Of a stretch of DNA of 64,000 nt, positions 1-64,000 are shown one piece after another. The DNA lies in the NCBI GenBank assembly GCA_020073665.1, contig JAIQEU010000004.1:310001-374000 (forward strand). The letters are read 5' to 3'. The DNA comes from Terriglobia bacterium (GTDB lineage Bacteria > Acidobacteriota > Terriglobia > Terriglobales > Acidobacteriaceae). How positions within the stretch are numbered: the stretch's first letter is position 1; every line of letters begins with the position of its first letter. The notes beneath the pieces were generated by a model. The model was not told the origin of the DNA and searched no databases. It saw only the letters and a program-made list of their open reading frames with translations. The position numbers and the translations under genes were made by a program.

Positions 1-215
1 TTCCCCGCTTCAGCCTTGTGTTCCTCCGGCGCCGGAGCGGGTTCTTCCGCCGGCTTGGCCATGGACTCGGGCGCCGTCTTCTCTGGCGCTTTTTCCTGCG
101 CCTGCGCCTTCGGCTTTTTCTCTTTGGCGGCTGCCTTCGATGAGTCCGGTTGCTGCGCCGCCGCTCCTGCTGCCAACATGCACACCACTGCGAACATCAT
201 CCACACAGAACGCAT
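1..215 (-). CDS. secreted Lys/Ala/Pro/Glu-rich protein, N-terminal part
   Basis: The reading frame is open from an ATG at 215-213 to the window edge, so the C-terminus is missing. The first 20 residues form a signal peptide (MRSVWMMFAVVCMLAAGAAA, then QQPDSS). The visible mature part is low-complexity, rich in K, A, P and E (KAAAKEKKPKAQAQEKAPEK and similar), which usually marks a periplasmic linker or a cell-wall-spanning stretch. An AGGAG lies about 6 bases before the ATG and supports this start. No domain is visible in the 71 codons available, so I assign no function. Confidence 0.6.
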   Translation of the reverse strand, partial: MRSVWMMFAVVCMLAAGAAAQQPDSSKAAAKEKKPKAQAQEKAPEKTAPESMAKPAEEPAPAPEEHKAEAG

Positions 216-425
216 CGGAATCTCCTGGATGTATCGAAACAAGATATGTAATGAAATACTTGCAGCGCGGCATTATACCCGCACCGCCGATTGAGATGGC
301 CGCAGCCCCGCCTAATGCCGGGATGTCTTTGTTCACACCAAATGCCATCCAGTGAGACGCGCTTAAGCCCATGAGGTAAGCGGAGCGCGGCTCGGTTTTT
401 GTGTCCGCCTATGTAATATGTTCAG

Positions 426-1304
426 GTGCCGACCAAGGGCTCCCCAACACTCACGATTCTTCAGGCTGCATCGCTTAAGACATTACCCTGGCTCATTCAC
501 GGCGTCAGCACACGTTTGGGCGGATCCTCGAAAGCCTACGGTGGGGCTGCCCTCAATCTCGGCTTTACCAGGCACGATGCCCGCGCCGCGGTCGAAAACA
601 ATCGCGCGACGTTTCTGAAGAATCTCGGTGCCACGCGCAATAGACACCCGTGGCCGCTCGTCATTCTGCGACAAATCCATTCTGACCTCATCCACCACGT
701 CAGCGAGCCTCCGGAAACCATGCTGACCGGTGATGGGCTCGTAACCAGCACACCCGGAATTCTGCTGGCCATCCAGACTGCCGATTGCCTGCCGGTCATC
801 CTGGCGGATGGCAAGCGCCACGCCGTAGGCGTCTTCCACTCGGGCTGGCGCGGCACCCTGAAGCGTATTGTCGAAAAGGGCGTGGGCGAAATGCGCCGCT
901 GCTTCGGCACTCTACCCCGCGACCTGAAGGCCTTTATCGGACCAGGAGTTCACGCCTGCTGTTATCAGGTGGGACAAGAGGTGCGAGACAAGTTCGAATC
1001 GCAGTTTGACTATGCTGCTGCCCTTTTTCACGAAACCAAGGAAACCGGCGACATTCATGAGAAGTATCCGCTCCTGTTCCTTACCGCGCGCGCGCCCGGC
1101 CACAGCGTACTGCCCAAGAAGATCTTCCTCGACTTGGTCAAGGCCAACCGTTACCAGTTGATCGCCGCCGGAGTACCGCGCAGGAACATCGCGGCCTCAC
1201 CTCTATGTACTTCGTGTCGCGTAGACCTGCTGTTCTCCTACCGCGCTGAAAAAGGAGTGACCGGACGACTGCTGGGCGTAGCCGGGATCCGGCCTAAAGC
1301 ATGA
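426..1304 (+). CDS. pgeF: peptidoglycan editing factor PgeF (YfiH/DUF152, laccase-domain family)
   Basis: This 292-residue protein matches the YfiH/PgeF family along its whole length. Family hallmarks are HGVSTRLGG near residue 25, RQIH (H85), TADCLPV (C121), FHSGWRG (H138) and IGPGVHACCYQVG near 171-183. The His/Cys/His set is the zinc site. In E. coli the protein hydrolyses wrongly incorporated residues from cytoplasmic UDP-MurNAc peptides; older annotation called the family multicopper polyphenol oxidase. The start is a GTG without a clear Shine-Dalgarno, but it gives the usual short N-terminus before the HGxSTR motif. The stop overlaps the next gene by 4 bases (ATGA), so the two are probably translationally coupled. 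Confidence 0.9.
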   Translation: MPTKGSPTLTILQAASLKTLPWLIHGVSTRLGGSSKAYGGAALNLGFTRHDARAAVENNRATFLKNLGATRNRHPWPLVILRQIHSDLIHHVSEPPETMLTGDGLVTSTPGILLAIQTADCLPVILADGKRHAVGVFHSGWRGTLKRIVEKGVGEMRRCFGTLPRDLKAFIGPGVHACCYQVGQEVRDKFESQFDYAAALFHETKETGDIHEKYPLLFLTARAPGHSVLPKKIFLDLVKANRYQLIAAGVPRRNIAASPLCTSCRVDLLFSYRAEKGVTGRLLGVAGIRPKA

Positions 1305-2428
1305 GCGAACCGGCTGGAGGTGTCGTGAATCGCGGACTAGTCACTCTCCTATTTTGCTTGCTGGCTTCGCAAATCGGCGGCGCCACCGACGCGGACCACG
1401 CGAAGCAAATCGACGCCATTTTCGCCATCTTCCAGTCGAACCGTGCTCCAGGCGCGGCTGTGCTGGTCATCAACCATGGACAAGAAGTTTTCGAACGCGG
1501 ATATGGCGTAACCGAACTGCGCACGCTCCGCAAGATTGACGCACACACCAACTTCCGCCTGGCGTCGTGCACCAAACAATTCACCGCGATGGCCATCATG
1601 CTGCTGGTGCACGATGGCAAGCTGCGATACGACGACCGCCTGACCGACATCTTCCCAGCATTCCCGGCGTACGGAAGAGCCATCACCATCCGCAACCTGC
1701 TGAATCACACCTCCGGGCTGCTCGACTACGAGGATCTGATGGCTCCGCAGGACAATGTTCCCGAGGAGAAACGCCATCAGATCAAGGACACCGAGGTGCT
1801 GAAGTTGCTGATGCAGCAGAAGACCACGAAGTTTGCGCCCGGCACCAGGTGGGACTACAGCAACTCCGGCTACGTGGTGCTCGGCCTGGTCGTGGAGAAG
1901 ATCTCGGGCAAGCCATTCGGCGAGTTTCTGCACGACCGCATCTTTGCTCCCCTGGGAATGGCCGGCACGCTGGCGTATGAAAAAGGCAAGAACCAGGTCT
2001 CAAACCGCGCCTATGGCCACACCCCGGAAGCCAATGGCTGGCGGCAGAAGGACCAGAGTTCGACCTCGGCGACGCTGGGCGACGGCGGCGTCTACTCCTC
2101 GATCGAAGATCTCGCCAAATGGGACCAGGCGCTCCGCGAACACACTCTACTGAGCCAAGTAGAAATGCAACCGGCGGTGACGCCGGTCAAAGTACCCGAT
2201 AATTCGGTCAAGGGGCCAGACGGCAGCCCGGCAGAATATGGCTTCGGATGGTTCTTGAATTCTTATCAAGGCCACGCTCGCATGTGGCACTACGGCGAGA
2301 CCGTGGGATTTCGTACCAACATTCAGCGCTTCGTCGACCGCGATCTCACCATCATCGTGTTTTCTAATCGGGAAGATGTGAACCCCAGTAAGCTCGCTCT
2401 AAAAGTAGCAGACCTGTATTTGCATTGA
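1301..2428 (+). CDS. serine hydrolase, beta-lactamase class C / penicillin-binding-protein-like (S12)
   Basis: A 375-residue S12-family enzyme. The catalytic motifs are all present: SCTK (S89-K92, the SxxK nucleophile and base), YSN (186-188) and HYG near 331. A hydrophobic stretch (residues 11-27) looks like a signal peptide. An in-frame GTG at 1325 preceded by GGAGG would give a more conventional leader beginning MNRGLVTLLFCLL, so the true start may be 1325 rather than the ATG that overlaps pgeF. The substrate cannot be read from sequence; esterases, D-aminopeptidases and penicillin-recognising enzymes share this fold. Its pairing with pgeF makes a cell-wall peptide substrate plausible, but that is inference. 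Confidence 0.85.
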   Translation: MSEPAGGVVNRGLVTLLFCLLASQIGGATDADHAKQIDAIFAIFQSNRAPGAAVLVINHGQEVFERGYGVTELRTLRKIDAHTNFRLASCTKQFTAMAIMLLVHDGKLRYDDRLTDIFPAFPAYGRAITIRNLLNHTSGLLDYEDLMAPQDNVPEEKRHQIKDTEVLKLLMQQKTTKFAPGTRWDYSNSGYVVLGLVVEKISGKPFGEFLHDRIFAPLGMAGTLAYEKGKNQVSNRAYGHTPEANGWRQKDQSSTSATLGDGGVYSSIEDLAKWDQALREHTLLSQVEMQPAVTPVKVPDNSVKGPDGSPAEYGFGWFLNSYQGHARMWHYGETVGFRTNIQRFVDRDLTIIVFSNREDVNPSKLALKVADLYLH

Positions 2429-2492
2429 GATGGCAGAGGTCAAGGCACAGCTTGGCTGTGTCTACCCGGGCCTGGGCGCCCGCGGCACTCGG

Positions 2493-2822
2493 CTATGCCA
2501 TGGGAGGGGCCGGAGGCGCGGCCGGCATGCCCGCCGCTTCTCCTGCGCCCGTGTTAACCAGGTCTTTCAACTCTTTGCTGGGCTTGAAGAACGGAATCTT
2601 CTTGGCGGGAACTTCCACCCGCTCTCCGGTTTTCGGATTGCGGCCAACACGGGGCTTGCGCTGCCGGGTGCGGAAACTGCCAAACCCACGGATCTCGATC
2701 TTGTCGCCCACCCGCAGCGATCGCACGATGCTGTCGAAAATCGTCTCGACGATGACTTCACTGTCTTTGCGTGTCAATTCCGCCAGTCTCGATACTTCGT
2801 CGATCAGATCGGCTTTTGTCAT
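2493..2822 (-). CDS. HU/IHF-family nucleoid DNA-binding protein
   Basis: The ATG at 2822 gives a 109-residue protein starting MTKADLIDEVSRLAEL. The family core is complete: the N-terminal helices, IEIRGFGSF, the DNA-contacting arm with RNPKTGE (PRVGRNPKTGERVEVPAKK) and FKPSKELKDLVN. These proteins bend DNA as dimers and organise the nucleoid. A C-terminal tail of about 20 residues rich in A, P, G and M follows the usual end of the fold. Upstream codons in the same frame lack family similarity, so I did not use the longer frame. The GxGSF and EVI pattern is closer to the IHF/HU boundary than to classical HU, so I give no symbol. It lies 188 bases downstream of sppA on the same strand. Confidence 0.92.
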   Translation of the reverse strand: MTKADLIDEVSRLAELTRKDSEVIVETIFDSIVRSLRVGDKIEIRGFGSFRTRQRKPRVGRNPKTGERVEVPAKKIPFFKPSKELKDLVNTGAGEAAGMPAAPPAPPMA

Positions 2823-2970
2823 ACGCCTCTTCGCTCCGTCGTGAGTCTTGGCCGGCAAGGGGTTCGATTGGCCCCCGCCCGGCTCAGCCCTGCATAACCT
2901 TCTCAAATTTAAGGGCTTTTGTGCAAGAACATTTGAAACTCAGAAGCCCTAATGTAAAAGGGTCCCGGTT

Positions 2971-2996
2971 TTCACTTCTGCATTTCTGACTTCTAA
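2971..2996. repeat. short T/C-rich intergenic repeat (TTCTGCATTTCTGACTTCT type)
   Basis: The gap between sppA and the HU gene holds a run of CTTCTG/TTCTGA units. Closely similar units recur, in both orientations, at 15017-15113 upstream of acyP. This suggests a dispersed intergenic repeat family of this genome rather than a gene-specific regulatory site. Confidence 0.45.
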
Positions 2997-3010
2997 CGTC
3001 TGAAATGCGC

Positions 3011-3925
3011 CTATTTCCACAGGTAGTAGAACCCCAGGCTCTGGTCCATCAGTTTTTCCCGGGTGGGCAGCCATTGCGAAACGTCCCCGAACATCAGATC
3101 GAGCAAGGTTTTGCGGTCCTTCTCCGGACGCACCAGCGTTGGCTCGCCAGTTATCTTCACTGCTTTAGCCGTGTCTTTCACCGCCTCCTGGAAATCCGCC
3201 AGTTGATCGATCAGGTGCATGGAGAGCGCCTGCTCCCCGGTCCACACCCGGCCGTCGGCAATGGCCTTGATGTCGTCCACTTTGGCATGGCGCCCGTCGG
3301 CCACCGCCTGCACGAACTGACCGTACATGTTGTCGATCAGCGACTGCATGTATGCGCGCTCCGCGGGCGTCATATCACGCGAGGGATCGCCCGTGTCCTT
3401 GAATTCTCCGACCTTCAACACTTCCTGCTTCAACTTGGCCCAGCGCAGCAGTTCGCCGTAGTTCACCCACTCGGCGATCACGCCAATCGAACCCACAACG
3501 CTGCCGCTGTCGGCATAAATTTTGTTGGTGGCCGAGGACACGTAATACGCGCCGCTGGCGCCTACGGTCTCGATGGAGGCCACGATGTACTTCTTTTTTT
3601 CATCGCGGATGCGCTTGACTTCGCGGTAGATTTCTTCTGACGCCGCCACCCCGCCACCGGGCGAATTCACGTGAATGACGATGGCTTTGATGGAGTCGTC
3701 ATCGCCAAACTTCTTCAGCTGTTCGACCACTTCTTTCGGGCTGAGAATTACGCCTTCGAGGTCGACTACGCCGATCTTGCTGCCAAAGCCGTGTAGCGAG
3801 GTGCTCTGATCTCCTGCGTGCAGGGTCAGGTACACCAGCGTAAACACCGCCAGCACAAAGAGGAAGAAAGCTCCTCCCCCAATCACGATCCAGAGCAGAG
3901 TGCGCGAACGGCCGTTTTCACTCAT
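3011..3925 (-). CDS. sppA: signal peptide peptidase SppA (S49 family, short form)
   Basis: With the start at 3925 the product has 304 residues, the size of the Bacillus/archaeal short form. One membrane segment (about residues 9-33) anchors it with the catalytic domain outside. The catalytic serine is S124 in VGASGAYY and the catalytic lysine is K176 in GEFKDTGDPSRDMT. Their spacing of 52 residues equals that of B. subtilis SppA. The NSPGGG motif (87-92) is also present. SppA degrades leftover signal peptides in the membrane. The open frame extends a further 84 codons upstream, but those overlap the lipid kinase gene and have no family similarity. Confidence 0.93.
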   Translation of the reverse strand: MSENGRSRTLLWIVIGGGAFFLFVLAVFTLVYLTLHAGDQSTSLHGFGSKIGVVDLEGVILSPKEVVEQLKKFGDDDSIKAIVIHVNSPGGGVAASEEIYREVKRIRDEKKKYIVASIETVGASGAYYVSSATNKIYADSGSVVGSIGVIAEWVNYGELLRWAKLKQEVLKVGEFKDTGDPSRDMTPAERAYMQSLIDNMYGQFVQAVADGRHAKVDDIKAIADGRVWTGEQALSMHLIDQLADFQEAVKDTAKAVKITGEPTLVRPEKDRKTLLDLMFGDVSQWLPTREKLMDQSLGFYYLWK

Positions 3926-3990
3926 ACAGTTAGGGTAGTTTAGCACCGAGGACGGGGTTTGGTAGCGCCGGTGTCCCGCGGTGCCATCGG

Positions 3991-5016
3991 CTAAGGCACC
4001 ACCACCCGCAACGCACCCTTGGCTACACCGACTTCGATCGGGGTCTGGCAGACATACTCGCCGTCGGCATACACATCCAGCGGATGCTCGGTTTCCATGC
4101 GCAGCCGTTCTGCATGGAAGTATTCGACCTCTGGCATGCCGAGGTGACGGCCAAAGTAGACGGTTGGAAAAAGGCAAAACAGCTTGAACCTATCGATATC
4201 CGTAACCAGGCAGACATCAAGCTGGCCGTCATCGAGGCGTGCCTGTGGCGCAATCTTCATTCCTCCTCCGTACACCGGAGCATTGGCGAAGGCGGCGAGG
4301 ACGGTCGGCCTGGTGCTGCGCGTGGTCCAGCCGTCCGGTGGCTGGGGTGTGAGGATCGTCAAGGGAAACGCCGCGAACCGCAAGAGTGCCGGGGCTAGGC
4401 TGACGACGTAGCCGCCGTGTCCGCGCAGCCAGCGCGGCAGCTTGTTGGCACGGCGGGCAACCTCCCCATCCAGGCCCACCCCGCCAACGCAACAGAAGTA
4501 GTGCCCAGTACCGGGCCCCGAGTGTCGAGCCGAATCGCGTGGCGCAGGCGCCTCGCCCGCGACGGTGGGTGGCGACGCCGTTGCTGCCGCAACCGCCTCA
4601 GGCGACTCCGAGAAGGACACGGCTTCAGCCGTGCCAATATGGCTGCTCTGAGAATGGGGCTTCTGCCCCTGAGGGTGTGGTTGCGCCGCGATCACGCCGA
4701 GATCAATGGTGCGCTCATTGCCGCCGCCCGAGGAAAACTTCCGCCATGCCTCTACCGAATCCTTAACGCTCCGCAGATTCAGCGCACGAGCGAAATCATT
4801 CCCGCTGCCGCAGGGCACCACCAGCACGGGCCGTTGCAGCTTGACCAGATCTGCGAGGTGGCGATGGACGGTGCCGTCTCCTCCAAAGATGAGGATGGCG
4901 TCAGCGTCGTTTGGGCTGGCTGGCAGGCCGATAGCCCACTGTGCATTGGAGTTCGCCTGGAATGGCTTCAGATCTTTAGTGGACGACCCCAAGCCGAAGA
5001 TGGCAGCGGCGCGCAT
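3991..5016 (-). CDS. diacylglycerol/sphingosine-type lipid kinase (DagK/YegS family) with internal insertion
   Basis: The nucleotide-binding motif GGDGT (45-49) and PCGSGNDFARAL (68-79) identify the DAGK catalytic domain. The C-terminal beta-rich half (VGLDGEVARRA, VYADGEYVCQTPIEVGV) is also normal. Such enzymes phosphorylate diacylglycerol or related lipids with ATP. Residues of about 111-170 are an insertion between TIDLGVI and HYFCCVGGVGLDGEV, which are nearly adjacent in relatives. The insertion is low-complexity, and part of it is the translation of a palindromic repeat (see 4617-4674). It probably forms a surface loop. tyrS lies 86 bases upstream and sppA 65 bases downstream, all on the same strand. 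Confidence 0.87.
   Translation of the reverse strand: MRAAAIFGLGSSTKDLKPFQANSNAQWAIGLPASPNDADAILIFGGDGTVHRHLADLVKLQRPVLVVPCGSGNDFARALNLRSVKDSVEAWRKFSSGGGNERTIDLGVIAAQPHPQGQKPHSQSSHIGTAEAVSFSESPEAVAAATASPPTVAGEAPAPRDSARHSGPGTGHYFCCVGGVGLDGEVARRANKLPRWLRGHGGYVVSLAPALLRFAAFPLTILTPQPPDGWTTRSTRPTVLAAFANAPVYGGGMKIAPQARLDDGQLDVCLVTDIDRFKLFCLFPTVYFGRHLGMPEVEYFHAERLRMETEHPLDVYADGEYVCQTPIEVGVAKGALRVVVP
4617..4674. repeat. double-hairpin palindromic repeat inside the lipid kinase gene
   Basis: Two adjacent hairpins are visible: CACGGCT-TC-AGCCGTG and GGGGC-TTCT-GCCCC, joined by an AT-richer spacer. The arrangement resembles the extragenic palindromes elsewhere in the window (53607, 61652). Here the element lies in frame within a coding sequence and is read as residues such as HPQGQKPHSQSSHIGTAEAV. 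Confidence 0.65.
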
Positions 5017-5102
5017 GTGGGCGGAAGAGTATCAAATCTCACTCAGGGACACAGATGACTCGGGGCAAGGCATAGGCAACAAGCAGGTTGAGCGTAAGGT
5101 AA

Positions 5103-6419
5103 TCACTCGGTGATCGAGACAATTTTTGTCTGACGACCGAGGCTTGTCAGCAGGTCACAAGGAACGAAGATCGCCACAATGGGAACTTGGACGACCTTGT
5201 TCATTACACGCACCGCCTTTTCTCGGATCTTGCGGCTAGCTTCGGTGCGAGAATCCACGAACCCTGCCTCAGTGAGCAATTTGTCGAGCCGGACAGGTTT
5301 AATATTCTGCGGATCCAAACTTTCATCTTCCGCCTTTTGAGCTTGCCAAAGTGGAAACTGAGTGCCCCCCTCCCGCAGAAACTCCTTTGCGCCACCGGTT
5401 ACAGCAACTCTGTCCAACTTCACTGCAACACGCTGGACGCTATCCGGCACCTGATCCTTCTGAAACTGCTTCGCCCAATCTTCCGCTGCCTTGGTGGCTG
5501 CCTCGGCCGAGTGGAAGTCCTTCACAATCCGCTGCGCCAAGTCTTTCTTGGCCTGCATCGGATGCGCTTCCCGCTTCATCTGTTCAATCTCGCCGACCTT
5601 CACATCGGTAAGCAGCTCGTAGAACCGCCACATCATCTGGTCCGAGATGGACATCACTTTGCCGTACATTTCGAGCGGGGGCTCCTGGATGCCAATCGCG
5701 TTGCCGTAGGACTTTGACATCTTCTGCACGCCGTCGAGGCCTTCGAGGATCGGCATGGTCAGCACCACCTGCGATTCCTGGCCAAAGCTGCGCTGCAATT
5801 CGCGTCCCATGAGCAGATTAAATTTCTGGTCGGTGCCGCCCAGTTCCACGTCGGACTGGAGCGCCACCGAGTCGTAACCCTGGGCCAGCGGGTACAGCAA
5901 CTCATGCAGCGCGATCGGCTTTTCTTCCATGAAGCGCTTGTGGAAGTCTTCGCGCTCCAGCATTTGCGAGACCGTGATCTTCGCGGCCAGCCGGATCCAG
6001 TCTTCTCCCTTGAGCTTGTTCAACCACTCGCTGTTGAAGCGGGTTTGGGTGGTGACCGGATTCAGGATCTTGAATACCTGCGCCATGTAAGTTTTGGCGT
6101 TGCGCATGATCTCGTCGCCACTGAGCGGCGGGCGCGTGGCCGAGCGGCCGGTGGGGTCGCCAATCATGGCAGTGAAGTCGCCAATCAGAAAGGTCACCGT
6201 GTGTCCCAGGTCCTGAAAGTGCTTGAGCTTGCGCATCAGCACGGTGTGGCCGAGATGAAGGTCGGGAGCGGTGGGATCGAAGCCGGCCTTGATCCGCAGT
6301 GGCTTGCCAGACGCGCGGGACTTTTCGAGCTTGGCGCGCAGTTCCGACTCTTTCACAATTTCCGCAGAGCCCTTTTTGAGGTAGGCGAGTTGTTCGTCAA
6401 CGGGAGCGAAGGTAGGCAT
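5103..6419 (-). CDS. tyrS: tyrosyl-tRNA synthetase
   Basis: A 438-residue class I synthetase. The HIGH-type motif is HLGHT (55-59), the KMSKS loop is complete at 233-237, and the tyrosine-binding region contains [18 protein letters not shown]. The C-terminal portion ([27 protein letters not shown]) is an S4 RNA-binding domain. It charges tRNA-Tyr in the cytoplasm. Length and motif spacing fit the TyrZ-like subgroup rather than the E. coli TyrS subgroup. The ATG at 6419 lies in a normal position before the N-terminal helix. purN is 98 bases upstream on the same strand. Confidence 0.96.
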
Positions 6420-6517
6420 TGAGAGGAATTATACCGGGGGCGCGTAGATTGACGAATTGACGGATGCCGATTCGTCAATCCGGAAATCTGGCCTTTCCAA
6501 AATATGCGGAACGCCCC

Positions 6518-7150
6518 TCACCCCGCCGCAACTGTCCTCACCAAGCGCCGCCCGACCACGTCAAACTTGCCCTCTAGCACAACGTTGATCGCCTCGGAGT
6601 AGGCGATGTGCTCTTGCTCGAGGATGCGCTCGGCGAGGGTGTGTTCGTCGTCACCGTCGAGGACCGGGACCGTCTTCTGCACAATAATCGCGCCGTGGTC
6701 GAGTTCTTCGTCTACAAAATGCACGGTGCATCCTGCAACTTTCACACCGTACGCGAATGCCTGCTGCTGCGCTTCAAGGCCAGGAAAGGCGGGCAAGAGT
6801 GACGGATGGATGTTCAGAATGCGGTGCGGGAATTGCTGCACGAACCAGGGCGAGAGCAGGCGCATGTATCCGGCGAGGCAGACCAGGTCGACTTTGTGTT
6901 CCTGCAGCGCGGCCACCACTTCACGGTCGTGCTGCTCGCGGTCCTTGCCCTTGGATGGAATGACCAGCGCGTGAAGCCCCAGCCGGCGCGCAATTTCAAT
7001 TCCTCCGGCGTCGAGTTTATTGGAAATCACCACCGCAATGCGAGCGTTGGGAATGCGCCCGGCGGCGACGTTTTTCGCGATGGCTTCAAAATTCGAGCCG
7101 CGTCCGGAGAGGAGGATGCCCAGATTGTGCATATTCCAATCATAATTCAC
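6518..7150 (-). CDS. purN: phosphoribosylglycinamide formyltransferase
   Basis: This 210-residue enzyme transfers a formyl group from 10-formyl-tetrahydrofolate to GAR in purine synthesis. It has LLSGRGSNF (13-21), and the catalytic triad N113, H115 (LNIHPSLLPAFPG) and D151 (EELDHGAII). A GGAGG sits 6 bases before the ATG at 7150, so I keep that start although an in-frame ATG at 7132 would match the usual N-terminus. No other pur genes are adjacent. Confidence 0.95.
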   Translation of the reverse strand: MNYDWNMHNLGILLSGRGSNFEAIAKNVAAGRIPNARIAVVISNKLDAGGIEIARRLGLHALVIPSKGKDREQHDREVVAALQEHKVDLVCLAGYMRLLSPWFVQQFPHRILNIHPSLLPAFPGLEAQQQAFAYGVKVAGCTVHFVDEELDHGAIIVQKTVPVLDGDDEHTLAERILEQEHIAYSEAINVVLEGKFDVVGRRLVRTVAAG

Positions 7151-7265
7151 CTCCGAGACACAGCAGCACCGAGGAATTGCTGGTTTTGGATTTTTGAGTG
7201 TTGATTTGGGAATAGCGCGGCTGGCCAGCTATTCTCTCTTGACAAGTCCGGGCAGTCGGACCACC

Positions 7266-7284
7266 ATATGTTGTTATGACATAT
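7266..7284. promoter_or_regulatory. candidate PadR operator overlapping the padR start codon
   Basis: A perfect inverted repeat, ATATGT-N7-ACATAT, spans the start codon of the PadR gene. PadR-family operators commonly contain ATGT...ACAT with about this spacing. A TTGACA (7239-7244) lies upstream, but no well-spaced -10 box is visible. The site could mediate autorepression of the padR-permease pair. Confidence 0.5.
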
Positions 7285-7629
7285 ATCGCTCCGAAAGTCT
7301 TCGATCGAGAATTAAAGAAAGGCAGCGCGGAACTGTTGATTCTTTCGTTGCTGGAGCACCGCCCGCGCCACGGGTATGAGATCAGCAAGCTCATCGCGGC
7401 GCGCTCCCAGGGGGTGCTGCGCTTCAACGTGGCCTCGTTCTATCCCCTGCTCTATCGACTCGAACAGCGTGGGTTGATGGAAGGCCGGTGGGTGGAAAAG
7501 GCCGGCCAGCGGCGGCGCCGTTATTACCGGCTGACGGCGCAGGGCAGAAAGATGCTCAAGGAACAGCGCAGCATCTGGCGCGACTTCGTGAATGCCATGA
7601 ACCAGATCACGGGAGCGGAGCATGCCTGA
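7276..7629 (+). CDS. PadR-family transcriptional regulator (acidobacterial type)
   Basis: A 117-residue winged-helix protein. Residues 11-90 carry the PadR core (KGSAELLILSLLEHRPRHGYEI, then SFYPLLYRLEQRGLMEGRW and RRRYYRLTAQGRKML). No Shine-Dalgarno precedes the ATG, so a leaderless transcript is possible. It overlaps the downstream permease gene by 8 bases. In Acidobacteria a distinct PadR subfamily is repeatedly found next to duplicated orphan permeases, and this pair fits that pattern. The ligand is unknown. The palindrome over its start codon suggests autoregulation. Confidence 0.88.
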   Translation: MTYIAPKVFDRELKKGSAELLILSLLEHRPRHGYEISKLIAARSQGVLRFNVASFYPLLYRLEQRGLMEGRWVEKAGQRRRRYYRLTAQGRKMLKEQRSIWRDFVNAMNQITGAEHA

Positions 7630-10384
7630 CTGGGGAACAGAAATCAGGTTGCGGGTCGAAGGGCTGAAGCTGGAGCCGGCCCGCGAAGCCGAAATCGTCG
7701 AAGAGCTCAGCCAGCACTTGAACGACCGCTACGAGGAATTGCTGGCAGGTGGAGCTTCCGCCGAACAAGCCTACCGGTCGGTAATGGAGGAACTAGACTC
7801 CCGCCGCCTAGCCGCCGAACTGCAGCCGCGGTTGCGACCGGCGCCACGGCCTGTCGTGCTGGGCCAAGATGAGCCTGGGAAACCGCTGGCCGGACTGTGG
7901 AGGGACTTGTGTTACGGAGCCCGGCTGCTGCGCCTGAATCCGGGATTTGCCCTGGTGGCTATTCTCTCGCTCGCACTGGGCATCGGCGCTAACACGGCGA
8001 TCTTCCAGTTGCTCGACGCCGTCCGCCTGCGCACGTTGCCGGTGAGAGATCCGCAAGAACTCGCCAACATCCCCGTGGTGTACCACCCTAACGGGCGCAC
8101 TGGCTCCTTTTCCTCTTCCAACCCCCAACTCACGAATGCCGTGTGGGAGCGCCTTCGCGACCAGCAACAGGCATTTTTGAGTATCGGGGCTTGGAGCGCA
8201 CAGCGACTCAATCTGAGCCAGGGCGGCGAGGCCCGCTATGCGAACGCCCTGTGGGTGAGCGGGAATTTCTTCGAAACGCTCGGAGTCCGACCGGTGCTGG
8301 GCCGCCTGCTTTCCCCCGCCGACGATCACCCTGGCTGCGGCTCGTCGGGCGTTGTCATCAGCGATTCCTTCTGGCAGCGCGAATTCGGCGGCGGTGCTTC
8401 GGTGCTCGGTCAGAAGATTGCGTTGGAGGGACACCCATTCGAGGTCGTGGGCGTCACCCCGGCCAGCTTCTTTGGAGTGGAGGTGGGGAACAACTTCGAC
8501 GTGGCGCTTCCAATTTGCGCTGAGCCCACCGTCGCGGGTGAGCGGCAGTCGGCGCTGCGGAATCCGCAAGGATGGTGGTTGGCTGCCATCGGGCGCCTCA
8601 GACCGGGCTGGACCATGGAGCGCGCTTCTGCCCACCTTGCCGCCATCTCTCCCGGCATCTTCGAAGCCACCGCTCCAGCGGAATACGATCCAACCGACCG
8701 GAAGAATTATCTCGGGTTCAAGTTGGGCGCACTTCCCGCAGCTTCCGGGTTATCCGAACTCCGCCGAGAATATGAGAGTCCTCTCTGGCTTCTGATGGGA
8801 ATCTCCGGCTTGGTGCTGTTGATTGCGTGTGCCAACCTGGCCAATCTGATGGTGGCTCGTGCCACCGCGCGCCAGCGGGAGATGGCGGTGCGGTTGGCCC
8901 TGGGAGCCTCGCCCGGCCGCCTAGTACGGCAACTGTTGGCGGAAAGCCTGCTGCTGGCAGTGGTGGGCGCCTTGTGCGGCGCGGGCCTGGCGCAGGCCCT
9001 GAGCCGGCTGCTGGTGTCGTTCCTCAGCGCGCAGAACAGCCATCTGTTTATCGACCTGACGCCGGACTGGCGCGTGCTCGGGTTCACGGCCGGGCTGGCC
9101 ATCCTGACTTGCTTGTTATTCGGCCTGACCCCGGCGATTCAGGGGGCACGCACCTCTCCCGGCGAGGCGATGAAAGCAACGGGCCGCGCGACCACCGCCG
9201 GCCGCGGACACTTCGCCGTGCGGCGGGGCCTGGTGGTCTCCCAGATTGCGCTCTCGCTAGTGTTGCTGGTTGGGGCGCTGCTGTTCGTTCGCACGCTGCG
9301 CAACCTGGTGACGCTCGACGCCGGCTTTCAGCGGGAGCACATCCTCATCAACGACATTGATTTGTCCCCACTCCGGCTTCCCGCCGCCACCCGGGTGGCG
9401 TACAAACAGGAGTTGCTGGCGCGAACACGAACCATCCCCGGCGTCATCTCGGCGGCCAGCGTCAGGGTGGTACCGGTGAGCGGCAACGGATGGAACGATA
9501 ACATCAGCATTCCCGGCACCACGGTGCAGCGCAAGATCGCAGATTTCAATCGCGTCAGTCCCGGCTATTTTCGGACGGTGGGAACTCCGCTGCTGGCGGG
9601 CCGCGACTTTGACGACCGCGACACCGCTGCCTCCCCCCGGGTTGCCATCGTAACCGAAAAATTCGTAAACAAGTTTCTCGCCGGAACCAACCCGATCGGC
9701 AGGACGTTTGGAGTGGTCCAGCAGGGTGGCAAGGTCGATCGCATTTATCAGATTGTGGGGTTAGTCCGGGACACCAAGTACAACGATCTGCGCGAGGAGT
9801 TCATGCCCATCGTTTTCGTGGCGGAAGCGCAGGACGACTCCCCTGATCTGGAAGCGCAGTTCATGATTCGTTCCGACGCACCGTTGACTGAGATTATTCC
9901 GGCAGTGAAGCGGACTATGGCCGAGATGGATCCGGCCATGGTGCTCAACTTCAGCGTGTTCGACACCGTGATCCGCGCAGGATTGCTGCGGGAACGCCTG
10001 ATGGCAACGCTCTCCGGCTTTTTCGGATTTCTGGCGGCCATCCTGGCCATGATCGGTTTGTATGGTGTGATCTCTTACACGGTGGTCCGGCGGCGCAACG
10101 AGATCGGGATTCGCATGGCGCTGGGTGCGGACCGGAGCAATATCGTCGGCATGATCATGCGGGAGGCAGGGGCATTGCTGGGTATCGGCTTGGCCCTGGG
10201 GACGGGCCTGGCGCTGATCGCGGGAGGCGCTGCCAGCACGTTGCTGTTCGGATTGCGGGCCAGCGATCCGTGGACACTGATGCTGGCGGCGACGAGCCTG
10301 GCTGCGGTGGCGGCGGGGGCAAGCTTCCTGCCCGCCCAACGCGCTTCGACGCTGGATCCCATGCAGGCGTTGCGCGAGGAGTGA
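7622..10384 (+). CDS. acidobacterial duplicated orphan permease (MacB/FtsX-type)
   Basis: A 920-residue membrane protein. A soluble N-terminal segment (1-70, with EELSQHLNDRYEELLAGG) is typical of this acidobacterial family. It is followed by a first membrane helix (about 105-128) and a MacB-type periplasmic domain. Three helices of a first FtsX permease domain (about 385-505) come next, then a second helix plus periplasmic domain from about 540, and a final FtsX domain (about 795-910, with RRRNEIGIRMALGA). The family is called orphan because no ATPase gene accompanies it, and none is seen here. The transported substrate is unknown. Translation is probably coupled to padR through the 8-base overlap. 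Confidence 0.9.
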   Translation: MPDWGTEIRLRVEGLKLEPAREAEIVEELSQHLNDRYEELLAGGASAEQAYRSVMEELDSRRLAAELQPRLRPAPRPVVLGQDEPGKPLAGLWRDLCYGARLLRLNPGFALVAILSLALGIGANTAIFQLLDAVRLRTLPVRDPQELANIPVVYHPNGRTGSFSSSNPQLTNAVWERLRDQQQAFLSIGAWSAQRLNLSQGGEARYANALWVSGNFFETLGVRPVLGRLLSPADDHPGCGSSGVVISDSFWQREFGGGASVLGQKIALEGHPFEVVGVTPASFFGVEVGNNFDVALPICAEPTVAGERQSALRNPQGWWLAAIGRLRPGWTMERASAHLAAISPGIFEATAPAEYDPTDRKNYLGFKLGALPAASGLSELRREYESPLWLLMGISGLVLLIACANLANLMVARATARQREMAVRLALGASPGRLVRQLLAESLLLAVVGALCGAGLAQALSRLLVSFLSAQNSHLFIDLTPDWRVLGFTAGLAILTCLLFGLTPAIQGARTSPGEAMKATGRATTAGRGHFAVRRGLVVSQIALSLVLLVGALLFVRTLRNLVTLDAGFQREHILINDIDLSPLRLPAATRVAYKQELLARTRTIPGVISAASVRVVPVSGNGWNDNISIPGTTVQRKIADFNRVSPGYFRTVGTPLLAGRDFDDRDTAASPRVAIVTEKFVNKFLAGTNPIGRTFGVVQQGGKVDRIYQIVGLVRDTKYNDLREEFMPIVFVAEAQDDSPDLEAQFMIRSDAPLTEIIPAVKRTMAEMDPAMVLNFSVFDTVIRAGLLRERLMATLSGFFGFLAAILAMIGLYGVISYTVVRRRNEIGIRMALGADRSNIVGMIMREAGALLGIGLALGTGLALIAGGAASTLLFGLRASDPWTLMLAATSLAAVAAGASFLPAQRASTLDPMQALREE

Positions 10385-10429
10385 GTTGTTTGCCCGCCGC
10401 AGGTTGGGTCCGATATAGTCATCTCTGGC

Positions 10430-10792
10430 ATGTACGAAAACTTCCAAGCTGTGGATCGCTGGACCAGGAAAAACGTGCACTGCGCCTACCAGGCGCTGGT
10501 CGTGGCTATTGCCACACGGCACGCTGACGCGGTCGACGTCAAGTTCCTAGTGGACGGGCGCCCGGTGTGGGTGGCGCTGCCCCATCCCGCCTGGGCGGAA
10601 TACAAGAACCGCACCGGGAAAGTCATTACAGACCGACTGGCAATCGAAGTTGCGGGACACTATCTGAAGACTGCGCTCGAATCCGGCGAAGGCATGGGGC
10701 GGGAGATGTACGCACTCGGGATCGAAGAGACGCTGCGACATCTACAGGCAGTGGTAGCAGAAGCGGAAGCAGTAGCCGTGGCGGAGTCCTGA
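10430..10792 (+). CDS. hypothetical protein, 120 residues
   Basis: I do not recognise a family. The protein is soluble and compact, with no signal peptide or membrane segment. It contains ADAVDVKFLVDGRPVWVALP near residues 33-52, which reads like a small alpha/beta fold, and a helical C-terminus ending in an E/A/V-rich run. It starts 45 bases after the permease on the same strand. No clear Shine-Dalgarno is visible, and the reading frame has the codon-position GC bias of its neighbours. Confidence 0.6.
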   Translation: MYENFQAVDRWTRKNVHCAYQALVVAIATRHADAVDVKFLVDGRPVWVALPHPAWAEYKNRTGKVITDRLAIEVAGHYLKTALESGEGMGREMYALGIEETLRHLQAVVAEAEAVAVAES

Positions 10793-10859
10793 CGTAACTG
10801 CGTGTTCTTTCTTACCAATCCTCGTGCCAACTTGGTCAACTACTTAGCTTGCAATGAGT

Positions 10860-10875
10860 TGTGATGCAGGTCACA
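10860..10875. promoter_or_regulatory. perfect CRP-type palindrome upstream of pckG
   Basis: The sequence TGTGA-TGCAGG-TCACA matches the CRP/FNR-family consensus TGTGA-N6-TCACA at all ten conserved positions. It lies about 206 bases before the pckG start codon, in the 289-base gap after the hypothetical gene. Gluconeogenic genes are classic CRP targets in proteobacteria. Whether an acidobacterial CRP relative uses the same site is inference. Confidence 0.55.
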
Positions 10876-11081
10876 TTCCTGGCGGGCCTAAAACTGGGAC
10901 AATCAAGTCTGCCCTGCACTGCAGCGCGCATCCAGCAGGGTTAGAGTCTTGGCTCGGCACTTGGAAGACCTCTCGAAATGAGGGACAATAACGTCTTTGT
11001 TTTTCTAATCGATCTTTCCTAGCGTCGGCCGCTCGGCGGCGGGGATGCACGCCCCTATTCTTCGTGCGAGGAGACGCTCTT

Positions 11082-12914
11082 ATGTCCAGTATCGCCATGG
11101 AAGTAGAAACTGCCAGCAGCGAAAGAAAGCACAAACGACTCGCCAGTTGGGTGGAAGAAGTCGCCCGGATGTGTAAGCCGGACCGGGTGCACTGGTGCGA
11201 CGGTTCGCCGGAGGAGTACCAGGCGATGCTGCGGCTGATGATCCTGTCCGGCACCGCCATTCCTCTCGATGAACGGAAACGGCCAAACAGCGTCCTGGTG
11301 CGGTCGAATCCGGCGGATGTGGCCCGGGTGGAGGACCGCACGTTTATCTGCGCGCGCACCAAGGACGAGGCCGGCCCCACCAACAACTGGGAAGATCCGG
11401 TCAAGATGACGGAAAAGCTGAAAGGCCTGTACACCGGCTCGATGACCGGCCGGACTATGTACGTGATCCCGTACAGCATGGGGCCGATTGGCTCGCCCAT
11501 CGCCAAGGTCGGAATTGAAATCACCGACTCGCCTTACGTCGTGGCCAATATGCACATCATGGCCCGGGTAGGCACGCGGGTGCTCGAAGTGCTGGGCAGC
11601 GACGGAGAATTCGTACGCGGGCTGCACTCGGTGGGCGCGCCGCTGGGGCCCAATGACCAGGATTCGCCCTGGCCGAACAACGCCGTGGACAAATATATTT
11701 GCCACTTCCCCGATACCCGCGAGATCTGGTCGTATGGTTCCGGCTACGGTGGCAACGCCCTCCTGGGAAAGAAATGCCACGCGCTGCGCATCGCGTCGGT
11801 GCAGGCCCGCGACGAAGGGTGGATGGCGGAGCATATGCTCATCCTGAAGCTGACCAACCCCGCCGGCGTGGTGAAGTACATGACCGGCGCGTTCCCCTCG
11901 GCCTGCGGCAAGACCAACCTGGCCATGCTGATCCCAACCATCCCCGGTTGGAAGGTGGAGACGGTCGGCGATGACATCGCCTGGATGAAGTTTGGCGCCG
12001 ACGGCCGGCTGTATGCCATCAATCCTGAGTACGGATTCTTTGGCGTGGCGCCGGGAACCAGCATGCAGTCGAATGCCAACGCCATCCTGACGGCAACCAA
12101 GAACTCCATCTTTACCAACTGCGCCATGACGCCCGATGGCGACGTCTGGTGGGAGGGGCTGACGGAAAAGAAGCCGGCGCAGTTGATGGACTGGCTGCGG
12201 CGTCCGTGGACCCCGGAAAGCGGACGGAAGGCAGCACATCCCAACTCGCGGTTCACCACTCCGGCCAAGCAGTGCCCGGTGATTGCTCCAGAGTGGGAAG
12301 ACCCGAAAGGCGTGCCCATTGATGCCATCCTGTTCGGTGGACGGCGCGGTGGCGTGGTTCCGCTGGTGACCGAGTCCTTCACCTGGCAGCATGGCACCTT
12401 CCTGGGCGCCACCGCCAGCAGCGAAACTACCGCGGCCGCGACCGGTAAAGTCGGGCAACTGCGGCGTGATCCCATGGCGATGCTGCCTTTCTGCGGCTAC
12501 AACATGGGCGACTATTTCGGACACTATCTCAAGATCGGCACCCGACCCGGAGCCAAGCTACCCAAGATCTACTACGTGAACTGGTTCCGCACCGATGAGA
12601 ACGGCAAGTTCCTGTGGCCGGGTTATGGCGAAAACAGCCGCGTGCTGAAGTGGATCTTCGAGCGCTGCGACGGCAAGGTGCATGCCACCGAAACCCCGAT
12701 CGGGCGGCTCCCGGCTCCGGCAGATCTGGATACCAAGGGCTTGAACCTGCCCGACGCCAACGTCGCCAAACTGCTGAGCGTTGATGTGGATGGGTGGTTA
12801 GAAGAGGTACCACGGATCAGGGAGCACTTCGCCAAGTTCGGCAGCCACCTGCCGAAGGGAATGCAGGACGAAGTCGACGGCCTGGAGCAACGGCTCAAGG
12901 CAGCGAAGAGATAG
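11082..12914 (+). CDS. pckG: phosphoenolpyruvate carboxykinase (GTP)
   Basis: A 610-residue GTP-dependent PEPCK, which converts oxaloacetate and GTP to PEP, CO2 and GDP in gluconeogenesis. The kinase motif [14 protein letters not shown] carries the reactive Cys (C275) characteristic of the GTP-using class. [20 protein letters not shown] and [12 protein letters not shown] are also family segments. The ATG at 11082 with GAGGAG 8 bases before it is a better start than an in-frame GTG at 11064. The gene appears monocistronic, with a CRP-like site upstream and a strong terminator just after the stop. Confidence 0.96.
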
Positions 12915-12937
12915 TTTGGTTGTCCAGGTTAGAAAGC

Positions 12938-12967
12938 ACGGCCCGGCAATGACGCCGGGCCGTTTTT
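12938..12967 (+). terminator. rho-independent terminator of pckG
   Basis: A 10-bp stem (ACGGCCCGGC with GCCGGGCCGT), a 6-base loop and a T-run start 23 bases after the pckG stop. It sits between convergent genes, but the opposite strand has only a weak T-run, so it serves mainly pckG. Confidence 0.9.
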
Positions 12968-12998
12968 CTTGATGAGAGTCCGTCCCCTTCTGTGACTT

Positions 12999-13244
12999 TC
13001 AGGCCTTCTTCAGTTGCCGCACAATCCAGGTGAGGATGACACCTCCCAGGATGGCGACCAGGATTGTGTAGATTAGCCCACCCGCTGCGGAAAAACCCGC
13101 TAGCCGCATGACGAAACCGCCGATGAGGGCGCCCACGATGCCGATGACTATGTCCATCAAGACGCCGTAGCCGGCCCCCTTCATGATTTTCCCGGTGGCC
13201 CAACCTGCAACCAAGCCCACGATGATCCACCAAAGCAGGTACAT
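12999..13244 (-). CDS. GlsB/YeaQ/YmgE-family small membrane protein (transglycosylase-associated)
   Basis: An 81-residue protein with three hydrophobic segments (about 3-20, 28-48, 56-75) and Gly-rich repeats (GLVAGWATGKIMKG, VIGIVGALIGGFV). These are the signature of the YeaQ/YmgE family, named for stress response or lytic-transglycosylase association but with no firm biochemical role. The C-terminal RQLKKA tail would be cytoplasmic. An AGGAGG lies just before the ATG. It is convergent with pckG. Confidence 0.88.
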   Translation of the reverse strand: MYLLWWIIVGLVAGWATGKIMKGAGYGVLMDIVIGIVGALIGGFVMRLAGFSAAGGLIYTILVAILGGVILTWIVRQLKKA

Positions 13245-13357
13245 GAAGTCCTCCTCGCAGTGACCGCGGGAGATTATGCCTGGGCAGGAGGTGTGTCAAG
13301 TCGGGAGTCGGCGAAGCTTGGTGAAATCGCCGCGCAGTCTGTGGTTAAATCGAATGC

Positions 13358-13621
13358 GTGTTTGCCCGCCGCGTGCGCGTCGAATACGAAGAAAATGGCC
13401 AGCGGCGTCCTTGCCCGCTGAAGTGGCTGGACAATTTCTCCATGCGGAATTTCACCAATGCCCGAGTGTTTGACGACACCTTGCCGGTGGCCGACGGCGT
13501 GATGGAGATTGGCAACCAAGTCAGCCTAGCCGAACTGCAAGCGGCCATGGAAGACTGGTTCCGCCGCAAGAGCTACCTGGCCAACCGCGCGGGGCTGATC
13601 GTCACCGAAGTAACGCGATAG
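13358..13621 (+). CDS. hypothetical protein, 87 residues
   Basis: I do not recognise a family. The frame starts at a GTG (13358) and encodes a small soluble protein with a basic, aromatic N-terminal half (RRVRVEYEENGQRRPCPLKW) and an acidic middle. There is no signal peptide or membrane segment. No convincing ribosome-binding site precedes the GTG. Codon-position bias resembles neighbouring genes, which is the main reason for keeping it. Confidence 0.5.
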   Translation: MFARRVRVEYEENGQRRPCPLKWLDNFSMRNFTNARVFDDTLPVADGVMEIGNQVSLAELQAAMEDWFRRKSYLANRAGLIVTEVTR

Positions 13622-13833
13622 TCCTACCCACGCCAAGCCAGGATTTGCAACGAGCCAGCAGGGAAAAAGATTCAAATTCCTTAGGTACTTGTAAAGCCGT
13701 TTTTACATATCTTTGACGCCGCCGGGCGCAACCTTCCCGCGCCATTCACAATCTCATGTAAGTGAAGCCAGTTCCTCCAGCATGAGGGAATGGCGGTTGG
13801 CGTGCCGTAAGAATTGGGAAAGCCGAGCTGCAT

Positions 13834-14082
13834 ATGGATAACGTACTAATAATCGTGGTCAACGCTCCCATGGCCCAAGGGAATTCACTCTCGCCAGCAT
13901 GGATAGGCGGGAGCTTGCCTTTCGGCGGGGTGCAGGAAAACAGTGTCGCAGTGTGGCGCGCGGTGTCGCGCAGCTCGACACGCGGCGCGAACTGGCATGC
14001 TGTCGGCGTGGCGACTGCGTTCGCCACCAGCCTGGCCGCGTGGGCCGGTGTCGCCCTGGTGATTTCACATTTCGTAAAGTGA
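13834..14082 (+). CDS. possible small membrane protein, 82 residues
   Basis: A weak call. The frame has an ATG but no clear ribosome-binding site. Its C-terminal 26 residues (VGVATAFATSLAAWAGVALV and onward) would form one membrane helix; the N-terminal part is unremarkable. No family is recognised, and antisense frames of similar length exist over the same bases. The 212 bases before it (13622-13833) show nothing I can name beyond an AT-rich patch near 13690-13715. Confidence 0.3.
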   Translation: MDNVLIIVVNAPMAQGNSLSPAWIGGSLPFGGVQENSVAVWRAVSRSSTRGANWHAVGVATAFATSLAAWAGVALVISHFVK

Positions 14083-14089
14083 GAACCGC

Positions 14090-14136
14090 GGCGGGCGAGG
14101 ACGCCCGCCCGACAGCCGGCGAGACGTCGGCGCTAC
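14090..14136. repeat. GC-rich palindromic repeat (GGCGGGCG-type double hairpin)
   Basis: The hairpin GGCGGGCG-AGGA-CGCCCGCC is followed by a second imperfect hairpin (GCCGGCGAGACGTCGGC). This two-hairpin layout matches dispersed extragenic palindromes. It lies 10 bases beyond the apt stop codon on the minus strand and could also act as a transcription end. Confidence 0.6.
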
Positions 14137-14145
14137 CCTTCCACT

Positions 14146-14703
14146 TTACTTGTCGTAGCGCAAGAGCGAGAAGACATCGTACTGCTGCAGCCGGTCGCGG
14201 CCTTTGAGGAAATCGAGTTCGACTACAAAGCCGAGCCCGGCGATCTCCGCGCCCAGCGAGGTGGCCAGCTTGGCGGTGGCTTCCGCCGTGCCGCCGGTGG
14301 CCAGCAGGTCGTCGACGATGATGACGCGCTGACCTTTCTGAATCGCGTCTTTGTGGACCTCGAGCGCATTGCTGCCGTACTCCAAGTCGTATTCCACCTT
14401 GGCGGTGGCAGCCGGGAGTTTGCCGGGCTTACGCACAGGTACGAAACCGGCATTCAGGCGGTAGGCGAGGGCTGGACCGAAAATGAATCCGCGGGCCTCC
14501 ATCCCCAGCACCAGGTCGATTTCTTTCGCCAGGTAATATTCGGAAAGCGCGTCAATCAACATGGCAAAGCCGAGCTTGTCTTTCAGCAGGGTGGTGATGT
14601 CATAAAACAGGATGCCCTTCTTGGGAAAGTCGGGCACTTCGCGGATCAAACTCTTCAACGGCTCGCAATTCACTCTCCTCGTCGGCACCGTCTTGGTCGA
14701 CAT
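14146..14703 (-). CDS. apt: adenine phosphoribosyltransferase
   Basis: A 185-residue purine-salvage enzyme that makes AMP from adenine and PRPP. The PRPP-binding motif [14 protein letters not shown] lies near 126-139. The N-terminal [18 protein letters not shown] and the GMEARGF segment are also characteristic. The stop codon of acyP (TAA) directly abuts this ATG, so apt is the second gene of an acyP-apt unit. Confidence 0.95.
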
Positions 14704-15006
14704 TTACCAGGCTCCTTCAATGCGAAATGATCTGAGACCTGCCACTGGCTTGGCTTCTAGCTCTTCGACCTCATCCACTCGGGCGGCGCGCGGACCTTCC
14801 CGCAGGCGCGAACTCAAGCCGGAAAGCTGATCGCGCGTACCCACGGCCAGCACTTCTACGCTGCTGTCAGGATTGTTGCGCACCCAACCAGCGATGCCCA
14901 GGATATGAGCTTCCCGCTCCACAAACCAGCGAAAGCCAACACCCTGCACACGTCCGCGCACGATGAAGCGGCGGGCCTGGGCGGCGGATTGGTCAGAGGA
15001 AGGCAT
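14704..15006 (-). CDS. acyP: acylphosphatase
   Basis: A 100-residue acylphosphatase, which hydrolyses carboxyl-phosphate bonds. The signature GRVQGVGFRWFVE holds the phosphate-binding loop and catalytic Arg, and WVRNNPDSSVEV holds the catalytic Asn. I use the ATG at 15006; a TTG at 15015 in frame is less likely. Neither has a strong Shine-Dalgarno. It ends directly against the apt start codon. Confidence 0.92.
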   Translation of the reverse strand: MPSSDQSAAQARRFIVRGRVQGVGFRWFVEREAHILGIAGWVRNNPDSSVEVLAVGTRDQLSGLSSRLREGPRAARVDEVEELEAKPVAGLRSFRIEGAW

Positions 15007-15016
15007 GCTCAGCAAT

Positions 15017-15113
15017 AGAAGTCAGAATTCAAAAGTTAGAAATGCAGGAGAAAGACCGCAAATCAAACTGGGAAATTTCAATTCTGCATTCTGATTTTTA
15101 CTTCTGCATTCCC
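15017..15113. repeat. inverted copies of the AGAAGT/TTCTGCATT intergenic repeat
   Basis: Between efp and acyP, an arm of AGAAGTCAGAATTC-like units (about 15017-15050) and an arm of TTCTGCATTCTGA-like units (about 15077-15113) face each other as an imperfect inverted repeat. The same units occur at 2971-2996. The element could fold in RNA, but the likeliest reading is a dispersed repeat. Confidence 0.5.
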
Positions 15114-15114
15114 A

Positions 15115-15675
15115 CTACGCCCGCGACAGATACGCCCCTTCGGACGTGTCCACGCGAATCTTCTCCCCTTCGTTGATGAACGGCGGCACCTGCACCACCA
15201 GTCCGGTCTCGGTTTTTGCAGCCTTGGTGACGCTGGAAGCAGTTGCGCTCTTCAAGCCAGGCTCGGTCTCGATCACAGTCAATTCCACGGTCTGCGGCAG
15301 TTCGATTCCCACCGCCTTGCCGTCGAAGAACTCCACTTTGATCTGAAGATTGGAGGTAAGGTATTCGACGGCGTCGCCCAGGATGTCCCGGGTCAAGTGG
15401 GTCTGCTCGTAGTTCTCGGTGTTCATGAAGTAATAGTTGTCGCCATCGTTGTAGAGAAACTCCATCTGAACTTCATCCACCGTAATCTTCTCGATGGCGT
15501 CTCCGGAGCGGTAGCGGTGCTCGAACATGGCGCCGGTACGCAGGTTGCGCAGCTTGGCTTGAATAAAAGCTCGCAAATTGCCGGGGGTGCGGTGCTCGAC
15601 GCTGAAAACGGAGTGCAGATCATTGTTGTGCTTGATGACCATGCCGGGGCGTAGCTGGGTGGCAGGAATAGCCAT
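15115..15675 (-). CDS. efp: translation elongation factor P
   Basis: The start at 15675 gives the standard 186-residue, three-domain EF-P, which relieves ribosome stalling at polyproline. MAIPATQLRPGMVI opens the KOW domain, and the C-terminal TGLVVQVPPFINEGEKIRVDT is the OB domain. The domain I tip loop reads HRTPGNLRAF. The residue after PG, which is the modified Lys in E. coli or Arg in Pseudomonas, is Asn here (N33). AAAGGAG lies about 12 bases before the ATG. The longer open frame upstream (to 15846) has no similarity to the family. Confidence 0.96.
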   Translation of the reverse strand: MAIPATQLRPGMVIKHNNDLHSVFSVEHRTPGNLRAFIQAKLRNLRTGAMFEHRYRSGDAIEKITVDEVQMEFLYNDGDNYYFMNTENYEQTHLTRDILGDAVEYLTSNLQIKVEFFDGKAVGIELPQTVELTVIETEPGLKSATASSVTKAAKTETGLVVQVPPFINEGEKIRVDTSEGAYLSRA

Positions 15676-15882
15676 TGCTCTATGAATCTCCTTTGTTGCC
15701 AAATAAGGTCGACGGAAGGCGGGCGGGCCATATTTTCCGCCAAACGCGAGGGTCCAACTGGTTATTTTACACGTACTTGAACAGATTTTGGAAACTGCAG
15801 CGCCGCGCCACCCGGCAAGGCGGATAAAATGATTAGGTGCGTGCAAAAATAACGATCTAATCGAGAGAGTGAGGATGTCTTT

Positions 15883-16188
15883 ATGGGTCTTGGGAAAACA
15901 GAAGGAAAATATGAGCCGGGCAACATCGGTACTGCCATTACTTTCCTCTTAATCGGATTGGGGGCCGGAGCCTTGATCGGAATGCTTTACGCTCCGAAGG
16001 CCGGCAAGCAGATGAGGAAAGATTTGCGCCGCAAGTATGACGACGCGCGAGAAACTCTGGACGACTGGACCGGTCAGGCCCGGGAAGCTGCCGAAGAAGC
16101 CATCGAGCGGGGCGCCGACTTGGCAGACGACCTGCGCGAAAAGGTAGCACCCCTGGCCAAGAATATTCGCCGGGAAGTGAGTGGCTAG
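15883..16188 (+). CDS. YtxH-domain small membrane protein
   Basis: A 101-residue protein with one N-terminal membrane segment (about 17-36, ITFLLIGLGAGALIGMLYAP). It is followed by APKAGKQMRKDLRRK and a long charged amphipathic helix. That layout is the YtxH family, linked to general stress in Bacillus, with no known enzymatic role. The start ATG follows GTGAGGATG-like purine-rich sequence. It is divergent from efp and convergent with the TonB gene. Confidence 0.85.
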   Translation: MGLGKTEGKYEPGNIGTAITFLLIGLGAGALIGMLYAPKAGKQMRKDLRRKYDDARETLDDWTGQAREAAEEAIERGADLADDLREKVAPLAKNIRREVSG

Positions 16189-16202
16189 TTGCGGGAGCCA
16201 GT

Positions 16203-17102
16203 TCAATACAACCGGAAACTGACTTCCACGCTTATCTGGACTGCGACGGGTTGGCCATCTTTGCGTGCGGGCTCGAAGCGCCATGTCCGCACGGTTTCGA
16301 GCGCCTTCTCGTCGAGGCCCATCCCGAGGGAGCGAACGATGCGAATATCGCGTGGACGCCCGTCGGGTGCGACGATCATCCAAAGCACAACGGTGCCCTG
16401 AAACTTCGCCTTGCGGGCCTCTTCGGAGTAGTCCGGATCGGGCGCGTAGATGGTTCGGGGCGCGCTCACGCCACCGCCCACGCGGTACAGCCCGCCACCA
16501 ATGCCACCACCTTGGCCAGGACCCACGCCGGGGCCATGCCCCGAGCCCACGCCACCGCCGCTGCCGCTGCCGATTCCTCCGCCAAAGCCGGGTCCGTTCG
16601 AAGGCGGCCCCAAAACCCCGGAAAGGGGATCACCAACCGGGCCGACCGGGAACTGAATCTTGGGCGGCCCCACCACCGTTGGATCCATTGGCAGAACCGG
16701 AGCTTCATTGCGGACCACAACCGCAGGCGGAGTGAACTGCTCAGGGGCAAACTTGGGTGGGGATCCCTTTGACGCCTGTAGCTTGTCGCGATCGCCACCC
16801 CCGCCACCGCCGCCCGCCTGGTCTTTCGCGACCGGCAGGATGTAGGGGCTGACGTCGGTCACCAAACCGACTACCTGCTGCTTGATTTCCTGGCGGTGCG
16901 AAACGAACCAGTGCCCGGACCAGATCAGCAGCACGGTTACGAGAACATTCACCAGGTAGGAAATGACGAAGGCGGCAGGACGAGCCCGGTAGACTCCATA
17001 CCCTTCTCCTAACAGAGTCGGCATGACCGAGGTCTGCGGAACCGTTGGCGACTGCACCGGGATCGGCGCCTGCTGCGCAACCGGCATAAAAGCACCCGAC
17101 AC
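16203..17102 (-). CDS. TonB-family energy transducer
   Basis: The 299-residue protein has a cytoplasmic N-terminus and a membrane anchor (about 45-65, FVISYLVNVLVTVLLIW). A long Pro/Gly-rich periplasmic region follows, including a run of seven glycines and GSGSGGGVGSGHG. It ends with a TonB C-terminal domain (DPDYSEEARKAKFQGTVVL, MGLDEKALETVRTWRFEPA). TonB proteins couple the inner-membrane proton motive force to outer-membrane receptors. No ExbB/ExbD genes lie in the window. Gly- and Pro-repeat linkers of this kind are common in acidobacterial TonB proteins. Confidence 0.88.
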   Translation of the reverse strand: MSGAFMPVAQQAPIPVQSPTVPQTSVMPTLLGEGYGVYRARPAAFVISYLVNVLVTVLLIWSGHWFVSHRQEIKQQVVGLVTDVSPYILPVAKDQAGGGGGGGDRDKLQASKGSPPKFAPEQFTPPAVVVRNEAPVLPMDPTVVGPPKIQFPVGPVGDPLSGVLGPPSNGPGFGGGIGSGSGGGVGSGHGPGVGPGQGGGIGGGLYRVGGGVSAPRTIYAPDPDYSEEARKAKFQGTVVLWMIVAPDGRPRDIRIVRSLGMGLDEKALETVRTWRFEPARKDGQPVAVQISVEVSFRLY

Positions 17103-17177
17103 CCTGAGTATATGCCCGACGGCGCGGGGAGGATGTGAGATTCATCACCGGTGTGCCCGGGGCGGTTTGGGCTTTCC

Positions 17178-18638
17178 CTATCGAAAGATAGCCGCGAAGA
17201 ATCCCTTGATTTTGCCGAACACACCGTGGTGCTGCGGCTTAGCCGAGGCTGGAACTGGAACTGGCGCAGGTGGCGGCATCACAGTGGTTTGCAGCGGGGC
17301 CGGACCCTGCGACAACACTACTGGCAGACGCTGGGCCTCGCGGGTGGGCGCGGGCGGCGGTGGCAGCGGATCGCTGGCTCGGAAGACCAGGGGCGCATCC
17401 ACTTGGACGTGAACCTCATCGGGCTTCGCGGGCGGCAAGGCCGCGGTCTCGGGCCCGGTCACAGAGAGCGTCACCTGAGACGGAGGCGGCCCGCTCGAGC
17501 GTAAGCTGGAAGTCGACTCAGGCGGAGGTACGGGCTTCACTTCCTCGCCCGGCTGCGCCAGCCGCACCGAAGCAGGCAGCTTCTCCTCGGGGATGGGTGG
17601 CACGGATGGTGTGGCAGTGCGCATCACCGGCACGGGCGCAGGCGGGCAGCCACAACCGGCTGGGGCAGCGCTGCTGGCCTCGGTTAGGCGTCCAGAGTGA
17701 AACACGATCTGCTCCGACGGTTTCACCTGGTAGGTGCCATCTCCCATCAGTTCGTTGACTATCACCGAAGCCGTATTCCCCGGCAGCGAGCGGACACAGG
17801 TATTGCCACGGGAGTCGGCGCTGATGGCGTAATGAAACTCTCCCGGCCCAGCCAGCAGGATGCGGAAGTCCGGCGTGACCACGGAATCGGCGGAAGCTTC
17901 CAGCTTGTAGTGCGCCTCCAGCGCTCCCGTGCTCATGCCCAGCATGAGAGTGCGTCCATCCGGCGAGGCGGTCACCGACACAGTGGTCCCAGGACAGACG
18001 TGTACTTCCCCGCCGCGTCCGAGGTGGAGTATGGCGGTATCGGCGCCTGCGCTCACGGACGACCCGGTTGCAACCCGGCTCCCCGCCAGCACCACTGCGC
18101 CCGAGGTTCCCGGGCTGACCGGAACCACGGCGGGCTGGACGCCGGAGGTGAGGGCCGGGACGGTAGGCGGTTCGGAAGCCTTGCGGGCGCTCTCGTCGGG
18201 GCGCAGACGAACCATCAGGCGATTACCCGCAGCATCCCAGGTGTAAGCAGTCGGAGCCAATAGGTCCACCACCACTCGCACGATTGCCGGCGCCGTCTGA
18301 TATTGGTCGACGCGAACCGCGCTGATCTGATCGCTGCGGAAGTCGAGACGCTTGCGGCGCTGGATCAGCGTGGCGTTGGGAAGGTCAATCACCAGGCGCG
18401 ACGGATTGTCCAGTTTTTGGATGGAGGGAGTTATGGGATGGTTGGAGATGATCTCGACGGCCGGCGAATCCTTGTCCACGACCACCCTGACGACCCGCAC
18501 CAGCGAGGCTGGCTGCTGCGCGGCCGGGGCTGGCACCAGCTGTTTGCTGGACTGCGCCCTGCCGGTGGCCGGCGCGGAAACTGTCGCCAGCACTGAACAC
18601 AAGGCAATTTGGGAACTGAGGCGCAGCCAGGACTTCAT
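17178..18638 (-). CDS. secreted AMIN-domain protein with FecR-like domain
   Basis: The ATG at 18638 gives a 486-residue protein with a signal peptide (to about residue 29). An AMIN domain lies at about 45-145 (VRVVVDKDSPAVEIISNHPI, RLVIDLPNA, VRVVVDL). A second region (about 180-320) with GSRVATGSSVSAGADTAIL and ILLAGPGEF resembles FecR-type beta repeats. The C-terminal 160 residues are Pro-rich. AMIN domains target proteins to the cell envelope, as in PilQ and AmiC, so an envelope or pilus role is reasonable but unproven. It sits 75 bases before the TonB gene on the same strand. Confidence 0.75.
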   Translation of the reverse strand: MKSWLRLSSQIALCSVLATVSAPATGRAQSSKQLVPAPAAQQPASLVRVVRVVVDKDSPAVEIISNHPITPSIQKLDNPSRLVIDLPNATLIQRRKRLDFRSDQISAVRVDQYQTAPAIVRVVVDLLAPTAYTWDAAGNRLMVRLRPDESARKASEPPTVPALTSGVQPAVVPVSPGTSGAVVLAGSRVATGSSVSAGADTAILHLGRGGEVHVCPGTTVSVTASPDGRTLMLGMSTGALEAHYKLEASADSVVTPDFRILLAGPGEFHYAISADSRGNTCVRSLPGNTASVIVNELMGDGTYQVKPSEQIVFHSGRLTEASSAAPAGCGCPPAPVPVMRTATPSVPPIPEEKLPASVRLAQPGEEVKPVPPPESTSSLRSSGPPPSQVTLSVTGPETAALPPAKPDEVHVQVDAPLVFRASDPLPPPPAPTREAQRLPVVLSQGPAPLQTTVMPPPAPVPVPASAKPQHHGVFGKIKGFFAAIFR

Positions 18639-18734
18639 AACCAGTTGGTAACCCTTAAGACTGAACAATACCACCAGCGTGCAGCAGTGAGAAGTCGGCA
18701 AAAGGCCGCCAACGGGCGAGAAACGAGCCTGGGT

Positions 18735-19061
18735 TCAGGATTCGGACAAGAATTCGTATTCGTCGATTACCGCAGCCACAGCTACTTTCCCCTCGGGGCC
18801 ACCCTCGTCCACTCGCACCACCTTGCCCTTGCAGCGGACGCGAATGCTCTCGGTCAGGGTGATTTCCGGGGGCAGAGTCAGGGTAAATTCGATGGCGGCT
18901 CCGGCGGCGATCGCTGAATCCAGGTAAAAGCAAATGCCGCGGGCACTTACGTCCCGGGTCTGCGCAGATTTTTGCTGCGCGCCGTCTTCCTGAGTGGTTA
19001 CGGCCACGGGCAAACGTAAAGCAAAGCGACGAGTTGCCCGCTTATCTTGGGCTTCGGCCAT
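18735..19061 (-). CDS. PilZ-domain protein, probable c-di-GMP receptor
   Basis: A 108-residue single PilZ domain. Both binding motifs are present: RxxxR (R12-R16 in TRRFALRLPV) and DxSxxG (D37, S39, G42 in RDVSARG). Cyclic di-GMP binding is therefore likely. The rest (GAAIEFTLTLPPEI, VRCKGKVVRVDEGG) forms the beta barrel. It precedes the AMIN gene by 96 bases on the same strand, so the trio PilZ-AMIN-TonB may be co-expressed envelope genes. Confidence 0.88.
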   Translation of the reverse strand: MAEAQDKRATRRFALRLPVAVTTQEDGAQQKSAQTRDVSARGICFYLDSAIAAGAAIEFTLTLPPEITLTESIRVRCKGKVVRVDEGGPEGKVAVAAVIDEYEFLSES

Positions 19062-19161
19062 CGCCTGTAAGCATGAGGTTTTGGGTCCGGTGTGTCAAGG
19101 ATTAGTTGAGCCAAGCCTGCGAAAATGGCGGCTCTCCTGATGTAAGCTGGGAATCGGGCCC

Positions 19162-19740
19162 ATGATTTTCGTTTTGGACAATTACGACTCTTTCACCTAC
19201 AACCTGGTCCAGTATCTTGGCGAGCTGGGCGCGGAGGTCGTGGTCCGCCGCAATGACCAGATTACGGTTGCCGAGGTGGAGACGATGCGTCCGGAGCGAA
19301 TCGTGGTGTCGCCCGGCCCGTGCACGCCGCAGGAGGCCGGGATCAGCATTGAACTGATTCGGCATTTCGCTGGCAAGGTGCCGGTGTTAGGAGTTTGTTT
19401 GGGGCATCAGGCGCTGGGCGAGGCGTTTGGTGGGAAGGTCGTGCGAGCCAAGTACCTGATGCACGGGAAAACGAGCGAAGTCGAACACGATGGGAAGACG
19501 ATTTTTGCGGGCTTGCCTTCGCCGATGACAGCTACGCGATATCACTCGCTGATCGTGCAGGAGAAAGAGCTGCCTACAGAACTCGAAGTTAGCGCCTGGA
19601 CAACTGAGAAAGACGGGACACGCACCATCATGGGATTGCGTCATACAAAGTTCTCGGTTGAGGGAGTGCAGTTTCATCCGGAGAGTGTGTTGACGACAGA
19701 AGGCAAGGGGCTCGTCCACAATTTCCTGCGGCTTGCCTAG
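19162..19740 (+). CDS. trpG: anthranilate/aminodeoxychorismate synthase glutamine amidotransferase subunit
   Basis: A 192-residue class I glutamine amidotransferase. The triad is C79 (GVCLGHQ), H172 and E174 (FHPES). The opening [19 protein letters not shown] is typical of TrpG/PabA. It supplies ammonia to TrpE for anthranilate, and often doubles as PabA for folate. trpE lies 1.5 kb away on the opposite strand, so the two are near each other but not co-transcribed. No other trp genes are in the window. Confidence 0.93.
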
Positions 19741-19788
19741 TCTAGTGGGGACTCCGCGGGGTTTGTTTTGTGCCCAGTAGGAGGGTAA

Positions 19789-20418
19789 GTGAAACGGATC
19801 GCGAGTGTTGGGATCGCCCTCGCGTTAGTTGCGGCGTTGTCCGCTCAAGACAAGCCATCTGCTGCCGAAGCCGCAAGCGAACCCATCCAAGGAAAATCAC
19901 GCACAGAGGTCGTCGACGAAGTATGGCGCATGGCCACCCAAGGAGAACTCCTGACGCCCGAGGGCTGGCGTCAAGCCTGCGGTTTCTACACGAATCCGAC
20001 TCCGTTTTCGGGCAACAAGATGATCCTTGTTATGTCTAACGATTGGGGCCCATCTTATGAAGATACATTAAAGGGCGATAGTACCGACGTGGAGATGGGC
20101 TACGTTGATATGGGAAAGATCGACTTTGCGCTACATTACACGCCGCCGCCGAAAACAGAATTCGTGAAGACCGGATTTTTGTACCATTTGGTTACAGTCC
20201 CCGCGTATTTGATGATGTACGGCCCCGACGGGAAAACGCTGGTCGAGAAAAAGCCGGTAGGGTATCGCGTGTGGCAAATCCAAGGGTCCCCAGGGCTTCC
20301 ATGGACAACCGTGAATACTGCGATTCGGTACGTGCTGGAAATGCGCAACAAAACGACTGACCCCGCCATCAAAAACAACGCCGACCAGACCATAGCCAAG
20401 CTGCTGAAGATGCACTAA
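19789..20418 (+). CDS. hypothetical secreted protein, 209 residues
   Basis: A GTG start with GGAGG a few bases upstream. The first 19 residues are a signal peptide (MKRIASVGIALALVAALSA, then QDKPS). The mature protein has a single Cys and a compact mixed composition (EVVDEVWRMATQGELLTPEGW, GPSYEDTLKGDSTDVEMGYVDMG). I recognise no family. It follows trpG by 48 bases and could be read from the same transcript. Confidence 0.75.
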   Translation: MKRIASVGIALALVAALSAQDKPSAAEAASEPIQGKSRTEVVDEVWRMATQGELLTPEGWRQACGFYTNPTPFSGNKMILVMSNDWGPSYEDTLKGDSTDVEMGYVDMGKIDFALHYTPPPKTEFVKTGFLYHLVTVPAYLMMYGPDGKTLVEKKPVGYRVWQIQGSPGLPWTTVNTAIRYVLEMRNKTTDPAIKNNADQTIAKLLKMH

Positions 20419-20522
20419 CAAAGCCAGACGAACAGCCGCTCGTCGTGAATGGTCGTTTTGCACGGTCGTCGAGGCCAGCGTATCATCCCTACCCTGCGCG
20501 AGAGAGGCTGTGGGGCTCAGTG

Positions 20523-21275
20523 ATGAAGAAACGATCACCCAAGGATCAGCGTTCCGGAACAAATCGGCGAAATACCCGCCGCTCACGAGAACTTGCCTGG
20601 CTCTACGAAGACGACGCCGTTATCGCCCTCAATAAGCCTTCCGGATTTCTCGCCGTGCCTGTGGACGGCTCAGATGCGCCGTCCGCGTGGTCGTTGCTTT
20701 CTGCAGAGCTGAAGCCGAGAAGACAGCGAGCCTTTGTCGTACATCGCATCGATCGTTTTACGTCTGGGATTCTGCTTCTCGCAAAAACCGTACGGGATCG
20801 AGACGCGCTGGTCCGGCAGTTTCTCGGCCACACTCCGGTCAGGCAGTATCTCGCGGTGATTCGCGGACATCTCGGCGCCAAAGAAGGAACCCTGGTTCAC
20901 TACTTCCGGCGAGAAGGAATGTTTCAGAAGTTAACTACAGAGAAAGACTGCCAGGCGGCTCGCGCTGAACTTCGCTATGTCGTCGAGCAGCGCCTTCGCG
21001 CCGCATCGCTCGTCCGAGTCACTCTGGTGACGGGATTGCAAAACCAGATACGAGTTCAGTTCTCCGCGATTGGCCACCCGGTCATCGGCGACAGGAAGTA
21101 CCACCCGGAAGAAGCCTCGGAGCGCCGCATTGCGCGCGTGGCTCTGCACGCATCGCATCTTCAGTTCACTCATCCACGTTCGGGACAGAGCGTGTCGGTA
21201 GACTGCGAACCGCCGCCCCCAGACTTTCAGTCGCTTCTTCGGGCGTTATCGCCGCCCCCACACCCTCGTCGGTGA
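20523..21275 (+). CDS. RluA-family pseudouridine synthase
   Basis: The family signature VVHRIDRFTSGILLLAK holds the catalytic Asp (D77 with the start at 20523). LNKPSGFLAV near residue 36 and the GLQNQIRVQFSAIGHPVIGD segment are also standard. These enzymes isomerise uridine in rRNA or tRNA. There is no N-terminal S4 domain; a short basic leader (KKRSPKDQRSGTNRRNTRR) replaces it. The frame continues upstream to 20445, but those 26 residues look non-family. Target RNA cannot be deduced. The gene ends 17 bases from the convergent trpE. Confidence 0.87.
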   Translation: MKKRSPKDQRSGTNRRNTRRSRELAWLYEDDAVIALNKPSGFLAVPVDGSDAPSAWSLLSAELKPRRQRAFVVHRIDRFTSGILLLAKTVRDRDALVRQFLGHTPVRQYLAVIRGHLGAKEGTLVHYFRREGMFQKLTTEKDCQAARAELRYVVEQRLRAASLVRVTLVTGLQNQIRVQFSAIGHPVIGDRKYHPEEASERRIARVALHASHLQFTHPRSGQSVSVDCEPPPPDFQSLLRALSPPPHPRR

Positions 21276-21292
21276 CGGCGTTCCGGCTGCGG

Positions 21293-22768
21293 CTACGTGT
21301 TTCGTGCTACTTCCACCGCCCGCAGCACCGCCTGCGCTTTGTTCATGCACTCCTGAAATTCCTTCGCAGGATCGGAATCAGCCACGATCCCCGCTCCCGC
21401 CTGCAAGTACGCCTGCTTGCCCTGCATCAGCATAGTTCGAATCGCGATGCAGGAATCAAGATTCCCGGCGAAGTCCGCGTAAAGCACCGAGCCTCCGTAG
21501 ACACCGCGGCGGACCGGTTCCAGTTCTTCGATGATCTGCATGGCGCGGACTTTGGGCGCGCCGCTGAGGGTGCCCGCGGGGAAGCAGGCGGCGAAGGCGT
21601 CGAGCGCGTCCAGACCTTCCCGCAACTTGCCTTCGAGCGCCGATACCAGGTGCATGACATGAGAGTAGCGTTCCACGTACATCAGGTCGCGGACTTTGAC
21701 CGAGCCATATTCGCTGACGCGGCCCAGATCGTTGCGGCCCAGGTCCACCAGCATCACGTGCTCGGCGCGTTCTTTCTCGTCGTGCAGCATCTGCTGCTCC
21801 AGGCGCTGGTCCTCGACCTCGTCGCGGCCGCGCGGATGGGTACCGGCGATGGGGCGATACTCCAGCTTACGTCCGCTGACCCGCACCAGCATTTCGGGCG
21901 AGGAGCCCAGTACGTGCGTGTCCCCCATACGCAGGAAATACATATAAGGAGACGGATTGACGGTTCGCAGGGCGCGGTAGATATCGAGTGGGGCCACGCC
22001 GGGAGCGAAATCCAGGCGCTGCGACAGTACTACCTGGAAGATGTCGCCGGCGGCGATGTATTCCTTGCACTGCTCCACCGCTTGCATGAAGCGTTTGCGG
22101 CTGGTTCCGGCGTGGACTTTCAGCCTGGCCGTGCGCCCCCCCGGCTTCTGCCCGTAGCCCGAACGCAACCCGGCGCTCAACTTTTTTTCCAGCGCCGCAA
22201 TATCGGCCAGGGCGTGGTCGTAGGCGCGACGCGGATTCTCCCGTGAGACGTCGGCAGTGGCGATGATGTGAATCTGGTGGCGCAGGTGATCGAACGCCAG
22301 CAGGCGATCGAAAAACATCAGCACACAGTCCGGCAAGGACAAATCATCTTCGGCTTGCTCGCCGATATTTTCCAGTTGCCGCACCACGTCATACGCGAAG
22401 TAGCCGACGGCACCGGCGGTGAACGGTGGCAGTCCGGGGACCACGGCAGGACGGTGTTCACGCAGCAGTTCTTTCAACGTCTGGAAAATGTTGCCCTGGC
22501 GCTGCTCACGGCGGCTCCCCCGCTGCAGGATGATCTCTTGCCCTCGAGTTCGAACCTGCATGTAGGGCCGTGCGCCCAGAAAGGTGTAGCGCCCGATCTG
22601 TTCGCCGCGCTCGACCGACTCCAGCAGGAAGGCGCTGGGTTCCTTGGCGGCGATGGCGAGAAAAGCGGAGACGGGTGTCAGCAGGTCGGCTGTGACTGAC
22701 TTGACCACGGGCACCAGCGTGGCGGTGCGGGCGAGACGGGCGAACTCTTTGTAGTCGGGGCGGAGCAT
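21293..22768 (-). CDS. trpE: anthranilate synthase component I
   Basis: The start at 22768 gives 491 residues. The N-terminal domain contains FLLESVERGEQIGRYTFLG, whose LLES element is the usual tryptophan feedback site. The chorismate-binding domain is complete (IAAGDIFQVVLSQR, PIAGTHPRG, FPAGTLSGAPKVRAMQIIEELEP). It makes anthranilate from chorismate with ammonia from TrpG. The 53 codons open upstream are not conserved. I see no leader peptide with tandem Trp codons between the divergent genes trpE and the MBL gene (167 bases). Confidence 0.95.
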   Translation of the reverse strand: MLRPDYKEFARLARTATLVPVVKSVTADLLTPVSAFLAIAAKEPSAFLLESVERGEQIGRYTFLGARPYMQVRTRGQEIILQRGSRREQRQGNIFQTLKELLREHRPAVVPGLPPFTAGAVGYFAYDVVRQLENIGEQAEDDLSLPDCVLMFFDRLLAFDHLRHQIHIIATADVSRENPRRAYDHALADIAALEKKLSAGLRSGYGQKPGGRTARLKVHAGTSRKRFMQAVEQCKEYIAAGDIFQVVLSQRLDFAPGVAPLDIYRALRTVNPSPYMYFLRMGDTHVLGSSPEMLVRVSGRKLEYRPIAGTHPRGRDEVEDQRLEQQMLHDEKERAEHVMLVDLGRNDLGRVSEYGSVKVRDLMYVERYSHVMHLVSALEGKLREGLDALDAFAACFPAGTLSGAPKVRAMQIIEELEPVRRGVYGGSVLYADFAGNLDSCIAIRTMLMQGKQAYLQAGAGIVADSDPAKEFQECMNKAQAVLRAVEVARNT

Positions 22769-22935
22769 TAGCCGTATCGAACACTGACCTAGCCGGCCAT
22801 TATAGGTGAGTAAGTGATTGGGACTTGTCACGGCCTTGACCGGGAGTCCTACCAGCCGAACCAATGAATGAATTGACGAATCATGTGTCACGATAGAAGA
22901 TAACAACTCAATCAACATCCGTTCCACGGGGGCGT

Positions 22936-23754
22936 ATGCGTCTCAAGTTCTGGGGGGTTCGCGGGTCCACGCCCACTCCCCAGCCGGAAAACCTGCGCTA
23001 CGGGGGTAACACCTCCTGTGTCGAGGTGCGCCTCGGGGATCGCTTGTACGTGTTCGATTGCGGCACCGGTTTGCGGACTCTAGGACAACAGCTTCGCCAT
23101 GAGTTCAAGGACCGCCCAGTCTCCGCCCATATCTTTGTCTCGCACTTTCACTGGGACCACATTCAGGGAATCCCGTTCTTTGGCCCACTCTACGACAAGC
23201 CGGAAAATCGCTTCCTGTTCCACTGCTCCAGTCGTACCCGCAGATTGAAGCAAGTGATGGAGGAGCAGATGGCAGCGCCGTATTTCCCGGTGGATATGAG
23301 CGAGATGAAGGCACAACGCGATTATTACGGCCTGGAAGAAGGCCGAGTGGATCTGGATGACGTGACCGTCGAAGCCATGTGGCTGAACCACCCCCAGGGC
23401 TGCATGGGATTCCGCCTGGAGACTAAGCAGGGCGCCATGGTTTATGCCACTGATAACGAGCCCGGCGATGCTGTGTTTGACAAGAACCTGCGTAAGCTGG
23501 CGGCGGGCGCAGACGTGCTCATCTATGATGCCCAGTACCTGCCGGAGGAATACCAGGCCCGCAAGCAGGGCTGGGGGCACAGCCACTGGCGCGAAGCAGT
23601 TGACGTGGTGATGGAGAGCGGAGCCAAGGAACTCATTCTTTTCCACCATGATCCCGACCACGACGACGCTTGCATCGACAGGATCGTGCAGCAGGCTCGC
23701 AGTTATTATCCGCGTGTGCGTGCGGCAGCCGAAGGAATGGAAATCGAGTTGTAG
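22936..23754 (+). CDS. MBL-fold metal-dependent hydrolase
   Basis: A 272-residue metallo-beta-lactamase-fold protein. The metal motif is SHFHWDH (H70, H72, D74, H75); a further His lies in LNHPQGCMGF, an Asp in ATDNEPGD, and FHHDPDHDD near 240. The opening MRLKFWGVRGSTPTP is typical of the RNase Z/PhnP-like branch. The reaction cannot be assigned more closely. Regulatory fusions of the same branch exist, but here the domain stands alone. Confidence 0.85.
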   Translation: MRLKFWGVRGSTPTPQPENLRYGGNTSCVEVRLGDRLYVFDCGTGLRTLGQQLRHEFKDRPVSAHIFVSHFHWDHIQGIPFFGPLYDKPENRFLFHCSSRTRRLKQVMEEQMAAPYFPVDMSEMKAQRDYYGLEEGRVDLDDVTVEAMWLNHPQGCMGFRLETKQGAMVYATDNEPGDAVFDKNLRKLAAGADVLIYDAQYLPEEYQARKQGWGHSHWREAVDVVMESGAKELILFHHDPDHDDACIDRIVQQARSYYPRVRAAAEGMEIEL

Positions 23755-23808
23755 CCGTGGCAGCGCTTTTTAGCGTCCCAACAGCAAGCTCACAGCAAGG
23801 AGAAATCG

Positions 23809-24321
23809 GTGGGGAAATTTATCTCGGGAGTGATCGTCGGGTTGGTAGCAGTCGGGCTGGTGACGTACTTGTACTTTGCGAGCGGCAGCGCCCCGGTGGC
23901 GACCTCGGCTGCGCCCATGCCCTTCGAGAGAATGCTGGCCAAGAAAGCCCTGCACGCCCGCATCGAAAAAGAAATGCCTAAGGATGCTCCCGTCAAGGGG
24001 GATGAAGTCACCTACGTTGCCGGAGCCGAAATTTACGTCGAGAACTGCTCCGTCTGCCATGGACTCCCGGGGCAACCGGCCACCGCGATCGCCAAAGGAG
24101 AGTATCCTGCCCCGCCGGTGTTGATGGAAGGTAAAGGCGTCACCGACGATGAGCCGGGAGAAACCTACTGGAAGGTAGCGAACGGCATTCGCCTGACCGG
24201 AATGCCCGGATTCTCCCGGTCGCTTTCGCCGACCCAGATGTGGCAAGTCAGCCTGCTGCTGGCCAATGCAGACAAGCTTCCGCCATCGGCTAAAGGGATC
24301 CTGGCAGCCGGCCGCCGGTGA
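23809..24321 (+). CDS. membrane-anchored monoheme cytochrome c
   Basis: A GTG start with AAGGAGA 8 bases before it. One N-terminal membrane helix (4-23) anchors a periplasmic cytochrome domain. Heme attachment is C80-x-x-C83-H84 (ENCSVCHG), and the probable axial Met is M131 in LTGMPGF. The size (170 residues) and motif spacing fit a class I electron carrier of the cytochrome c55x type. It follows the MBL gene by 54 bases. The partner oxidoreductase is not in the window. Confidence 0.88.
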   Translation: MGKFISGVIVGLVAVGLVTYLYFASGSAPVATSAAPMPFERMLAKKALHARIEKEMPKDAPVKGDEVTYVAGAEIYVENCSVCHGLPGQPATAIAKGEYPAPPVLMEGKGVTDDEPGETYWKVANGIRLTGMPGFSRSLSPTQMWQVSLLLANADKLPPSAKGILAAGRR

Positions 24322-24380
24322 CCGCAGCTACCAAGCGGGCCGCGCGGCGTTGTCACGGTTTGAACTTCGACTTTGGCCTC

Positions 24381-24761
24381 TCAAGCCCCGCCAATAGCTT
24401 GGCCAAACGCGATCAAGTTTCCATCCGGAGCCAGCACCAGCAGTTCACGCTGGCCGTAGCTCTGGTTCACCGGCCCGTAGACATCGCCCTTGGGCAGGGT
24501 ATCGAGCTTCGGCTTGAGCTCGGCGTAGAGCCGATCGACGTCGCGAACGTCGATATAGTAGGCGAAGCGGCGATTGCCCGGCGGAGCACCGTCGGCGCCC
24601 TTCTGTTCCAGGATGCGAAAGCCCGCCGTCTCGCGATGCACATACGCATAGTTGCTGACGCGAAGTTGCGTTTCAAACCCGAGTATGTTGGTGAAGAAAG
24701 TCAGCGCCCGATCAATATCCTCAACATGCATGAAGGGGGTGACCTGGATGAAGTTCGACAT
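24381..24761 (-). CDS. VOC-superfamily (glyoxalase/bleomycin-resistance-like) protein
   Basis: A 126-residue single VOC fold made of two beta-alpha-beta-beta-beta units. It begins FIQVTPFMHVEDIDRALTFF, followed by LGFETQLR and ends with RELLVLAPDGNLIAFGQ. The family includes glyoxalases, dioxygenases and drug-binding proteins, and the metal-ligand pattern is not clear enough to choose. Transcribed convergently with the cytochrome gene. Confidence 0.82.
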   Translation of the reverse strand: MSNFIQVTPFMHVEDIDRALTFFTNILGFETQLRVSNYAYVHRETAGFRILEQKGADGAPPGNRRFAYYIDVRDVDRLYAELKPKLDTLPKGDVYGPVNQSYGQRELLVLAPDGNLIAFGQAIGGA

Positions 24762-25041
24762 GGCTACTCCCTCGGCGGGAGATTAGCACAAGCCGCCCTC
24801 TTCGGCCCGTCGTCGGAGGCCACGAGGACGTCTGCAATAGCATCCTTCGGCAGCCGGGGAGAGATGGCCGGAGGCTTGCTTTCCGCCATGCGGAATTCAA
24901 AGTGAGACACTGCCGTCTGCCCGGCGCGCTTGCCTACCTGCCCCGGCGTGCTTATACTGCTGGATTTGCATGCCAACGCCGGGTACCGTCCGGGGGCAGG
25001 CCCGCATCTCACCACTTGACAGCATTCATCGGAGACCATTC

Positions 25042-26307
25042 ATGAAGACCGTTTCCCTCGAGCAGGAACTCAATCCCGTAGAGTCACAGACCGCGCGGTT
25101 TGACTTGGCGGCACAGAAGCTGAACCTGGACGAGGGCCTATGGAAGGTCCTGCGCTATCCCACTCGCGAGATCATCCTGCACATCCCGGTGGCCTTGGAT
25201 AACGGGCAACTGGAAGTCTTCACCGGTTTCCGGGTGCAGCACTCCATCGCGCGTGGCCCAGCCAAAGGCGGCATTCGCTACGCCCCGGATGTGACGCTCG
25301 ACGAAGTTCGCGCACTCGCTGCCTGGATGACGTGGAAGTGCGCTGTAGTAAACATTCCCTTCGGCGGTGCCAAAGGCGGCGTCATCTGTGATCCGCACAA
25401 GATGTCGATCGGAGAACTGGAGCGCATGACCCGGCGCTACACCGCGGAGCTGATCGATTTCATCGGGCCCGAGAAGGACGTCCCCGCTCCCGACGTGAAC
25501 ACCAACGAGCAAACCATGGCATGGATCATGGACACCTATTCCATGCACATGCGGCAGACGGTGACGGCCGTAGTCACCGGCAAGCCGCTAAATATCGGTG
25601 GATCGCGCGGACGACGCGAGGCCACTGGCCGCGGCATCATGATCGTCGTGGAAGAAGCCATCAAGAAACTAGGCCTGACCCGCGAGTCGTCACGCGTCAT
25701 CGTGCAGGGCTTCGGCAACGTGGGTTCCAACGCCGCGCGCTTGATGTCGGAGCTGGGCTATAAAGTGATTGGCATCCTCGAAGTGGATGGCGGGTTGTAC
25801 AACAAGAATGGCATCGACGTGGAAGCGCTGTGGGAGTTCCGCCAGCGCAACGGCACCATCCACGGGTTCCCGGAAGCGGAGAAAATGGATCCCGCCGAGC
25901 TGCTGCTGACCGAATGCGAGATCCTGATCCCGGCCGCCACCGAAAACCAGATCACCAGCCGCAACGCCGACCGGGTGAAGTGCAAGATCCTGGCGGAGGG
26001 CGCCAACGGTCCCACCACCGCCGCCGCCGACGAAATCCTGGCCGACAAGAAGGTCTTCGTAATTCCCGATATCCTGTGCAACGCCGGTGGCGTCACCACC
26101 TCTTATTTCGAATGGGTACAGGACCGGCAAGGCTACTTCTGGAAGGAGTCGGTGGTCAACGAGCAGTTGGAGCACATCATGAAAACGGCGTTTGAGGATG
26201 TGGTCCGCTACGCCGAGACCCATGGCGTGAACAACCGGATTGCTGCCTACATGCTGGCCATCGACCGGGTAGCCTATACCATCCGCCAACGCGGGATTTA
26301 CGCCTAG
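25042..26307 (+). CDS. Glu/Leu/Phe/Val dehydrogenase, probably glutamate dehydrogenase
   Basis: The ATG at 25042 (GGAG 7 bases before) gives 421 residues, the size of hexameric GDH-I enzymes. [14 protein letters not shown] binds substrate, PFGGAKGGV holds the catalytic Lys (K111), and [13 protein letters not shown] (about 222-234) is the NAD(P) Rossmann motif. It interconverts glutamate and 2-oxoglutarate plus ammonia; a branched-chain amino acid preference cannot be excluded. The preceding 280-base gap shows no clear regulatory motif. The open frame extends 24 codons upstream without similarity. Confidence 0.93.
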
Positions 26308-26517
26308 CGCCGGCATCTTGCCGACAATCGCGTCCCATGGCAGTTGACTGCCTCCGCGCTCCGCTGTCATCATGTCAACCCTCGATACAACGAATAAGGG
26401 CGCGCCACACCCTTTTTTCCGCTTGGGCAGCAAAGGGCCACGGTAGCAAGGCGGGCAGTGCGGCCGCCGCTGCCGTCCGCTTGCACCGGCCAACACATTC
26501 TAGAGAGGAATCTAATC

Positions 26518-27249
26518 ATGAGCAGACTGCAGCTGAAGTTGATGACGTGGGCCACGGGGTTATGCCTGCTGATGGCGCTTGCGGTGGGGTCTGCGTTCGC
26601 TAAACCCCAGGCAAGTTCGTCAGACGACCAGACCACTTCGACCAGCAAGAATAAGAAAAAGAAGTCCAAGAAGGATGCGGCTGCTGCCGACGACAAGTCC
26701 GCTGCCGACGCCACATCCACCGAGAAAAAATCATCGAAGAAGTCAAAGAAGGCAGCGACGAGTGCAGAAAGTTCGGGCGCAGCCGGCACGGAGACTTCGG
26801 CCAGTGAAGGCAAGAGCAAGAGCCAAAAGAAGAAGTCCGCCAGCAGTATGGCCGCTCAACCCGCGGCCGCGGATTCTTCTAGCGCGGCGGATGCCTCCTC
26901 CAAGAAGAGCCGCAAGAGCAGGAAGTCCGACATGAGCGCTCCTGCAGCGACTTCGGCCACGCCTGCTCCGGCTTCAAGCCCGGCGCCAGCTTCCGCTCCT
27001 GCGGCTTCCAGCGCGGCTCCGGCCAGCAACCCTGCGCCGGCCAAGAAATCCTCTGCAAAAATGCCCGGTGGCAGCGCGGCTTCGACTCCGGAGATTGCAG
27101 CAGCCCAGGCCAGCGGCAAGGTGTGGGTGAACCTCGACAGCGGCGTCTACCACAAGGGCGGCCGTTGGTACGGCAAGACCAAGAGCGGTAAATTCATGAC
27201 CGAAGATGAGGCCAAGAAGGCCGGTTACAAAGAATCCCAAAAAGACTAA
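26518..27249 (+). CDS. secreted Lys/Ala/Ser-rich protein with C-terminal VWVN...VYH module
   Basis: AGAGGA precedes the ATG at 26518. A signal peptide (about 1-30, ending AVGSAFA) leads into roughly 160 residues of low-complexity K, A, S, T and D, with alternating KKKSKK clusters and then an Ala/Pro stretch. This is reminiscent of histone-H1-like tails. The C-terminal 50 residues form a separate conserved-looking module (VWVNLDSGVYHKGGRWYG, then FMTEDEAKKAGY) that I have seen attached to varied secreted acidobacterial proteins. The gene lies 10 bases before a helix-hairpin-helix gene, so nucleic-acid binding outside the cytoplasm is conceivable. Confidence 0.75.
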   Translation: MSRLQLKLMTWATGLCLLMALAVGSAFAKPQASSSDDQTTSTSKNKKKKSKKDAAAADDKSAADATSTEKKSSKKSKKAATSAESSGAAGTETSASEGKSKSQKKKSASSMAAQPAAADSSSAADASSKKSRKSRKSDMSAPAATSATPAPASSPAPASAPAASSAAPASNPAPAKKSSAKMPGGSAASTPEIAAAQASGKVWVNLDSGVYHKGGRWYGKTKSGKFMTEDEAKKAGYKESQKD

Positions 27250-27258
27250 GGAGCTCCT

Positions 27259-27609
27259 ATGAATCGCAAAACTCTTATCACTCGCACCCTGATTGCACTG
27301 GCCGCCTTGATGTTGTTGAGCGGCCTGAGCCTGGCGCAGGGTACGGCCAGCAGTTCCAAGCCGGCCAAGACTTCGAAGACCATGAAGTCAGACAAGATGG
27401 CAGCCGACGCCAGTAGCGCGGACCTGCTCGACATCAACTCCGCCACCAAGGAACAGCTCGATACCCTGCCGGGAATTGGCGCAGCCTATTCCCAGAAGAT
27501 CATCGATGGCCGGCCTTATGCCAAGAAGACCGACCTGACCCGGAAAAAGATCATTCCGGCAGCGACCTACGCCAAGATCAAGGACAAGATCATCGCCAAG
27601 CAGAAGTAG
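27259..27609 (+). CDS. secreted helix-hairpin-helix (ComEA-like) protein
   Basis: A 116-residue protein with a signal peptide (1-26, ending LSLAQG), a short S/K-rich linker and a ComEA-type helix-hairpin-helix domain. The domain reads [20 protein letters not shown], followed by [14 protein letters not shown]. ComEA proteins bind double-stranded DNA in the periplasm during uptake. AAGGAG lies before the start. Its tight spacing (9 bases) after the Lys-rich secreted gene suggests one operon. The other competence genes are not in the window. Confidence 0.87.
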
Positions 27610-27695
27610 GCTAGCCGATGCTGCGCTGGCGCTGCCGCACTTGGGGTAGCGGCCGGCGTTGATTTCTTTCCACGTCACCCGCAGAGGAGGAAGTT

Positions 27696-28114
27696 ATGGG
27701 GTTATTCGATGACATGGCGGGAAAGGCTGTGAGCAGCGCTTTGGGCAGCAGTTCCAATCCGCTCGCCCACCAACTGCTGCAAATGATCAACGACCACCCG
27801 GGCGGGCTGTCCGGCCTGGTACAGAATTTTCAGCAGAAAGGTCTGGGCGACCTGGTGAACTCCTGGGTAGGCACCGGCCAGAACCTGTCCATCTCTGCCG
27901 ACCAGGTCCACAGCGTGTTGGGTAGCGGCGTAGTGCAGCAGCTTGCGGCCAAGCCGGCATTTCGCCCGACGCCGCAGCCTCTTCGCTTGCGCAACTCCTG
28001 CCCACGCTCGTGGACAAGCTCACTCCAAACGGTCAGCTCCCGCAGCAGGGCAACCTGCTCGAGATGGGGATGGAGTTGCTGAAATCGATGAGCAAGACCG
28101 GAACGAACGGTTAG
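27696..28114 (+). pseudogene. yidB: yidB/DUF937-family gene with a single-base frameshift
   Basis: The N-terminal 85 codons encode a normal YidB start (MGLFDDMAGKAVSSALG, GLGDLVNSWVGTGQNLSISA, VLGSGVVQQLAAK). At about 27951-27956 the family sequence leaves this frame and continues in the +2 frame. It then reads GISPDAAASSLAQLLPTL, VDKLTPNGQLPQQGN and LLEMGMELLKSM and stops at 28112-28114. One missing base after AAG (AAG-(G)CC-GGC) would restore a protein of about 140 residues. As written, translation instead ends at 28082 with an unrelated Arg/Ser-rich tail. It is either a real recent mutation or a sequence error. YidB function is unknown. Confidence 0.8.
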
Positions 28115-28256
28115 CCGATTCTCTCCTACGGGATGTGGGTTCCCTGCCGGGACGGTTTTGGGACCTGTCCCTGCAGAAGCCTTATCTTCCGTTGCTTTCG
28201 CTCTCCGTGGTGGAGGATAATTCATTGTCGCCCGTATTTGCCGGTTTAGGGGCGGC

Positions 28257-28916
28257 GTGCCCACGGTGAATCTGCCCAACTCCATCACGCTGACCCGCAT
28301 CTTCAGCATCCCAGTGCTGATCTGGATCCTGTCGACCAGCCGTTTCGCCGGTGCCAATGGCGAGAAGGAATTGCTGGCATCGGCGTTGTTCATTGCGGCT
28401 TCCATCACCGACGGCATTGATGGCTACTTAGCACGGCGGCGCGGGCAGATCACTACCATGGGCATGCTGCTTGATCCCCTGGCTGACAAACTGCTGATTG
28501 CCGCCGCCTTCGTGACTCTGGTGCAATTCAATCCCGCACTGGTTCCCGCTTGGATGGCCGTGGTCATCATCGGCCGCGAATTTCTGGTAAGTGGACTGCG
28601 TTCGATCGCGGCTTCGGAGGGTTTCACCATCGAGGCCAGCGAACTGGGCAAGTTCAAAATGCTGGTGCAGATTGTTTCAGTGGTGGCCGTTATTCTTGAC
28701 CACCAATGGAAGGAGTGGCCGGTGTATGGCCCGTACTTCTTCCCCGTCGATTGGATTGCACGACTATCCATCTGGTTCATGGTGATTTTGTCGTTGTTGT
28801 CGGCCGGTGACTACTTCATTGCCTTCTGGTCGAAGATTGACCGGCAAGTGGTGAAACGCCGGCGTCGGGCCTTCGTCCTGAGTAGACGGAGGAAGCGCGA
28901 TGTCCCTGCCATCTGA
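28257..28916 (+). CDS. pgsA: CDP-diacylglycerol-glycerol-3-phosphate 3-phosphatidyltransferase
   Basis: A 219-residue integral membrane enzyme of phosphatidylglycerol synthesis. The CDP-alcohol phosphotransferase motif DG-x2-AR-x8-G-x3-D-x3-D is complete in DGIDGYLARRRG then GMLLDPLADK (about residues 53-79). NLPNSITLTRI at the N-terminus is typical of PgsA. The C-terminus ends with an Arg-rich cytoplasmic tail. The start is a GTG. The last 17 bases overlap the following AMMECR1 gene. Confidence 0.93.
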   Translation: MPTVNLPNSITLTRIFSIPVLIWILSTSRFAGANGEKELLASALFIAASITDGIDGYLARRRGQITTMGMLLDPLADKLLIAAAFVTLVQFNPALVPAWMAVVIIGREFLVSGLRSIAASEGFTIEASELGKFKMLVQIVSVVAVILDHQWKEWPVYGPYFFPVDWIARLSIWFMVILSLLSAGDYFIAFWSKIDRQVVKRRRRAFVLSRRRKRDVPAI

Positions 28917-29514
28917 AGAACCGGCTGCTCCCTTGCACTCGGCATCCCAGCCTGCCAGCCCCATGCCCCATGAGTTCTCTGCACCCGAGCGGGAGGTTCT
29001 CCTGCGCCTAGCGCATGAAGCCATCCAGGCGGCTCTTGAATCGCGCGAGATATCCCTGGTGCCCCCGTCGCCTCACTTCGCAGAACGGCGCGGCGCGTTT
29101 ACTACGTTGTACGTGCGCGGCGAACTGCGCGGCTGTGTGGGATACGCTCTACCGGTGACCTCGCTCTATCGCACCGTGGCGGAAACTGCGCGGGCGGCGG
29201 CGTTCGATGATTCCCGCTTCTGGCCCCTGAAAGCGGATGAACTGCCGGAGCTGGAAATCTCGCTCAGCATCCTCTCCCCGCTCCGCCCGATTCGGCAGGA
29301 GGAGGTGGAAATCGGCAAGCATGGGCTGTTGGTAAGCCTCGGCGGTCACCGCGGCCTGCTTTTGCCCCAGGTTCCCGTCGAGCATGGGTGGGACCGCACC
29401 ACTTTTCTGCAACAGACGTGCCGAAAAGCCGGCCTACCTCAAGATGCCTGGCAGCGCGGCGCCACGCTTGAGGCCTTCACCGCTGAGATTTTCGGTGATC
29501 ACGACCGGACATAA
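28900..29514 (+). CDS. amrA: AMMECR1-domain protein (AmmeMemoRadiSam system protein A)
   Basis: A 204-residue AMMECR1-domain protein. The strongly conserved LRGC[IV]G motif is present (ELRGCVGYALP, about 75-85), followed by AAAFDDSRFWPL and LPELEISLSILSPL. In many bacteria and archaea the gene neighbours a Memo-like dioxygenase (AmrB) and a radical-SAM protein (AmrS), but neither is seen here. Its start overlaps pgsA, so the two are probably co-translated. The molecular function of the family is still unclear. Confidence 0.88.
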   Translation: MSLPSEEPAAPLHSASQPASPMPHEFSAPEREVLLRLAHEAIQAALESREISLVPPSPHFAERRGAFTTLYVRGELRGCVGYALPVTSLYRTVAETARAAAFDDSRFWPLKADELPELEISLSILSPLRPIRQEEVEIGKHGLLVSLGGHRGLLLPQVPVEHGWDRTTFLQQTCRKAGLPQDAWQRGATLEAFTAEIFGDHDRT

Positions 29515-29976
29515 TAGGATTCCTGAAGAACCTATATCGATCCTGCTTTGAAAGGGCGCGCCTTTAGGCGCGCCGTTAAATCCTTATATTATTTGTCATT
29601 CCGAAGCGGCTTCGGCCGGTGAGGAATCCTGGTTCCGACCTTTCCCGCATCTGGTCTAGCCGCTTTCACCAGATCAGCCGGCTGGCTGCAAAGCGGACTC
29701 AACGACTCTTGGCCGACCCCAAACACGCCCGATGACCCTGGCATTCAAAATGCAGGCAGCATTGACCGTGCGACCAGCATCCATACCAGTAGCACCTCAG
29801 TAATGTTGGTCGCAGACAGGCGACCTTGTATGTTTGGAAAGGTCTTGGGGAGGATGGAATGGAATTGGCAGTTCTGATCGTAAGTCTGTTGGTCGTCGGA
29901 TCACAGATTCCCGGGAATTCGCACACCATCCTGCGGTGAACGGCCGCCACCTCTTCGCCGTGGAATCGTCCTTTTC
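29515..29976. repeat. 462-base gene-free gap with two palindromic repeat elements
   Basis: A perfect 8-bp hairpin GGCGCGCC-TTTA-GGCGCGCC occupies 29555-29574 and may end pgsA-amrA transcription. About 20 bases on, TTGTCATTCCGAAGCGGCTT continues to GAGGAATCC (29593-29628), a form of the TGTCATTCCGA...GAGGAATC repeat common in several phyla. The remainder, 29633-29976, contains no frame with convincing coding character and nothing else I can name. Confidence 0.6.
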
Positions 29977-31203
29977 CTAGTTCTGTTTCGTGTCACTCGC
30001 TGACCCAGTCTTAGAGCGCGAGAACACCGTGCCATGCGGGTAGGCGTCGCCCTTAAATCCGTGCGGCCAGGACTTGCCATCCATGCTCACGCCGGGCTTC
30101 TCGCTGCCCGCATCGCGAAAGCGTGTGTCAAGCGTCAAGGTCCCCGTTTGAGGATCGAAGGTCAGGATGAACAGTCGGTGCTCCCCATATTCGCCTGAGT
30201 TCAAAACGATGCGGTGACCGTCCTCGTCGGCCGAGATCCAGTGTGGCTTCTGCTTGTCGTCGAACGTGATCCGCGATACCTCGCGGATGTGGCCCAGGTC
30301 GGAAATGTCGTAGGTGACAAGCGCGTGCATCGACGACTGTGTTTGAAGCCAGTAGTGACCCATTCGGAGGGGCACGTCACACTGTTCTCCTTCAAACGTT
30401 TTCAGGTGCCGAACCGAAGGCTGGTCAGTGTCGATGCCCTCCAGTTGGTACAGCCCGCAAGAAAACGTATGAACTAACACCGTCTTTCCATCCGCCAGCA
30501 AGTTCGGCTCACCGGGAAATTTCTGCTCTGATCCCCGCGGCCCGGCTGGTAGCACCAGCGTCCGCAATAGCTTCAGGTCAGAGAGCCGCCACACCTGTAT
30601 CGTGCGACTGTCGCCATCTTTGTCGTGCATAGCCGTGTTCGTGCTGACGATCCGGCCCAGCGCCGGGAGGACGACCATGCTGTACGGGCGAATGAGCTCT
30701 CCTTTGGTCGCCGAATCCATGGCGCTGCTGCTACGGACAAGATGCCCCCGTTCGTCGAACTCAACCAGCCCGCCGCCATCGGACTTTGGCTCGTGCCCGC
30801 CGTGATACTGGAATGTCGCCAGCGCATGGCCGTTGGTTAGCCGCACGTAGGTGTGTGGATGCATGTATCCGTCCAGATCTCCGAACGACGTCGCAAGCGT
30901 AGGGTGGAGCGGATCTCGCAAGTCGAACAGCATGGTGCGCCCGCTCTCAAACGCATTGGCCAGTAGAAACCCGCCCTCCGGCATTTCCAGCTCCGTGTGA
31001 TGAGGCGTGCCGCTGGGGCCAGGGACGGCCACGGACGCTACTACTTGACCGTAGTGTGGAGATTTGGCGTCCGCATCCAGGACCGCGAGGAAATCGCTGC
31101 TCTTCTTGGCGTCGTCGCCCGCCCAGACGAACAGGTAGGAATTGCTTTGGGCGTTTCCAATAGCGGCCCACAGCAGCAGAGCGACGCAGCAGAGATTGCG
31201 CAT
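29977..31203 (-). CDS. secreted selenium-binding-protein/methanethiol-oxidase-like protein
   Basis: A 408-residue protein with a signal peptide (1-18, ending IGNA). The segments YLFVWAGDDAKKSSDFLAV, GTPHHTELEMPEGG, MHPHTYVRLTNGHALATFQ and PHWISADEDGHRIVLN resemble the SBP56/SELENBP1 beta-propeller family. The bacterial member MtoX oxidises methanethiol in the periplasm and is copper-dependent. The paired His residues and GDD segment agree, but the protein is about 50 residues shorter than the usual family member. Catalysis is therefore a guess. It has its own gap on both sides. Confidence 0.7.
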   Translation of the reverse strand: MRNLCCVALLLWAAIGNAQSNSYLFVWAGDDAKKSSDFLAVLDADAKSPHYGQVVASVAVPGPSGTPHHTELEMPEGGFLLANAFESGRTMLFDLRDPLHPTLATSFGDLDGYMHPHTYVRLTNGHALATFQYHGGHEPKSDGGGLVEFDERGHLVRSSSAMDSATKGELIRPYSMVVLPALGRIVSTNTAMHDKDGDSRTIQVWRLSDLKLLRTLVLPAGPRGSEQKFPGEPNLLADGKTVLVHTFSCGLYQLEGIDTDQPSVRHLKTFEGEQCDVPLRMGHYWLQTQSSMHALVTYDISDLGHIREVSRITFDDKQKPHWISADEDGHRIVLNSGEYGEHRLFILTFDPQTGTLTLDTRFRDAGSEKPGVSMDGKSWPHGFKGDAYPHGTVFSRSKTGSASDTKQN

Positions 31204-31290
31204 AGGCTGACATTGTTGACGTGCAGAAAGCTCGTGTCAAATGGAGGTCCGAGACGAGAGGTCAGTCCACTCGGGAAAATTCTGGAGTGC

Positions 31291-31324
31291 AAAAAATCCG
31301 GGGAGGAGCTTGCGCTCCTCCCCG
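31291..31324 (-). terminator. rho-independent terminator
   Basis: A perfect 11-bp stem (31299-31309 with 31314-31324), loop of 4, followed on the minus strand by GGATTTTTT. It lies 31 bases beyond the stop of the upstream secreted-protein gene (31355-32329) and insulates the selenium-binding-like gene from it. Confidence 0.92.
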
Positions 31325-31354
31325 AGTCAGGACCTGCTGCGTTGCGGTTAAGCG

Positions 31355-32329
31355 TTACTGCTGCTGGTCGATCTCGACGTTGTCGCCCACATGGACATCT
31401 TCGAGCGCGAACACCACCATACCCGTCGCCGTCGTGGGTGTAGTGGTAAGAATCACGATTTCTCCCACCGCGCGGCGGGGCATGTTGGCCACGTGGATAG
31501 CGGGCCCCTTGGTGCGGGTCAGAAAGTTGGGCTCGATGGACGGTGGACGTTTCTGGGTGTCCTCCGCCGATGACGCCTTGAACGAGAGCGAATCAGCAGG
31601 ATCGTTCAGGTCAGATTCGTAAGGCCGCACCGCCCGGAAATAGTCGCCGGTTTTGACGCCCTGGGTGGAGCCAACGTTCAAGTAAACCTTGGCGCCCGTT
31701 CCCAACACTGAGTCGAAATCCTTGGCCATCACAATGCGGCCGCCGAGCCGGCTGTTGGCAGGCTCGAAGCGGTCAAAATGCAGTGGCGGATGAAAGCTGA
31801 CCGCGGTCTTCTCGACGAACGGCACCGCGATGTCTCCGGGATTGACGGGATCGCAACTGAATTCAATCTGCGCAATGGCCATTTTGCTGCGCGCGTCGAT
31901 GATCCGCACCCGCCCCATTTCCGCGTAGGGCTGTCCAAAGGACTTCAGCATCTTGTCCTGGCCAGGATACAACTCATACTTGCTGGGGTTCGTCAGCTCT
32001 CGCAAAATGGAGTACTGCTGGCCAGCCTGATAGCCGCTGCCCGCCAGATAAACCATATCGCCGTTGGCGAACTTGGTGGTGTTGGGAGTATTTAGCCCAC
32101 CCGCCACGAAATTGACGTCCGGCAGAAGCTGCTTGGTGACGAAGCCGGCGCAATAAAGGTCAGCGTTGGTAGGGGTCTGTACCCTCTCGATGGGAAAGCT
32201 GGCCGAGGTGGCAACGGTTCCCTGGGGTGCAGCCTGGTCATCCGAACCCGCCATCGGCGTGGAATCGGCTTGCTGTGCATACGAGCTAACCGCCAGCAGC
32301 AACAGCAGAAACAGTCCTGTTTTCTTCAT
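31355..32329 (-). CDS. hypothetical secreted protein, 324 residues
   Basis: The ATG at 32329 has an excellent GGAGG 6 bases upstream. A signal peptide (1-18, KKTGLFLLLLLAVSSYAQ) leads to a mature protein with two visible halves. The first contains ANGDMVYLAGSGYQAGQQYS and IDARSKMAIAQIEF. The second contains VYLNVGSTQGVKTGDYFRAV, then a C-terminal VGEIVILTTTPTTATGMVVF. The repeated V/T-rich strands and 'GVKTGD' pattern resemble beta-barrel anchoring or FlgT-C-like modules, but I cannot name a family. It ends in a strong terminator. Confidence 0.8.
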   Translation of the reverse strand: MKKTGLFLLLLLAVSSYAQQADSTPMAGSDDQAAPQGTVATSASFPIERVQTPTNADLYCAGFVTKQLLPDVNFVAGGLNTPNTTKFANGDMVYLAGSGYQAGQQYSILRELTNPSKYELYPGQDKMLKSFGQPYAEMGRVRIIDARSKMAIAQIEFSCDPVNPGDIAVPFVEKTAVSFHPPLHFDRFEPANSRLGGRIVMAKDFDSVLGTGAKVYLNVGSTQGVKTGDYFRAVRPYESDLNDPADSLSFKASSAEDTQKRPPSIEPNFLTRTKGPAIHVANMPRRAVGEIVILTTTPTTATGMVVFALEDVHVGDNVEIDQQQ

Positions 32330-32544
32330 GTTACCTCCGAGGCGGGCCGGGATCCGGCCATCCCCCGCTAAGTGCAGTAGATACAAAGGCTTTCAGTCGG
32401 ACAGTAACAAGGGGGTAAGGGGCGGTCAAGGTTACGCAAGTGTCAAGCGCCCGTGGTTAAAAAGTTTGCCGGCGAAAATATTGTTAATCCGTTGTTGCAT
32501 CTGCAATTACACGCCTGTAATATCGCGCCGACCCACTCAGTACG

Positions 32545-34101
32545 ATGACTGCTGCCCTCAATAGCTACGTGACCCGTCTGCTGCCGTTGCGGCTGCCCCG
32601 GGTCTGCGTCGCGGTCACCGGCTCCGATGCGACCGATATGGTCGAAAAAGCCGAAGCGTTGATACGTGATAACACGTTTATTGAGTTCAGGTTAGACTAC
32701 CTTCCCCGGCCAACCCTGGCGCTCCCCAAGATCAAGCGTTTCAACGAATACCATCCTCACGTCGTGGCCATTGCGACTTGCCGGCGAGTGGCGAATGGTG
32801 GCAGGTTCCGGGGGTCGGTAGCCTCTCAGCTCGATACCCTTTCCAAGGCTGCCACTGCCGGTTGCCAGTTGGTTGACGTCGAATTGCAGAGCGCCGCACG
32901 CTGCCGCAAGGAACAATTGCAGCGCTTGCGCTCCCGGGCCGCCTTGATCCTTTCCTTCCACGACTTCCGCGCCACCAAGAAGCTGGAAGAGACCCTGGAG
33001 AAAATGCTGGCCTACCCTGCTGATTTCTACAAGATTGTCACCACGGCCACGACCCTGTCGGACAACGTGACCATGATGAAGTTCCTGGAGAAGCAGAGCG
33101 ACAAGCATTCTCTAATCGGCTTGTGCATGGGCGAGCAGGGCATTGCCAGCCGTGTGCTGAGCGTGCGCGCTGGCAGCGTGTTTACGTTCGCCGCGGTGAA
33201 AGAGGATGAAAAGACGGCTCCGGGACAGGTCGCTGCGCAGGAGCTTCGCAGCACCTATCGTATCGACCAGGTGGATGCCGCCACCCGCGTCTACGGAGTG
33301 GCCGGCGATCCGGTGGCCCACTCGTTGTCACCCGCAATCATGAATGCAGCTCTGCGCCGGGAAAACGTGAACGGCGTCTATTTGAGCCTGCACGCCAAGA
33401 CTCTGAAGGATCTGCTGGCCTGTGTGCGTGATATCCCCATTCACGGACTCTCAGTGACCATGCCTTATAAAGAGGCCATCCTCAAACACCTCGACAACAC
33501 CGACTCGCATACCGCGAAGATCGGTGCATGTAACACAGTGGTGCGGGCCCAGGACGGCAAACTTTACGGCTTCAATACCGATTCTGCCGGAGTGGTGCGC
33601 CCCCTGGAACAGCGCATTTCGATCGACCAGGCAAAGATATTGGTATTGGGGGCAGGAGGTGCGGCCCGGGCAGCGGTGTTCGGACTGAAGGAGCGAGGAG
33701 CTGAAGTCTACATTCTGAATCGCAGCGCGGCGCCGGCGCAGAAACTGGCTCGCCGGGCCAAGGCCCGCTCCATCAAGCGTGCCGACCTGAAGAAGATGAC
33801 GTTCGACGCCATCATTAACGCGACTCCGGTGGGCATGGGGAACACCCGGGAGTCTCCCCTGAATGAGAACGAGATCAACGCGAAGTATGTCTTCGACATG
33901 ATCTATGACCCCGCCGAAACCCGCCTGATGAAAATGGCCAAGGCACGCGGGGCCGAAATCATTCCCGGCGTGGAGATGTTCGTCCACCAGGCCGCCCGCC
34001 AGTTCGAGATCTGGACGGGAAAACCAGCCCCGTGGGACGACATGCTCAGGGTCGTGACCAAGGCGCTGCAGGAGCGCAGTGCGGACAGTAGGAAGAAATA
34101 A
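32545..34101 (+). CDS. aroDE: bifunctional 3-dehydroquinate dehydratase / shikimate dehydrogenase
   Basis: A 518-residue fusion of two consecutive shikimate-pathway enzymes. Residues 15-235 are type I dehydroquinase with H139 (SFHDF) and the Schiff-base lysine K163 (ADFYKIVT). Residues 248-505 are shikimate dehydrogenase with GDPVAHSLSP (254-263), the catalytic K309 (SVTMPYKEA), D346 (FNTDSAG) and the NADP motif LGAGGAARAA. The same order is found in plants, chlamydiae and some bacteria. No frameshift or stop separates the halves. The fusion channels dehydroquinate to shikimate in the cytoplasm. Confidence 0.95.
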   Translation: MTAALNSYVTRLLPLRLPRVCVAVTGSDATDMVEKAEALIRDNTFIEFRLDYLPRPTLALPKIKRFNEYHPHVVAIATCRRVANGGRFRGSVASQLDTLSKAATAGCQLVDVELQSAARCRKEQLQRLRSRAALILSFHDFRATKKLEETLEKMLAYPADFYKIVTTATTLSDNVTMMKFLEKQSDKHSLIGLCMGEQGIASRVLSVRAGSVFTFAAVKEDEKTAPGQVAAQELRSTYRIDQVDAATRVYGVAGDPVAHSLSPAIMNAALRRENVNGVYLSLHAKTLKDLLACVRDIPIHGLSVTMPYKEAILKHLDNTDSHTAKIGACNTVVRAQDGKLYGFNTDSAGVVRPLEQRISIDQAKILVLGAGGAARAAVFGLKERGAEVYILNRSAAPAQKLARRAKARSIKRADLKKMTFDAIINATPVGMGNTRESPLNENEINAKYVFDMIYDPAETRLMKMAKARGAEIIPGVEMFVHQAARQFEIWTGKPAPWDDMLRVVTKALQERSADSRKK

Positions 34102-34411
34102 TCAGCACATCGGCACCCGCCGACTCTAATCGTAGAATCCGCGCAACTCGGCCGTGGTGGCTCGATTCCAGTGAATGACCTGTGGTCATATCTGGCTTCT
34201 TAGGTCCATTTCCGCGCCAAAAACGATGCAACGAGGTACGAAAAGGTTGCATTTCTAGTAGCGCCCGCAGTAAGATGAATTGTGGACGCAGCAGTAAGCG
34301 TTCAATCTCGTCGCAGTACTGCCCTTTCTTCCAGGTTCAATGCCGTAACCAACTGTCGCGGATACCGATGGCGAGCAGTCTTGCCTCGGATCAGGTTCGG
34401 AGAGACCTACT
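34102..34411. other. 310-base intergenic leader with one clear hairpin
   Basis: No gene is visible. The perfect stem ATGCAAC/GTTGCAT (34226-34232 and 34246-34252) encloses a purine-rich loop and is followed by TTTC. The region lies before the GvpL/F-like gene, so it may be its promoter and leader. I compared it with cyclic-di-GMP and other riboswitch cores and found no match. Confidence 0.4.
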
Positions 34412-35161
34412 ATGGCGTGGTACGCTTATTGCCTCACTGAGCCCCAAAATCTGACCACCAATGGTACACGAGCCCGCCGTCCTTCCCTGCTTGAGGGGAT
34501 TCAAGGGGTTAACGGTGCTCCGGTGCTCAACTATCCCAGTGGCGAATTCGCAGTTGTGGTCAGCGAATATGACCGGAATACCAGCCGAATGGATGAGAAG
34601 ACGGTTTTGGAGCATGCGCGAGTGGTGAGCGTGTGTTTCCGGAACGGTACGGTTCTTCCTTTCCGTTTTGGAACTATCTTCGATACCGATGAGGCTTTGC
34701 GCCAGGCGGTGCGTGCCAACCGCCGAGCCTTCGGGCAAAGCGTGGACAGACTGCGCGGCAAAGCCGAGATGCACCTGAAAGTTCTGATCCGCGACGGCTC
34801 GTTGCGTGATGCCTTGGCTGACATGCCACTGCCTGACACCGTTGGCGGCGAGTATCTATCGAGGCTGCGGGAAAAGGCCTCCAAGGATCGCGAACGGCAA
34901 ACCAAGGCCCGGGCGCTTTCCGTCCAGGTACACAAGCTGTTCAACCCGCTGGAGGAAGAAGTCAGTTGCAAGCGGGTGGCAGCGGATGGGATGCTGATCG
35001 ACATCGCCCATCTGATCGACTCCAAGTCGGTCGAAAAATACCAGAACCGCTATACCAGCGCTGCCAAGCAGTTGAAGAACTGCGAATTGGTGCTGAGCGG
35101 CCCTTGGCCACCCTATCATTTCCTGCCCGGCAAGCTACGCACCGTGGCCGGTAACTCCTAA
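34412..35161 (+). CDS. GvpL/GvpF-family protein without other gas vesicle genes
   Basis: A 249-residue protein matching the GvpL/GvpF family end to end. It has the opening YAYCL (4-8), the VLEHARVVSVCF helix and the diagnostic VLPFRFGTIF (81-90). GKAEMHLKV near 119 and the C-terminal SGPWPPYHF (229-237) complete the pattern. In gas-vesicle clusters GvpF/L is an accessory assembly protein that binds the shell protein GvpA. No gvpA, gvpN, gvpK or other gvp gene occurs in this window, so the role here is unknown. The gene stands alone, with non-coding DNA on both sides. Confidence 0.87.
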   Translation: MAWYAYCLTEPQNLTTNGTRARRPSLLEGIQGVNGAPVLNYPSGEFAVVVSEYDRNTSRMDEKTVLEHARVVSVCFRNGTVLPFRFGTIFDTDEALRQAVRANRRAFGQSVDRLRGKAEMHLKVLIRDGSLRDALADMPLPDTVGGEYLSRLREKASKDRERQTKARALSVQVHKLFNPLEEEVSCKRVAADGMLIDIAHLIDSKSVEKYQNRYTSAAKQLKNCELVLSGPWPPYHFLPGKLRTVAGNS

Positions 35162-35372
35162 GAATCAGACTCGGACCTCACACCTCGGACTTCTGCCTTC
35201 GGGCCAGAAGCCTGGGGTTGGCGGGTGCGGAACCCGGTTTTTGGAGCAGCGGGCTGCAGCGAATGTGCAGCAATGTGCATTCCTTTGCCCCTGTCCGAGT
35301 CCGCCAGAGTTTTGGCATTGAGACAATTGATTTTCTCTAAGTACAGCCCCACGAATTACTTACGGTCACATC

Positions 35373-35390
35373 GTCACAAGGTCTTGTGAC
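35373..35390. promoter_or_regulatory. perfect 18-bp palindrome GTCACAAG-GT-CTTGTGAC
   Basis: Two fully complementary 8-base arms surround GT. It lies in the 546-base gap after the GvpL/F-like gene with no repeat partner seen in the window. It could be a dimeric regulator's operator or a hairpin in RNA. No gene start is close by. Confidence 0.4.
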
Positions 35391-35430
35391 GCGAGCCTTT
35401 GGCGCGGCAAATGCTCCATCACGGGGTAAG

Positions 35431-35604
35431 AAAAGAGGCCGCTGACGAAGGACAGACTATGACCTTCTCTCTTCCAATGTTCTCGACATTTCTCGCTGAG
35501 CCGTTTCGATTGGCGAAGCGGCGCCTTGCATCGCCTTCCCTGACTTTCCCACCTTACCCTTACCCTCGCCTCTTTTGATTAAGTGGCCCCAGCAATGGGG
35601 CCGC
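35431..35604 (+). other. possible structured RNA ending in a terminator-like hairpin
   Basis: The gap 35162-35707 has no convincing coding frame. AAAAGAGGC (35431-35439) can pair with GCCTCTTTT (35568-35576), closing a domain of about 145 bases. That is followed at once by the hairpin GTGGCCCC-AGCAAT-GGGGCCGC (35583-35604) and a TTCTTT tract. This layout suits a small RNA with its own terminator, but the inside of the domain pairs only partly and the U-tract is poor. Closer to 35161-35260 there are short GGACTTCTG-type repeat fragments. Confidence 0.3.
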
Positions 35605-35707
35605 TTCTTTCTCTTCTTCTCACCGCCAGCTGCCATGGGAAGCACAATCATCAATGCCTTCGAACAAAAACTGTAGCCGAAACTGGTGCGCGAAGGTCTA
35701 ATAGCAC

Positions 35708-37168
35708 ATGCGCTTCCCCGTGGGTTTTGTGTTCTTTAGAATTTTGTTGTCCGCCACCTTCCTCACCGCCCAGCAGCCCAAGCCTCAGCCCCCAGCCGGA
35801 TACGGCACTGCCGTGGAACAGCCCGCACCGCCGCTGCCGGCGCCGCTGGCTCACGAGCTGGCGACTCTGCGCGACGCCGCCTTGACCGACGACTACGCCT
35901 ACCAGCAACTGGCTCACATTACCGAGAACATCGGTCCCCGTCCGGCTGGATCTCCGCAGGCTGAGGCGGCCGTGCACTACGTCGCCGACGAACTGCGTAG
36001 GCTCGGACTCGAGGTCAAGCTGGAAGAGGTCAAGGTCAGGCAGTGGCACCGGGGAGCCGAGCAAGCTGAACTGGTGGAATACCCGGGTCAGGTCAAAGGA
36101 ACTACCCAGAAAATCGTGCTCACGGCTCTCGGCGGCAACACACCCACCCCCGCCGATGGCCTCACCGCAGAAGTGGTCGTGGTCAACAGCTTTGACGAAC
36201 TGAAGGCTTTGGGGCGGTCGGCCGTCGCGGGAAAAATTGTGCTGTTCAACGTCGCCTTCGACAAGCAAAAGGCCGCCGCTGGGCTCTGGGGTGAGGCCTA
36301 CGGCGAAGCCGTGGAGTACCGGGGCCGAGGAGCCAAAGCCGCCGCCGATCTGGGCGCCGCAGCATCTATTGTTCGATCAGTCGGCGGCGCGGATTATCGT
36401 ATCCCGCACACCGGATGGAACCTGCCCGCCGGAATTCCTGCCGGAGCAGTCACCAGTGAAGACGCCGACCTCATCGCGCACCTCGCCGCGCAAGGTCGTG
36501 TGCGCATGCACCTGATTCTGGCCTCGCAGAACCTCCCCGAAGTCATCAGCTACAACGTCATCGGAGACCTGAAGGGATCCGAACATCCCGAGCAGGTAGT
36601 GATCGTCTCCGGACATCTCGATTCCTGGGACCTGGGCACTGGCGCCATCGATGACGGAGCCGGTATCGTGGTCGCGATGGAGACCGCTCAGTTACTGCAG
36701 CAGTTGCATCTGCACCCGAAACGTACGCTGCGAGTGATCGCATGGATGGACGAAGAAAACGGCGGCCGAGGCCACGACGCCTACGCCAAAGATTACGCCG
36801 GCGATACTGGCAACCACGTGGCTGCCATCGAAAGCGACCTTGGCGCGGGGCATCCGCTTGGCTTTGATGTGAACCTTAGCCAGGCGGCTTTGTTGCAGTT
36901 GAGGCCAGTACAAGACATTCTGGCATCGTTCGGCGCAAACGCAGTCCGATCCATTCCCTTCAGCCCCGGCGCCGACATTGAGCCGCTGGGAAAAGCTGGC
37001 GTACCGACATTGGGCGTCATGCAGGATGGGCGCACCTACTTCAACTACCATCACACGCCCGCTGACACACTAGACAAAGTTGTACCGCGGGAGCTTCGCG
37101 AAAACGCCGCGGCATTGGCGGTGATGGGCTACGCTTTGGCAAGCCTGCCGGAACCGTTGCCGCGCTGA
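35708..37168 (+). CDS. secreted M28-family zinc aminopeptidase
   Basis: A 486-residue protein with a signal peptide (1-21). The M28 zinc ligands are recognisable: H in SGHLDSWD, D in GAIDDGAG, E in MDEENG, D in ESDLGAG and H in YHHTPADT. A PA-type insert lies before the catalytic half (about 130-260). It probably trims N-terminal residues from peptides outside the cytoplasm, like plasma glutamate carboxypeptidase relatives. The ATG at 35708 has a modest ribosome-binding site. The C-terminus ends soon after the catalytic domain. Confidence 0.9.
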   Translation: MRFPVGFVFFRILLSATFLTAQQPKPQPPAGYGTAVEQPAPPLPAPLAHELATLRDAALTDDYAYQQLAHITENIGPRPAGSPQAEAAVHYVADELRRLGLEVKLEEVKVRQWHRGAEQAELVEYPGQVKGTTQKIVLTALGGNTPTPADGLTAEVVVVNSFDELKALGRSAVAGKIVLFNVAFDKQKAAAGLWGEAYGEAVEYRGRGAKAAADLGAAASIVRSVGGADYRIPHTGWNLPAGIPAGAVTSEDADLIAHLAAQGRVRMHLILASQNLPEVISYNVIGDLKGSEHPEQVVIVSGHLDSWDLGTGAIDDGAGIVVAMETAQLLQQLHLHPKRTLRVIAWMDEENGGRGHDAYAKDYAGDTGNHVAAIESDLGAGHPLGFDVNLSQAALLQLRPVQDILASFGANAVRSIPFSPGADIEPLGKAGVPTLGVMQDGRTYFNYHHTPADTLDKVVPRELRENAAALAVMGYALASLPEPLPR

Positions 37169-37241
37169 GTATATCGAGGCCACCCCGGTACAGATCGCTG
37201 TACAATCCTGCCTGCTCGAGATACGAGCGCGGGATTTCCGC

Positions 37242-38033
37242 ATGAAACGCGCCCTGCTCATCGGAGTTCTGTTGTTCCTTTGCGGCGTCGTTCTGTTCGC
37301 TCAGGACACTCCTGCACCGACCAAGCCGACGCCGGAGCCTCCCGTCTCCACGGAGCAAAAGCAAGGGAGTCTGCCCATCGATGTACTCAGCGACACTCAG
37401 GGAGTAGATTTTAGGCCCTACCTGCGGTCTGTTGTCCTACCCACTGTACGCGAAAACTGGTACGCTCTCGTTCCCGACGAAGCACGTGCTCCGATATCCA
37501 AGAAAGGCAACGTGACAATTGAGTTCGCTATTCACAAGGACGGCAGGGTGAGGGGCATGCGTTTCGTCGAAAGTTCCGGTGATGTCGCGATGGATCGAGC
37601 TGCGTATGGCGGAATTTCTGCAAGCAATCCCTTCCCGCCATTGCCCGATAAGTTCCAAGGCGAGTACCTCGCCTTGCGATTCCACTTTTATTACAACCCA
37701 GACAAGAGCAGCCCTCCCGACCTGGAGACAAAAGATTCTCCGAAACAGGGAGTAACTGTTAGCCTTTTCCCTCACGGCAAGGTCGTAGTTCCAGTCGGAG
37801 GGTCGCAGACGTTTAAAGCTACGGTGACCGGAACTGCGAATACTGTTTTAGAGTGGCGCGTCGAGGGATTGTGCACAGATGTTGCCTGTGGCACTGTAGA
37901 CGATGGCGTCTACGTCGCCCCGAAAGCTCCGCCCAGCCCGCCATGGGTCAGGGTGACCGTCAGTTCCGTAACAGACCCTTCTGCTCGGGCTTCGGCAATG
38001 ATCCACATCCTGCAGCCTGGATCACTCCACTAG
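37242..38033 (+). CDS. secreted protein with TonB C-terminal-like domain and Ig-like tail
   Basis: A 263-residue protein with a signal peptide (1-20, ending LFAQ). Residues 55-145 (YLRSVVLPTVRENWYALV, KGNVTIEFAIHKDGRVRGM) match the TonB C-terminal fold, but there is no membrane anchor or Pro-rich spanning region. Residues 165-255 (VSLFPHGKVVVPVGGSQTF, LEWRVEG) look like an Ig-like or BACON-like beta domain. It may be a periplasmic adaptor; a true energy-transducing role is unlikely without an anchor. It follows the M28 gene by 73 bases. Confidence 0.72.
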   Translation: MKRALLIGVLLFLCGVVLFAQDTPAPTKPTPEPPVSTEQKQGSLPIDVLSDTQGVDFRPYLRSVVLPTVRENWYALVPDEARAPISKKGNVTIEFAIHKDGRVRGMRFVESSGDVAMDRAAYGGISASNPFPPLPDKFQGEYLALRFHFYYNPDKSSPPDLETKDSPKQGVTVSLFPHGKVVVPVGGSQTFKATVTGTANTVLEWRVEGLCTDVACGTVDDGVYVAPKAPPSPPWVRVTVSSVTDPSARASAMIHILQPGSLH

Positions 38034-38194
38034 CTTTGGCCCATTTTGGGAAGCCTTCCCGCGGCATTCGGGGGCGGCATTGCATCCGGTACCGCAGTTG
38101 ACGCATCTCATTTTGGGCGCATATCATCTATGTTTGCCCTCACGGGAAGGAAGCAATAAGGGGAAGCGGCGTTTGGGCCGCGACGCTATCATCC

Positions 38195-38563
38195 ATGGAT
38201 AAAAAGAAGCTGGACGCATTCAAGAAAAGACTGGAAACGCGGCAAGTGGAACTGCGCCGCATGGTTGTTCGCACCGAGCAGGATGGCCGCACTGCCGATG
38301 ACGAGGCCACGCAGGACATCGCCGACCGGGCGGCCAGCTCTTACAACAAGGAGTTCCTCTTTCACCAAAGCAACAACGACCGCCAACTACTGGCCATGGT
38401 GGAAAGCGCGCTGGATCGCATCCGCGAAGGCAGCTTCGGGGAATGCATTTCCTGCGGTAAAGAAATCAACGCCAAGCGCCTGGAAGCTGTGCCCTGGACG
38501 CGGCACTGCATCGAGTGCCAGGAGAAGCTGGAACAAGGTATGTTGGAAGAGACCCAGAAATAA
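38195..38563 (+). CDS. DksA/TraR-family zinc-finger protein
   Basis: A 122-residue protein with a long N-terminal coiled coil (1-80) and a C-terminal four-cysteine zinc finger (CISCGKEINAKRLEAVPW, then CIEC). DksA-type proteins enter the RNA polymerase secondary channel and, with ppGpp, retune promoters. The tip residues expected of a coiled-coil loop (DDEATQDIAD) are acidic as in DksA. A good terminator follows 24 bases after the stop. Confidence 0.9.
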   Translation: MDKKKLDAFKKRLETRQVELRRMVVRTEQDGRTADDEATQDIADRAASSYNKEFLFHQSNNDRQLLAMVESALDRIREGSFGECISCGKEINAKRLEAVPWTRHCIECQEKLEQGMLEETQK

Positions 38564-38586
38564 TCGCCGATATTGCACCAGCACAC

Positions 38587-38615
38587 GCCGCCGGAAATCT
38601 GGCGGCTTTTGTTTT
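38587..38615 (+). terminator. rho-independent terminator of the DksA-type gene
   Basis: A 6-bp GC stem (GCCGCC/GGCGGC), an 8-base loop and TTTTGTTTT. It is placed 24 bases after the stop codon. Confidence 0.85.
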
Positions 38616-38743
38616 GCTGGCAGATGGAGGAGCCGGCCGGCTGCGCGACGGGGAACGCGAGCCCGGGCTTTGACGCTGCGGATTTTCGCCTGTTAGACTG
38701 AATGATTGTCAGCCCTCCATCGTCCTGATTAGAAGGGAAGTTC

Positions 38744-39469
38744 GTGCGCGCAGAAACCCGTCGTAGCCTGAAGCAAGACCAGTTCAGCCGCGTCACTCTT
38801 GACGCCGCCGAAAACGCCGTCCACTGGACCGTAGAACACCAGTCCAAGCTCATTGTCGCCGCCATTGTGGTCGTGGTGGTGCTGGCGGCCGTGCTCGGAG
38901 GCTGGTACTACCTGGGCCAGCAAGACCAGAAAGCCAGCGTGGAACTGAGCCAGGCTATCCGTACCCTGGAAACGCCGCTGCGCCCGGAAGGAATGCCGGC
39001 GCAACCGGACTCTCCCAGCTTCGCCTCCGCCAAGGAGCGCGCCACCGCAGCTCACCAGCAGTTCCAGGCGATTTTCGACAAATACTCGCACACCCATTCG
39101 GGCGACATTGCCCGCTACTTTCTCGGCTTGACCTCCGCCGATCTGGGTGACAACGCCGCAGCCGAGCGTGAACTCAGGGCCGTGGCTTCGCTGCACAACG
39201 ATGACCTCTCGGCGCTCGCCAGGTTTGCGCTGGCTTCGGTGTATCGCAATACCAATCGCAACCGTGAAGCCGTTGACCTGTACAAGAAACTCATCGACAA
39301 GCCGGCTACCACCGTGAGCAAGGTGAGCGCGCAATTGGAACTGGCAGCCACCTACCAGGCGGACCAGCAACCGCTCGAGGCTAAACGGATTTACGAGCAG
39401 GTGCAGAAGGAAAACCCCAACAGCGAAGCGGCCCAACTGGCGGCATCGAAACTCCAGGAAATCAAGTAG
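38744..39469 (+). CDS. membrane-anchored TPR protein (YfgM-like, TPR_21)
   Basis: A GTG start preceded by GAAGGGAAG. A single membrane helix (36-58, LIVAAIVVVVVLAAVLGG) is followed by a periplasmic region with about three TPR units (residues 100-235: FSQAIF-type helices, ARYFLGLTSADLGDNAAAE, ARFALASVYRNTNRNREAV, QLELAATYQADQQPLEAKR). The topology is that of YfgM, an ancillary subunit of the SecYEG translocon. The DksA-type gene lies upstream with a terminator between. Confidence 0.82.
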   Translation: MRAETRRSLKQDQFSRVTLDAAENAVHWTVEHQSKLIVAAIVVVVVLAAVLGGWYYLGQQDQKASVELSQAIRTLETPLRPEGMPAQPDSPSFASAKERATAAHQQFQAIFDKYSHTHSGDIARYFLGLTSADLGDNAAAERELRAVASLHNDDLSALARFALASVYRNTNRNREAVDLYKKLIDKPATTVSKVSAQLELAATYQADQQPLEAKRIYEQVQKENPNSEAAQLAASKLQEIK

Positions 39470-39487
39470 GAAAGCAGCAGACCGTAG

Positions 39488-40624
39488 TCAGTCGCCGGCC
39501 TGCGGTTCCCCGAACAGTTTCGTCCAATCTTTCGCGTCTGCGGGCGGGATCTCCGCTACTTTCAGGTTCGCCTCGACGTGCTGTCGGTTGCCCATCCCGA
39601 TCAACGAAGTCGCAAGTCCCGAGGCGGAACGAGAAAACTGAATCGCCGTGTGGGCGTCGCCGGTCGTCCCCAGAACGCGTCCCAAGGAATCCGGCAGGTC
39701 GTGCGTCAACTTCCCCTGGTACAGAGTAGCGCTGCCAACGACGGCAATTCCCAGGGCCGTGCCCGCATCCAGCAACGACAGCCGTTTCTTGCCCCATACC
39801 TGGTTCACCAGAACGTAAGCTTCCGGCATGGCCAGGTTAAAGGGGAGTTGCACGAAGCGAAAATGGTGTTGCTCGCCGCCCACCTCGCGCGCCAGTTCTG
39901 CCACCTCAAACAGGTTCACGTAGCCGCGGTCAGTTTCAGCTACCCGAAACGCGTTCCAGGTGGCCATCCCGTAATAGCACAGCGTGCCGGCTTTCACCTG
40001 GTTCTCCAGCATGGCGAAAGCACTCTTCAAGCGAGTGTGAAAGACCTCACGGGAGACGTCGGCCAGTTGTGACTCCGGGTTGTGCACATAGAAGACGTCG
40101 ATTGTTTCCAACCCAAGGTTCTTGCGCGAACGCTCGATCTGGTTTTCCAGATAGCCCGGCGCCATACAGTGCATCCCGCCCGCAAGCTCCTTGGGATCGA
40201 GTACGCCAGGCTCGACATACTCCCGCATGAAGTAGCCGCGAGGATCGGCCGGCATGCTGCCGTCGAACGATAAATAGCCGGCCTTGGTGCAGACAAGTAC
40301 TTCGTTGCGGTTGAGTTCCCCCGATCTTGAGAGTTCGGCGAGCGCCGCCCCGATGTTGCGCTCCGAACGCTGGTGGCGGTAGTTGATGGCCGTGTCCAGC
40401 ACATTGACGCCGGAGCGTACGGCCTGAACGATCGCCTCGACATAGGCTTGATCGGCGTCATCGTCGGGCTCGCCGAGATAGGTTCCCAACCCGATCGAAG
40501 ACAACCAGAGCTCGCCGGCATCAGGAACCTGCCCAATACGGCGGAAGTGCCCCGCCCGGTGGAGTTGTGGGAAGCGATCGCTGAAGCGGGCCGTGCCGGC
40601 GGGGGTGGCGTGTCCGGGGAGCAT
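39488..40624 (-). CDS. aldo/keto reductase
   Basis: The ATG at 40624 gives 378 residues; a longer frame begins at a GTG (40696). The catalytic tetrad is D77, Y82 (VLDTAINYRHQRSE), K114 (VLVCTKAG) and H181 (FYVHNPE). The enzyme reduces carbonyls with NADPH. A long extension after the barrel (from about 330) and the YYGMATWNAFRV segment suggest a subgroup different from E. coli YajO. No Shine-Dalgarno is obvious at either start. It is convergent with the TPR gene (18 bases between). Confidence 0.83.
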   Translation of the reverse strand: MLPGHATPAGTARFSDRFPQLHRAGHFRRIGQVPDAGELWLSSIGLGTYLGEPDDDADQAYVEAIVQAVRSGVNVLDTAINYRHQRSERNIGAALAELSRSGELNRNEVLVCTKAGYLSFDGSMPADPRGYFMREYVEPGVLDPKELAGGMHCMAPGYLENQIERSRKNLGLETIDVFYVHNPESQLADVSREVFHTRLKSAFAMLENQVKAGTLCYYGMATWNAFRVAETDRGYVNLFEVAELAREVGGEQHHFRFVQLPFNLAMPEAYVLVNQVWGKKRLSLLDAGTALGIAVVGSATLYQGKLTHDLPDSLGRVLGTTGDAHTAIQFSRSASGLATSLIGMGNRQHVEANLKVAEIPPADAKDWTKLFGEPQAGD

Positions 40625-40890
40625 GGGGGAAGTGTAGCAGCCAGCGCTGCCAGCCGACCCCGCGGTGGTGAGACCGAACCTCAGCCCATGACACACTGAC
40701 GATGGGGGTGGAGTAGGGAAGCCCTGCGGTGACTTTCTTTGCTGGCGTCCTTGTCAGAGCGGCTAGCGATCTTGCCGCCTCGGCTCCCGCCCTTTATTAC
40801 CTCCGTAATTCGCAATCTGACTTTGTTATCTGATTGGCTCCAGTGTTCCGGGACAATCTTTGTGGCGTGTATTTCCGCCACCGGAGTCCA

Positions 40891-42699
40891 ATGCGCTCGA
40901 TTGTTTATACCTACGCGTGCCTTGCGGTATGCCTTTTTCCCAGTCTTGCAGCGCTCGGCCAGCAGGTCAGTTCACCGACGCCGGTTACGGTGACCTCACC
41001 CAGCCCAGCTGCAATCAGCCCGGCCACGGAGCAAAACCAGAGCCTGGCCGACGTTGCACGCAAGCTGCGATCCAACAAGCCGGTTGAAGTCAAGATGTCG
41101 GCCGAAGATGCCAAGGAACTGTTTCGCTCGGTCGACAAGATTTTCGCCTTCGCCAGCCAGGACACAGGATTCCCCCAGCGCTCCGTGGTAAAGCGTCAGC
41201 TGATTAGCCAGAGCGACGTCGAGAACTTAACCCGCGAACGCCTGGCAAAGGTGGATTTTGTTCACAAGTTCGAACGCACCGAAATGACGATGAAGAAGTT
41301 TGGGTTCCTGCCAAGAGACTTCAAGATGGAGGAATTTGCGGTCAAGTCGAACGGGCAGAACATTGCGGCCTTTTATGATGAAGAAACCAAGAGCATCTCA
41401 ATGCTCAACTGGATTCCTCTCGAGCAGCAACGCCCGATCCTGGCGCACGAACTGACGCACGCCCTGCAGGACCAGAACTTTGATCTCAAGAAATGGGCGA
41501 GTGCGGGTCACACCACGAAAAAGCAGCAGCAGGAAAAGGCTACAGACGACGAACACGACGAAGCTTCCACAGTGCGCCGCGCGGTGGTCGAAGGACAAGC
41601 CATGGTGGTTTACATCGATTACCTTCTAGCCCCGTACGGCCGCAACCTGCAGAACACGCCCGGCGTCCTCGCCAGCATGGAGGACGATGCGGTGAAAGCT
41701 GCCGTTGACACGGAACTTCTGCATAACGCGCCCTATGTGCTCCGTGAGACGGGCACCTTCCCTTATCGCGAGGGCCTCATCTTCGAGGGTGAACTTCTGG
41801 CACGGGGAGGCAAGCCGATGGCCTTCGCCGGCGCATTTGCCAAGCCGCCGCGCACCACCCATGAAGTAATCCAGCCGCGAGCGTACCTCGAGGGCGAGAA
41901 ACTGCCGCCACTCCGCATTCCCGATATCGCGCCGCTGCTCGCGCAAAAGTATGAGACCTATGACTCCGGCAGCATCGGGGAACTCGACGTGCGAGCGCTG
42001 CTGGAACAGTACGGCGAGCGAAGAATCGCCCCCGACCTGTCGGCCTCATGGCAGGGTGGAACCTACCTCGCGCTCAGGCGCACTGGCAATGACGCAGCTT
42101 CCAAGCCCGCTACTTCTGACCTGGCACTATTGTATGTTTCACGCTGGAAATCACCGCAAGCCGCGGCACAGTTTGCCCGTATCTATGCGGCCTCCGTGAC
42201 CAGGCGATACCAGAGTGCCACGCCCGCGCCCCCAAGCGCCTGTGCGGGTGCACCCTGTCCCACCTCGGTCACCCAGATCTCTACGGAAGAAGGCCCGGTC
42301 ATCGTGGAGCAATGGCCGGACAACACGGTGATCGTATCCGAGAGTTTCGACGCCGCCACCGCCGCCCAGCTTAGCCAGGCAGTGCGTGAGGGCAATACCT
42401 CAGTGCATGCTCAGGATGAACCGCAGCAGGAACTCGGCTTTCGGCTTTACGATTTGCCGGCGTTCCAGGCTTTTCGGGCGGACATCGCTGCCAGAAGCCT
42501 GGATCGGATTGAAAACTCCAACCGCGCGCTGAGTGCGCCGCCCCCTGCCGATATAACCCCGCCTGCAGCCAAGGGAGCCTGTCGCCCGCATTCGGCCATT
42601 CACATTCCCCTTTTACCCAGTTTCCGCTACCATGTGGGCCTTATCCAAAACCATCGGGGCCAACATGCCAGATTTCACTCTGCAAGTAAACGGCAGTGA
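40891..42699 (+). CDS. secreted zinc metallopeptidase (HExxH)
   Basis: GGAG precedes the ATG at 40891. The 602-residue product has a signal peptide (1-23, ending AALGQ) and one zinc motif, [15 protein letters not shown] (H186-E187-H190). A downstream [19 protein letters not shown] is the likely place of the third ligand. The family is not one I can name with confidence; it resembles uncharacterised acidobacterial peptidases. The last 35 bases overlap the next gene's start at 42665, so the final residues ([17 protein letters not shown]) may be only a read-through tail. It is divergent from the aldo/keto reductase gene. Confidence 0.78.
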
Positions 42700-43132
42700 G
42701 CGGAAAGTCACGGTATCGCCAGACACGCCGCTGTTGTGGGTTTTGCGCGATACCCTGCAGTTGACCGGCACCAAGTTCGGATGCGGGGCAGGATTGTGTG
42801 GGGCCTGCACCGTCCACGTGGACGGAGCCCCGATTCGCTCCTGTTCCACGCCGGTGTCACAGGCTGCAGGCAAGAGCATTACCACCATCGAGGGCCTGTC
42901 GGCCAAGGGACTGCACCCTCTGCAGCAGGCGTGGATCGCGGAGCAGGTGCCGCAATGCGGCTACTGCCAGGCCGGCCAAATCATGGAAGCGGCAGCGTTG
43001 CTGGCCAAGAATCCGCAACCTTCCGACGACCAGATCACCCAGGCCATGGCGGGCAACCTTTGCCGCTGCGGGACCTACGACCGCATCCGGCGCGCCATTC
43101 ATCGCGCCGCGGGCAACGGAGGTGCGCGATGA
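42665..43132 (+). CDS. 2Fe-2S subunit of a molybdenum hydroxylase (IorA-like)
   Basis: A 155-residue protein with two [2Fe-2S] clusters, as in the small subunit of isoquinoline-1-oxidoreductase and related enzymes. The plant-ferredoxin cluster uses C40, C45, C48 and C60 ([18 protein letters not shown]). The second uses C98, C101, C133 and C135 ([20 protein letters not shown]). I chose [10 protein letters not shown] at 42665 rather than 42632. The stop overlaps the next gene by 4 bases, so the two subunits are translated together. Confidence 0.93.
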
Positions 43133-45249
43133 GCCCGCTCTCCCGCCGCGAATTTGTCGCTGCCGGCATCGCCGCAGGTGCTGGGCTGGTGATCGGTTTC
43201 TACCTTCCGCACGGCCCGTCGACCGGCGCTAACGAGACGTTCGCTCCCAACGCTTATCTGAAAATCGCGCCGGACGGGAAAATCACGGTCATCGTTGCGC
43301 GCTCGGAAATGGGCCAGGGCGTACGCACGTCCCTGCCCATGATTCTGGCCGAGGAACTGGAGGCGGACTGGAAGCAGATCGCCATCGAGCAGGCCGGCGC
43401 CAGCACGCTGTACGGCGACCAGACCACGGGTGGAAGCGCCAGCGTGCGCACCACCTGGGACCCGATGCGCAAAGCCGGCGCCGCCGCGCGCGAGATGCTG
43501 ATTTCGGCCGCCGCGCTGGAGTGGGGCGTGCCGCGTTCCGCCTGCAAAGCGGAGAACAGCACGGTGGTCCACGCCACTTCAAACCGCAAATTGACCTACG
43601 GGCACCTGGCCAGCGCGGCCGGCAAACTGCCCGTGCCCACCGATCCGCCTCTGAAACAGAGTAAGGACTACAAGATTGTCGGTCAGCCTCTGCCGCGGCT
43701 AGACGTACCTTCCAAGGTCGACGGCACCGCGGAGTACGGAATTGATTTCCGGCTGCCGGGTATGAAGTATGCGGTGCTGGCACGCTGCCCGGTGATCGGA
43801 GGTAAGGTCGGGAGCTTCGACGACAAGGAGTCGAAAAAGAATTCCGGCATCAGCTATGTCGGCAAGATTGGCGACTCAGCGGTCGCTGTGGTGGCTGATA
43901 GCGTGTGGGGCGCGATTGAGGGCCGCCGCCAGCTCAACGTCACTTGGGACGATGGTCCAAACAAAGACCTGAACTCGGCAGCGATTTTCGATTCCCTCAA
44001 GAAAGCAGTGTCCAACAAGGCGGCGACTTTGTATTCCACCGGCGACGTGGCCAAAGCTTCCGGGCGGCGAATCGATGCTGCCTACCAGGTTCCGTTCATG
44101 GCGCACGCGCCCATGGAACCGGGCAACTGCACCGCTTATTTTCAGGGATCGAGTTGCGAGATCTGGGCTCCGACGCAGGTGCCGCAAGATGTACGCGATT
44201 CGGTGGCGCAGGCCATCGGCCTGGAGTCCGACCAGGTCAAAGTCAACGTAACGCTGATGGGCGGAGGCTTCGGCCGCCGCCTTGAGCATGACTACGCAGT
44301 CGAGGCGGCGCTGGTTTCAAAGGCCGCCAACGCTCCCGTCAAAGTGATTTGGACCCGCGAAGATGACATGCGGTTCTCTACCTACCGTCCCGCGAGCTAT
44401 CACCAACTCAGCGCCAAGCTCGATGGGCAAGGCTGGCCAGTCGCATTTACGCACCGCATCGTTTCCCCGTCGATCAGCGCCCAAAAAGGCTCGCCCGGGC
44501 CGGATGGGGTTGATCCCGACCTCAAGGACGAAGCCGCCCTGGTCTACTCCTTTCCGAACGCTCTACTGGATTACGTGGCCCCCGAAACCCCGGTTCAGCT
44601 GGGCTGGATGCGATCCGTCTACGCGCTGCAGGTAGGCTTCGCCAATGAATGCTTTCTCGACGAGCTTGCCTCTGCCGCCGGAAAAGATCCCCTGGAGTAC
44701 CGGCTGCATCTGCTGGCGAAAGATGACGACATCAAGTACTTCGACGCCACCTGGCACACCGCCCGCATGCGCGGCGTGCTGCAACTCGCGGCCGAGAAAG
44801 CGGGTTGGGGCAAACCTCTGGCTGCGGGACATTATCACGGCATCGCTTGCTACGGATGCTTCGGCAGCTACGCGGCCCAGGTAGTTGAAATCTCGATGGA
44901 GAACGACCAGCCGCGGGTGCATCGCGTGGTGGGAGCAATCGACTGCGGCCAGGTGATTAACCCGAAGATCCTCGAACAGCAGATCCAGGGCGGCGTGATT
45001 TACGCCCTCACCAACGCCCTGCGCGGCCAGATCACCATCGACAAAGGACGAATCGTGCAGGGCAACTTCGACGACTACGCGCCCATCCGCATCAACGAGG
45101 CGCCGGTGATCGAAGCCTATTTCGTAGAGAGCACCGAATCGCCCACCGGAGCGGGGGAGCCGCCCGTGCCTCCGCTGGCGCCAGCGCTGTGCAACGCCAT
45201 CTATGCCGCGACCAAGAAGCGTATCCGGGCCTTGCCAGTGGTGAGTTAG
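43129..45249 (+). CDS. molybdopterin-binding large subunit, IorB/xanthine-dehydrogenase family
   Basis: A 706-residue catalytic subunit. The N-terminus has a twin-arginine-like signal ([20 protein letters not shown]), so Tat export to the periplasm is likely. The molybdopterin segments include [29 protein letters not shown] and the [16 protein letters not shown] loop. The C-terminal [12 protein letters not shown] region is also family-like. The substrate (aldehyde, N-heterocycle or other) is unknown. The pair lacks the FAD subunit, as expected for the IorAB type, and electrons probably leave to a cytochrome. Confidence 0.92.
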
Positions 45250-45390
45250 GGACTGGGCGGCGATAACAGCCAATTCCTCCGGTAGATAGGGGCAAGGTGT
45301 GCCCGGGATACCATCCTGACATCTTGACGGTTTCTCGAAAATGCGAGAGGCTAGCAGCCCGTCAAACGACCGCGACGGCCAAGGGGGCGT

Positions 45391-45957
45391 GTGGAGTCCA
45401 CGATTTCGGCGCTGATGGGCGCGGCCGACGGCGGTGACGGTGCCGCCGCCGAAGCTCTCTTTGGGGCGCTCTATTCCGAACTGCGCCGGATGGCGAAGCG
45501 GGAACTCGCGCGCCAGGGTGCACCGGTAAGCCTCAGCGCTACGACTCTTCTGCACGAAGCCTATCTCGATATGGCTGGACGCGACGGCCCATCGTTTCCC
45601 GACCGGGCGCGATTCATGGGATATGCGGCACGGGTCATGCGGGGGTTGATCATTGACCATGCCCGAGAACGCCACGCCCAGAAACGCGGCGGTCTATTCG
45701 AGATTACTTCGCTCGACGCCGACGCGATGGAGAATGCCGTGGACCACCAGGAACTCGCACAAATCAGCGAGGCGTTGGACGAGCTTGGCAAAATCGAGCC
45801 TGCACTCGCCGAGATCGTCGACTTAAAGTTCTTTTGCGGCTTCTCGTTCGTGGAGATAGCCGCGATGCGGGACGTGTCGGTACGCACGGTGCAAAGGAAC
45901 TGGGAGAAGGCGCGCATTTATCTCCATCGGAAGATTCGCGCGGATTTGTCACGTTGA
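45391..45957 (+). CDS. ECF-type RNA polymerase sigma factor
   Basis: A 188-residue sigma factor of the kinase-associated ECF group common in Acidobacteria and Planctomycetes. Region 2 includes SATTLLHEAYLDMA and ARFMGYAARVMRGLIIDHAR; region 4 includes VDLKFFCGFSFVEIAAMRDV followed by RTVQRNWEKARIYL. The start is a GTG 7 bases after AAGGGGG. It lies only 7 bases upstream of a Ser/Thr kinase gene on the same strand, and no anti-sigma factor gene is adjacent. The kinase may replace one as regulator. Confidence 0.9.
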   Translation: MESTISALMGAADGGDGAAAEALFGALYSELRRMAKRELARQGAPVSLSATTLLHEAYLDMAGRDGPSFPDRARFMGYAARVMRGLIIDHARERHAQKRGGLFEITSLDADAMENAVDHQELAQISEALDELGKIEPALAEIVDLKFFCGFSFVEIAAMRDVSVRTVQRNWEKARIYLHRKIRADLSR

Positions 45958-45964
45958 GGAACCT

Positions 45965-48943
45965 ATGTCCACACTCACTCCCGAACAGTGGCAGTCGTTA
46001 AGCCCATATTTGGATCAGGCGCTCGCCATGACTGACGATGAGCGCGCCGCGTGGCTGACCTCGCTCCATGAAAAGAATCCCGCACTCGCTAAACAGTTGG
46101 GAGTACTCCTCGAGGAACACCGCGCGCTGGCGAAAGAAGGCTTTCTGGAAAAGGGTCCGAGCGCGCTGCCGGGGCTGGCCGGGCAGACTGTGGGCGCGTA
46201 CACGCTGGTATCGCAGATCGGGCAGGGCGGAATGGGCAGCGTGTGGCTGGCGGAACGAAGCGACGGACGTTTCGAGCGCAAAGCAGCCGTGAAGTTTCTG
46301 AGCGCGGCTCTGATCGGCCACGGCGGCGAAGAACGATTCAAGCGGGAGGGCGCGATCCTGGGACGCCTCTCGCATCCCAACATTGCCGAACTGCTGGACG
46401 CAGGAGTGACCTCCGCGGGACACCCCTACCTCGTCATCGAATACGTTGAAGGCGAACCGATCGACGCTTACTGCGACGGGCACAAGCTAGATTTGCGGGC
46501 CAGAATCCGTCTCTTTCTGGATGTGCTCGGAGCCGTGGCACACGCCCACGCGAACCTCATCGTGCATCGCGATATCAAGCCGTCAAACGTGCTGGTCAGT
46601 AAAGGCGGGCTTGTGAAATTGCTGGATTTCGGGATTGCCAAACTGCTGGAAGGCGAGGGCCAGCAGGGCGCCACGACTCTACTCACACACGAGGCCGGAT
46701 CGCCATTCACACCTCAATTTGCAGCTCCGGAACAGCTCACCGGCGGCGCGGTCACAACGACGACAGATGTATACGAACTGGCCGTACTGCTTTACGTGTT
46801 GCTCACGGGGCAGCATCCCGCGGGTGTGGGCGTACATTCTCCCGCCGACCTGGTGAAAGCGATTGTAGAGACTGACCCGCCACGGGCGTCGAACATGATT
46901 GTTTCGGATGCGGGCAACATCGCGGCGCAGAATCGTGGCGCCACTCCAGACAAGCTGCGCCGTCAATTGCGCGGCGACTTGGAGGCGATCTTACTCAAGG
47001 GACTGCGCAAGCAACCCGGTGAGCGCTACATCTCTGCCGACGCGTTCGCCGCGGACCTGCGAAGGTACCTTGCGGGTGATCCCGTCATCGCGCAGCCGGA
47101 AAGCAGGTGGTACCGGGCGAAGAAATTTGCGTCCCGGCGCCGGTGGGCGGTAATTTCCGTAGGCTCGGTCGTGCTCGCCCTGGCGGCAGGCTTGAGCGCA
47201 GCGTTGTGGCAAGCCCATGTCGCGCGGCGCCAAACCCAGGTCGCAACGGCCATGGAGAAGTTCCTGGAGGATATCTTCCGCGCCAACAGCTCTTCCCAGG
47301 ACGATCCGGTGAAGGCTCGGCAAACGACGGCACGCGAATTGCTGGATATCGGCGCCCGCAAGATCGACGATGAACTGGCTGGCGTGCCCGAGGCGAAACT
47401 CAGCATCCTGAACACCCTCGGAAGCATGTACTTCGATCTCGGCCTGAGCGACCAGGCCGTGAGCATGCGGAACAAGCGTGTCGATCTCGCCCGGAGGCTG
47501 TACGGCAACAACTCGATGGAAGTGGTGGAAGCGCTCACCGACCTTGGGGGCGCGCTGCACGCGTCCAGTTCAGTGAATGAGCGGGAACAGGTACTACTCG
47601 AGGCCAAGCGCATCCTGGACCAACGTCGCGATTTCCGCTCACAGCAACGGGGGGCTCTGTTGGTCGACCTTGCCCAGCACTATGAAAGCTCGGACCTGCA
47701 GCGGGCGTTGGACTATTCGCGGCAGGCAGTCGATATCTATCGAAAATATCCCGACGATCCCATGTTGCCCGAAGCGCTGTACGAGGAGGCCCTTGTACTC
47801 TCAGTTCTGGCCCAGCCGCGTCAAGCCGAGCCGCTGCTGGTGGAGGCGGTTCAGGTGTCGGCCAGACTTCAGGGAAATTCGAACCTCAGCCTGCCCCGTT
47901 TTTATGCCTACCTGGGCCAGACGCAGCAGGAATTGACGGAGTTCGCGGCGGCGGAAGAGAGTCTCCGGCGGGCGCTGCTCGTAGCCCGCAAACTGAACGG
48001 GGATAACCATATTGACACGCTGGAGACCGAACTGCGGTTGGGGATATTCCTGGCCGCCACATCGCGAATTGCGGAGGGCCTGCAGCACATCGAAAGTGCC
48101 AGGCACATCCTGCTGCGCACCCGCGGGGATGAAGACCCGTTCTTTGCGCCGCAGGTATTTCTCGAGTATGGCCGCTCGCTGGCCTATGCGGGACGCCTGG
48201 AAGAGGGTCTGGCCTACGTTTCAAAGGCGGTGGAAAACCGGCGCAAGAATCGTCCGGGCACCCGCTATCTGGCACAGATGTTCGAACAACAGGCATCGAT
48301 TCTGCTTGAGTTGGGCCGCTATGCGGACGCGCAGCGCTTGATGGACGAGGCCGATGTCATCAACAAGAAAGTCAGTTACCCCACTCCGTACATCGTAGCG
48401 GATGACCGCGCACGTCTGCTGATCGCCACAGGCCGGGTGAACGACGCGGATTCTGCATTGAACGCTTTCCATCCTTCGGCGCCGGCGCCGGGCGCAATGG
48501 CGCTGGACGCACTGAAAGTCTTGGCGTCGAGAGCTGAAATCGCCCTGGCGCGGGGCGACGGCGAGAGTGCAGCCCGACTCTCGGCCCAGGTTGTCCAGGA
48601 GATCTCGGGCAGCGCACAGCGGGATTATTTAAAGGCGCTTGAAGCTCGGGCCGCGCTGGTGGAAGGACGGGCGGACTTGCTTCGCCTCCATCCATCTGAG
48701 GCGCTTCCCCTACTCCAGCGGGCCGTCGAACTGCGGCAGAGCATGCTCGACCCGATCAGTCCGGCTTTGGCCGCAGCGCAAATCGCACTGGCGGAATGCT
48801 ACCTCAAGCTCGGCGATTCGGAGAAGGCAATAGCGTTAAGCTCTGCCGCCAAAAAGGCCCTGGCTTCGCACCGTAAACTGGGCAGTCAGTACCTGCGACC
48901 ATTGCAGGATCTCGAAAAACGGCTCCGCCGGGACTCCTCCTGA
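45965..48943 (+). CDS. serine/threonine protein kinase with TM helix and TPR-like repeats
   Basis: A 992-residue Hanks-type kinase. The glycine loop GQGGMGSVW (86-94), K110 (AAVKF), HRDIKPSN (201-208) and DFG (221-223) are intact, so it should be active. A membrane helix lies near 395-415 (VISVGSVVLALAAGLSAALW). The rest (about 430-985) is outside the cytoplasm and made of helical TPR-type repeats, for example LLVDLAQHYESSDLQRALDY and YLGQTQQELTEFAAAEES. It follows a 7-base gap after the ECF sigma gene, an arrangement known in Acidobacteria. Confidence 0.93.
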   Translation: MSTLTPEQWQSLSPYLDQALAMTDDERAAWLTSLHEKNPALAKQLGVLLEEHRALAKEGFLEKGPSALPGLAGQTVGAYTLVSQIGQGGMGSVWLAERSDGRFERKAAVKFLSAALIGHGGEERFKREGAILGRLSHPNIAELLDAGVTSAGHPYLVIEYVEGEPIDAYCDGHKLDLRARIRLFLDVLGAVAHAHANLIVHRDIKPSNVLVSKGGLVKLLDFGIAKLLEGEGQQGATTLLTHEAGSPFTPQFAAPEQLTGGAVTTTTDVYELAVLLYVLLTGQHPAGVGVHSPADLVKAIVETDPPRASNMIVSDAGNIAAQNRGATPDKLRRQLRGDLEAILLKGLRKQPGERYISADAFAADLRRYLAGDPVIAQPESRWYRAKKFASRRRWAVISVGSVVLALAAGLSAALWQAHVARRQTQVATAMEKFLEDIFRANSSSQDDPVKARQTTARELLDIGARKIDDELAGVPEAKLSILNTLGSMYFDLGLSDQAVSMRNKRVDLARRLYGNNSMEVVEALTDLGGALHASSSVNEREQVLLEAKRILDQRRDFRSQQRGALLVDLAQHYESSDLQRALDYSRQAVDIYRKYPDDPMLPEALYEEALVLSVLAQPRQAEPLLVEAVQVSARLQGNSNLSLPRFYAYLGQTQQELTEFAAAEESLRRALLVARKLNGDNHIDTLETELRLGIFLAATSRIAEGLQHIESARHILLRTRGDEDPFFAPQVFLEYGRSLAYAGRLEEGLAYVSKAVENRRKNRPGTRYLAQMFEQQASILLELGRYADAQRLMDEADVINKKVSYPTPYIVADDRARLLIATGRVNDADSALNAFHPSAPAPGAMALDALKVLASRAEIALARGDGESAARLSAQVVQEISGSAQRDYLKALEARAALVEGRADLLRLHPSEALPLLQRAVELRQSMLDPISPALAAAQIALAECYLKLGDSEKAIALSSAAKKALASHRKLGSQYLRPLQDLEKRLRRDSS

Positions 48944-49105
48944 CAAGAGCGCGAGCGAGTCAAGGCCCGGTTCTGAAAACTTCTTGTTCCTTCCTGTCGT
49001 GTTTTCTCTTTCCTTTCCGATTTCCCTATTAGAAGCCGGGGACTCTCATTGGGGCAGGCTGGGGTTTCGCCGGAGGATCGCCGTTTAGGCAGAAGGAGAA
49101 AGAGT

Positions 49106-50665
49106 ATGAAGTTCTTGGGGAAGATCCTTGCATTCACTGGAAGTGCTTTGTTGCTAGGAATCGCTGCGGATGCGCAGATGATCGACAATACCCAGGCGCC
49201 GAACACCGCCAAAGCAGGCATCAACAAGTCCCTGCTGGATGAAATCGGGGCAGGTCGGGGCGACGTGATGACCCCCGGCTCGTCGATTTTCATCATCAAC
49301 CGCGACCCATTTCGCTCCATTCGCCGCGGACGCCAGCTCTTTCAGCGCAAGTTCACTCGTGTCCAGGGACAGGGAGCCAACGAGGGCGACGGCAGTGGCG
49401 ACATCAACACCGACATCGGCATCGGCGCCGGTCTGTCGGACAGCTGCGCCCTGTGTCACGGCCGCCCTCGCGGATCGGGGGGAGCAGGCGGCAACGTAGT
49501 AACCCGCCCGGATAGCCGCGACGCCGGCCATCTTTTCGGTCTGGGGCTGAAAGAAATGCTGGCTGACGAGATCACCACCGACTTGCGCGCCACACGTGAT
49601 CTGGCGATTGCCAAAGCGCAACAGACCAAACACCCGGTCACCATGAAGCTGGTGAGCAAAGGCGTCAACTATGGAAGCATTACGGCAAACCCGGATGGTT
49701 CGCTGGATACTTCCAAAGTCGCCGGGGTGGACACCGACCTGCGCGTAAAGCCATTCTTTGCCGAAGGCTCGACCATCTCCATTCGCGAGTTCGTGGTGGG
49801 AGCGTTGCATAACGAGATGGGCATGGAGGCTTCGGCCGATCCGGATCTTCTTGCCGCCAGTACCGGGGGACGGGTGGTAACTCCGTCAGGGATGGTGCTC
49901 GATGGCTCCAAAGACAAAATCAGCCCGCCTCCGGCGCCCGACGATGAGAACGGAAATGAGGTCGATCCTGCCATCGTGGATCACCTGGAGTTCTATCTCC
50001 TGAACTACTTCAAACCTGCTCACTACATCCAGAACAGCAGCACCGACCGGGGCCGCGCCGTGTTCAACAAGACCGGATGCTCGTCATGCCACATCCCCGA
50101 CATGACCATCAACCATGACCGCCGCGTAGCGGATGTCGAAACCGTTTACGATCCGGTCAATGGCGTCTTCAACAGCCTGTTCGCCACCGCGACCACCCTC
50201 TACTACACCAAGGACGATGGCAGCGGAAATCCGGTCTTGAAACTGCCCTTGGGGAACTCCTTTGTGGTAAAGGACATCTTCACCGACTTCAAGCGTCACG
50301 ACCTGGGCACGAACTTCTACGAGCGCAACTGGGACGGAACCATGCAGACGATGTTCTTGACCCGGCCACTCTGGGGAGTCGGCACCACCGGGCCGTACGG
50401 CCACGATGGCCGCAGCATCACCTTGAACGATGTGATCCTGCGCCATGGCGGAGAGGCGCAAGCGGCGCGGGATGCATTCGCTGCCCTGAAGTCAAACGAC
50501 CTGAACAACCTGCTGGCATTTCTCAACTCGCTGGTGCTGTTCCCGCCGGACGACACCGCATCGACACTCGATCCAGCCGATCCCTCCAAACTGAACTTTC
50601 CGCAGTTTGGACACGGCAGCATCAAGCTAACGGTGCTGTTTAACGATCCTACGGACCTGGAATAG
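49106..50665 (+). CDS. secreted di-heme cytochrome, putative peroxidase/oxidoreductase
   Basis: AAGGAGAAAGAGT precedes the ATG at 49106, giving 519 residues. A signal peptide (1-23) precedes two heme sites, C114-C117-H118 (SCALCHGRP) and C325-C328-H329 (CSSCHIPD). The surrounding segments (GRAVFNKTGCSSCHIP, LTRPLWGVGTTGPYGHDGR) place it in the di-heme oxidoreductase/MauG-like peroxidase group. Electron donor and substrate are unknown. The 57 bases of open frame upstream are not conserved. Confidence 0.87.
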   Translation: MKFLGKILAFTGSALLLGIAADAQMIDNTQAPNTAKAGINKSLLDEIGAGRGDVMTPGSSIFIINRDPFRSIRRGRQLFQRKFTRVQGQGANEGDGSGDINTDIGIGAGLSDSCALCHGRPRGSGGAGGNVVTRPDSRDAGHLFGLGLKEMLADEITTDLRATRDLAIAKAQQTKHPVTMKLVSKGVNYGSITANPDGSLDTSKVAGVDTDLRVKPFFAEGSTISIREFVVGALHNEMGMEASADPDLLAASTGGRVVTPSGMVLDGSKDKISPPPAPDDENGNEVDPAIVDHLEFYLLNYFKPAHYIQNSSTDRGRAVFNKTGCSSCHIPDMTINHDRRVADVETVYDPVNGVFNSLFATATTLYYTKDDGSGNPVLKLPLGNSFVVKDIFTDFKRHDLGTNFYERNWDGTMQTMFLTRPLWGVGTTGPYGHDGRSITLNDVILRHGGEAQAARDAFAALKSNDLNNLLAFLNSLVLFPPDDTASTLDPADPSKLNFPQFGHGSIKLTVLFNDPTDLE

Positions 50666-51165
50666 CTCTCTGACCGCCGGGCTCGCGGTGGGGACGACCT
50701 CGCTTGGGTAGTCTCCTCCGTTAGTCCCCGCCACCGATTTCAGGCCGGCCCCTTCCCTCCCCCCTCCGGCGACTCGAATGTCCATCTCCACGCCGAACAA
50801 ATCATCGCCGAACAAATCATCCAATGGTCCTGCCGAGCCTGCAGGCAATTCGGACTTCAAGTCCTGGCTTCTCGACATAGAACGTGCTGGTAACCGCAGT
50901 CAATTTGCTTGCCGCCGGATACGACGAGCCCCCGTGCCAAGAATTTTCGGGACCAGTTGATGGACCGCTGGCGGCGTGTTTCGTTCCCGCCTGGCGCTCG
51001 GCGCAGATTGACCCAGCAAGAGTATTGCGGGACTGATTCCCCGTCTGGGGACCAGTCAACTTGCGGTAACTTCTGCAAATTCCACCATCCGCGTAAACTA
51101 GCGTTGGCCTGGAGGCGAACGGCCAGCGCCACCAGACTGGTGCCCAAGACTTCAAGGACCGGAAC
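50666..51165. other. 500-base gap with a 15-bp tandem duplication
   Basis: No frame here has convincing coding character on either strand. The only clear structure is a direct tandem repeat of GCCGAACAAATCATC (50792-50806 and 50807-50821). Confidence 0.55.
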
Positions 51166-51636
51166 ATGACGCCTGTGCACGAAGAACTTCTCCGCGAATT
51201 TCAAAACTTCTCCGTCACCGCACCCACGGCCACGTCCCTCATGGAGCGTATCTCCCAGCGCTTGCATCAACAAATGACACGCTACAACTGGGTAGGCTTT
51301 TATCTCGTTGACCCAGCGGACTCTAATATCCTGCTGGTCGGACCTTTCGTCGGCAGCTTTACGCCCAACGCCCGCATTCCCCTCAACACGGGACTCTGCG
51401 GGGCAGCGGCCAGCAGCGGGCAAACGATAGTTGTGCATGACGTCTCCAAAGACTCGCGCTACCTCGCAGGGTCGCCACTCGTAAAGAGTGAAGTGGTTGC
51501 CCCCATCCTGGTAAAGAACAAGCTCGCAGGCGAGCTCGACATCGAAAGCTATTTCACCAACACGTTCACCAAGCCGGAACAGGATTTTGTGGAGGCCTGC
51601 GCCACTGTGGTGAGAGCGTACTTGGGCAAGAGGTGA
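51166..51636 (+). CDS. GAF-domain protein related to free-Met-R-sulfoxide reductase
   Basis: A 156-residue single GAF domain close to the fRMsr (YebR) family: RYNWVGFYLVDP, LLVGPFVGSF, TGLCGAAASSGQTIVV and SEVVAPILVKNKLAGELDIES. Of the three redox cysteines in E. coli fRMsr, only the GLCG one is kept (C78). The position of the catalytic cysteine (HIACD in YebR) is Gly here (YLAGS, G102) and the other is Asn (N68). It therefore probably lacks reductase activity and may be a ligand-binding sensor. Confidence 0.82.
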   Translation: MTPVHEELLREFQNFSVTAPTATSLMERISQRLHQQMTRYNWVGFYLVDPADSNILLVGPFVGSFTPNARIPLNTGLCGAAASSGQTIVVHDVSKDSRYLAGSPLVKSEVVAPILVKNKLAGELDIESYFTNTFTKPEQDFVEACATVVRAYLGKR

Positions 51637-51759
51637 CCGCCCCTTCCTTGACACCTCTGCCACCCCCCTTTATCCTTAAGTCTTGCTCCCTTGAGCAGTT
51701 ACGCGTCTGAGCGTGCTTCCGCGGCCTTCGCGGTTCAGGTGGCAGCGCGGGGGTTTCCG

Positions 51760-52311
51760 ATGTTCATCGAAATTAAAGAGTTACAACTCCATCCGGTGGA
51801 GTTTCAGGAGGAGTATGGCCCGGGTGTGATCGACTTTGGGCCGGATTTCCGGCAGCTTACGCCGCTGCATGCAACCGGAAGAGCGCAACTGGTCGAAGAG
51901 CACCACGGCCGGCACGAGAAGCTGAACGACATCCGGCTGAGTGGGGACGTCAACACCAGCGTGGAAATGGCTTGCGCGCGCTGCATCGAGCCGGTAGTGC
52001 AAACCGTGGCCCGCAGCTTTGATCTGCTGTACCGGCCGCTGGGATCCGACGCCGGCAGAGAAGAGATTTCGGTTACTGCCGCTGATGCCGAGATTGGCTA
52101 CTATCAAGGCGAAGGCTTGGCGCTCGAAGATGCGGTACGGGAGCAGGTGTTATTGGCCCTGCCTTTGAAAGTGCTTTGCCGCGAGGACTGCAAGGGGCTT
52201 TGCCCGCATTGCGGTAAGAACCTGAACGTGGAGCCATGCTCCTGCACCGAGCCGATCGAGGATCCGCGCTGGTCGGCGCTAAAAGACATCCGCAGCAAGC
52301 TGGAACACTGA
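51760..52311 (+). CDS. yceD: YceD/DUF177-family protein (23S rRNA accumulation)
   Basis: Starting at 51760, 183 residues, with MFIEIKELQLHPVEFQEEYG at the N-terminus. The C-terminal part has the Cys-rich signature CREDCKGLCPHCGKNLN, ending CSCTEP, which probably binds zinc. In E. coli the homologue is needed for normal 23S rRNA level, and the gene almost always precedes rpmF, as here (50 bases). The upstream 23 in-frame codons have no similarity. Confidence 0.9.
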   Translation: MFIEIKELQLHPVEFQEEYGPGVIDFGPDFRQLTPLHATGRAQLVEEHHGRHEKLNDIRLSGDVNTSVEMACARCIEPVVQTVARSFDLLYRPLGSDAGREEISVTAADAEIGYYQGEGLALEDAVREQVLLALPLKVLCREDCKGLCPHCGKNLNVEPCSCTEPIEDPRWSALKDIRSKLEH

Positions 52312-52361
52312 ATTGAATTCTGGCCGCAGGCCGATATGGCCAGGCCCATACGAGGGATATC

Positions 52362-52547
52362 ATGCCTAATCCAAAACGCCGGCACTCGCAACGGCGCACC
52401 AGCACCCGGCGCGCCCACGACGCACTGCAAGGCCATTCGCTGTCCGAGTGCCCCAACTGCCACGAAAAGAAAATGCCCCATCGCGCCTGCAGCAAGTGCG
52501 GGTACTATAAGGGCCGCGAAGTTCTGGACGTTGAGGAAAAGAGCTAG
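52362..52547 (+). CDS. rpmF: ribosomal protein bL32
   Basis: A 61-residue ribosomal protein of the zinc-binding form: MPNPKRRHSQRRTSTRRAHD, then CPNCHEKKMPHRACSKC with four cysteines. It sits in the 50S subunit near the tunnel exit region. The order yceD-rpmF-plsX is conserved across bacteria and confirms the call. The gap to plsX is 12 bases. Confidence 0.97.
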   Translation: MPNPKRRHSQRRTSTRRAHDALQGHSLSECPNCHEKKMPHRACSKCGYYKGREVLDVEEKS

Positions 52548-52559
52548 TCCTACCTGCAC

Positions 52560-53585
52560 ATGCCAAGCGTCATAGCCCTGGACGCGATGGGTTCCGACCG
52601 TGCTCCGAAGCCGGAGATCGAAGGTGCGATCCTGGCCGCGCGGCAGTACGGGGTGCGAGTGGTGCTGGTCGGCGTCGAGAGCACCATTCGCGCCGAACTC
52701 GACCGCCATCCTTCCGCTGCTGATCTGCCCCTGGAAATCGTGCACGCCAGCGAAGTCATCACCATGGATGACAAAGCCGTGCAGGCCGTGCGCGCCAAAC
52801 GCGACTCCTCCATCAGGGTTGGGCTGCGGCTGGTGCGCGACGGAGTGGCCTCCGGATTCGTAACCGCGGGCAATACCGGCGCCGCCATGGCCACCGCCAA
52901 AATGGTGCTGGGCGCGATCCCCGGCGTGGATCGACCGGCACTGGCTGCCGTCTTCCCTACCGCGCTCGGCACCGCCGCAACGCTTCTCGACGTGGGCGCG
53001 AACGTGGACTGCAAGCCGCAGAATCTGGCCCAGTTCGCCGTGATGGGCGAAATTTATTTTCGTTCCATGTTCGGCACCCGCCGTCCGCGCGTAGGGCTGC
53101 TTTCCATCGGCGAAGAAGAGACTAAGGGCAACGAACTGACGCGCGATGCCTTCCAGTTGCTGAAGCAGCTGCCGCTGAATTTTGTCGGTAATGTGGAAGG
53201 TCGCGACCTGTACAACGGCGAGGTCGACGTAATTGTCGCGGACGGCTTCGTGGGCAACGTCGCATTGAAGATTTCCGAAGGTGTGGTCCACCTGGTGCGT
53301 ACGACGTTGAAAGAAACGCTGAAGACCACCATTACGCGGCAGGTGGGGTACCTGCTGTCGCGCAGCGCCTTCTCCGATTTCAAGAAGCGCCTCGATCACA
53401 CCGAGTATGGCGGCGCTCCCCTGCTCGGGGTGAAGGGTGTGTGCTTCATCACCCATGGCTCGTCGAACGCCAACGCCATGAAGAATGCCGTTCGCGTGGC
53501 CGCAGAATTCGCCGAACACCGGATCAATGACTCGATTGAGAAGGGCCTGGCGAAAGTCCGCGCGACAGCGGTGGTGATTACCTAG
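52560..53585 (+). CDS. plsX: phosphate acyltransferase
   Basis: A 341-residue peripheral membrane enzyme that makes acyl-phosphate from acyl-ACP for phospholipid synthesis. The opening [19 protein letters not shown], the [20 protein letters not shown] segment and [15 protein letters not shown] are standard. The gene directly follows rpmF. No fabH follows, although that gene commonly sits between plsX and fabD; fabD comes next after a palindromic repeat. Confidence 0.96.
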
Positions 53586-53606
53586 GCTGCCGTGTTCAGC
53601 TGCTGC

Positions 53607-53630
53607 GGCGCGGCTGAAGCCGCGCCTTTT
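53607..53630. repeat. GGCGCGGCT-GA-AGCCGCGCC palindrome with TTTT tail
   Basis: A perfect 9-bp stem followed by TTTT, between plsX and fabD. It has the form of the palindrome family seen at 4617 and 61652. It could work as a partial terminator in this operon. Confidence 0.7.
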
Positions 53631-53669
53631 CAAAGCCGCGCACCACATAAACCGGGCCATTCGATTTCT

Positions 53670-54626
53670 ATGACAAGCTCGCTATCGAATCTCGCATTCC
53701 TGTTCCCCGGCCAGGGCTCGCAAGCCGTGGGCATGGGCAAAGAACTGGCCGATCACCATGCTGTCGCTCGACAGACCTTTGAAGAGGCCGACGAGGCGCT
53801 CGGATACAAGCTGTCGCAACTCTGCTTCGATGGGCCGGAAGACCAGCTGCGGTTGACCGAGGTCACCCAGCCGGCCATCCTGACGGCCTCCGTCGCCGCT
53901 TGGCGGGTTTTGCAGGAGAAGGGCTTGAAGCCTGCCCTAGTGGCCGGACACAGCCTGGGCGAATACTCGGCACATGTGGCCGCCGGAACGATTGATTTCG
54001 CCGACGCGGTCCGCACCGTCCGCGATCGCGGCAAGTACATGCAGGAGGCCGTGCCGGTGGGCGTTGGCGCCATGGCCGCGATTCTGGGAATGCATTTGGA
54101 GATGGTCGCAGAGGTGTGCGCGGACGCGGCCGAAAGCGAGGTCTGCGAACCGGCCAACATCAATTCGCCCGAGCAGATCGTGATCTCGGGCAACGCCGGG
54201 GCGGTCGACCGCGCGACCCATTTGGCCCACGAACGCGGCGCCAAACGCGCCGTCAAGCTGCCCGTGAGTGCACCCTTCCACTGCGCTCTGATGCAGCCCG
54301 CACAGGACCGCCTGGCCGCCGACCTGCGCGCTCTAAGCTTCCGGAAGCCGGCCGCGCCGGTCGTCTGCAATGCGGACGCAATCGCGCTCGACGATGCCGA
54401 CCACAGCCGTGACGCGCTCATCCGCCAGGTGACCGGTTCGGTGAAGTGGGACCAGTCCATGCGGGTTCTGATTGCGAAAGGGGTGCAGGCTTTCGTGGAG
54501 ATTGGACCCGGGAAGGTGCTTTGCGGGCTCATGCGTCAGATCGATCGTTCCCGGACCTGCCTGAACGTTGCCGACCAGGCCTCGTTGCAAAAGATGCTGG
54601 AGCACTTCGCGAGCGTGCGCGCCTGA
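53670..54626 (+). CDS. fabD: malonyl-CoA:ACP transacylase
   Basis: The start at 53670 gives 318 residues: FLFPGQGSQAVGMG, the nucleophile S95 in AGHSLGEYSA, the acid/base H204 in APFHCALM, and VEIGPGKVLCGLM. It loads malonate onto acyl carrier protein. The frame is open upstream to 53592 through the palindromic repeat, giving residues with no family match. The stop lies 16 bases before the convergent small membrane gene. Confidence 0.95.
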   Translation: MTSSLSNLAFLFPGQGSQAVGMGKELADHHAVARQTFEEADEALGYKLSQLCFDGPEDQLRLTEVTQPAILTASVAAWRVLQEKGLKPALVAGHSLGEYSAHVAAGTIDFADAVRTVRDRGKYMQEAVPVGVGAMAAILGMHLEMVAEVCADAAESEVCEPANINSPEQIVISGNAGAVDRATHLAHERGAKRAVKLPVSAPFHCALMQPAQDRLAADLRALSFRKPAAPVVCNADAIALDDADHSRDALIRQVTGSVKWDQSMRVLIAKGVQAFVEIGPGKVLCGLMRQIDRSRTCLNVADQASLQKMLEHFASVRA

Positions 54627-54642
54627 TCCGGATCAGGCAGCG

Positions 54643-55074
54643 TCAGCGGAACTCCAAGGAACACGGCGGAGTGCTCAAGGTTTTGTCGGATTTCTCCACC
54701 CACACCTGTGCGTGTTCCGCGCGGTTGTTAACAATCACATCCACCACCACCCCACTGCCACCGCCGGGGCAACCGCTCACCCCGTAGATGCTATAGGTCT
54801 TGACCAGGCCCCACTCTCCGCCTGGCCCCCAATCCTGATAGAACTCGTTATAGGGATATTTTGTGGTATCGGGGTGATAGATGCGGTAGGCGGCAGGGTA
54901 ATCCTGCTTTTGCAGGGCGGCAAAAAAACTGTCCGCGACGTGCCTTTCCGGCCAGTAGCGATTCATCCACAGCAGCACACTGACAGCCACAATCACAAGG
55001 ATAGCGATACTGATCTTGAGCTTGCGGCGGCGTTCCCGCGCTTCGTCATACTGCTGGGCATCCATCAAAGTCAT
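54643..55074 (-). CDS. hypothetical single-pass membrane protein, 143 residues
   Basis: A cytoplasmic N-terminus with a cluster of basic residues (EARERRRKLK) precedes one membrane helix (20-37, ISIAILVIVAVSVLLW). A soluble C-terminal domain of about 100 residues follows, with FFAALQKQDYPAAYRIYHPD and a CPGGG segment. I recognise no family; the domain pattern recalls small NTF2- or DUF4864-like folds. It lies 53 bases behind the ABC permease on the same strand and could belong to that operon. An ATG at 55065 is an alternative start. Confidence 0.68.
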   Translation of the reverse strand: MTLMDAQQYDEARERRRKLKISIAILVIVAVSVLLWMNRYWPERHVADSFFAALQKQDYPAAYRIYHPDTTKYPYNEFYQDWGPGGEWGLVKTYSIYGVSGCPGGGSGVVVDVIVNNRAEHAQVWVEKSDKTLSTPPCSLEFR

Positions 55075-55127
55075 AGCTACCTAAGCATAATAGATTGCGC
55101 GCTGGAACAGAAAGTTCCCGGAAGGAA

Positions 55128-56240
55128 TTACAAAGTTCGCTTGAACAGCGGCACGGCCACAGCTAGAGTCACGAAGGCAAAGATGGAGAGGTACAACGCA
55201 TCGGGCAGGATGGCCGATAATCCCGCTTCCTTCAGCAGGAGCGACTTGAAACCATGCACCGCGTAGGTGAACGGGTCGGCCTTGGCGATGAGCCGCAACC
55301 ACCAGGGAAACGCCTGCACCGGATAGATCGAGCCACTGGGAAAGAACAGCAGGGTGTTCAGGATGCCGAACATGGCGCGAGGTACTAGCGGGTCCTCAAT
55401 GCGCACCATGAGCAGGAACATCATAGTATTGAACGCGACCGAGGTCAGCCCGATCATGATGATCAAGCCCACAACGGTCACCGGATTGAAAAGGGTCCCC
55501 ACGCCGGCCAGCATCGAGCCAATCACCGTGATCACGACCCCGGTCATTCCCGCCTTGATCGCGCCTGCCCCGTTGAGTCCGAACACGAGTTCAGCTTTAG
55601 TGATGGGCGTGACCAGGTAGCCCTCGTGAACCCCGCGAGCCTTGTCGTCAATGTAGAGCATGCCCCCACCGATCATCACCGACACAAACATGGCCAGAGT
55701 GATCGAACCCGGCAGCAGATACTTCATGTACTCGATATAGGGATAGAGTTCCACTACCTCCAGCGCTGTCTTTTGCAACAAGCGTGGTTCGATGGTGGGC
55801 TGGTTCAGAGCTTCGGTGAGCTCCGTCATCTTCTGCTCCAGGGTGGAGCTCATGAAGTTGTCGCTGTTGTCGACGATCAGCGCGATGCGCGGATGGTTCT
55901 CCTCATACACGCGTCGCGAATACTGCGGAGGAATGACCACTGCGCCCTGGATCTTGCCGTTGCGCACATCGTTCATCGCCTGCCTGTCGTTGTCGTACGG
56001 GACCGCCTCGAATGTCCGCACGGTGGCATGGACGGAATCAAAAGCTTCGCGGATTCTAAGCGCCTGGGTACCGCCATCCTGATCGACAATGCCCATCCGG
56101 GCATCGGTAATCTTGCCGCCAAAGGCGTTGCCCAGGATGATGAGCTGCACCAGGGGGAAGATCATCGACGCCATCATCAGCGCCGGTGAGCGAAAGAACT
56201 TGCGCATTTCCCGCTCGACAATGGCCAGGATCCGGTTCAT
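55128..56240 (-). CDS. ABC-2-type transporter permease
   Basis: A 370-residue permease: a cytoplasmic tip (ILAIVEREMRKFFRSPALM), a first helix (22-38), a large periplasmic loop (about 40-170) and five further helices in the C-terminal half. That layout is the ABC2_membrane_3/YhhJ-YbhR type. It overlaps the ATPase gene by 4 bases (ATGA). With the HlyD-like and ATPase proteins it should form an exporter; only one permease is present, so it probably works as a homodimer. Confidence 0.92.
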   Translation of the reverse strand: MNRILAIVEREMRKFFRSPALMMASMIFPLVQLIILGNAFGGKITDARMGIVDQDGGTQALRIREAFDSVHATVRTFEAVPYDNDRQAMNDVRNGKIQGAVVIPPQYSRRVYEENHPRIALIVDNSDNFMSSTLEQKMTELTEALNQPTIEPRLLQKTALEVVELYPYIEYMKYLLPGSITLAMFVSVMIGGGMLYIDDKARGVHEGYLVTPITKAELVFGLNGAGAIKAGMTGVVITVIGSMLAGVGTLFNPVTVVGLIIMIGLTSVAFNTMMFLLMVRIEDPLVPRAMFGILNTLLFFPSGSIYPVQAFPWWLRLIAKADPFTYAVHGFKSLLLKEAGLSAILPDALYLSIFAFVTLAVAVPLFKRTL

Positions 56241-57295
56241 GGCTGCAACCCCGGCCGCGGCGGCATCACAAAGGCATAGGCCTTCACCAGTTCATCGCGT
56301 AATTGCCGCCCGGTGTAGTGGACGAACACATCGTCGAGCGTAGTGTTCTGCACCGAGAGAGACTTTACAGGCACTCCCGCCTGCACCGCCATCTCCACCA
56401 GTTGCGTGGTGGCGCGCGAACCGTTCCCAGTCAGGATGCGGTACATGCCGGCGCCTTCGTGTTGGACTGAAGTCACTTCCTCCAAGGTGTGCAGGCGCTG
56501 CTCCCAATCGGCGGGTGCATTTTCAAACTGCGCTTCGATGACGTTCGATCCCGGCACGCTGGCCTTCAGCGCTGTGGGAGAATCAAGCGCGACTAACTTC
56601 CCATGATCCACGATGGCGATCCGGTCACAGAGGCGGTCGGCTTCGTCCATGTAGTGGGTAGTGATGAGAATGGTGAGCTGGCGGTGGCTCTTGATGTTGG
56701 TCAGCATCTCCCACACGGAGACGCGCGAAACCGGATCCAGCCCGGTGGTCGGCTCATCCAGAAAGAAAATACGCGGGCTATGGACGAGTCCGCGGGCAAT
56801 CTCCAGCCGCCGCCGCATGCCGCCGGAGAGCGTCTTGGTCTGCGCTGTGCGCCACTTGGTCAGGTCCACCAGTTCCAGCAGTTCGTCGATCGCAGCTTTG
56901 CGCCTCCTGGCCGGAACGTCGTACAGCTTGGCATAGATGTTCAGGTTCTCTTCAATGGTCAGGTCGAGATCGCTGGTCAGGGCTTGCGGAATCACGCCCA
57001 TGGAGCGGCGCACCGCGTCAGGATCCTTCTGCACGTCGTGGCCGACGATGCGTGCGGTTCCGGCGGTGATAGGGATAAGCGTGGTCATCATGCGAATCAG
57101 CGTGGATTTTCCGGCGCCGTTGGGGCCAAGCAAGCCGAAGATTTCACCCTCCTTGACGTTAAAGGAAACATCATCGACGGCAGTAAAATCGCCGAACTTC
57201 TTGACGATGTGCTCGACTTCGATGGCGTAAGGTGCGCCGTTCGACGACGCGTTGCCGCCAGCCGAGCCCTCGGGAAACTTGCCGTCTGACATCAT
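56237..57295 (-). CDS. ABC transporter ATP-binding protein
   Basis: A 352-residue protein with one nucleotide-binding domain: Walker A GPNGAGKST, signature LSGGMRRRLEIARG, Walker B FFLDEPTTGLDP and the H-loop TTHYMDEADRL. An N-terminal Ala/Gly/Ser tail of about 20 residues and a C-terminal domain (250-352) flank it. It matches the ATPases of YbhFSR-like drug and lipid exporters, but with a single rather than doubled domain. Start and stop overlap both neighbours by 4 bases. Confidence 0.95.
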   Translation of the reverse strand: MMSDGKFPEGSAGGNASSNGAPYAIEVEHIVKKFGDFTAVDDVSFNVKEGEIFGLLGPNGAGKSTLIRMMTTLIPITAGTARIVGHDVQKDPDAVRRSMGVIPQALTSDLDLTIEENLNIYAKLYDVPARRRKAAIDELLELVDLTKWRTAQTKTLSGGMRRRLEIARGLVHSPRIFFLDEPTTGLDPVSRVSVWEMLTNIKSHRQLTILITTHYMDEADRLCDRIAIVDHGKLVALDSPTALKASVPGSNVIEAQFENAPADWEQRLHTLEEVTSVQHEGAGMYRILTGNGSRATTQLVEMAVQAGVPVKSLSVQNTTLDDVFVHYTGRQLRDELVKAYAFVMPPRPGLQP

Positions 57296-58386
57296 GGACG
57301 CTGCTCCGCCGTGGCGCTCGGGGCCGTCCCCTTCAGTTGCTCCGGAGAGACCAGCACATCGGCGGTCATCCCGGGCACATACGCGCCTTTGGGATTGTCC
57401 AGGCGAACCTTGAGCACGATAGTCTTGATGTCGCGTTTGCGGCGGCTCACGTCGCGTTGCGTGGCAAAATCCGCTTCCGCGGACTTGAAGAACACTTTTC
57501 CGAAGGTGATGGTGCCTCCGGGAAGCCGGATGTGCAGCGTGTCTCCCAAACCGATGTGGTCGGCTTGTGTTTCTGGAATCGCCGCGCGCACCCAGGTGTC
57601 GCCTAAATCGACGATGGTCACGATCGCCTGGCCGGGATTCAGCACCTCACCTTCGCGGGCGGCCCGCACCGAAACCGTTCCGCTTACCGGCGCATAAATC
57701 TTGGTGTATCCGAGGCGTACCTCCGCCTCCTTCAGCTGCGCTTCCGCGTTCGCCAATTGGCCGCGGGTTGAGGCCACAGTACTCTCAGCGGCATGCGCCT
57801 GGTGGGTGTTGGCGACGGCCGCATCCAGATCGGCTTGGGCGGCGTTGACCTGGTCCTTCCACGACTGCACCGTGGCTTCCTGCGCTTTCAGGTTGCTTTC
57901 CGCCTGCACTCGTTCCTGGTCCGAAGCAACTCCTTGCTTGGCCAGTTCAACCATCCGCTGGCTGTCGCTTTGTACCCGCTGCAGTGTAGCTTCGGCCTGC
58001 AGCAACTGGGCGCGCGCGGACTGCAGCCGGGCTTGCGCGTTCACCACGTTGCTGGAGGTGGAACCCTGCGTGGCTTGCTGCGTCGCCTGGGTCTCCGCCA
58101 CCTTGGAACGCAAGCTCGCAATCGTGGCCGCCGCGCCGCGCTCCTCCGCCTCCAGTTCCGAAGCGTCCAGCACCGCAATCAGGTCTCCCTGTTTCACTTG
58201 CGTCCCTTCGTCAACCAGCAGCCGCGAGATGCGGCCCTGAATCTGGGGACCGACCATCACCTGGTTGGCGTCGACGGTACCGATCAGCACCAAGTCCGCT
58301 TCGCGCGGCGTAGAGACCAGGTAGTAGGTCAGCGCAATCGCAAAGACGATGGAAAGAAGAATCAGGAACTTGTTGCGCGCGCTCAC
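57292..58386 (-). CDS. HlyD-family membrane fusion protein (YbhG-like)
   Basis: A 364-residue adaptor: N-terminal anchor (8-25), lipoyl-type half domain (VDANQVMVGPQIQGRISRL), a long coiled-coil hairpin (85-235) and the returning lipoyl half (APVSGTVSVRAAREGEVLNPG), then a beta-barrel domain. It links the inner-membrane pump to an outer-membrane channel. It overlaps both the TetR gene upstream and the ATPase gene downstream by 4 bases, which points to one coupled transcript. Confidence 0.92.
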   Translation of the reverse strand: MSARNKFLILLSIVFAIALTYYLVSTPREADLVLIGTVDANQVMVGPQIQGRISRLLVDEGTQVKQGDLIAVLDASELEAEERGAAATIASLRSKVAETQATQQATQGSTSSNVVNAQARLQSARAQLLQAEATLQRVQSDSQRMVELAKQGVASDQERVQAESNLKAQEATVQSWKDQVNAAQADLDAAVANTHQAHAAESTVASTRGQLANAEAQLKEAEVRLGYTKIYAPVSGTVSVRAAREGEVLNPGQAIVTIVDLGDTWVRAAIPETQADHIGLGDTLHIRLPGGTITFGKVFFKSAEADFATQRDVSRRKRDIKTIVLKVRLDNPKGAYVPGMTADVLVSPEQLKGTAPSATAEQRP

Positions 58387-59057
58387 TTTCGCTCTCCCTT
58401 GGATGCTTTGTCGCGAAACAGCGCTGCCGAAATGAAATCCAGCACCGCTGCCCGGCGTTCCTCAATCCGATTCTCCGACAGGGGGTCCGAGCCAGTCATC
58501 GCCCGCATCGCCGGCGCACTGCTGAAGTAGAAAACGATCACCGCAATCATGGATGGTATGAAGTGTGCCGGATCGACGTTGCGGAAATCTCCCGCCGCCT
58601 GTCCGGCACACAGCACCTCTGAAACTTTCCCGAACAGCGGGCGAAAGTATTGATTCGCAATACGGTCTAGTTGTGATGCCCGGCCGCGCCGGGCGCGCAT
58701 CATTTCACCCTGCACGATAGCCGGAAACTGGGGGTGGCTGGCAATGTAGTCGAAGTGGGCGAGCACGTAGGCCAACAATTTCTCGCGCGGGGGCAGATCC
58801 TCAGCCAATGCCTTGTCTACCATGGCGATCAAACCACCGAAAACCAGGTCAAGCACTGCGCCGTAGAGTGCCTCTTTGTCCTTGAAATAGTAGTAGAGCA
58901 GGGCTTTGTTGACACGGGCGCCGCGGGCGATGGCATCGGTGCGAGCCCCGGCAACACCTTCGTGGGCAAATTCATCCACTGCGGCCTGCAGGATGGCGGC
59001 CCGGCTCTCTTCCGGGCGGCCGCGGGAACCCAAACGGGATTTAGCAGCAGTTCTCAT
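58383..59057 (-). CDS. TetR-family regulator of the efflux operon
   Basis: A 224-residue regulator. The N-terminal helix-turn-helix is clear (RAAILQAAVDEFAHEGVAGA, then ALLYYYFKDKEALYGAVLD). The C-terminal domain is the CecR/YbiH type (TetR_C). It is the first gene of a four-gene unit with HlyD, ATPase and permease, the same order as ybiH-ybhG-ybhF in E. coli. A palindrome just upstream of its start overlaps the predicted promoter (59071-59117), so it likely represses its own operon. Confidence 0.93.
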   Translation of the reverse strand: MRTAAKSRLGSRGRPEESRAAILQAAVDEFAHEGVAGARTDAIARGARVNKALLYYYFKDKEALYGAVLDLVFGGLIAMVDKALAEDLPPREKLLAYVLAHFDYIASHPQFPAIVQGEMMRARRGRASQLDRIANQYFRPLFGKVSEVLCAGQAAGDFRNVDPAHFIPSMIAVIVFYFSSAPAMRAMTGSDPLSENRIEERRAAVLDFISAALFRDKASKGERK

Positions 59058-59070
59058 CCGCCCCCCTCTT

Positions 59071-59117
59071 AATTAACCAGTTAGTTAGATTATAGAGTAA
59101 CTTCAAACGATGCACAA
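59071..59117 (-). promoter_or_regulatory. promoter and TetR operator of the efflux operon
   Basis: On the minus strand, -35 TTGTGC (59112-59117) and a perfect -10 TATAAT (59089-59094) are 17 bases apart. The near-palindrome AATTAACCAGTTAGTT (59071-59086) starts 2 bases after the -10 box and covers the likely transcription start. Its TAAC-N2-GTTA core matches the type bound by TetR proteins. It ends 13 bases before the TetR start codon. Confidence 0.75.
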
Positions 59118-59305
59118 GTTGGGCCCCGTCTGCGGCAGAACCCACCTTGCCCTGCGGGAAATCGCCCGGGGGCGCAGCTTCGCCTCCCGATGCCCGGATT
59201 CGACCAACCGCTAAGTGCTTTCCTGCCAGCACGGCGTGAACGGCGCGAATTCCGGGAAAGTGGTCGAGCACCTGCACTGCTGACTGCGGGAGGAGACGCG
59301 CCTTC

Positions 59306-60040
59306 ATGCGGATCGCGCTGCTAGCCAGCTTGCTCGCAGGACTTGCCACCGGCTTCGGCGGCGCTTTGATCGCGCTGTTTCCCAAACTCTCTCGAGGTTT
59401 GTACGACACCCTGCTGGGCTTTTCAGCCGGAGTAATGCTGGCAGCAGGCTCGATTACGCTACTGGGTCCGGCATTGCGCCAGAACGGCGTAGGATCGATT
59501 GCTGCCGGCCTGCTGTGCGGCGCGCTGTTAGTGTTCTTGCTGGAACGGCTGGTGCCGCACCTAGAGCCGCACTTTGCTCCGGAGCTCACCGGTCCAGGAA
59601 AGCGGCTCGGGCTGCTGATGGCGGCGGCGCTCACCATCCACCACGTGCCCGAGGGACTGGCGGTGGGAGTTTCGTTTGCGGGACCTGCCCCCCAGCTGGG
59701 AATTATCGTCGCCAGCGCGGTCGCCCTGCAGAACATACCCGAAGGACTAGCGGTGGCGATGCCCCTGCGCGCAGCCGGGTTCTCACGTCCGCGAGCCATC
59801 CTGTGGGCAGCCAGCTCAGGGATGGCTCAGCCCCTGGCAGCCGCTTTGGGCGTCTGGCTAGTGGCGTTGGTCGGACCCATGGTGCCTTTCGCGCTGGCTG
59901 TCGCCGCGGGGGCGATGATCTTCGTTGCCTCCGATCAGTTGATCCCCGAAAGCCGTCAGCAGCCCGGGAAAAAAGCCCCGTCCCTCGGCCTGATCGCCGG
60001 ATTTCTCCTGGTCGCCGTGCTCACCAAGCTGTGCACCTGA
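59306..60040 (+). CDS. ZIP-family metal transporter (ZupT-like)
   Basis: A 244-residue, eight-helix ZIP protein with metal-site motifs HHVPEGLAVGVSF (H112, H113, E116) and LQNIPEGLAVAMP (N143, E146). There is a His/Glu-poor cytoplasmic loop between helices 3 and 4 (about 83-100). It probably imports zinc or another divalent metal. GGAGGAG stands about 10 bases upstream of the ATG. The gap upstream (59118-59305) shows no clear metal-responsive operator. It is convergent with hom (12 bases). Confidence 0.9.
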   Translation: MRIALLASLLAGLATGFGGALIALFPKLSRGLYDTLLGFSAGVMLAAGSITLLGPALRQNGVGSIAAGLLCGALLVFLLERLVPHLEPHFAPELTGPGKRLGLLMAAALTIHHVPEGLAVGVSFAGPAPQLGIIVASAVALQNIPEGLAVAMPLRAAGFSRPRAILWAASSGMAQPLAAALGVWLVALVGPMVPFALAVAAGAMIFVASDQLIPESRQQPGKKAPSLGLIAGFLLVAVLTKLCT

Positions 60041-60052
60041 ACAGGCGCGATC

Positions 60053-61321
60053 TTAGTCCATCACGCGCAAGGCGATACCCTGCCCCTTCTCCACCCCGCT
60101 GGCGGAGATGTCGCGCAACGAGGTTTCGACGGTGCTCCGCAAGCAATCTTGGGTCAGCACCCGCACCTGGTTCTGCGCGGAAGCGCTCTTCGCCCACACT
60201 GCCGCCGCCCGGGCAATCCCGATCCCGTTCCTCTCCAGAACGGTTGTGATCGCAGCGATCGCACTCGGATCATCCACGGGGAAGCGCAAGTAGTGCTTGC
60301 CGTGATCATCGGGAGCATGCGTGTCCAGGACTTTTCCCTGGCTTGCCGAGAAACCTCCCTGGTGGCAGGCGATGTCCACAACGTCCGAGAGCACCGCACT
60401 GGCGCTGGGCAGTGAACCTGCTCCTTTCCCGGAGAAGACCATTTCGCCAACCGCGTCGCCCCGCACCAGGACGGCGTTGTTCTCATCGCGAATGCCCGCC
60501 AGCTGGTGCTTCCCCGGCAACAAGACGGGATGAACCTGCAGGCTCATGCAATCGCCCGAACATTCCGCCGCGGCAATGTGTTTGATTACATAGCCCAACT
60601 CTCGCGCCGCCTGGATATCATCAGCGGTAATGTGGCGAATGCCTTCGACCAGCACCGCCTGGGCGGGAACATGAGCGTGGAAGGCGAGCTCCGCCAGAAT
60701 CTTGAGCTTCTGGGCCGCGTCGTGGCCGTCAATGTCGAGCGTGGGATCGGCTTCGGCAAAGCCTTTGGCCTGAGCCTCAGCCAACGCATCGTTGAAGTCC
60801 ACACGGTCTTCTGTCATGCGGGTCAGAATGTAGTTGCAGGTTCCGTTGAGAATCCCACGGAGGCTGTGGATCTGGTTCCCCACCAGTCCATTCCTGAGGG
60901 CACGAATGATGGGAATGCCGCCACAGACGCTGGCTTCGAATCCCAGGCGGACTTTCTGGATCTCGGCCGCCTTCATAATGCTGAAGCCGTCGAGCGCGAG
61001 CAGGGCTTTGTTGGCGGTGACCACATGCTTGCTGCGGGCGAGTGAACGCTGGATGAGGGCCCGCGCTGGCTCGATGCCGCCTATCAACTCGACCACCAGG
61101 TCGCAGCCGTTGTCGATGACTTTTTCCGGATGGGTGGTGAGCAGATTCCGCTCCACGCCCGGCCGCTCTTTGCCGGCATCCCGCACCAGAATGCGGGTGA
61201 TGGCCAGTTCCACACCGGTGCGCTGGCGAATGAGCGTGTGATTCCGCGCGACCAGTTCTACCAGGCCGCGGCCGACCGTGCCGCAGCCCAACAATCCAAC
61301 ATTCAGCTTCCTCGTAACCAT
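60053..61321 (-). CDS. hom: homoserine dehydrogenase
   Basis: A 422-residue enzyme that reduces aspartate semialdehyde to homoserine. GLLGCGTVGRGLVEL (9-23) binds NAD(P); HVVTANKALLALDG, EASVCGGIPIIRALR and NGTCNYILTRM are family segments; the C-terminal 80 residues form an ACT-type regulatory domain (LRFPVDDPSAIAAITTVLER). Its start overlaps the sulfur carrier gene by 19 bases. It is the third gene of the thrC operon, so aspartate-family flux is expressed with the SAM riboswitch. Confidence 0.95.
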   Translation of the reverse strand: MVTRKLNVGLLGCGTVGRGLVELVARNHTLIRQRTGVELAITRILVRDAGKERPGVERNLLTTHPEKVIDNGCDLVVELIGGIEPARALIQRSLARSKHVVTANKALLALDGFSIMKAAEIQKVRLGFEASVCGGIPIIRALRNGLVGNQIHSLRGILNGTCNYILTRMTEDRVDFNDALAEAQAKGFAEADPTLDIDGHDAAQKLKILAELAFHAHVPAQAVLVEGIRHITADDIQAARELGYVIKHIAAAECSGDCMSLQVHPVLLPGKHQLAGIRDENNAVLVRGDAVGEMVFSGKGAGSLPSASAVLSDVVDIACHQGGFSASQGKVLDTHAPDDHGKHYLRFPVDDPSAIAAITTVLERNGIGIARAAAVWAKSASAQNQVRVLTQDCLRSTVETSLRDISASGVEKGQGIALRVMD

Positions 61322-61623
61322 GGCGGTAACCCTTCGTCGTCATCTGGCGCGCCACCGGCAATCGAGGGCACCAGCAGGACCTCATCTCCGTCCCGGAAGG
61401 CGTACGCATTCCCGCCCAGGAAACGGATGTCCTCTTCGTTGACGTACACATTGAGGAAGCGGCGAATCTCGCCCGCTTCGTCGCGAAGATGCGGCTTCAG
61501 CTCGGGGAACTGCTGGTCGAGTGTCGAGAACAGTTCACCCAGGTTTGTGGGAGCGCATGTAATTCGCGCTGTCCCCGCTGTCAGCCGCCGAAGGGCTGTA
61601 GGAATCTGGACGGTAATGGTCAT
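61303..61623 (-). CDS. MoaD/ThiS-family sulfur carrier with C-terminal tail
   Basis: AAGGAGG lies 6 bases before the ATG at 61623; 106 residues result. The ubiquitin-like fold (MTITVQIPTALRRLTAG, FLNVYVNEEDIRFLGG, FRDGDEVLLVPSIAGG) is that of MoaD/CysO proteins. These normally stop at the diglycine that becomes the thiocarboxylate. Here the GG is at 90-91 and 15 more residues follow (APDDDEGLPPWLRGS), encoded over the start of hom. Processing would be needed to use the GG. Its place between thrC and hom argues for a role in sulfur amino acid synthesis. Confidence 0.88.
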   Translation of the reverse strand: MTITVQIPTALRRLTAGTARITCAPTNLGELFSTLDQQFPELKPHLRDEAGEIRRFLNVYVNEEDIRFLGGNAYAFRDGDEVLLVPSIAGGAPDDDEGLPPWLRGS

Positions 61624-61651
61624 GTAGCCTCCTTGTAACGACTTACGTAAG

Positions 61652-61689
61652 GACAGCCGCCTCGGCTGTCTATCCGGGCACAAGCCCGG
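61652..61689. repeat. double palindrome between the carrier gene and thrC
   Basis: Two hairpins, GACAGCCG-CCT-CGGCTGTC and CCGGGC-ACAA-GCCCGG, lie in the 84-base gap. The design matches the other two-hairpin repeats of the window. Confidence 0.65.
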
Positions 61690-61707
61690 CAATTCCTTAA
61701 TTGGCAA

Positions 61708-62943
61708 CTACGCTGGAAGTTCCTCACACTCGGTTTCAAGGTACTTGTCGAACTGCGAAATCTTGGGTGCAATCGCCGGTTCCGCGGCATACGCGCCCGC
61801 CAGCACGTCGGTAGTCTTCAAACCGTTGCCGGTGATACACAACACGGTGGTTTCGTCCGGCGCAATGCGCCCTTGCTGATAGAGCTTGCGTGCCGCGCCC
61901 ACGGTGACGCCGCCGGCAGTCTCGGTGAAGATGCCTTCGGTTTCGGCCAGGAACTGGATGGATTCGACGATTTCTGCGTCTGAGACATCCTCAGCCCAGC
62001 CACCGCTGTTGATGATTGCCTTGATGGCATAGTGTCCGTCCGCGGGATTGCCAATCGCCAGCGAGCGTGCAATGGTCGCCGGCTTCTGCGGTTCTATCTC
62101 GGTGTTTCCAGCTTTTACCGCAGTCGAAATCGGAGAGCACCCCGTCGCCTGCGCCCCAAAGAACTTCACTGGCTTGGCATCCACCAGCCCAAGCTTCACC
62201 AGTTCGTCGAACGCCTTCTTGATCTTGGTAATCAACGATCCACCCGCCATGGGGACGACAACGTTGTCAGGCAGCCGCCACCCGAGTTGTTCCGCGATCT
62301 CGAAACCCACGGTCTTCGATCCCTCGGCGTAGTACGGCCGCAGGTTCACGTTGACGAATCCCCAGTTGCGTTCGTCAGCGATTTGCGAACACAGCCGGTT
62401 CACCTGGTCGTAACTGCCCGCGATGCGCACCAACTTGGCTCCAAATATCTGCGTTCCCAAAATCTTCGCCGGCTCCAGATCGGCCGGGATAAAAATCACC
62501 GCTTTGAACCGTTCCCGTGCCGCCTGTGCGGCCACCGAGTTGGCCAGGTTCCCGGTGGAAGAACAGGCCACGGTGTCGAATCCAAAGCTGCGCGCCTGGG
62601 CCAGGGCCACCGCCACTACCCGGTCTTTGAAACTCAGGGTAGGGAGACAAACCGCATCGTTCTTGATGCAGAGTCTCTTAGCGCCTAGTTCTTTGGCTAA
62701 GTGGGGCGCGCTCAGCAGCGGGGTGAAGCCTACCGGCAGGCTAGGATGGTAATTCGCCGGCAGAGGCAGCAACTCCGCGTAGCGCCACATGTTCGATGGG
62801 CGTTGGGCAATTTGCTCGCGGGTAAGATGTACCGCCTCATAGTCATAACCGACTTCCAACGGAGAAAAGCAATCGTCACAAATCGAGCGAGGCACATTGC
62901 CCCAGCTCTTGTGGCATTCCCGGCACCTCAGTTCGTATGTCAT
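61708..62943 (-). CDS. thrC: threonine synthase
   Basis: A 411-residue PLP enzyme converting O-phosphohomoserine to threonine. The PLP lysine is K106 in PTLSFKDRVV, and SSTGNLANSVAAQA holds the phosphate-binding Asn. An N-terminal zinc-ribbon-like element (C7, C10, C22, C25) is present as in many long threonine synthases. It is the first gene of the operon thrC-carrier-hom and is preceded by a SAM-I riboswitch on its own strand. Confidence 0.93.
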   Translation of the reverse strand: MTYELRCRECHKSWGNVPRSICDDCFSPLEVGYDYEAVHLTREQIAQRPSNMWRYAELLPLPANYHPSLPVGFTPLLSAPHLAKELGAKRLCIKNDAVCLPTLSFKDRVVAVALAQARSFGFDTVACSSTGNLANSVAAQAARERFKAVIFIPADLEPAKILGTQIFGAKLVRIAGSYDQVNRLCSQIADERNWGFVNVNLRPYYAEGSKTVGFEIAEQLGWRLPDNVVVPMAGGSLITKIKKAFDELVKLGLVDAKPVKFFGAQATGCSPISTAVKAGNTEIEPQKPATIARSLAIGNPADGHYAIKAIINSGGWAEDVSDAEIVESIQFLAETEGIFTETAGGVTVGAARKLYQQGRIAPDETTVLCITGNGLKTTDVLAGAYAAEPAIAPKISQFDKYLETECEELPA

Positions 62944-62946
62944 CAG

Positions 62947-62963
62947 CTACTCGTTCCGAGTAG
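62947..62963 (-). promoter_or_regulatory. hairpin at the thrC ribosome-binding region
   Basis: The stem CTACTCG/CGAGTAG ends 3 bases before the thrC ATG and places the only Shine-Dalgarno-like GGAA in its loop or arm. It is a good candidate for the expression platform of the upstream riboswitch. Confidence 0.5.
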
Positions 62964-63038
62964 CGGAAGGACGAGGCCTCTTCCCCCGGATAGAGTTGGG
63001 GAAATAGAGGTACGAGATGCTGGAAGTGCGGCACCCCG

Positions 63039-63154
63039 AACTTCATGTCCCCCGTTTCCGGGCGAGAGTTGACACCAGGCGACCGGGATAGATGATCCCG
63101 ATCCGGTTGTCGTGGCTTCACCGGGCTCGTCCCTCAGCCACTCTGCATGAAATT
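63039..63154 (-). promoter_or_regulatory. SAM-I (S-box) riboswitch upstream of thrC
   Basis: Read on the minus strand, P1 is AATTTCATG (63154-63146) paired with CATGAAGTT (63047-63039). Inside are AGAGTGGCTGAGGGACGAGC, CCGGTGAAGCCAC (P2 GTGGCT/AGCCAC with the kink-turn GAGGGA/TGA) and CAACC. The P3 arm (CGGGAT/ATCCCG), GGTGTCAACTC and a P4 hairpin CCCG-GAAA-CGGG follow. These are the conserved S-box elements in the right order. SAM binding should lower expression of thrC, the sulfur carrier and hom. Confidence 0.9.
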
Positions 63155-63275
63155 CAAGGTCTGCTCAAAAAGAGCAAACTTGGAGAAAGATAGTATCTGC
63201 AGCGGGCGGGTTCGTCAAGCCGGAGGAAGTGCAACCGTCCGCCGCGCGCAAGGCAGTATCACGCTTCCCCGCTGA

Positions 63276-63306
63276 AAATAAAACGCCCGGCACGTGGGTG
63301 CCGGGC
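63276..63306 (-). terminator. rho-independent terminator
   Basis: On the minus strand a 9-bp stem GCCCGGCAC/GTGCCGGGC with a 4-base loop is followed by GTTTTATTTT. It lies 27 bases beyond the stop of the small secreted gene at 63333-63749. Confidence 0.92.
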
Positions 63307-63332
63307 TCACTCGAAGTTTGCGTTCTTCAGTC

Positions 63333-63749
63333 TTACGGGCAATACCATCTTTGCTGCCCGTAGTAATCGACCACCAACTGGCATCCCCGCACCGCCCGGT
63401 AATCCCAGTTGTTGATGGCATTGGAAGTCCGGTCAGAGTTGGCCGCGGACGAAGCATGGTAAGCATCCATCGACTGCTGCAGCCGCTGCATGGAAGCGCG
63501 CAGCGTGTCCGGAGTGACGCCGGTCGGAAGCGACGGACCGGTGTAGCCCATCCGGCGCAGGCGCAGCATGTAGTTGTAGTACGCCATCGCGGTCGCATGG
63601 GCGGTGTAATCGCCCTGCCGTTGCAGTTGCAGCTGTGAGCGCATTGCCCAACTCATATCCATGTTGGGCATCTGGGCGGCGGCGTTGGTCGGCGTCAGAG
63701 CGGCCATCAGGCCCAGGGCGAAGATCAGGGTTAGCAGGTGCTTTTTCAT
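63333..63749 (-). CDS. hypothetical secreted protein, 138 residues
   Basis: AGGAGG stands just before the ATG at 63749. A signal peptide (1-25, LLTLIFALGLMAALTPTNAAA) precedes a helical, Met/Gln/Tyr-rich mature protein (AMRSQLQLQRQGDY, AMAYYNYMLRLRRMGYTG) with two Cys near the C-terminus (GCQLVV...WYCP). I recognise no family. It has its own terminator, so it is probably monocistronic. The 202-base gap upstream shows nothing I can name. Confidence 0.75.
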   Translation of the reverse strand: MKKHLLTLIFALGLMAALTPTNAAAQMPNMDMSWAMRSQLQLQRQGDYTAHATAMAYYNYMLRLRRMGYTGPSLPTGVTPDTLRASMQRLQQSMDAYHASSAANSDRTSNAINNWDYRAVRGCQLVVDYYGQQRWYCP

Positions 63750-63951
63750 ATTTCCTCCTCAGTCAGGAGCGGCGCTTGATTTTCGGGTGGGCCCGATTGC
63801 CCGCTCTGATATCCATGGCGAGAAACCTCCGCCCCAGGGCTCACGGATCGGTGAAAAAAGCGATTGCCCCCGAAAATTTTCGTGCGGCAAAGTTTGACGG
63901 GCTGCCGAGAAGAGGCTTTCCCGGGTTCCAGATCAGCCATCAGCCAAGTCC

Positions 63952-64000
63952 CTACCGGCTGTACTGGTTCTTCATCTTCTCTTCGTGCCGCTCCAGCCCC
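63952..64000 (-). CDS. C-terminal end of a gene running off the window
   Basis: One minus-strand frame at the edge reads LERHEEKMKNQYSR and then stops at 63954-63952. The charged helix-like composition fits a real C-terminus. Only 15 codons are visible, so no function is given. The competing longer frame (63746-63940) has no ribosome-binding site or coding-like composition. Confidence 0.35.
   Translation of the reverse strand, partial: GLERHEEKMKNQYSR

Follow-up and report, generated by a model that had tools for sequence, protein, structure and literature searches.

What is the origin of the loop of about 60 residues (~110-171) that separates the two conserved domains of a lipid kinase in a Terriglobia bacterium? 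The gene lies in a stretch of 64,000 nt, here called the window, which covers positions 310,001 to 374,000 of the forward strand of contig JAIQEU010000004.1 (assembly GCA_020073665.1) and is about 86% coding (0.86) by a crude count of open reading frames. The genome, G000, comprises 5.42 Mb in 62 contigs (GTDB lineage Acidobacteriota; Terriglobia; Terriglobales; Acidobacteriaceae). The kinase locus has the following features:

3991-5016, minus strand: YegS/DgkB-like lipid kinase gene, 341 aa
4507-4575, minus strand: older Pro/Ala-rich part of the loop (SPPTVAGEAPAPRDSARHSGPGTG), not repeat
4576-4689, minus strand: inserted segment relative to the orthologue L066, 114 bp or 38 codons
4605-4680, minus strand: double-hairpin repeat element, in frame as residues ~113-137
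4656-4669, minus strand: hairpin 1, GGGGC-AGAA-GCCCC
4616-4635, minus strand: hairpin 2, 8-bp stem with a TGAA loop

Profile matches above cut-off place DAGK_cat (PF00781) at residues 34-107 and YegS_C (PF19279) at residues 180-339. Orthologous sequences align with the kinase before and after the loop, and the shortest loop found at that place in the protein alignment of the family has ~7-10 residues. An earlier note on this DNA had proposed that about 60 extra residues (111-170) are present, that part of them is a palindromic repeat read in frame, and that orthologues would define the edges of the insertion.

Those edges were obtained from DNA and protein alignments with L066, the closest repeat-free kinase orthologue (61% identity), which is without the 114 bp at ~4576-4689; they are good to a few codons. 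The Pro/Ala-rich part SPPTVAGEAPAPRDSARHSGPGTG is common to L066 and to a second relative, L153, in the alignments, and its presence in L066 puts it outside the capture. Thus, the loop is two-layered: a newer insertion of 38 codons has been added to an older linker. The insertion and its in-frame repeat are as first described, and the captured portion is smaller: the repeat explains ~25 kinase residues (113-137), with 38 of the ~60 as the upper limit.

The element itself measures ~75 bp, so that ~38 bp of the 114-bp insertion lie beyond it. By eye, an imperfect direct repeat, GCGGC(A)GCAAC, flanks the element at 4679-4689 and 4580-4590. It could be a target duplication or a product of slippage, and would then account for part of the extra 38 bp.

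Copies of the repeat were recruited by a DNA search of the genome with the window segment, and a covariance model, R1, was built from 16 other genomic copies with the window copy excluded. R1 places both hairpins in its alignment of the kinase element and scores this element at 55.4 bits (E 3.7e-14 in the window; E 3.1e-12 and rank 26 among the places found in the genome), in a test that is not wholly independent because the 16 copies had been recruited by the window segment. The genome-wide count proposed in the earlier note gave 56 places at E<1e-3, with 150 of 2977 candidates scored. Two of these, one on contig C6 and one on C35, appear to be parts of a single imuB locus that the assembly has broken, which leaves 55 distinct loci.

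The 16 aligned copies share two hairpins ~20 nt apart, one with a GGGGC stem and a TAAA-type loop, the other with the stem GGCACGGC and a TGAA loop. The consensus has the outer ends CCCTCAG and CTTCCCAAAAC; by eye, the end opposite CCCTCAG reads CTTCCC. Stem cells are paired in 89.4% of cases, a value reached by none of 500 shuffles, and 4 of the 13 stem pairs are changed on both sides (6 of 500 shuffles show as many). Further pair types in the stems are no more numerous than in shuffles (158 of 500 as high).

The folding energy of the kinase region is ordinary (z -1.08; 31 of 200 shuffles as good) and was dropped as evidence for a hairpin element. The case therefore stands on family membership and on the comparison with orthologues.

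The kinase copy had also been described as having the same design as intergenic repeats in the window. R1 detects two further copies there:

29544-29630, minus strand: intergenic repeat copy with hairpin 1 decayed, 34.0 bits, with no coding open reading frame over it
53575-53637, plus strand: degenerate copy, essentially hairpin 2 only, 35.7 bits, spanning the junction of two open reading frames

Of these two, the first is clearly intergenic. Repeat finding in the window alone was of little use, since the window copies are too diverged.

The claim that a dispersed repeat has become protein sequence without breaking the frame is upheld: the element is read in frame in the kinase, nearly all orthologues examined are without it, and dozens of copies lie elsewhere. 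Furthermore, other genes have undergone the same process. Set against the window's coding fraction of about 0.86, 3 of the 55 loci could be read as captures in frame within conserved genes, firm in the kinase and in pheT and weaker in an imuB-like gene, and the other loci are intergenic, at gene edges, or beneath open reading frames to which no credit was given. This count comes from a hand reading of 12 chosen copies together with orthologue alignments, and other open reading frames over copies (e.g. 135-247 aa) were set aside by judgement. An automatic coding screen of this genome flagged 2 of the 56 places, one in pheT and the other in the part of imuB on C6; the kinase escaped it, because the downstream loop of that gene scores low.

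An open frame is present in all 39 copies of at least 45 bits, and the GTAEAVPF frame of hairpin 2, which both the kinase and PheT use, is open in 29 of these 39. Survival in frame is thus not improbable. The location of the copies fits the usual view, in which gene-breaking insertions would be lost and a few frame-keeping ones would survive.

The copy in the imuB-like gene scores 32.4 bits with R1, and the length of this linker varies among orthologues. Contig C35 (L163) and the start of contig C6 (L164) have in common the end of the imuB-like gene and a repeat copy and then diverge; this reflects either an assembly break at the repeat or a second, truncated copy.

The same coding screen applied to genomes G006 and G061 covered 30 loci and flagged three, the pheT of G061 and two genes of G006. 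The latter, at L175 and L177, encode a Methyltransf_28 protein and HpnE, a hydroxysqualene dehydroxylase. In both, the domain match runs across the element, which is read on the strand opposite the repeat, and judging from these matches they are likely in-frame captures.

Further captures lie in PheT. In the window's own genome, the pheT product (TIGR00472, 549.6 bits) carries the repeat in frame (54.4 bits) in the linker before the B3/4 domain. R1 also finds it in frame in the same linker of G063 (78.2 bits), G061 (64.0), G067 (60.2), G122 (38.9) and G062 (32.7). The linker of G027 holds two copies in tandem (71.5 and 38.6 bits), that of G066 holds one in reverse orientation (57.6 bits), and that of G088 presents a weak match (22.2 bits). 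A second copy in the PheT of G067 lies at residues 458-482 (62.9 bits). Element positions within the PheT loci (L162 and L195-L218) include the following:

L195, 1739-1813: element in a PheT gene
L201, 1724-1798, minus strand: element in a PheT gene
L210, 1418-1493: element in a PheT gene
L210, 2537-2611: element in a PheT gene

These figures derive from a survey in which 109 of 120 sampled genomes gave a PheT match and R1 was run on 50 loci, namely 30 plus 20 picked by hand, nearly all of the latter for a long or split match. In a sample of 20 genomes, PheT was matched in 19, six of which have the linker repeat. The carriers represent at least four genus codes, with G061 taken as G135 and G062 as G112; to judge by the contig coordinates, each of these pairs seems to be one genome, and it was counted once.

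We mapped the presence of the repeat on a PheT tree of 55 rows computed with the linker columns left out. Duplicates, fragments, one remote homologue and unreadable linkers (20 of 74 loci) were left off, the short rows of G061 (44% of columns filled) and G062 (20%) were kept, and G088 was scored as being without the repeat. Presence of the repeat in either orientation takes five changes on this tree; the forward state alone takes six, at least four of them forced by starred branches. The forward label is hardly clustered on the tree (151 of 500 shuffles as low), and in G080, a close sister of G061 (support 100), the linker is short, at 34 residues. Each of the changes counted may be a gain or a loss, but the reversed copy of G066 needs an event of its own, an insertion or an inversion. 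The repeat has apparently been captured several times at one PheT site.

The kinase site has a single parallel. A contig scan for kinase relatives returned eight acidobacterial matches and one distant clostridial match, and an internal element is present in 1 of the 37 other kinase loci compared (L066-L094 and L153-L160, some of them remote homologues). The earlier note had named distant genera sharing the insertion as the sign of an old conserved domain; the one carrier among these loci, L153, belongs to a related Terriglobia species (genome G061, the MAG Terriglobia bacterium SRVP_17) and encodes a 68%-identical kinase. At a further locus, L081, an element overlaps the 3' end of the kinase gene. 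Three loci, L067, L068 and L069, have a different insertion of ~50 residues in the same loop; these insertions are mutually alike (LGPxIMRxHLHHL) and without the repeat.

The L153 element scores 43.8 bits with R1 and starts within one codon of the window copy. Hairpin 1 and its frame agree in the two genes (PQGLKP against PQGQKP). Hairpin 2 and the tail of L153 are of another type, with 3 of the 8 stem pairs changed on both sides and pairing kept. Similar units continue in tandem after the tail, GCGCCACCCA (~2903-2965). Units like GCGCCACCCA resemble the tail of a second repeat subfamily, and the imuB copy has them too.

It is a serious possibility, falling somewhat short of an even chance, that the window and L153 insertions arose separately, two repeat subfamilies having landed at the same tolerant site; the alternative would be a single insertion with half of it replaced. 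The difference in type of hairpin 2 and the tail, including the stem pairs changed on both sides, points in this direction, and the window copy has closer matches among other copies in its own genome (best alignment score 36.0) than in L153 (28.0). The similarity of the two linkers is weak (206 of 5000 shuffles as good) and no better than that with unrelated copies, the best of which tie with it; we find homology of the two linkers unconvincing on this test. PheT, moreover, offers a precedent for repeated capture at the same site, once in reverse. What speaks for a single landing instead is hairpin 1, with its identical frame and a start within one codon.

An interpretation of the kinase as a pseudogene, or of its locus as an artefact of assembly, is very improbable: the assembly is in 62 contigs, and C6 and C35 share the imuB/repeat junction, but the kinase frame is unbroken over 341 codons, conserved sequence flanks the loop on either side, and a relative has the same arrangement. 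The notion that the loop is an old conserved functional subdomain which happens to hold palindromic DNA could draw on the similar insertion of L153 at the same site and on the different one of L067, L068 and L069, but is largely refuted and retains next to no probability, given that 36 of the 37 other kinase loci (some of them remote homologues) are without an internal element, that the same DNA is dispersed and mostly intergenic, and that the window and L153 peptides diverge past the first hairpin.

We are highly confident in the remaining reading, in which the segment is a mobile REP-like repeat of ~75 bp in the kinase loop, translated as a tolerated linker and probably moved in trans by a Y1 transposase. 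According to this reading, the double-hairpin repeat would have landed in the loop that joins the two halves of the kinase. Since the insertion is a multiple of three and the frame has no stops, it would be translated as a linker, and the enzyme would tolerate it. The kinase is probably expressed and active, and the effect of the insertion on it may be neutral. Modelling of the loop, also proposed in the earlier note, gave a poor result: the AlphaFold model of the kinase, computed with 8 sequences, has a mean pLDDT of 54.6, with the insert at ~26-35 and without secondary structure. This prediction agrees weakly with a floppy loop.

The last element of this reading is the agent of movement, which would be one group of Y1 (HUH) tyrosine transposases acting in trans. 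Within the window's family, 34 of 37 genomes, its own counted, have R1 copies (E<=1e-5); the figures are 0 of 14 for the order's second family and 3 of 10 for the class's other families, in a scan with stricter filters in which at most 79 candidates were scored per genome. All 13 genomes tested for Y1 transposase genes have them (94 matches). We examined 46 Y1 loci, comprising all those of G000, G006 and G061 and the loci returned for ten other genomes, and defined a linked group as those scoring >100 bits to the L319 transposase, a reference chosen since it lay among repeats.

R1 copies (E<=0.01) lie no more than 500 bp from the transposase at all six loci of the linked group. Among the loci of other Y1 groups, 0 of 40 have such a copy within this distance, the nearest lying at ~560 bp (weak) and 940 bp. 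At L304, L310 and L321 the transposase is bracketed by inverted copies of at least 49 bits each; L318 and L322 have weak copies (19-29 bits). The transposase reading frames of L319 and L321 continue into the repeat as ..PQGLKP...

The window's genome has five Y1 genes, all of other groups, and none of the five has a repeat nearby. Given the absence of the linked group, the family may be immobile in this genome, or the 62-contig assembly may lack the gene. From its position beside the repeat in relatives, we consider the linked group the candidate mobiliser, and by analogy with the way RAYTs are thought to move REPs it is likely that one Y1 group moves the repeat.

The family resembles several known systems. 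As in REP/RAYT systems, it consists of dispersed, mostly intergenic short palindromes in tens to hundreds of copies; a Y1 transposase flanked by repeats, the other trait of such systems, is found in relatives and not in the window's genome. REPINs, treated together with RAYTs by Bertels and Rainey in 2011, are reportedly non-autonomous dispersed double hairpins near a Y1 transposase. In a symmetric REPIN, a spacer separates two copies of one REP in inverted orientation. Here, the stems of hairpin 1 (GGGGC) and hairpin 2 (GGCACGGC) are unlike in sequence, and the element is therefore not a symmetric pair of one REP. REPs of the GTAG type have a GTAG-type tetranucleotide at the foot of the hairpin. 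The consensus ends CCCTCAG and CTTCCC are without GTAG, which makes the repeat REP-like or TIR-type and not a GTAG REP.

Intragenic REPs of the GTAG/CGTC type are described by Di Nocera et al. 2013 (PMC3733652) as dimers encoding 20-30 residues in genes that include tRNA synthetases and repair genes, with REPs at about the same recB site in two Xanthomonas species. Our element differs from these in taxon and, by eye, in having no GTAG or CGTC tag at its ends. The same paper describes Acidobacteria transposases flanked by inverted repeats (TIRYT/TIRtron), including Koribacter versatilis ORF1552, whose TIRs belong to a repeated family, and states that some TIRs are double palindromic (PMC3733652). 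A Y1 transposase bracketed by inverted repeats, as described there, is common to these and to our family, and in the terms of Di Nocera 2013 the element is probably a 'TIRtron' repeat.

In its behaviour, the repeat is close to the Rickettsia palindromic elements (RPE; Ogata et al. 2000/2002), which as described in PMC2229807, PMC10969869 and PMC3733652 are 105-150 bp long and lie in frame in proteins. Both are palindromes open in a frame and inserted in frame into unrelated conserved proteins; for the kinase and pheT, orthologue alignment finds the element in frame, in a conserved gene and absent from orthologues. In contrast to RPEs, the present element belongs to another phylum, measures ~75 bp against 105-150 bp, and adjoins a Y1 transposase group in relatives; the likeness drawn here is one of behaviour. 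The portions of open-licence full texts that were searched contain no report of repeat capture in acidobacterial kinase or PheT genes.

Gene capture of palindromic repeats as a kind is thus already known from Rickettsia RPEs and intragenic REPs, and what makes the present case interesting is that captures recur at one PheT site and that a transposase group is linked to the repeat. The best-known examples of coding capture come from Rickettsia, whose members are obligately intracellular; it is now seen in soil-type Acidobacteria, in an essential synthetase and recurrently at one site. It is conceivable, if rather doubtful, that a palindrome linked to a transposase keeps supplying the proteins of Terriglobia with in-frame linkers, and that PheT, perhaps with the kinase loop, would be a true hot spot through the target preference of the transposase, beyond mere tolerance, with several independent PheT hits in both orientations. 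In relatives a candidate mobiliser adjoins the repeat, and the source, the choice of target and the fate of new protein segments become comparable across many species.
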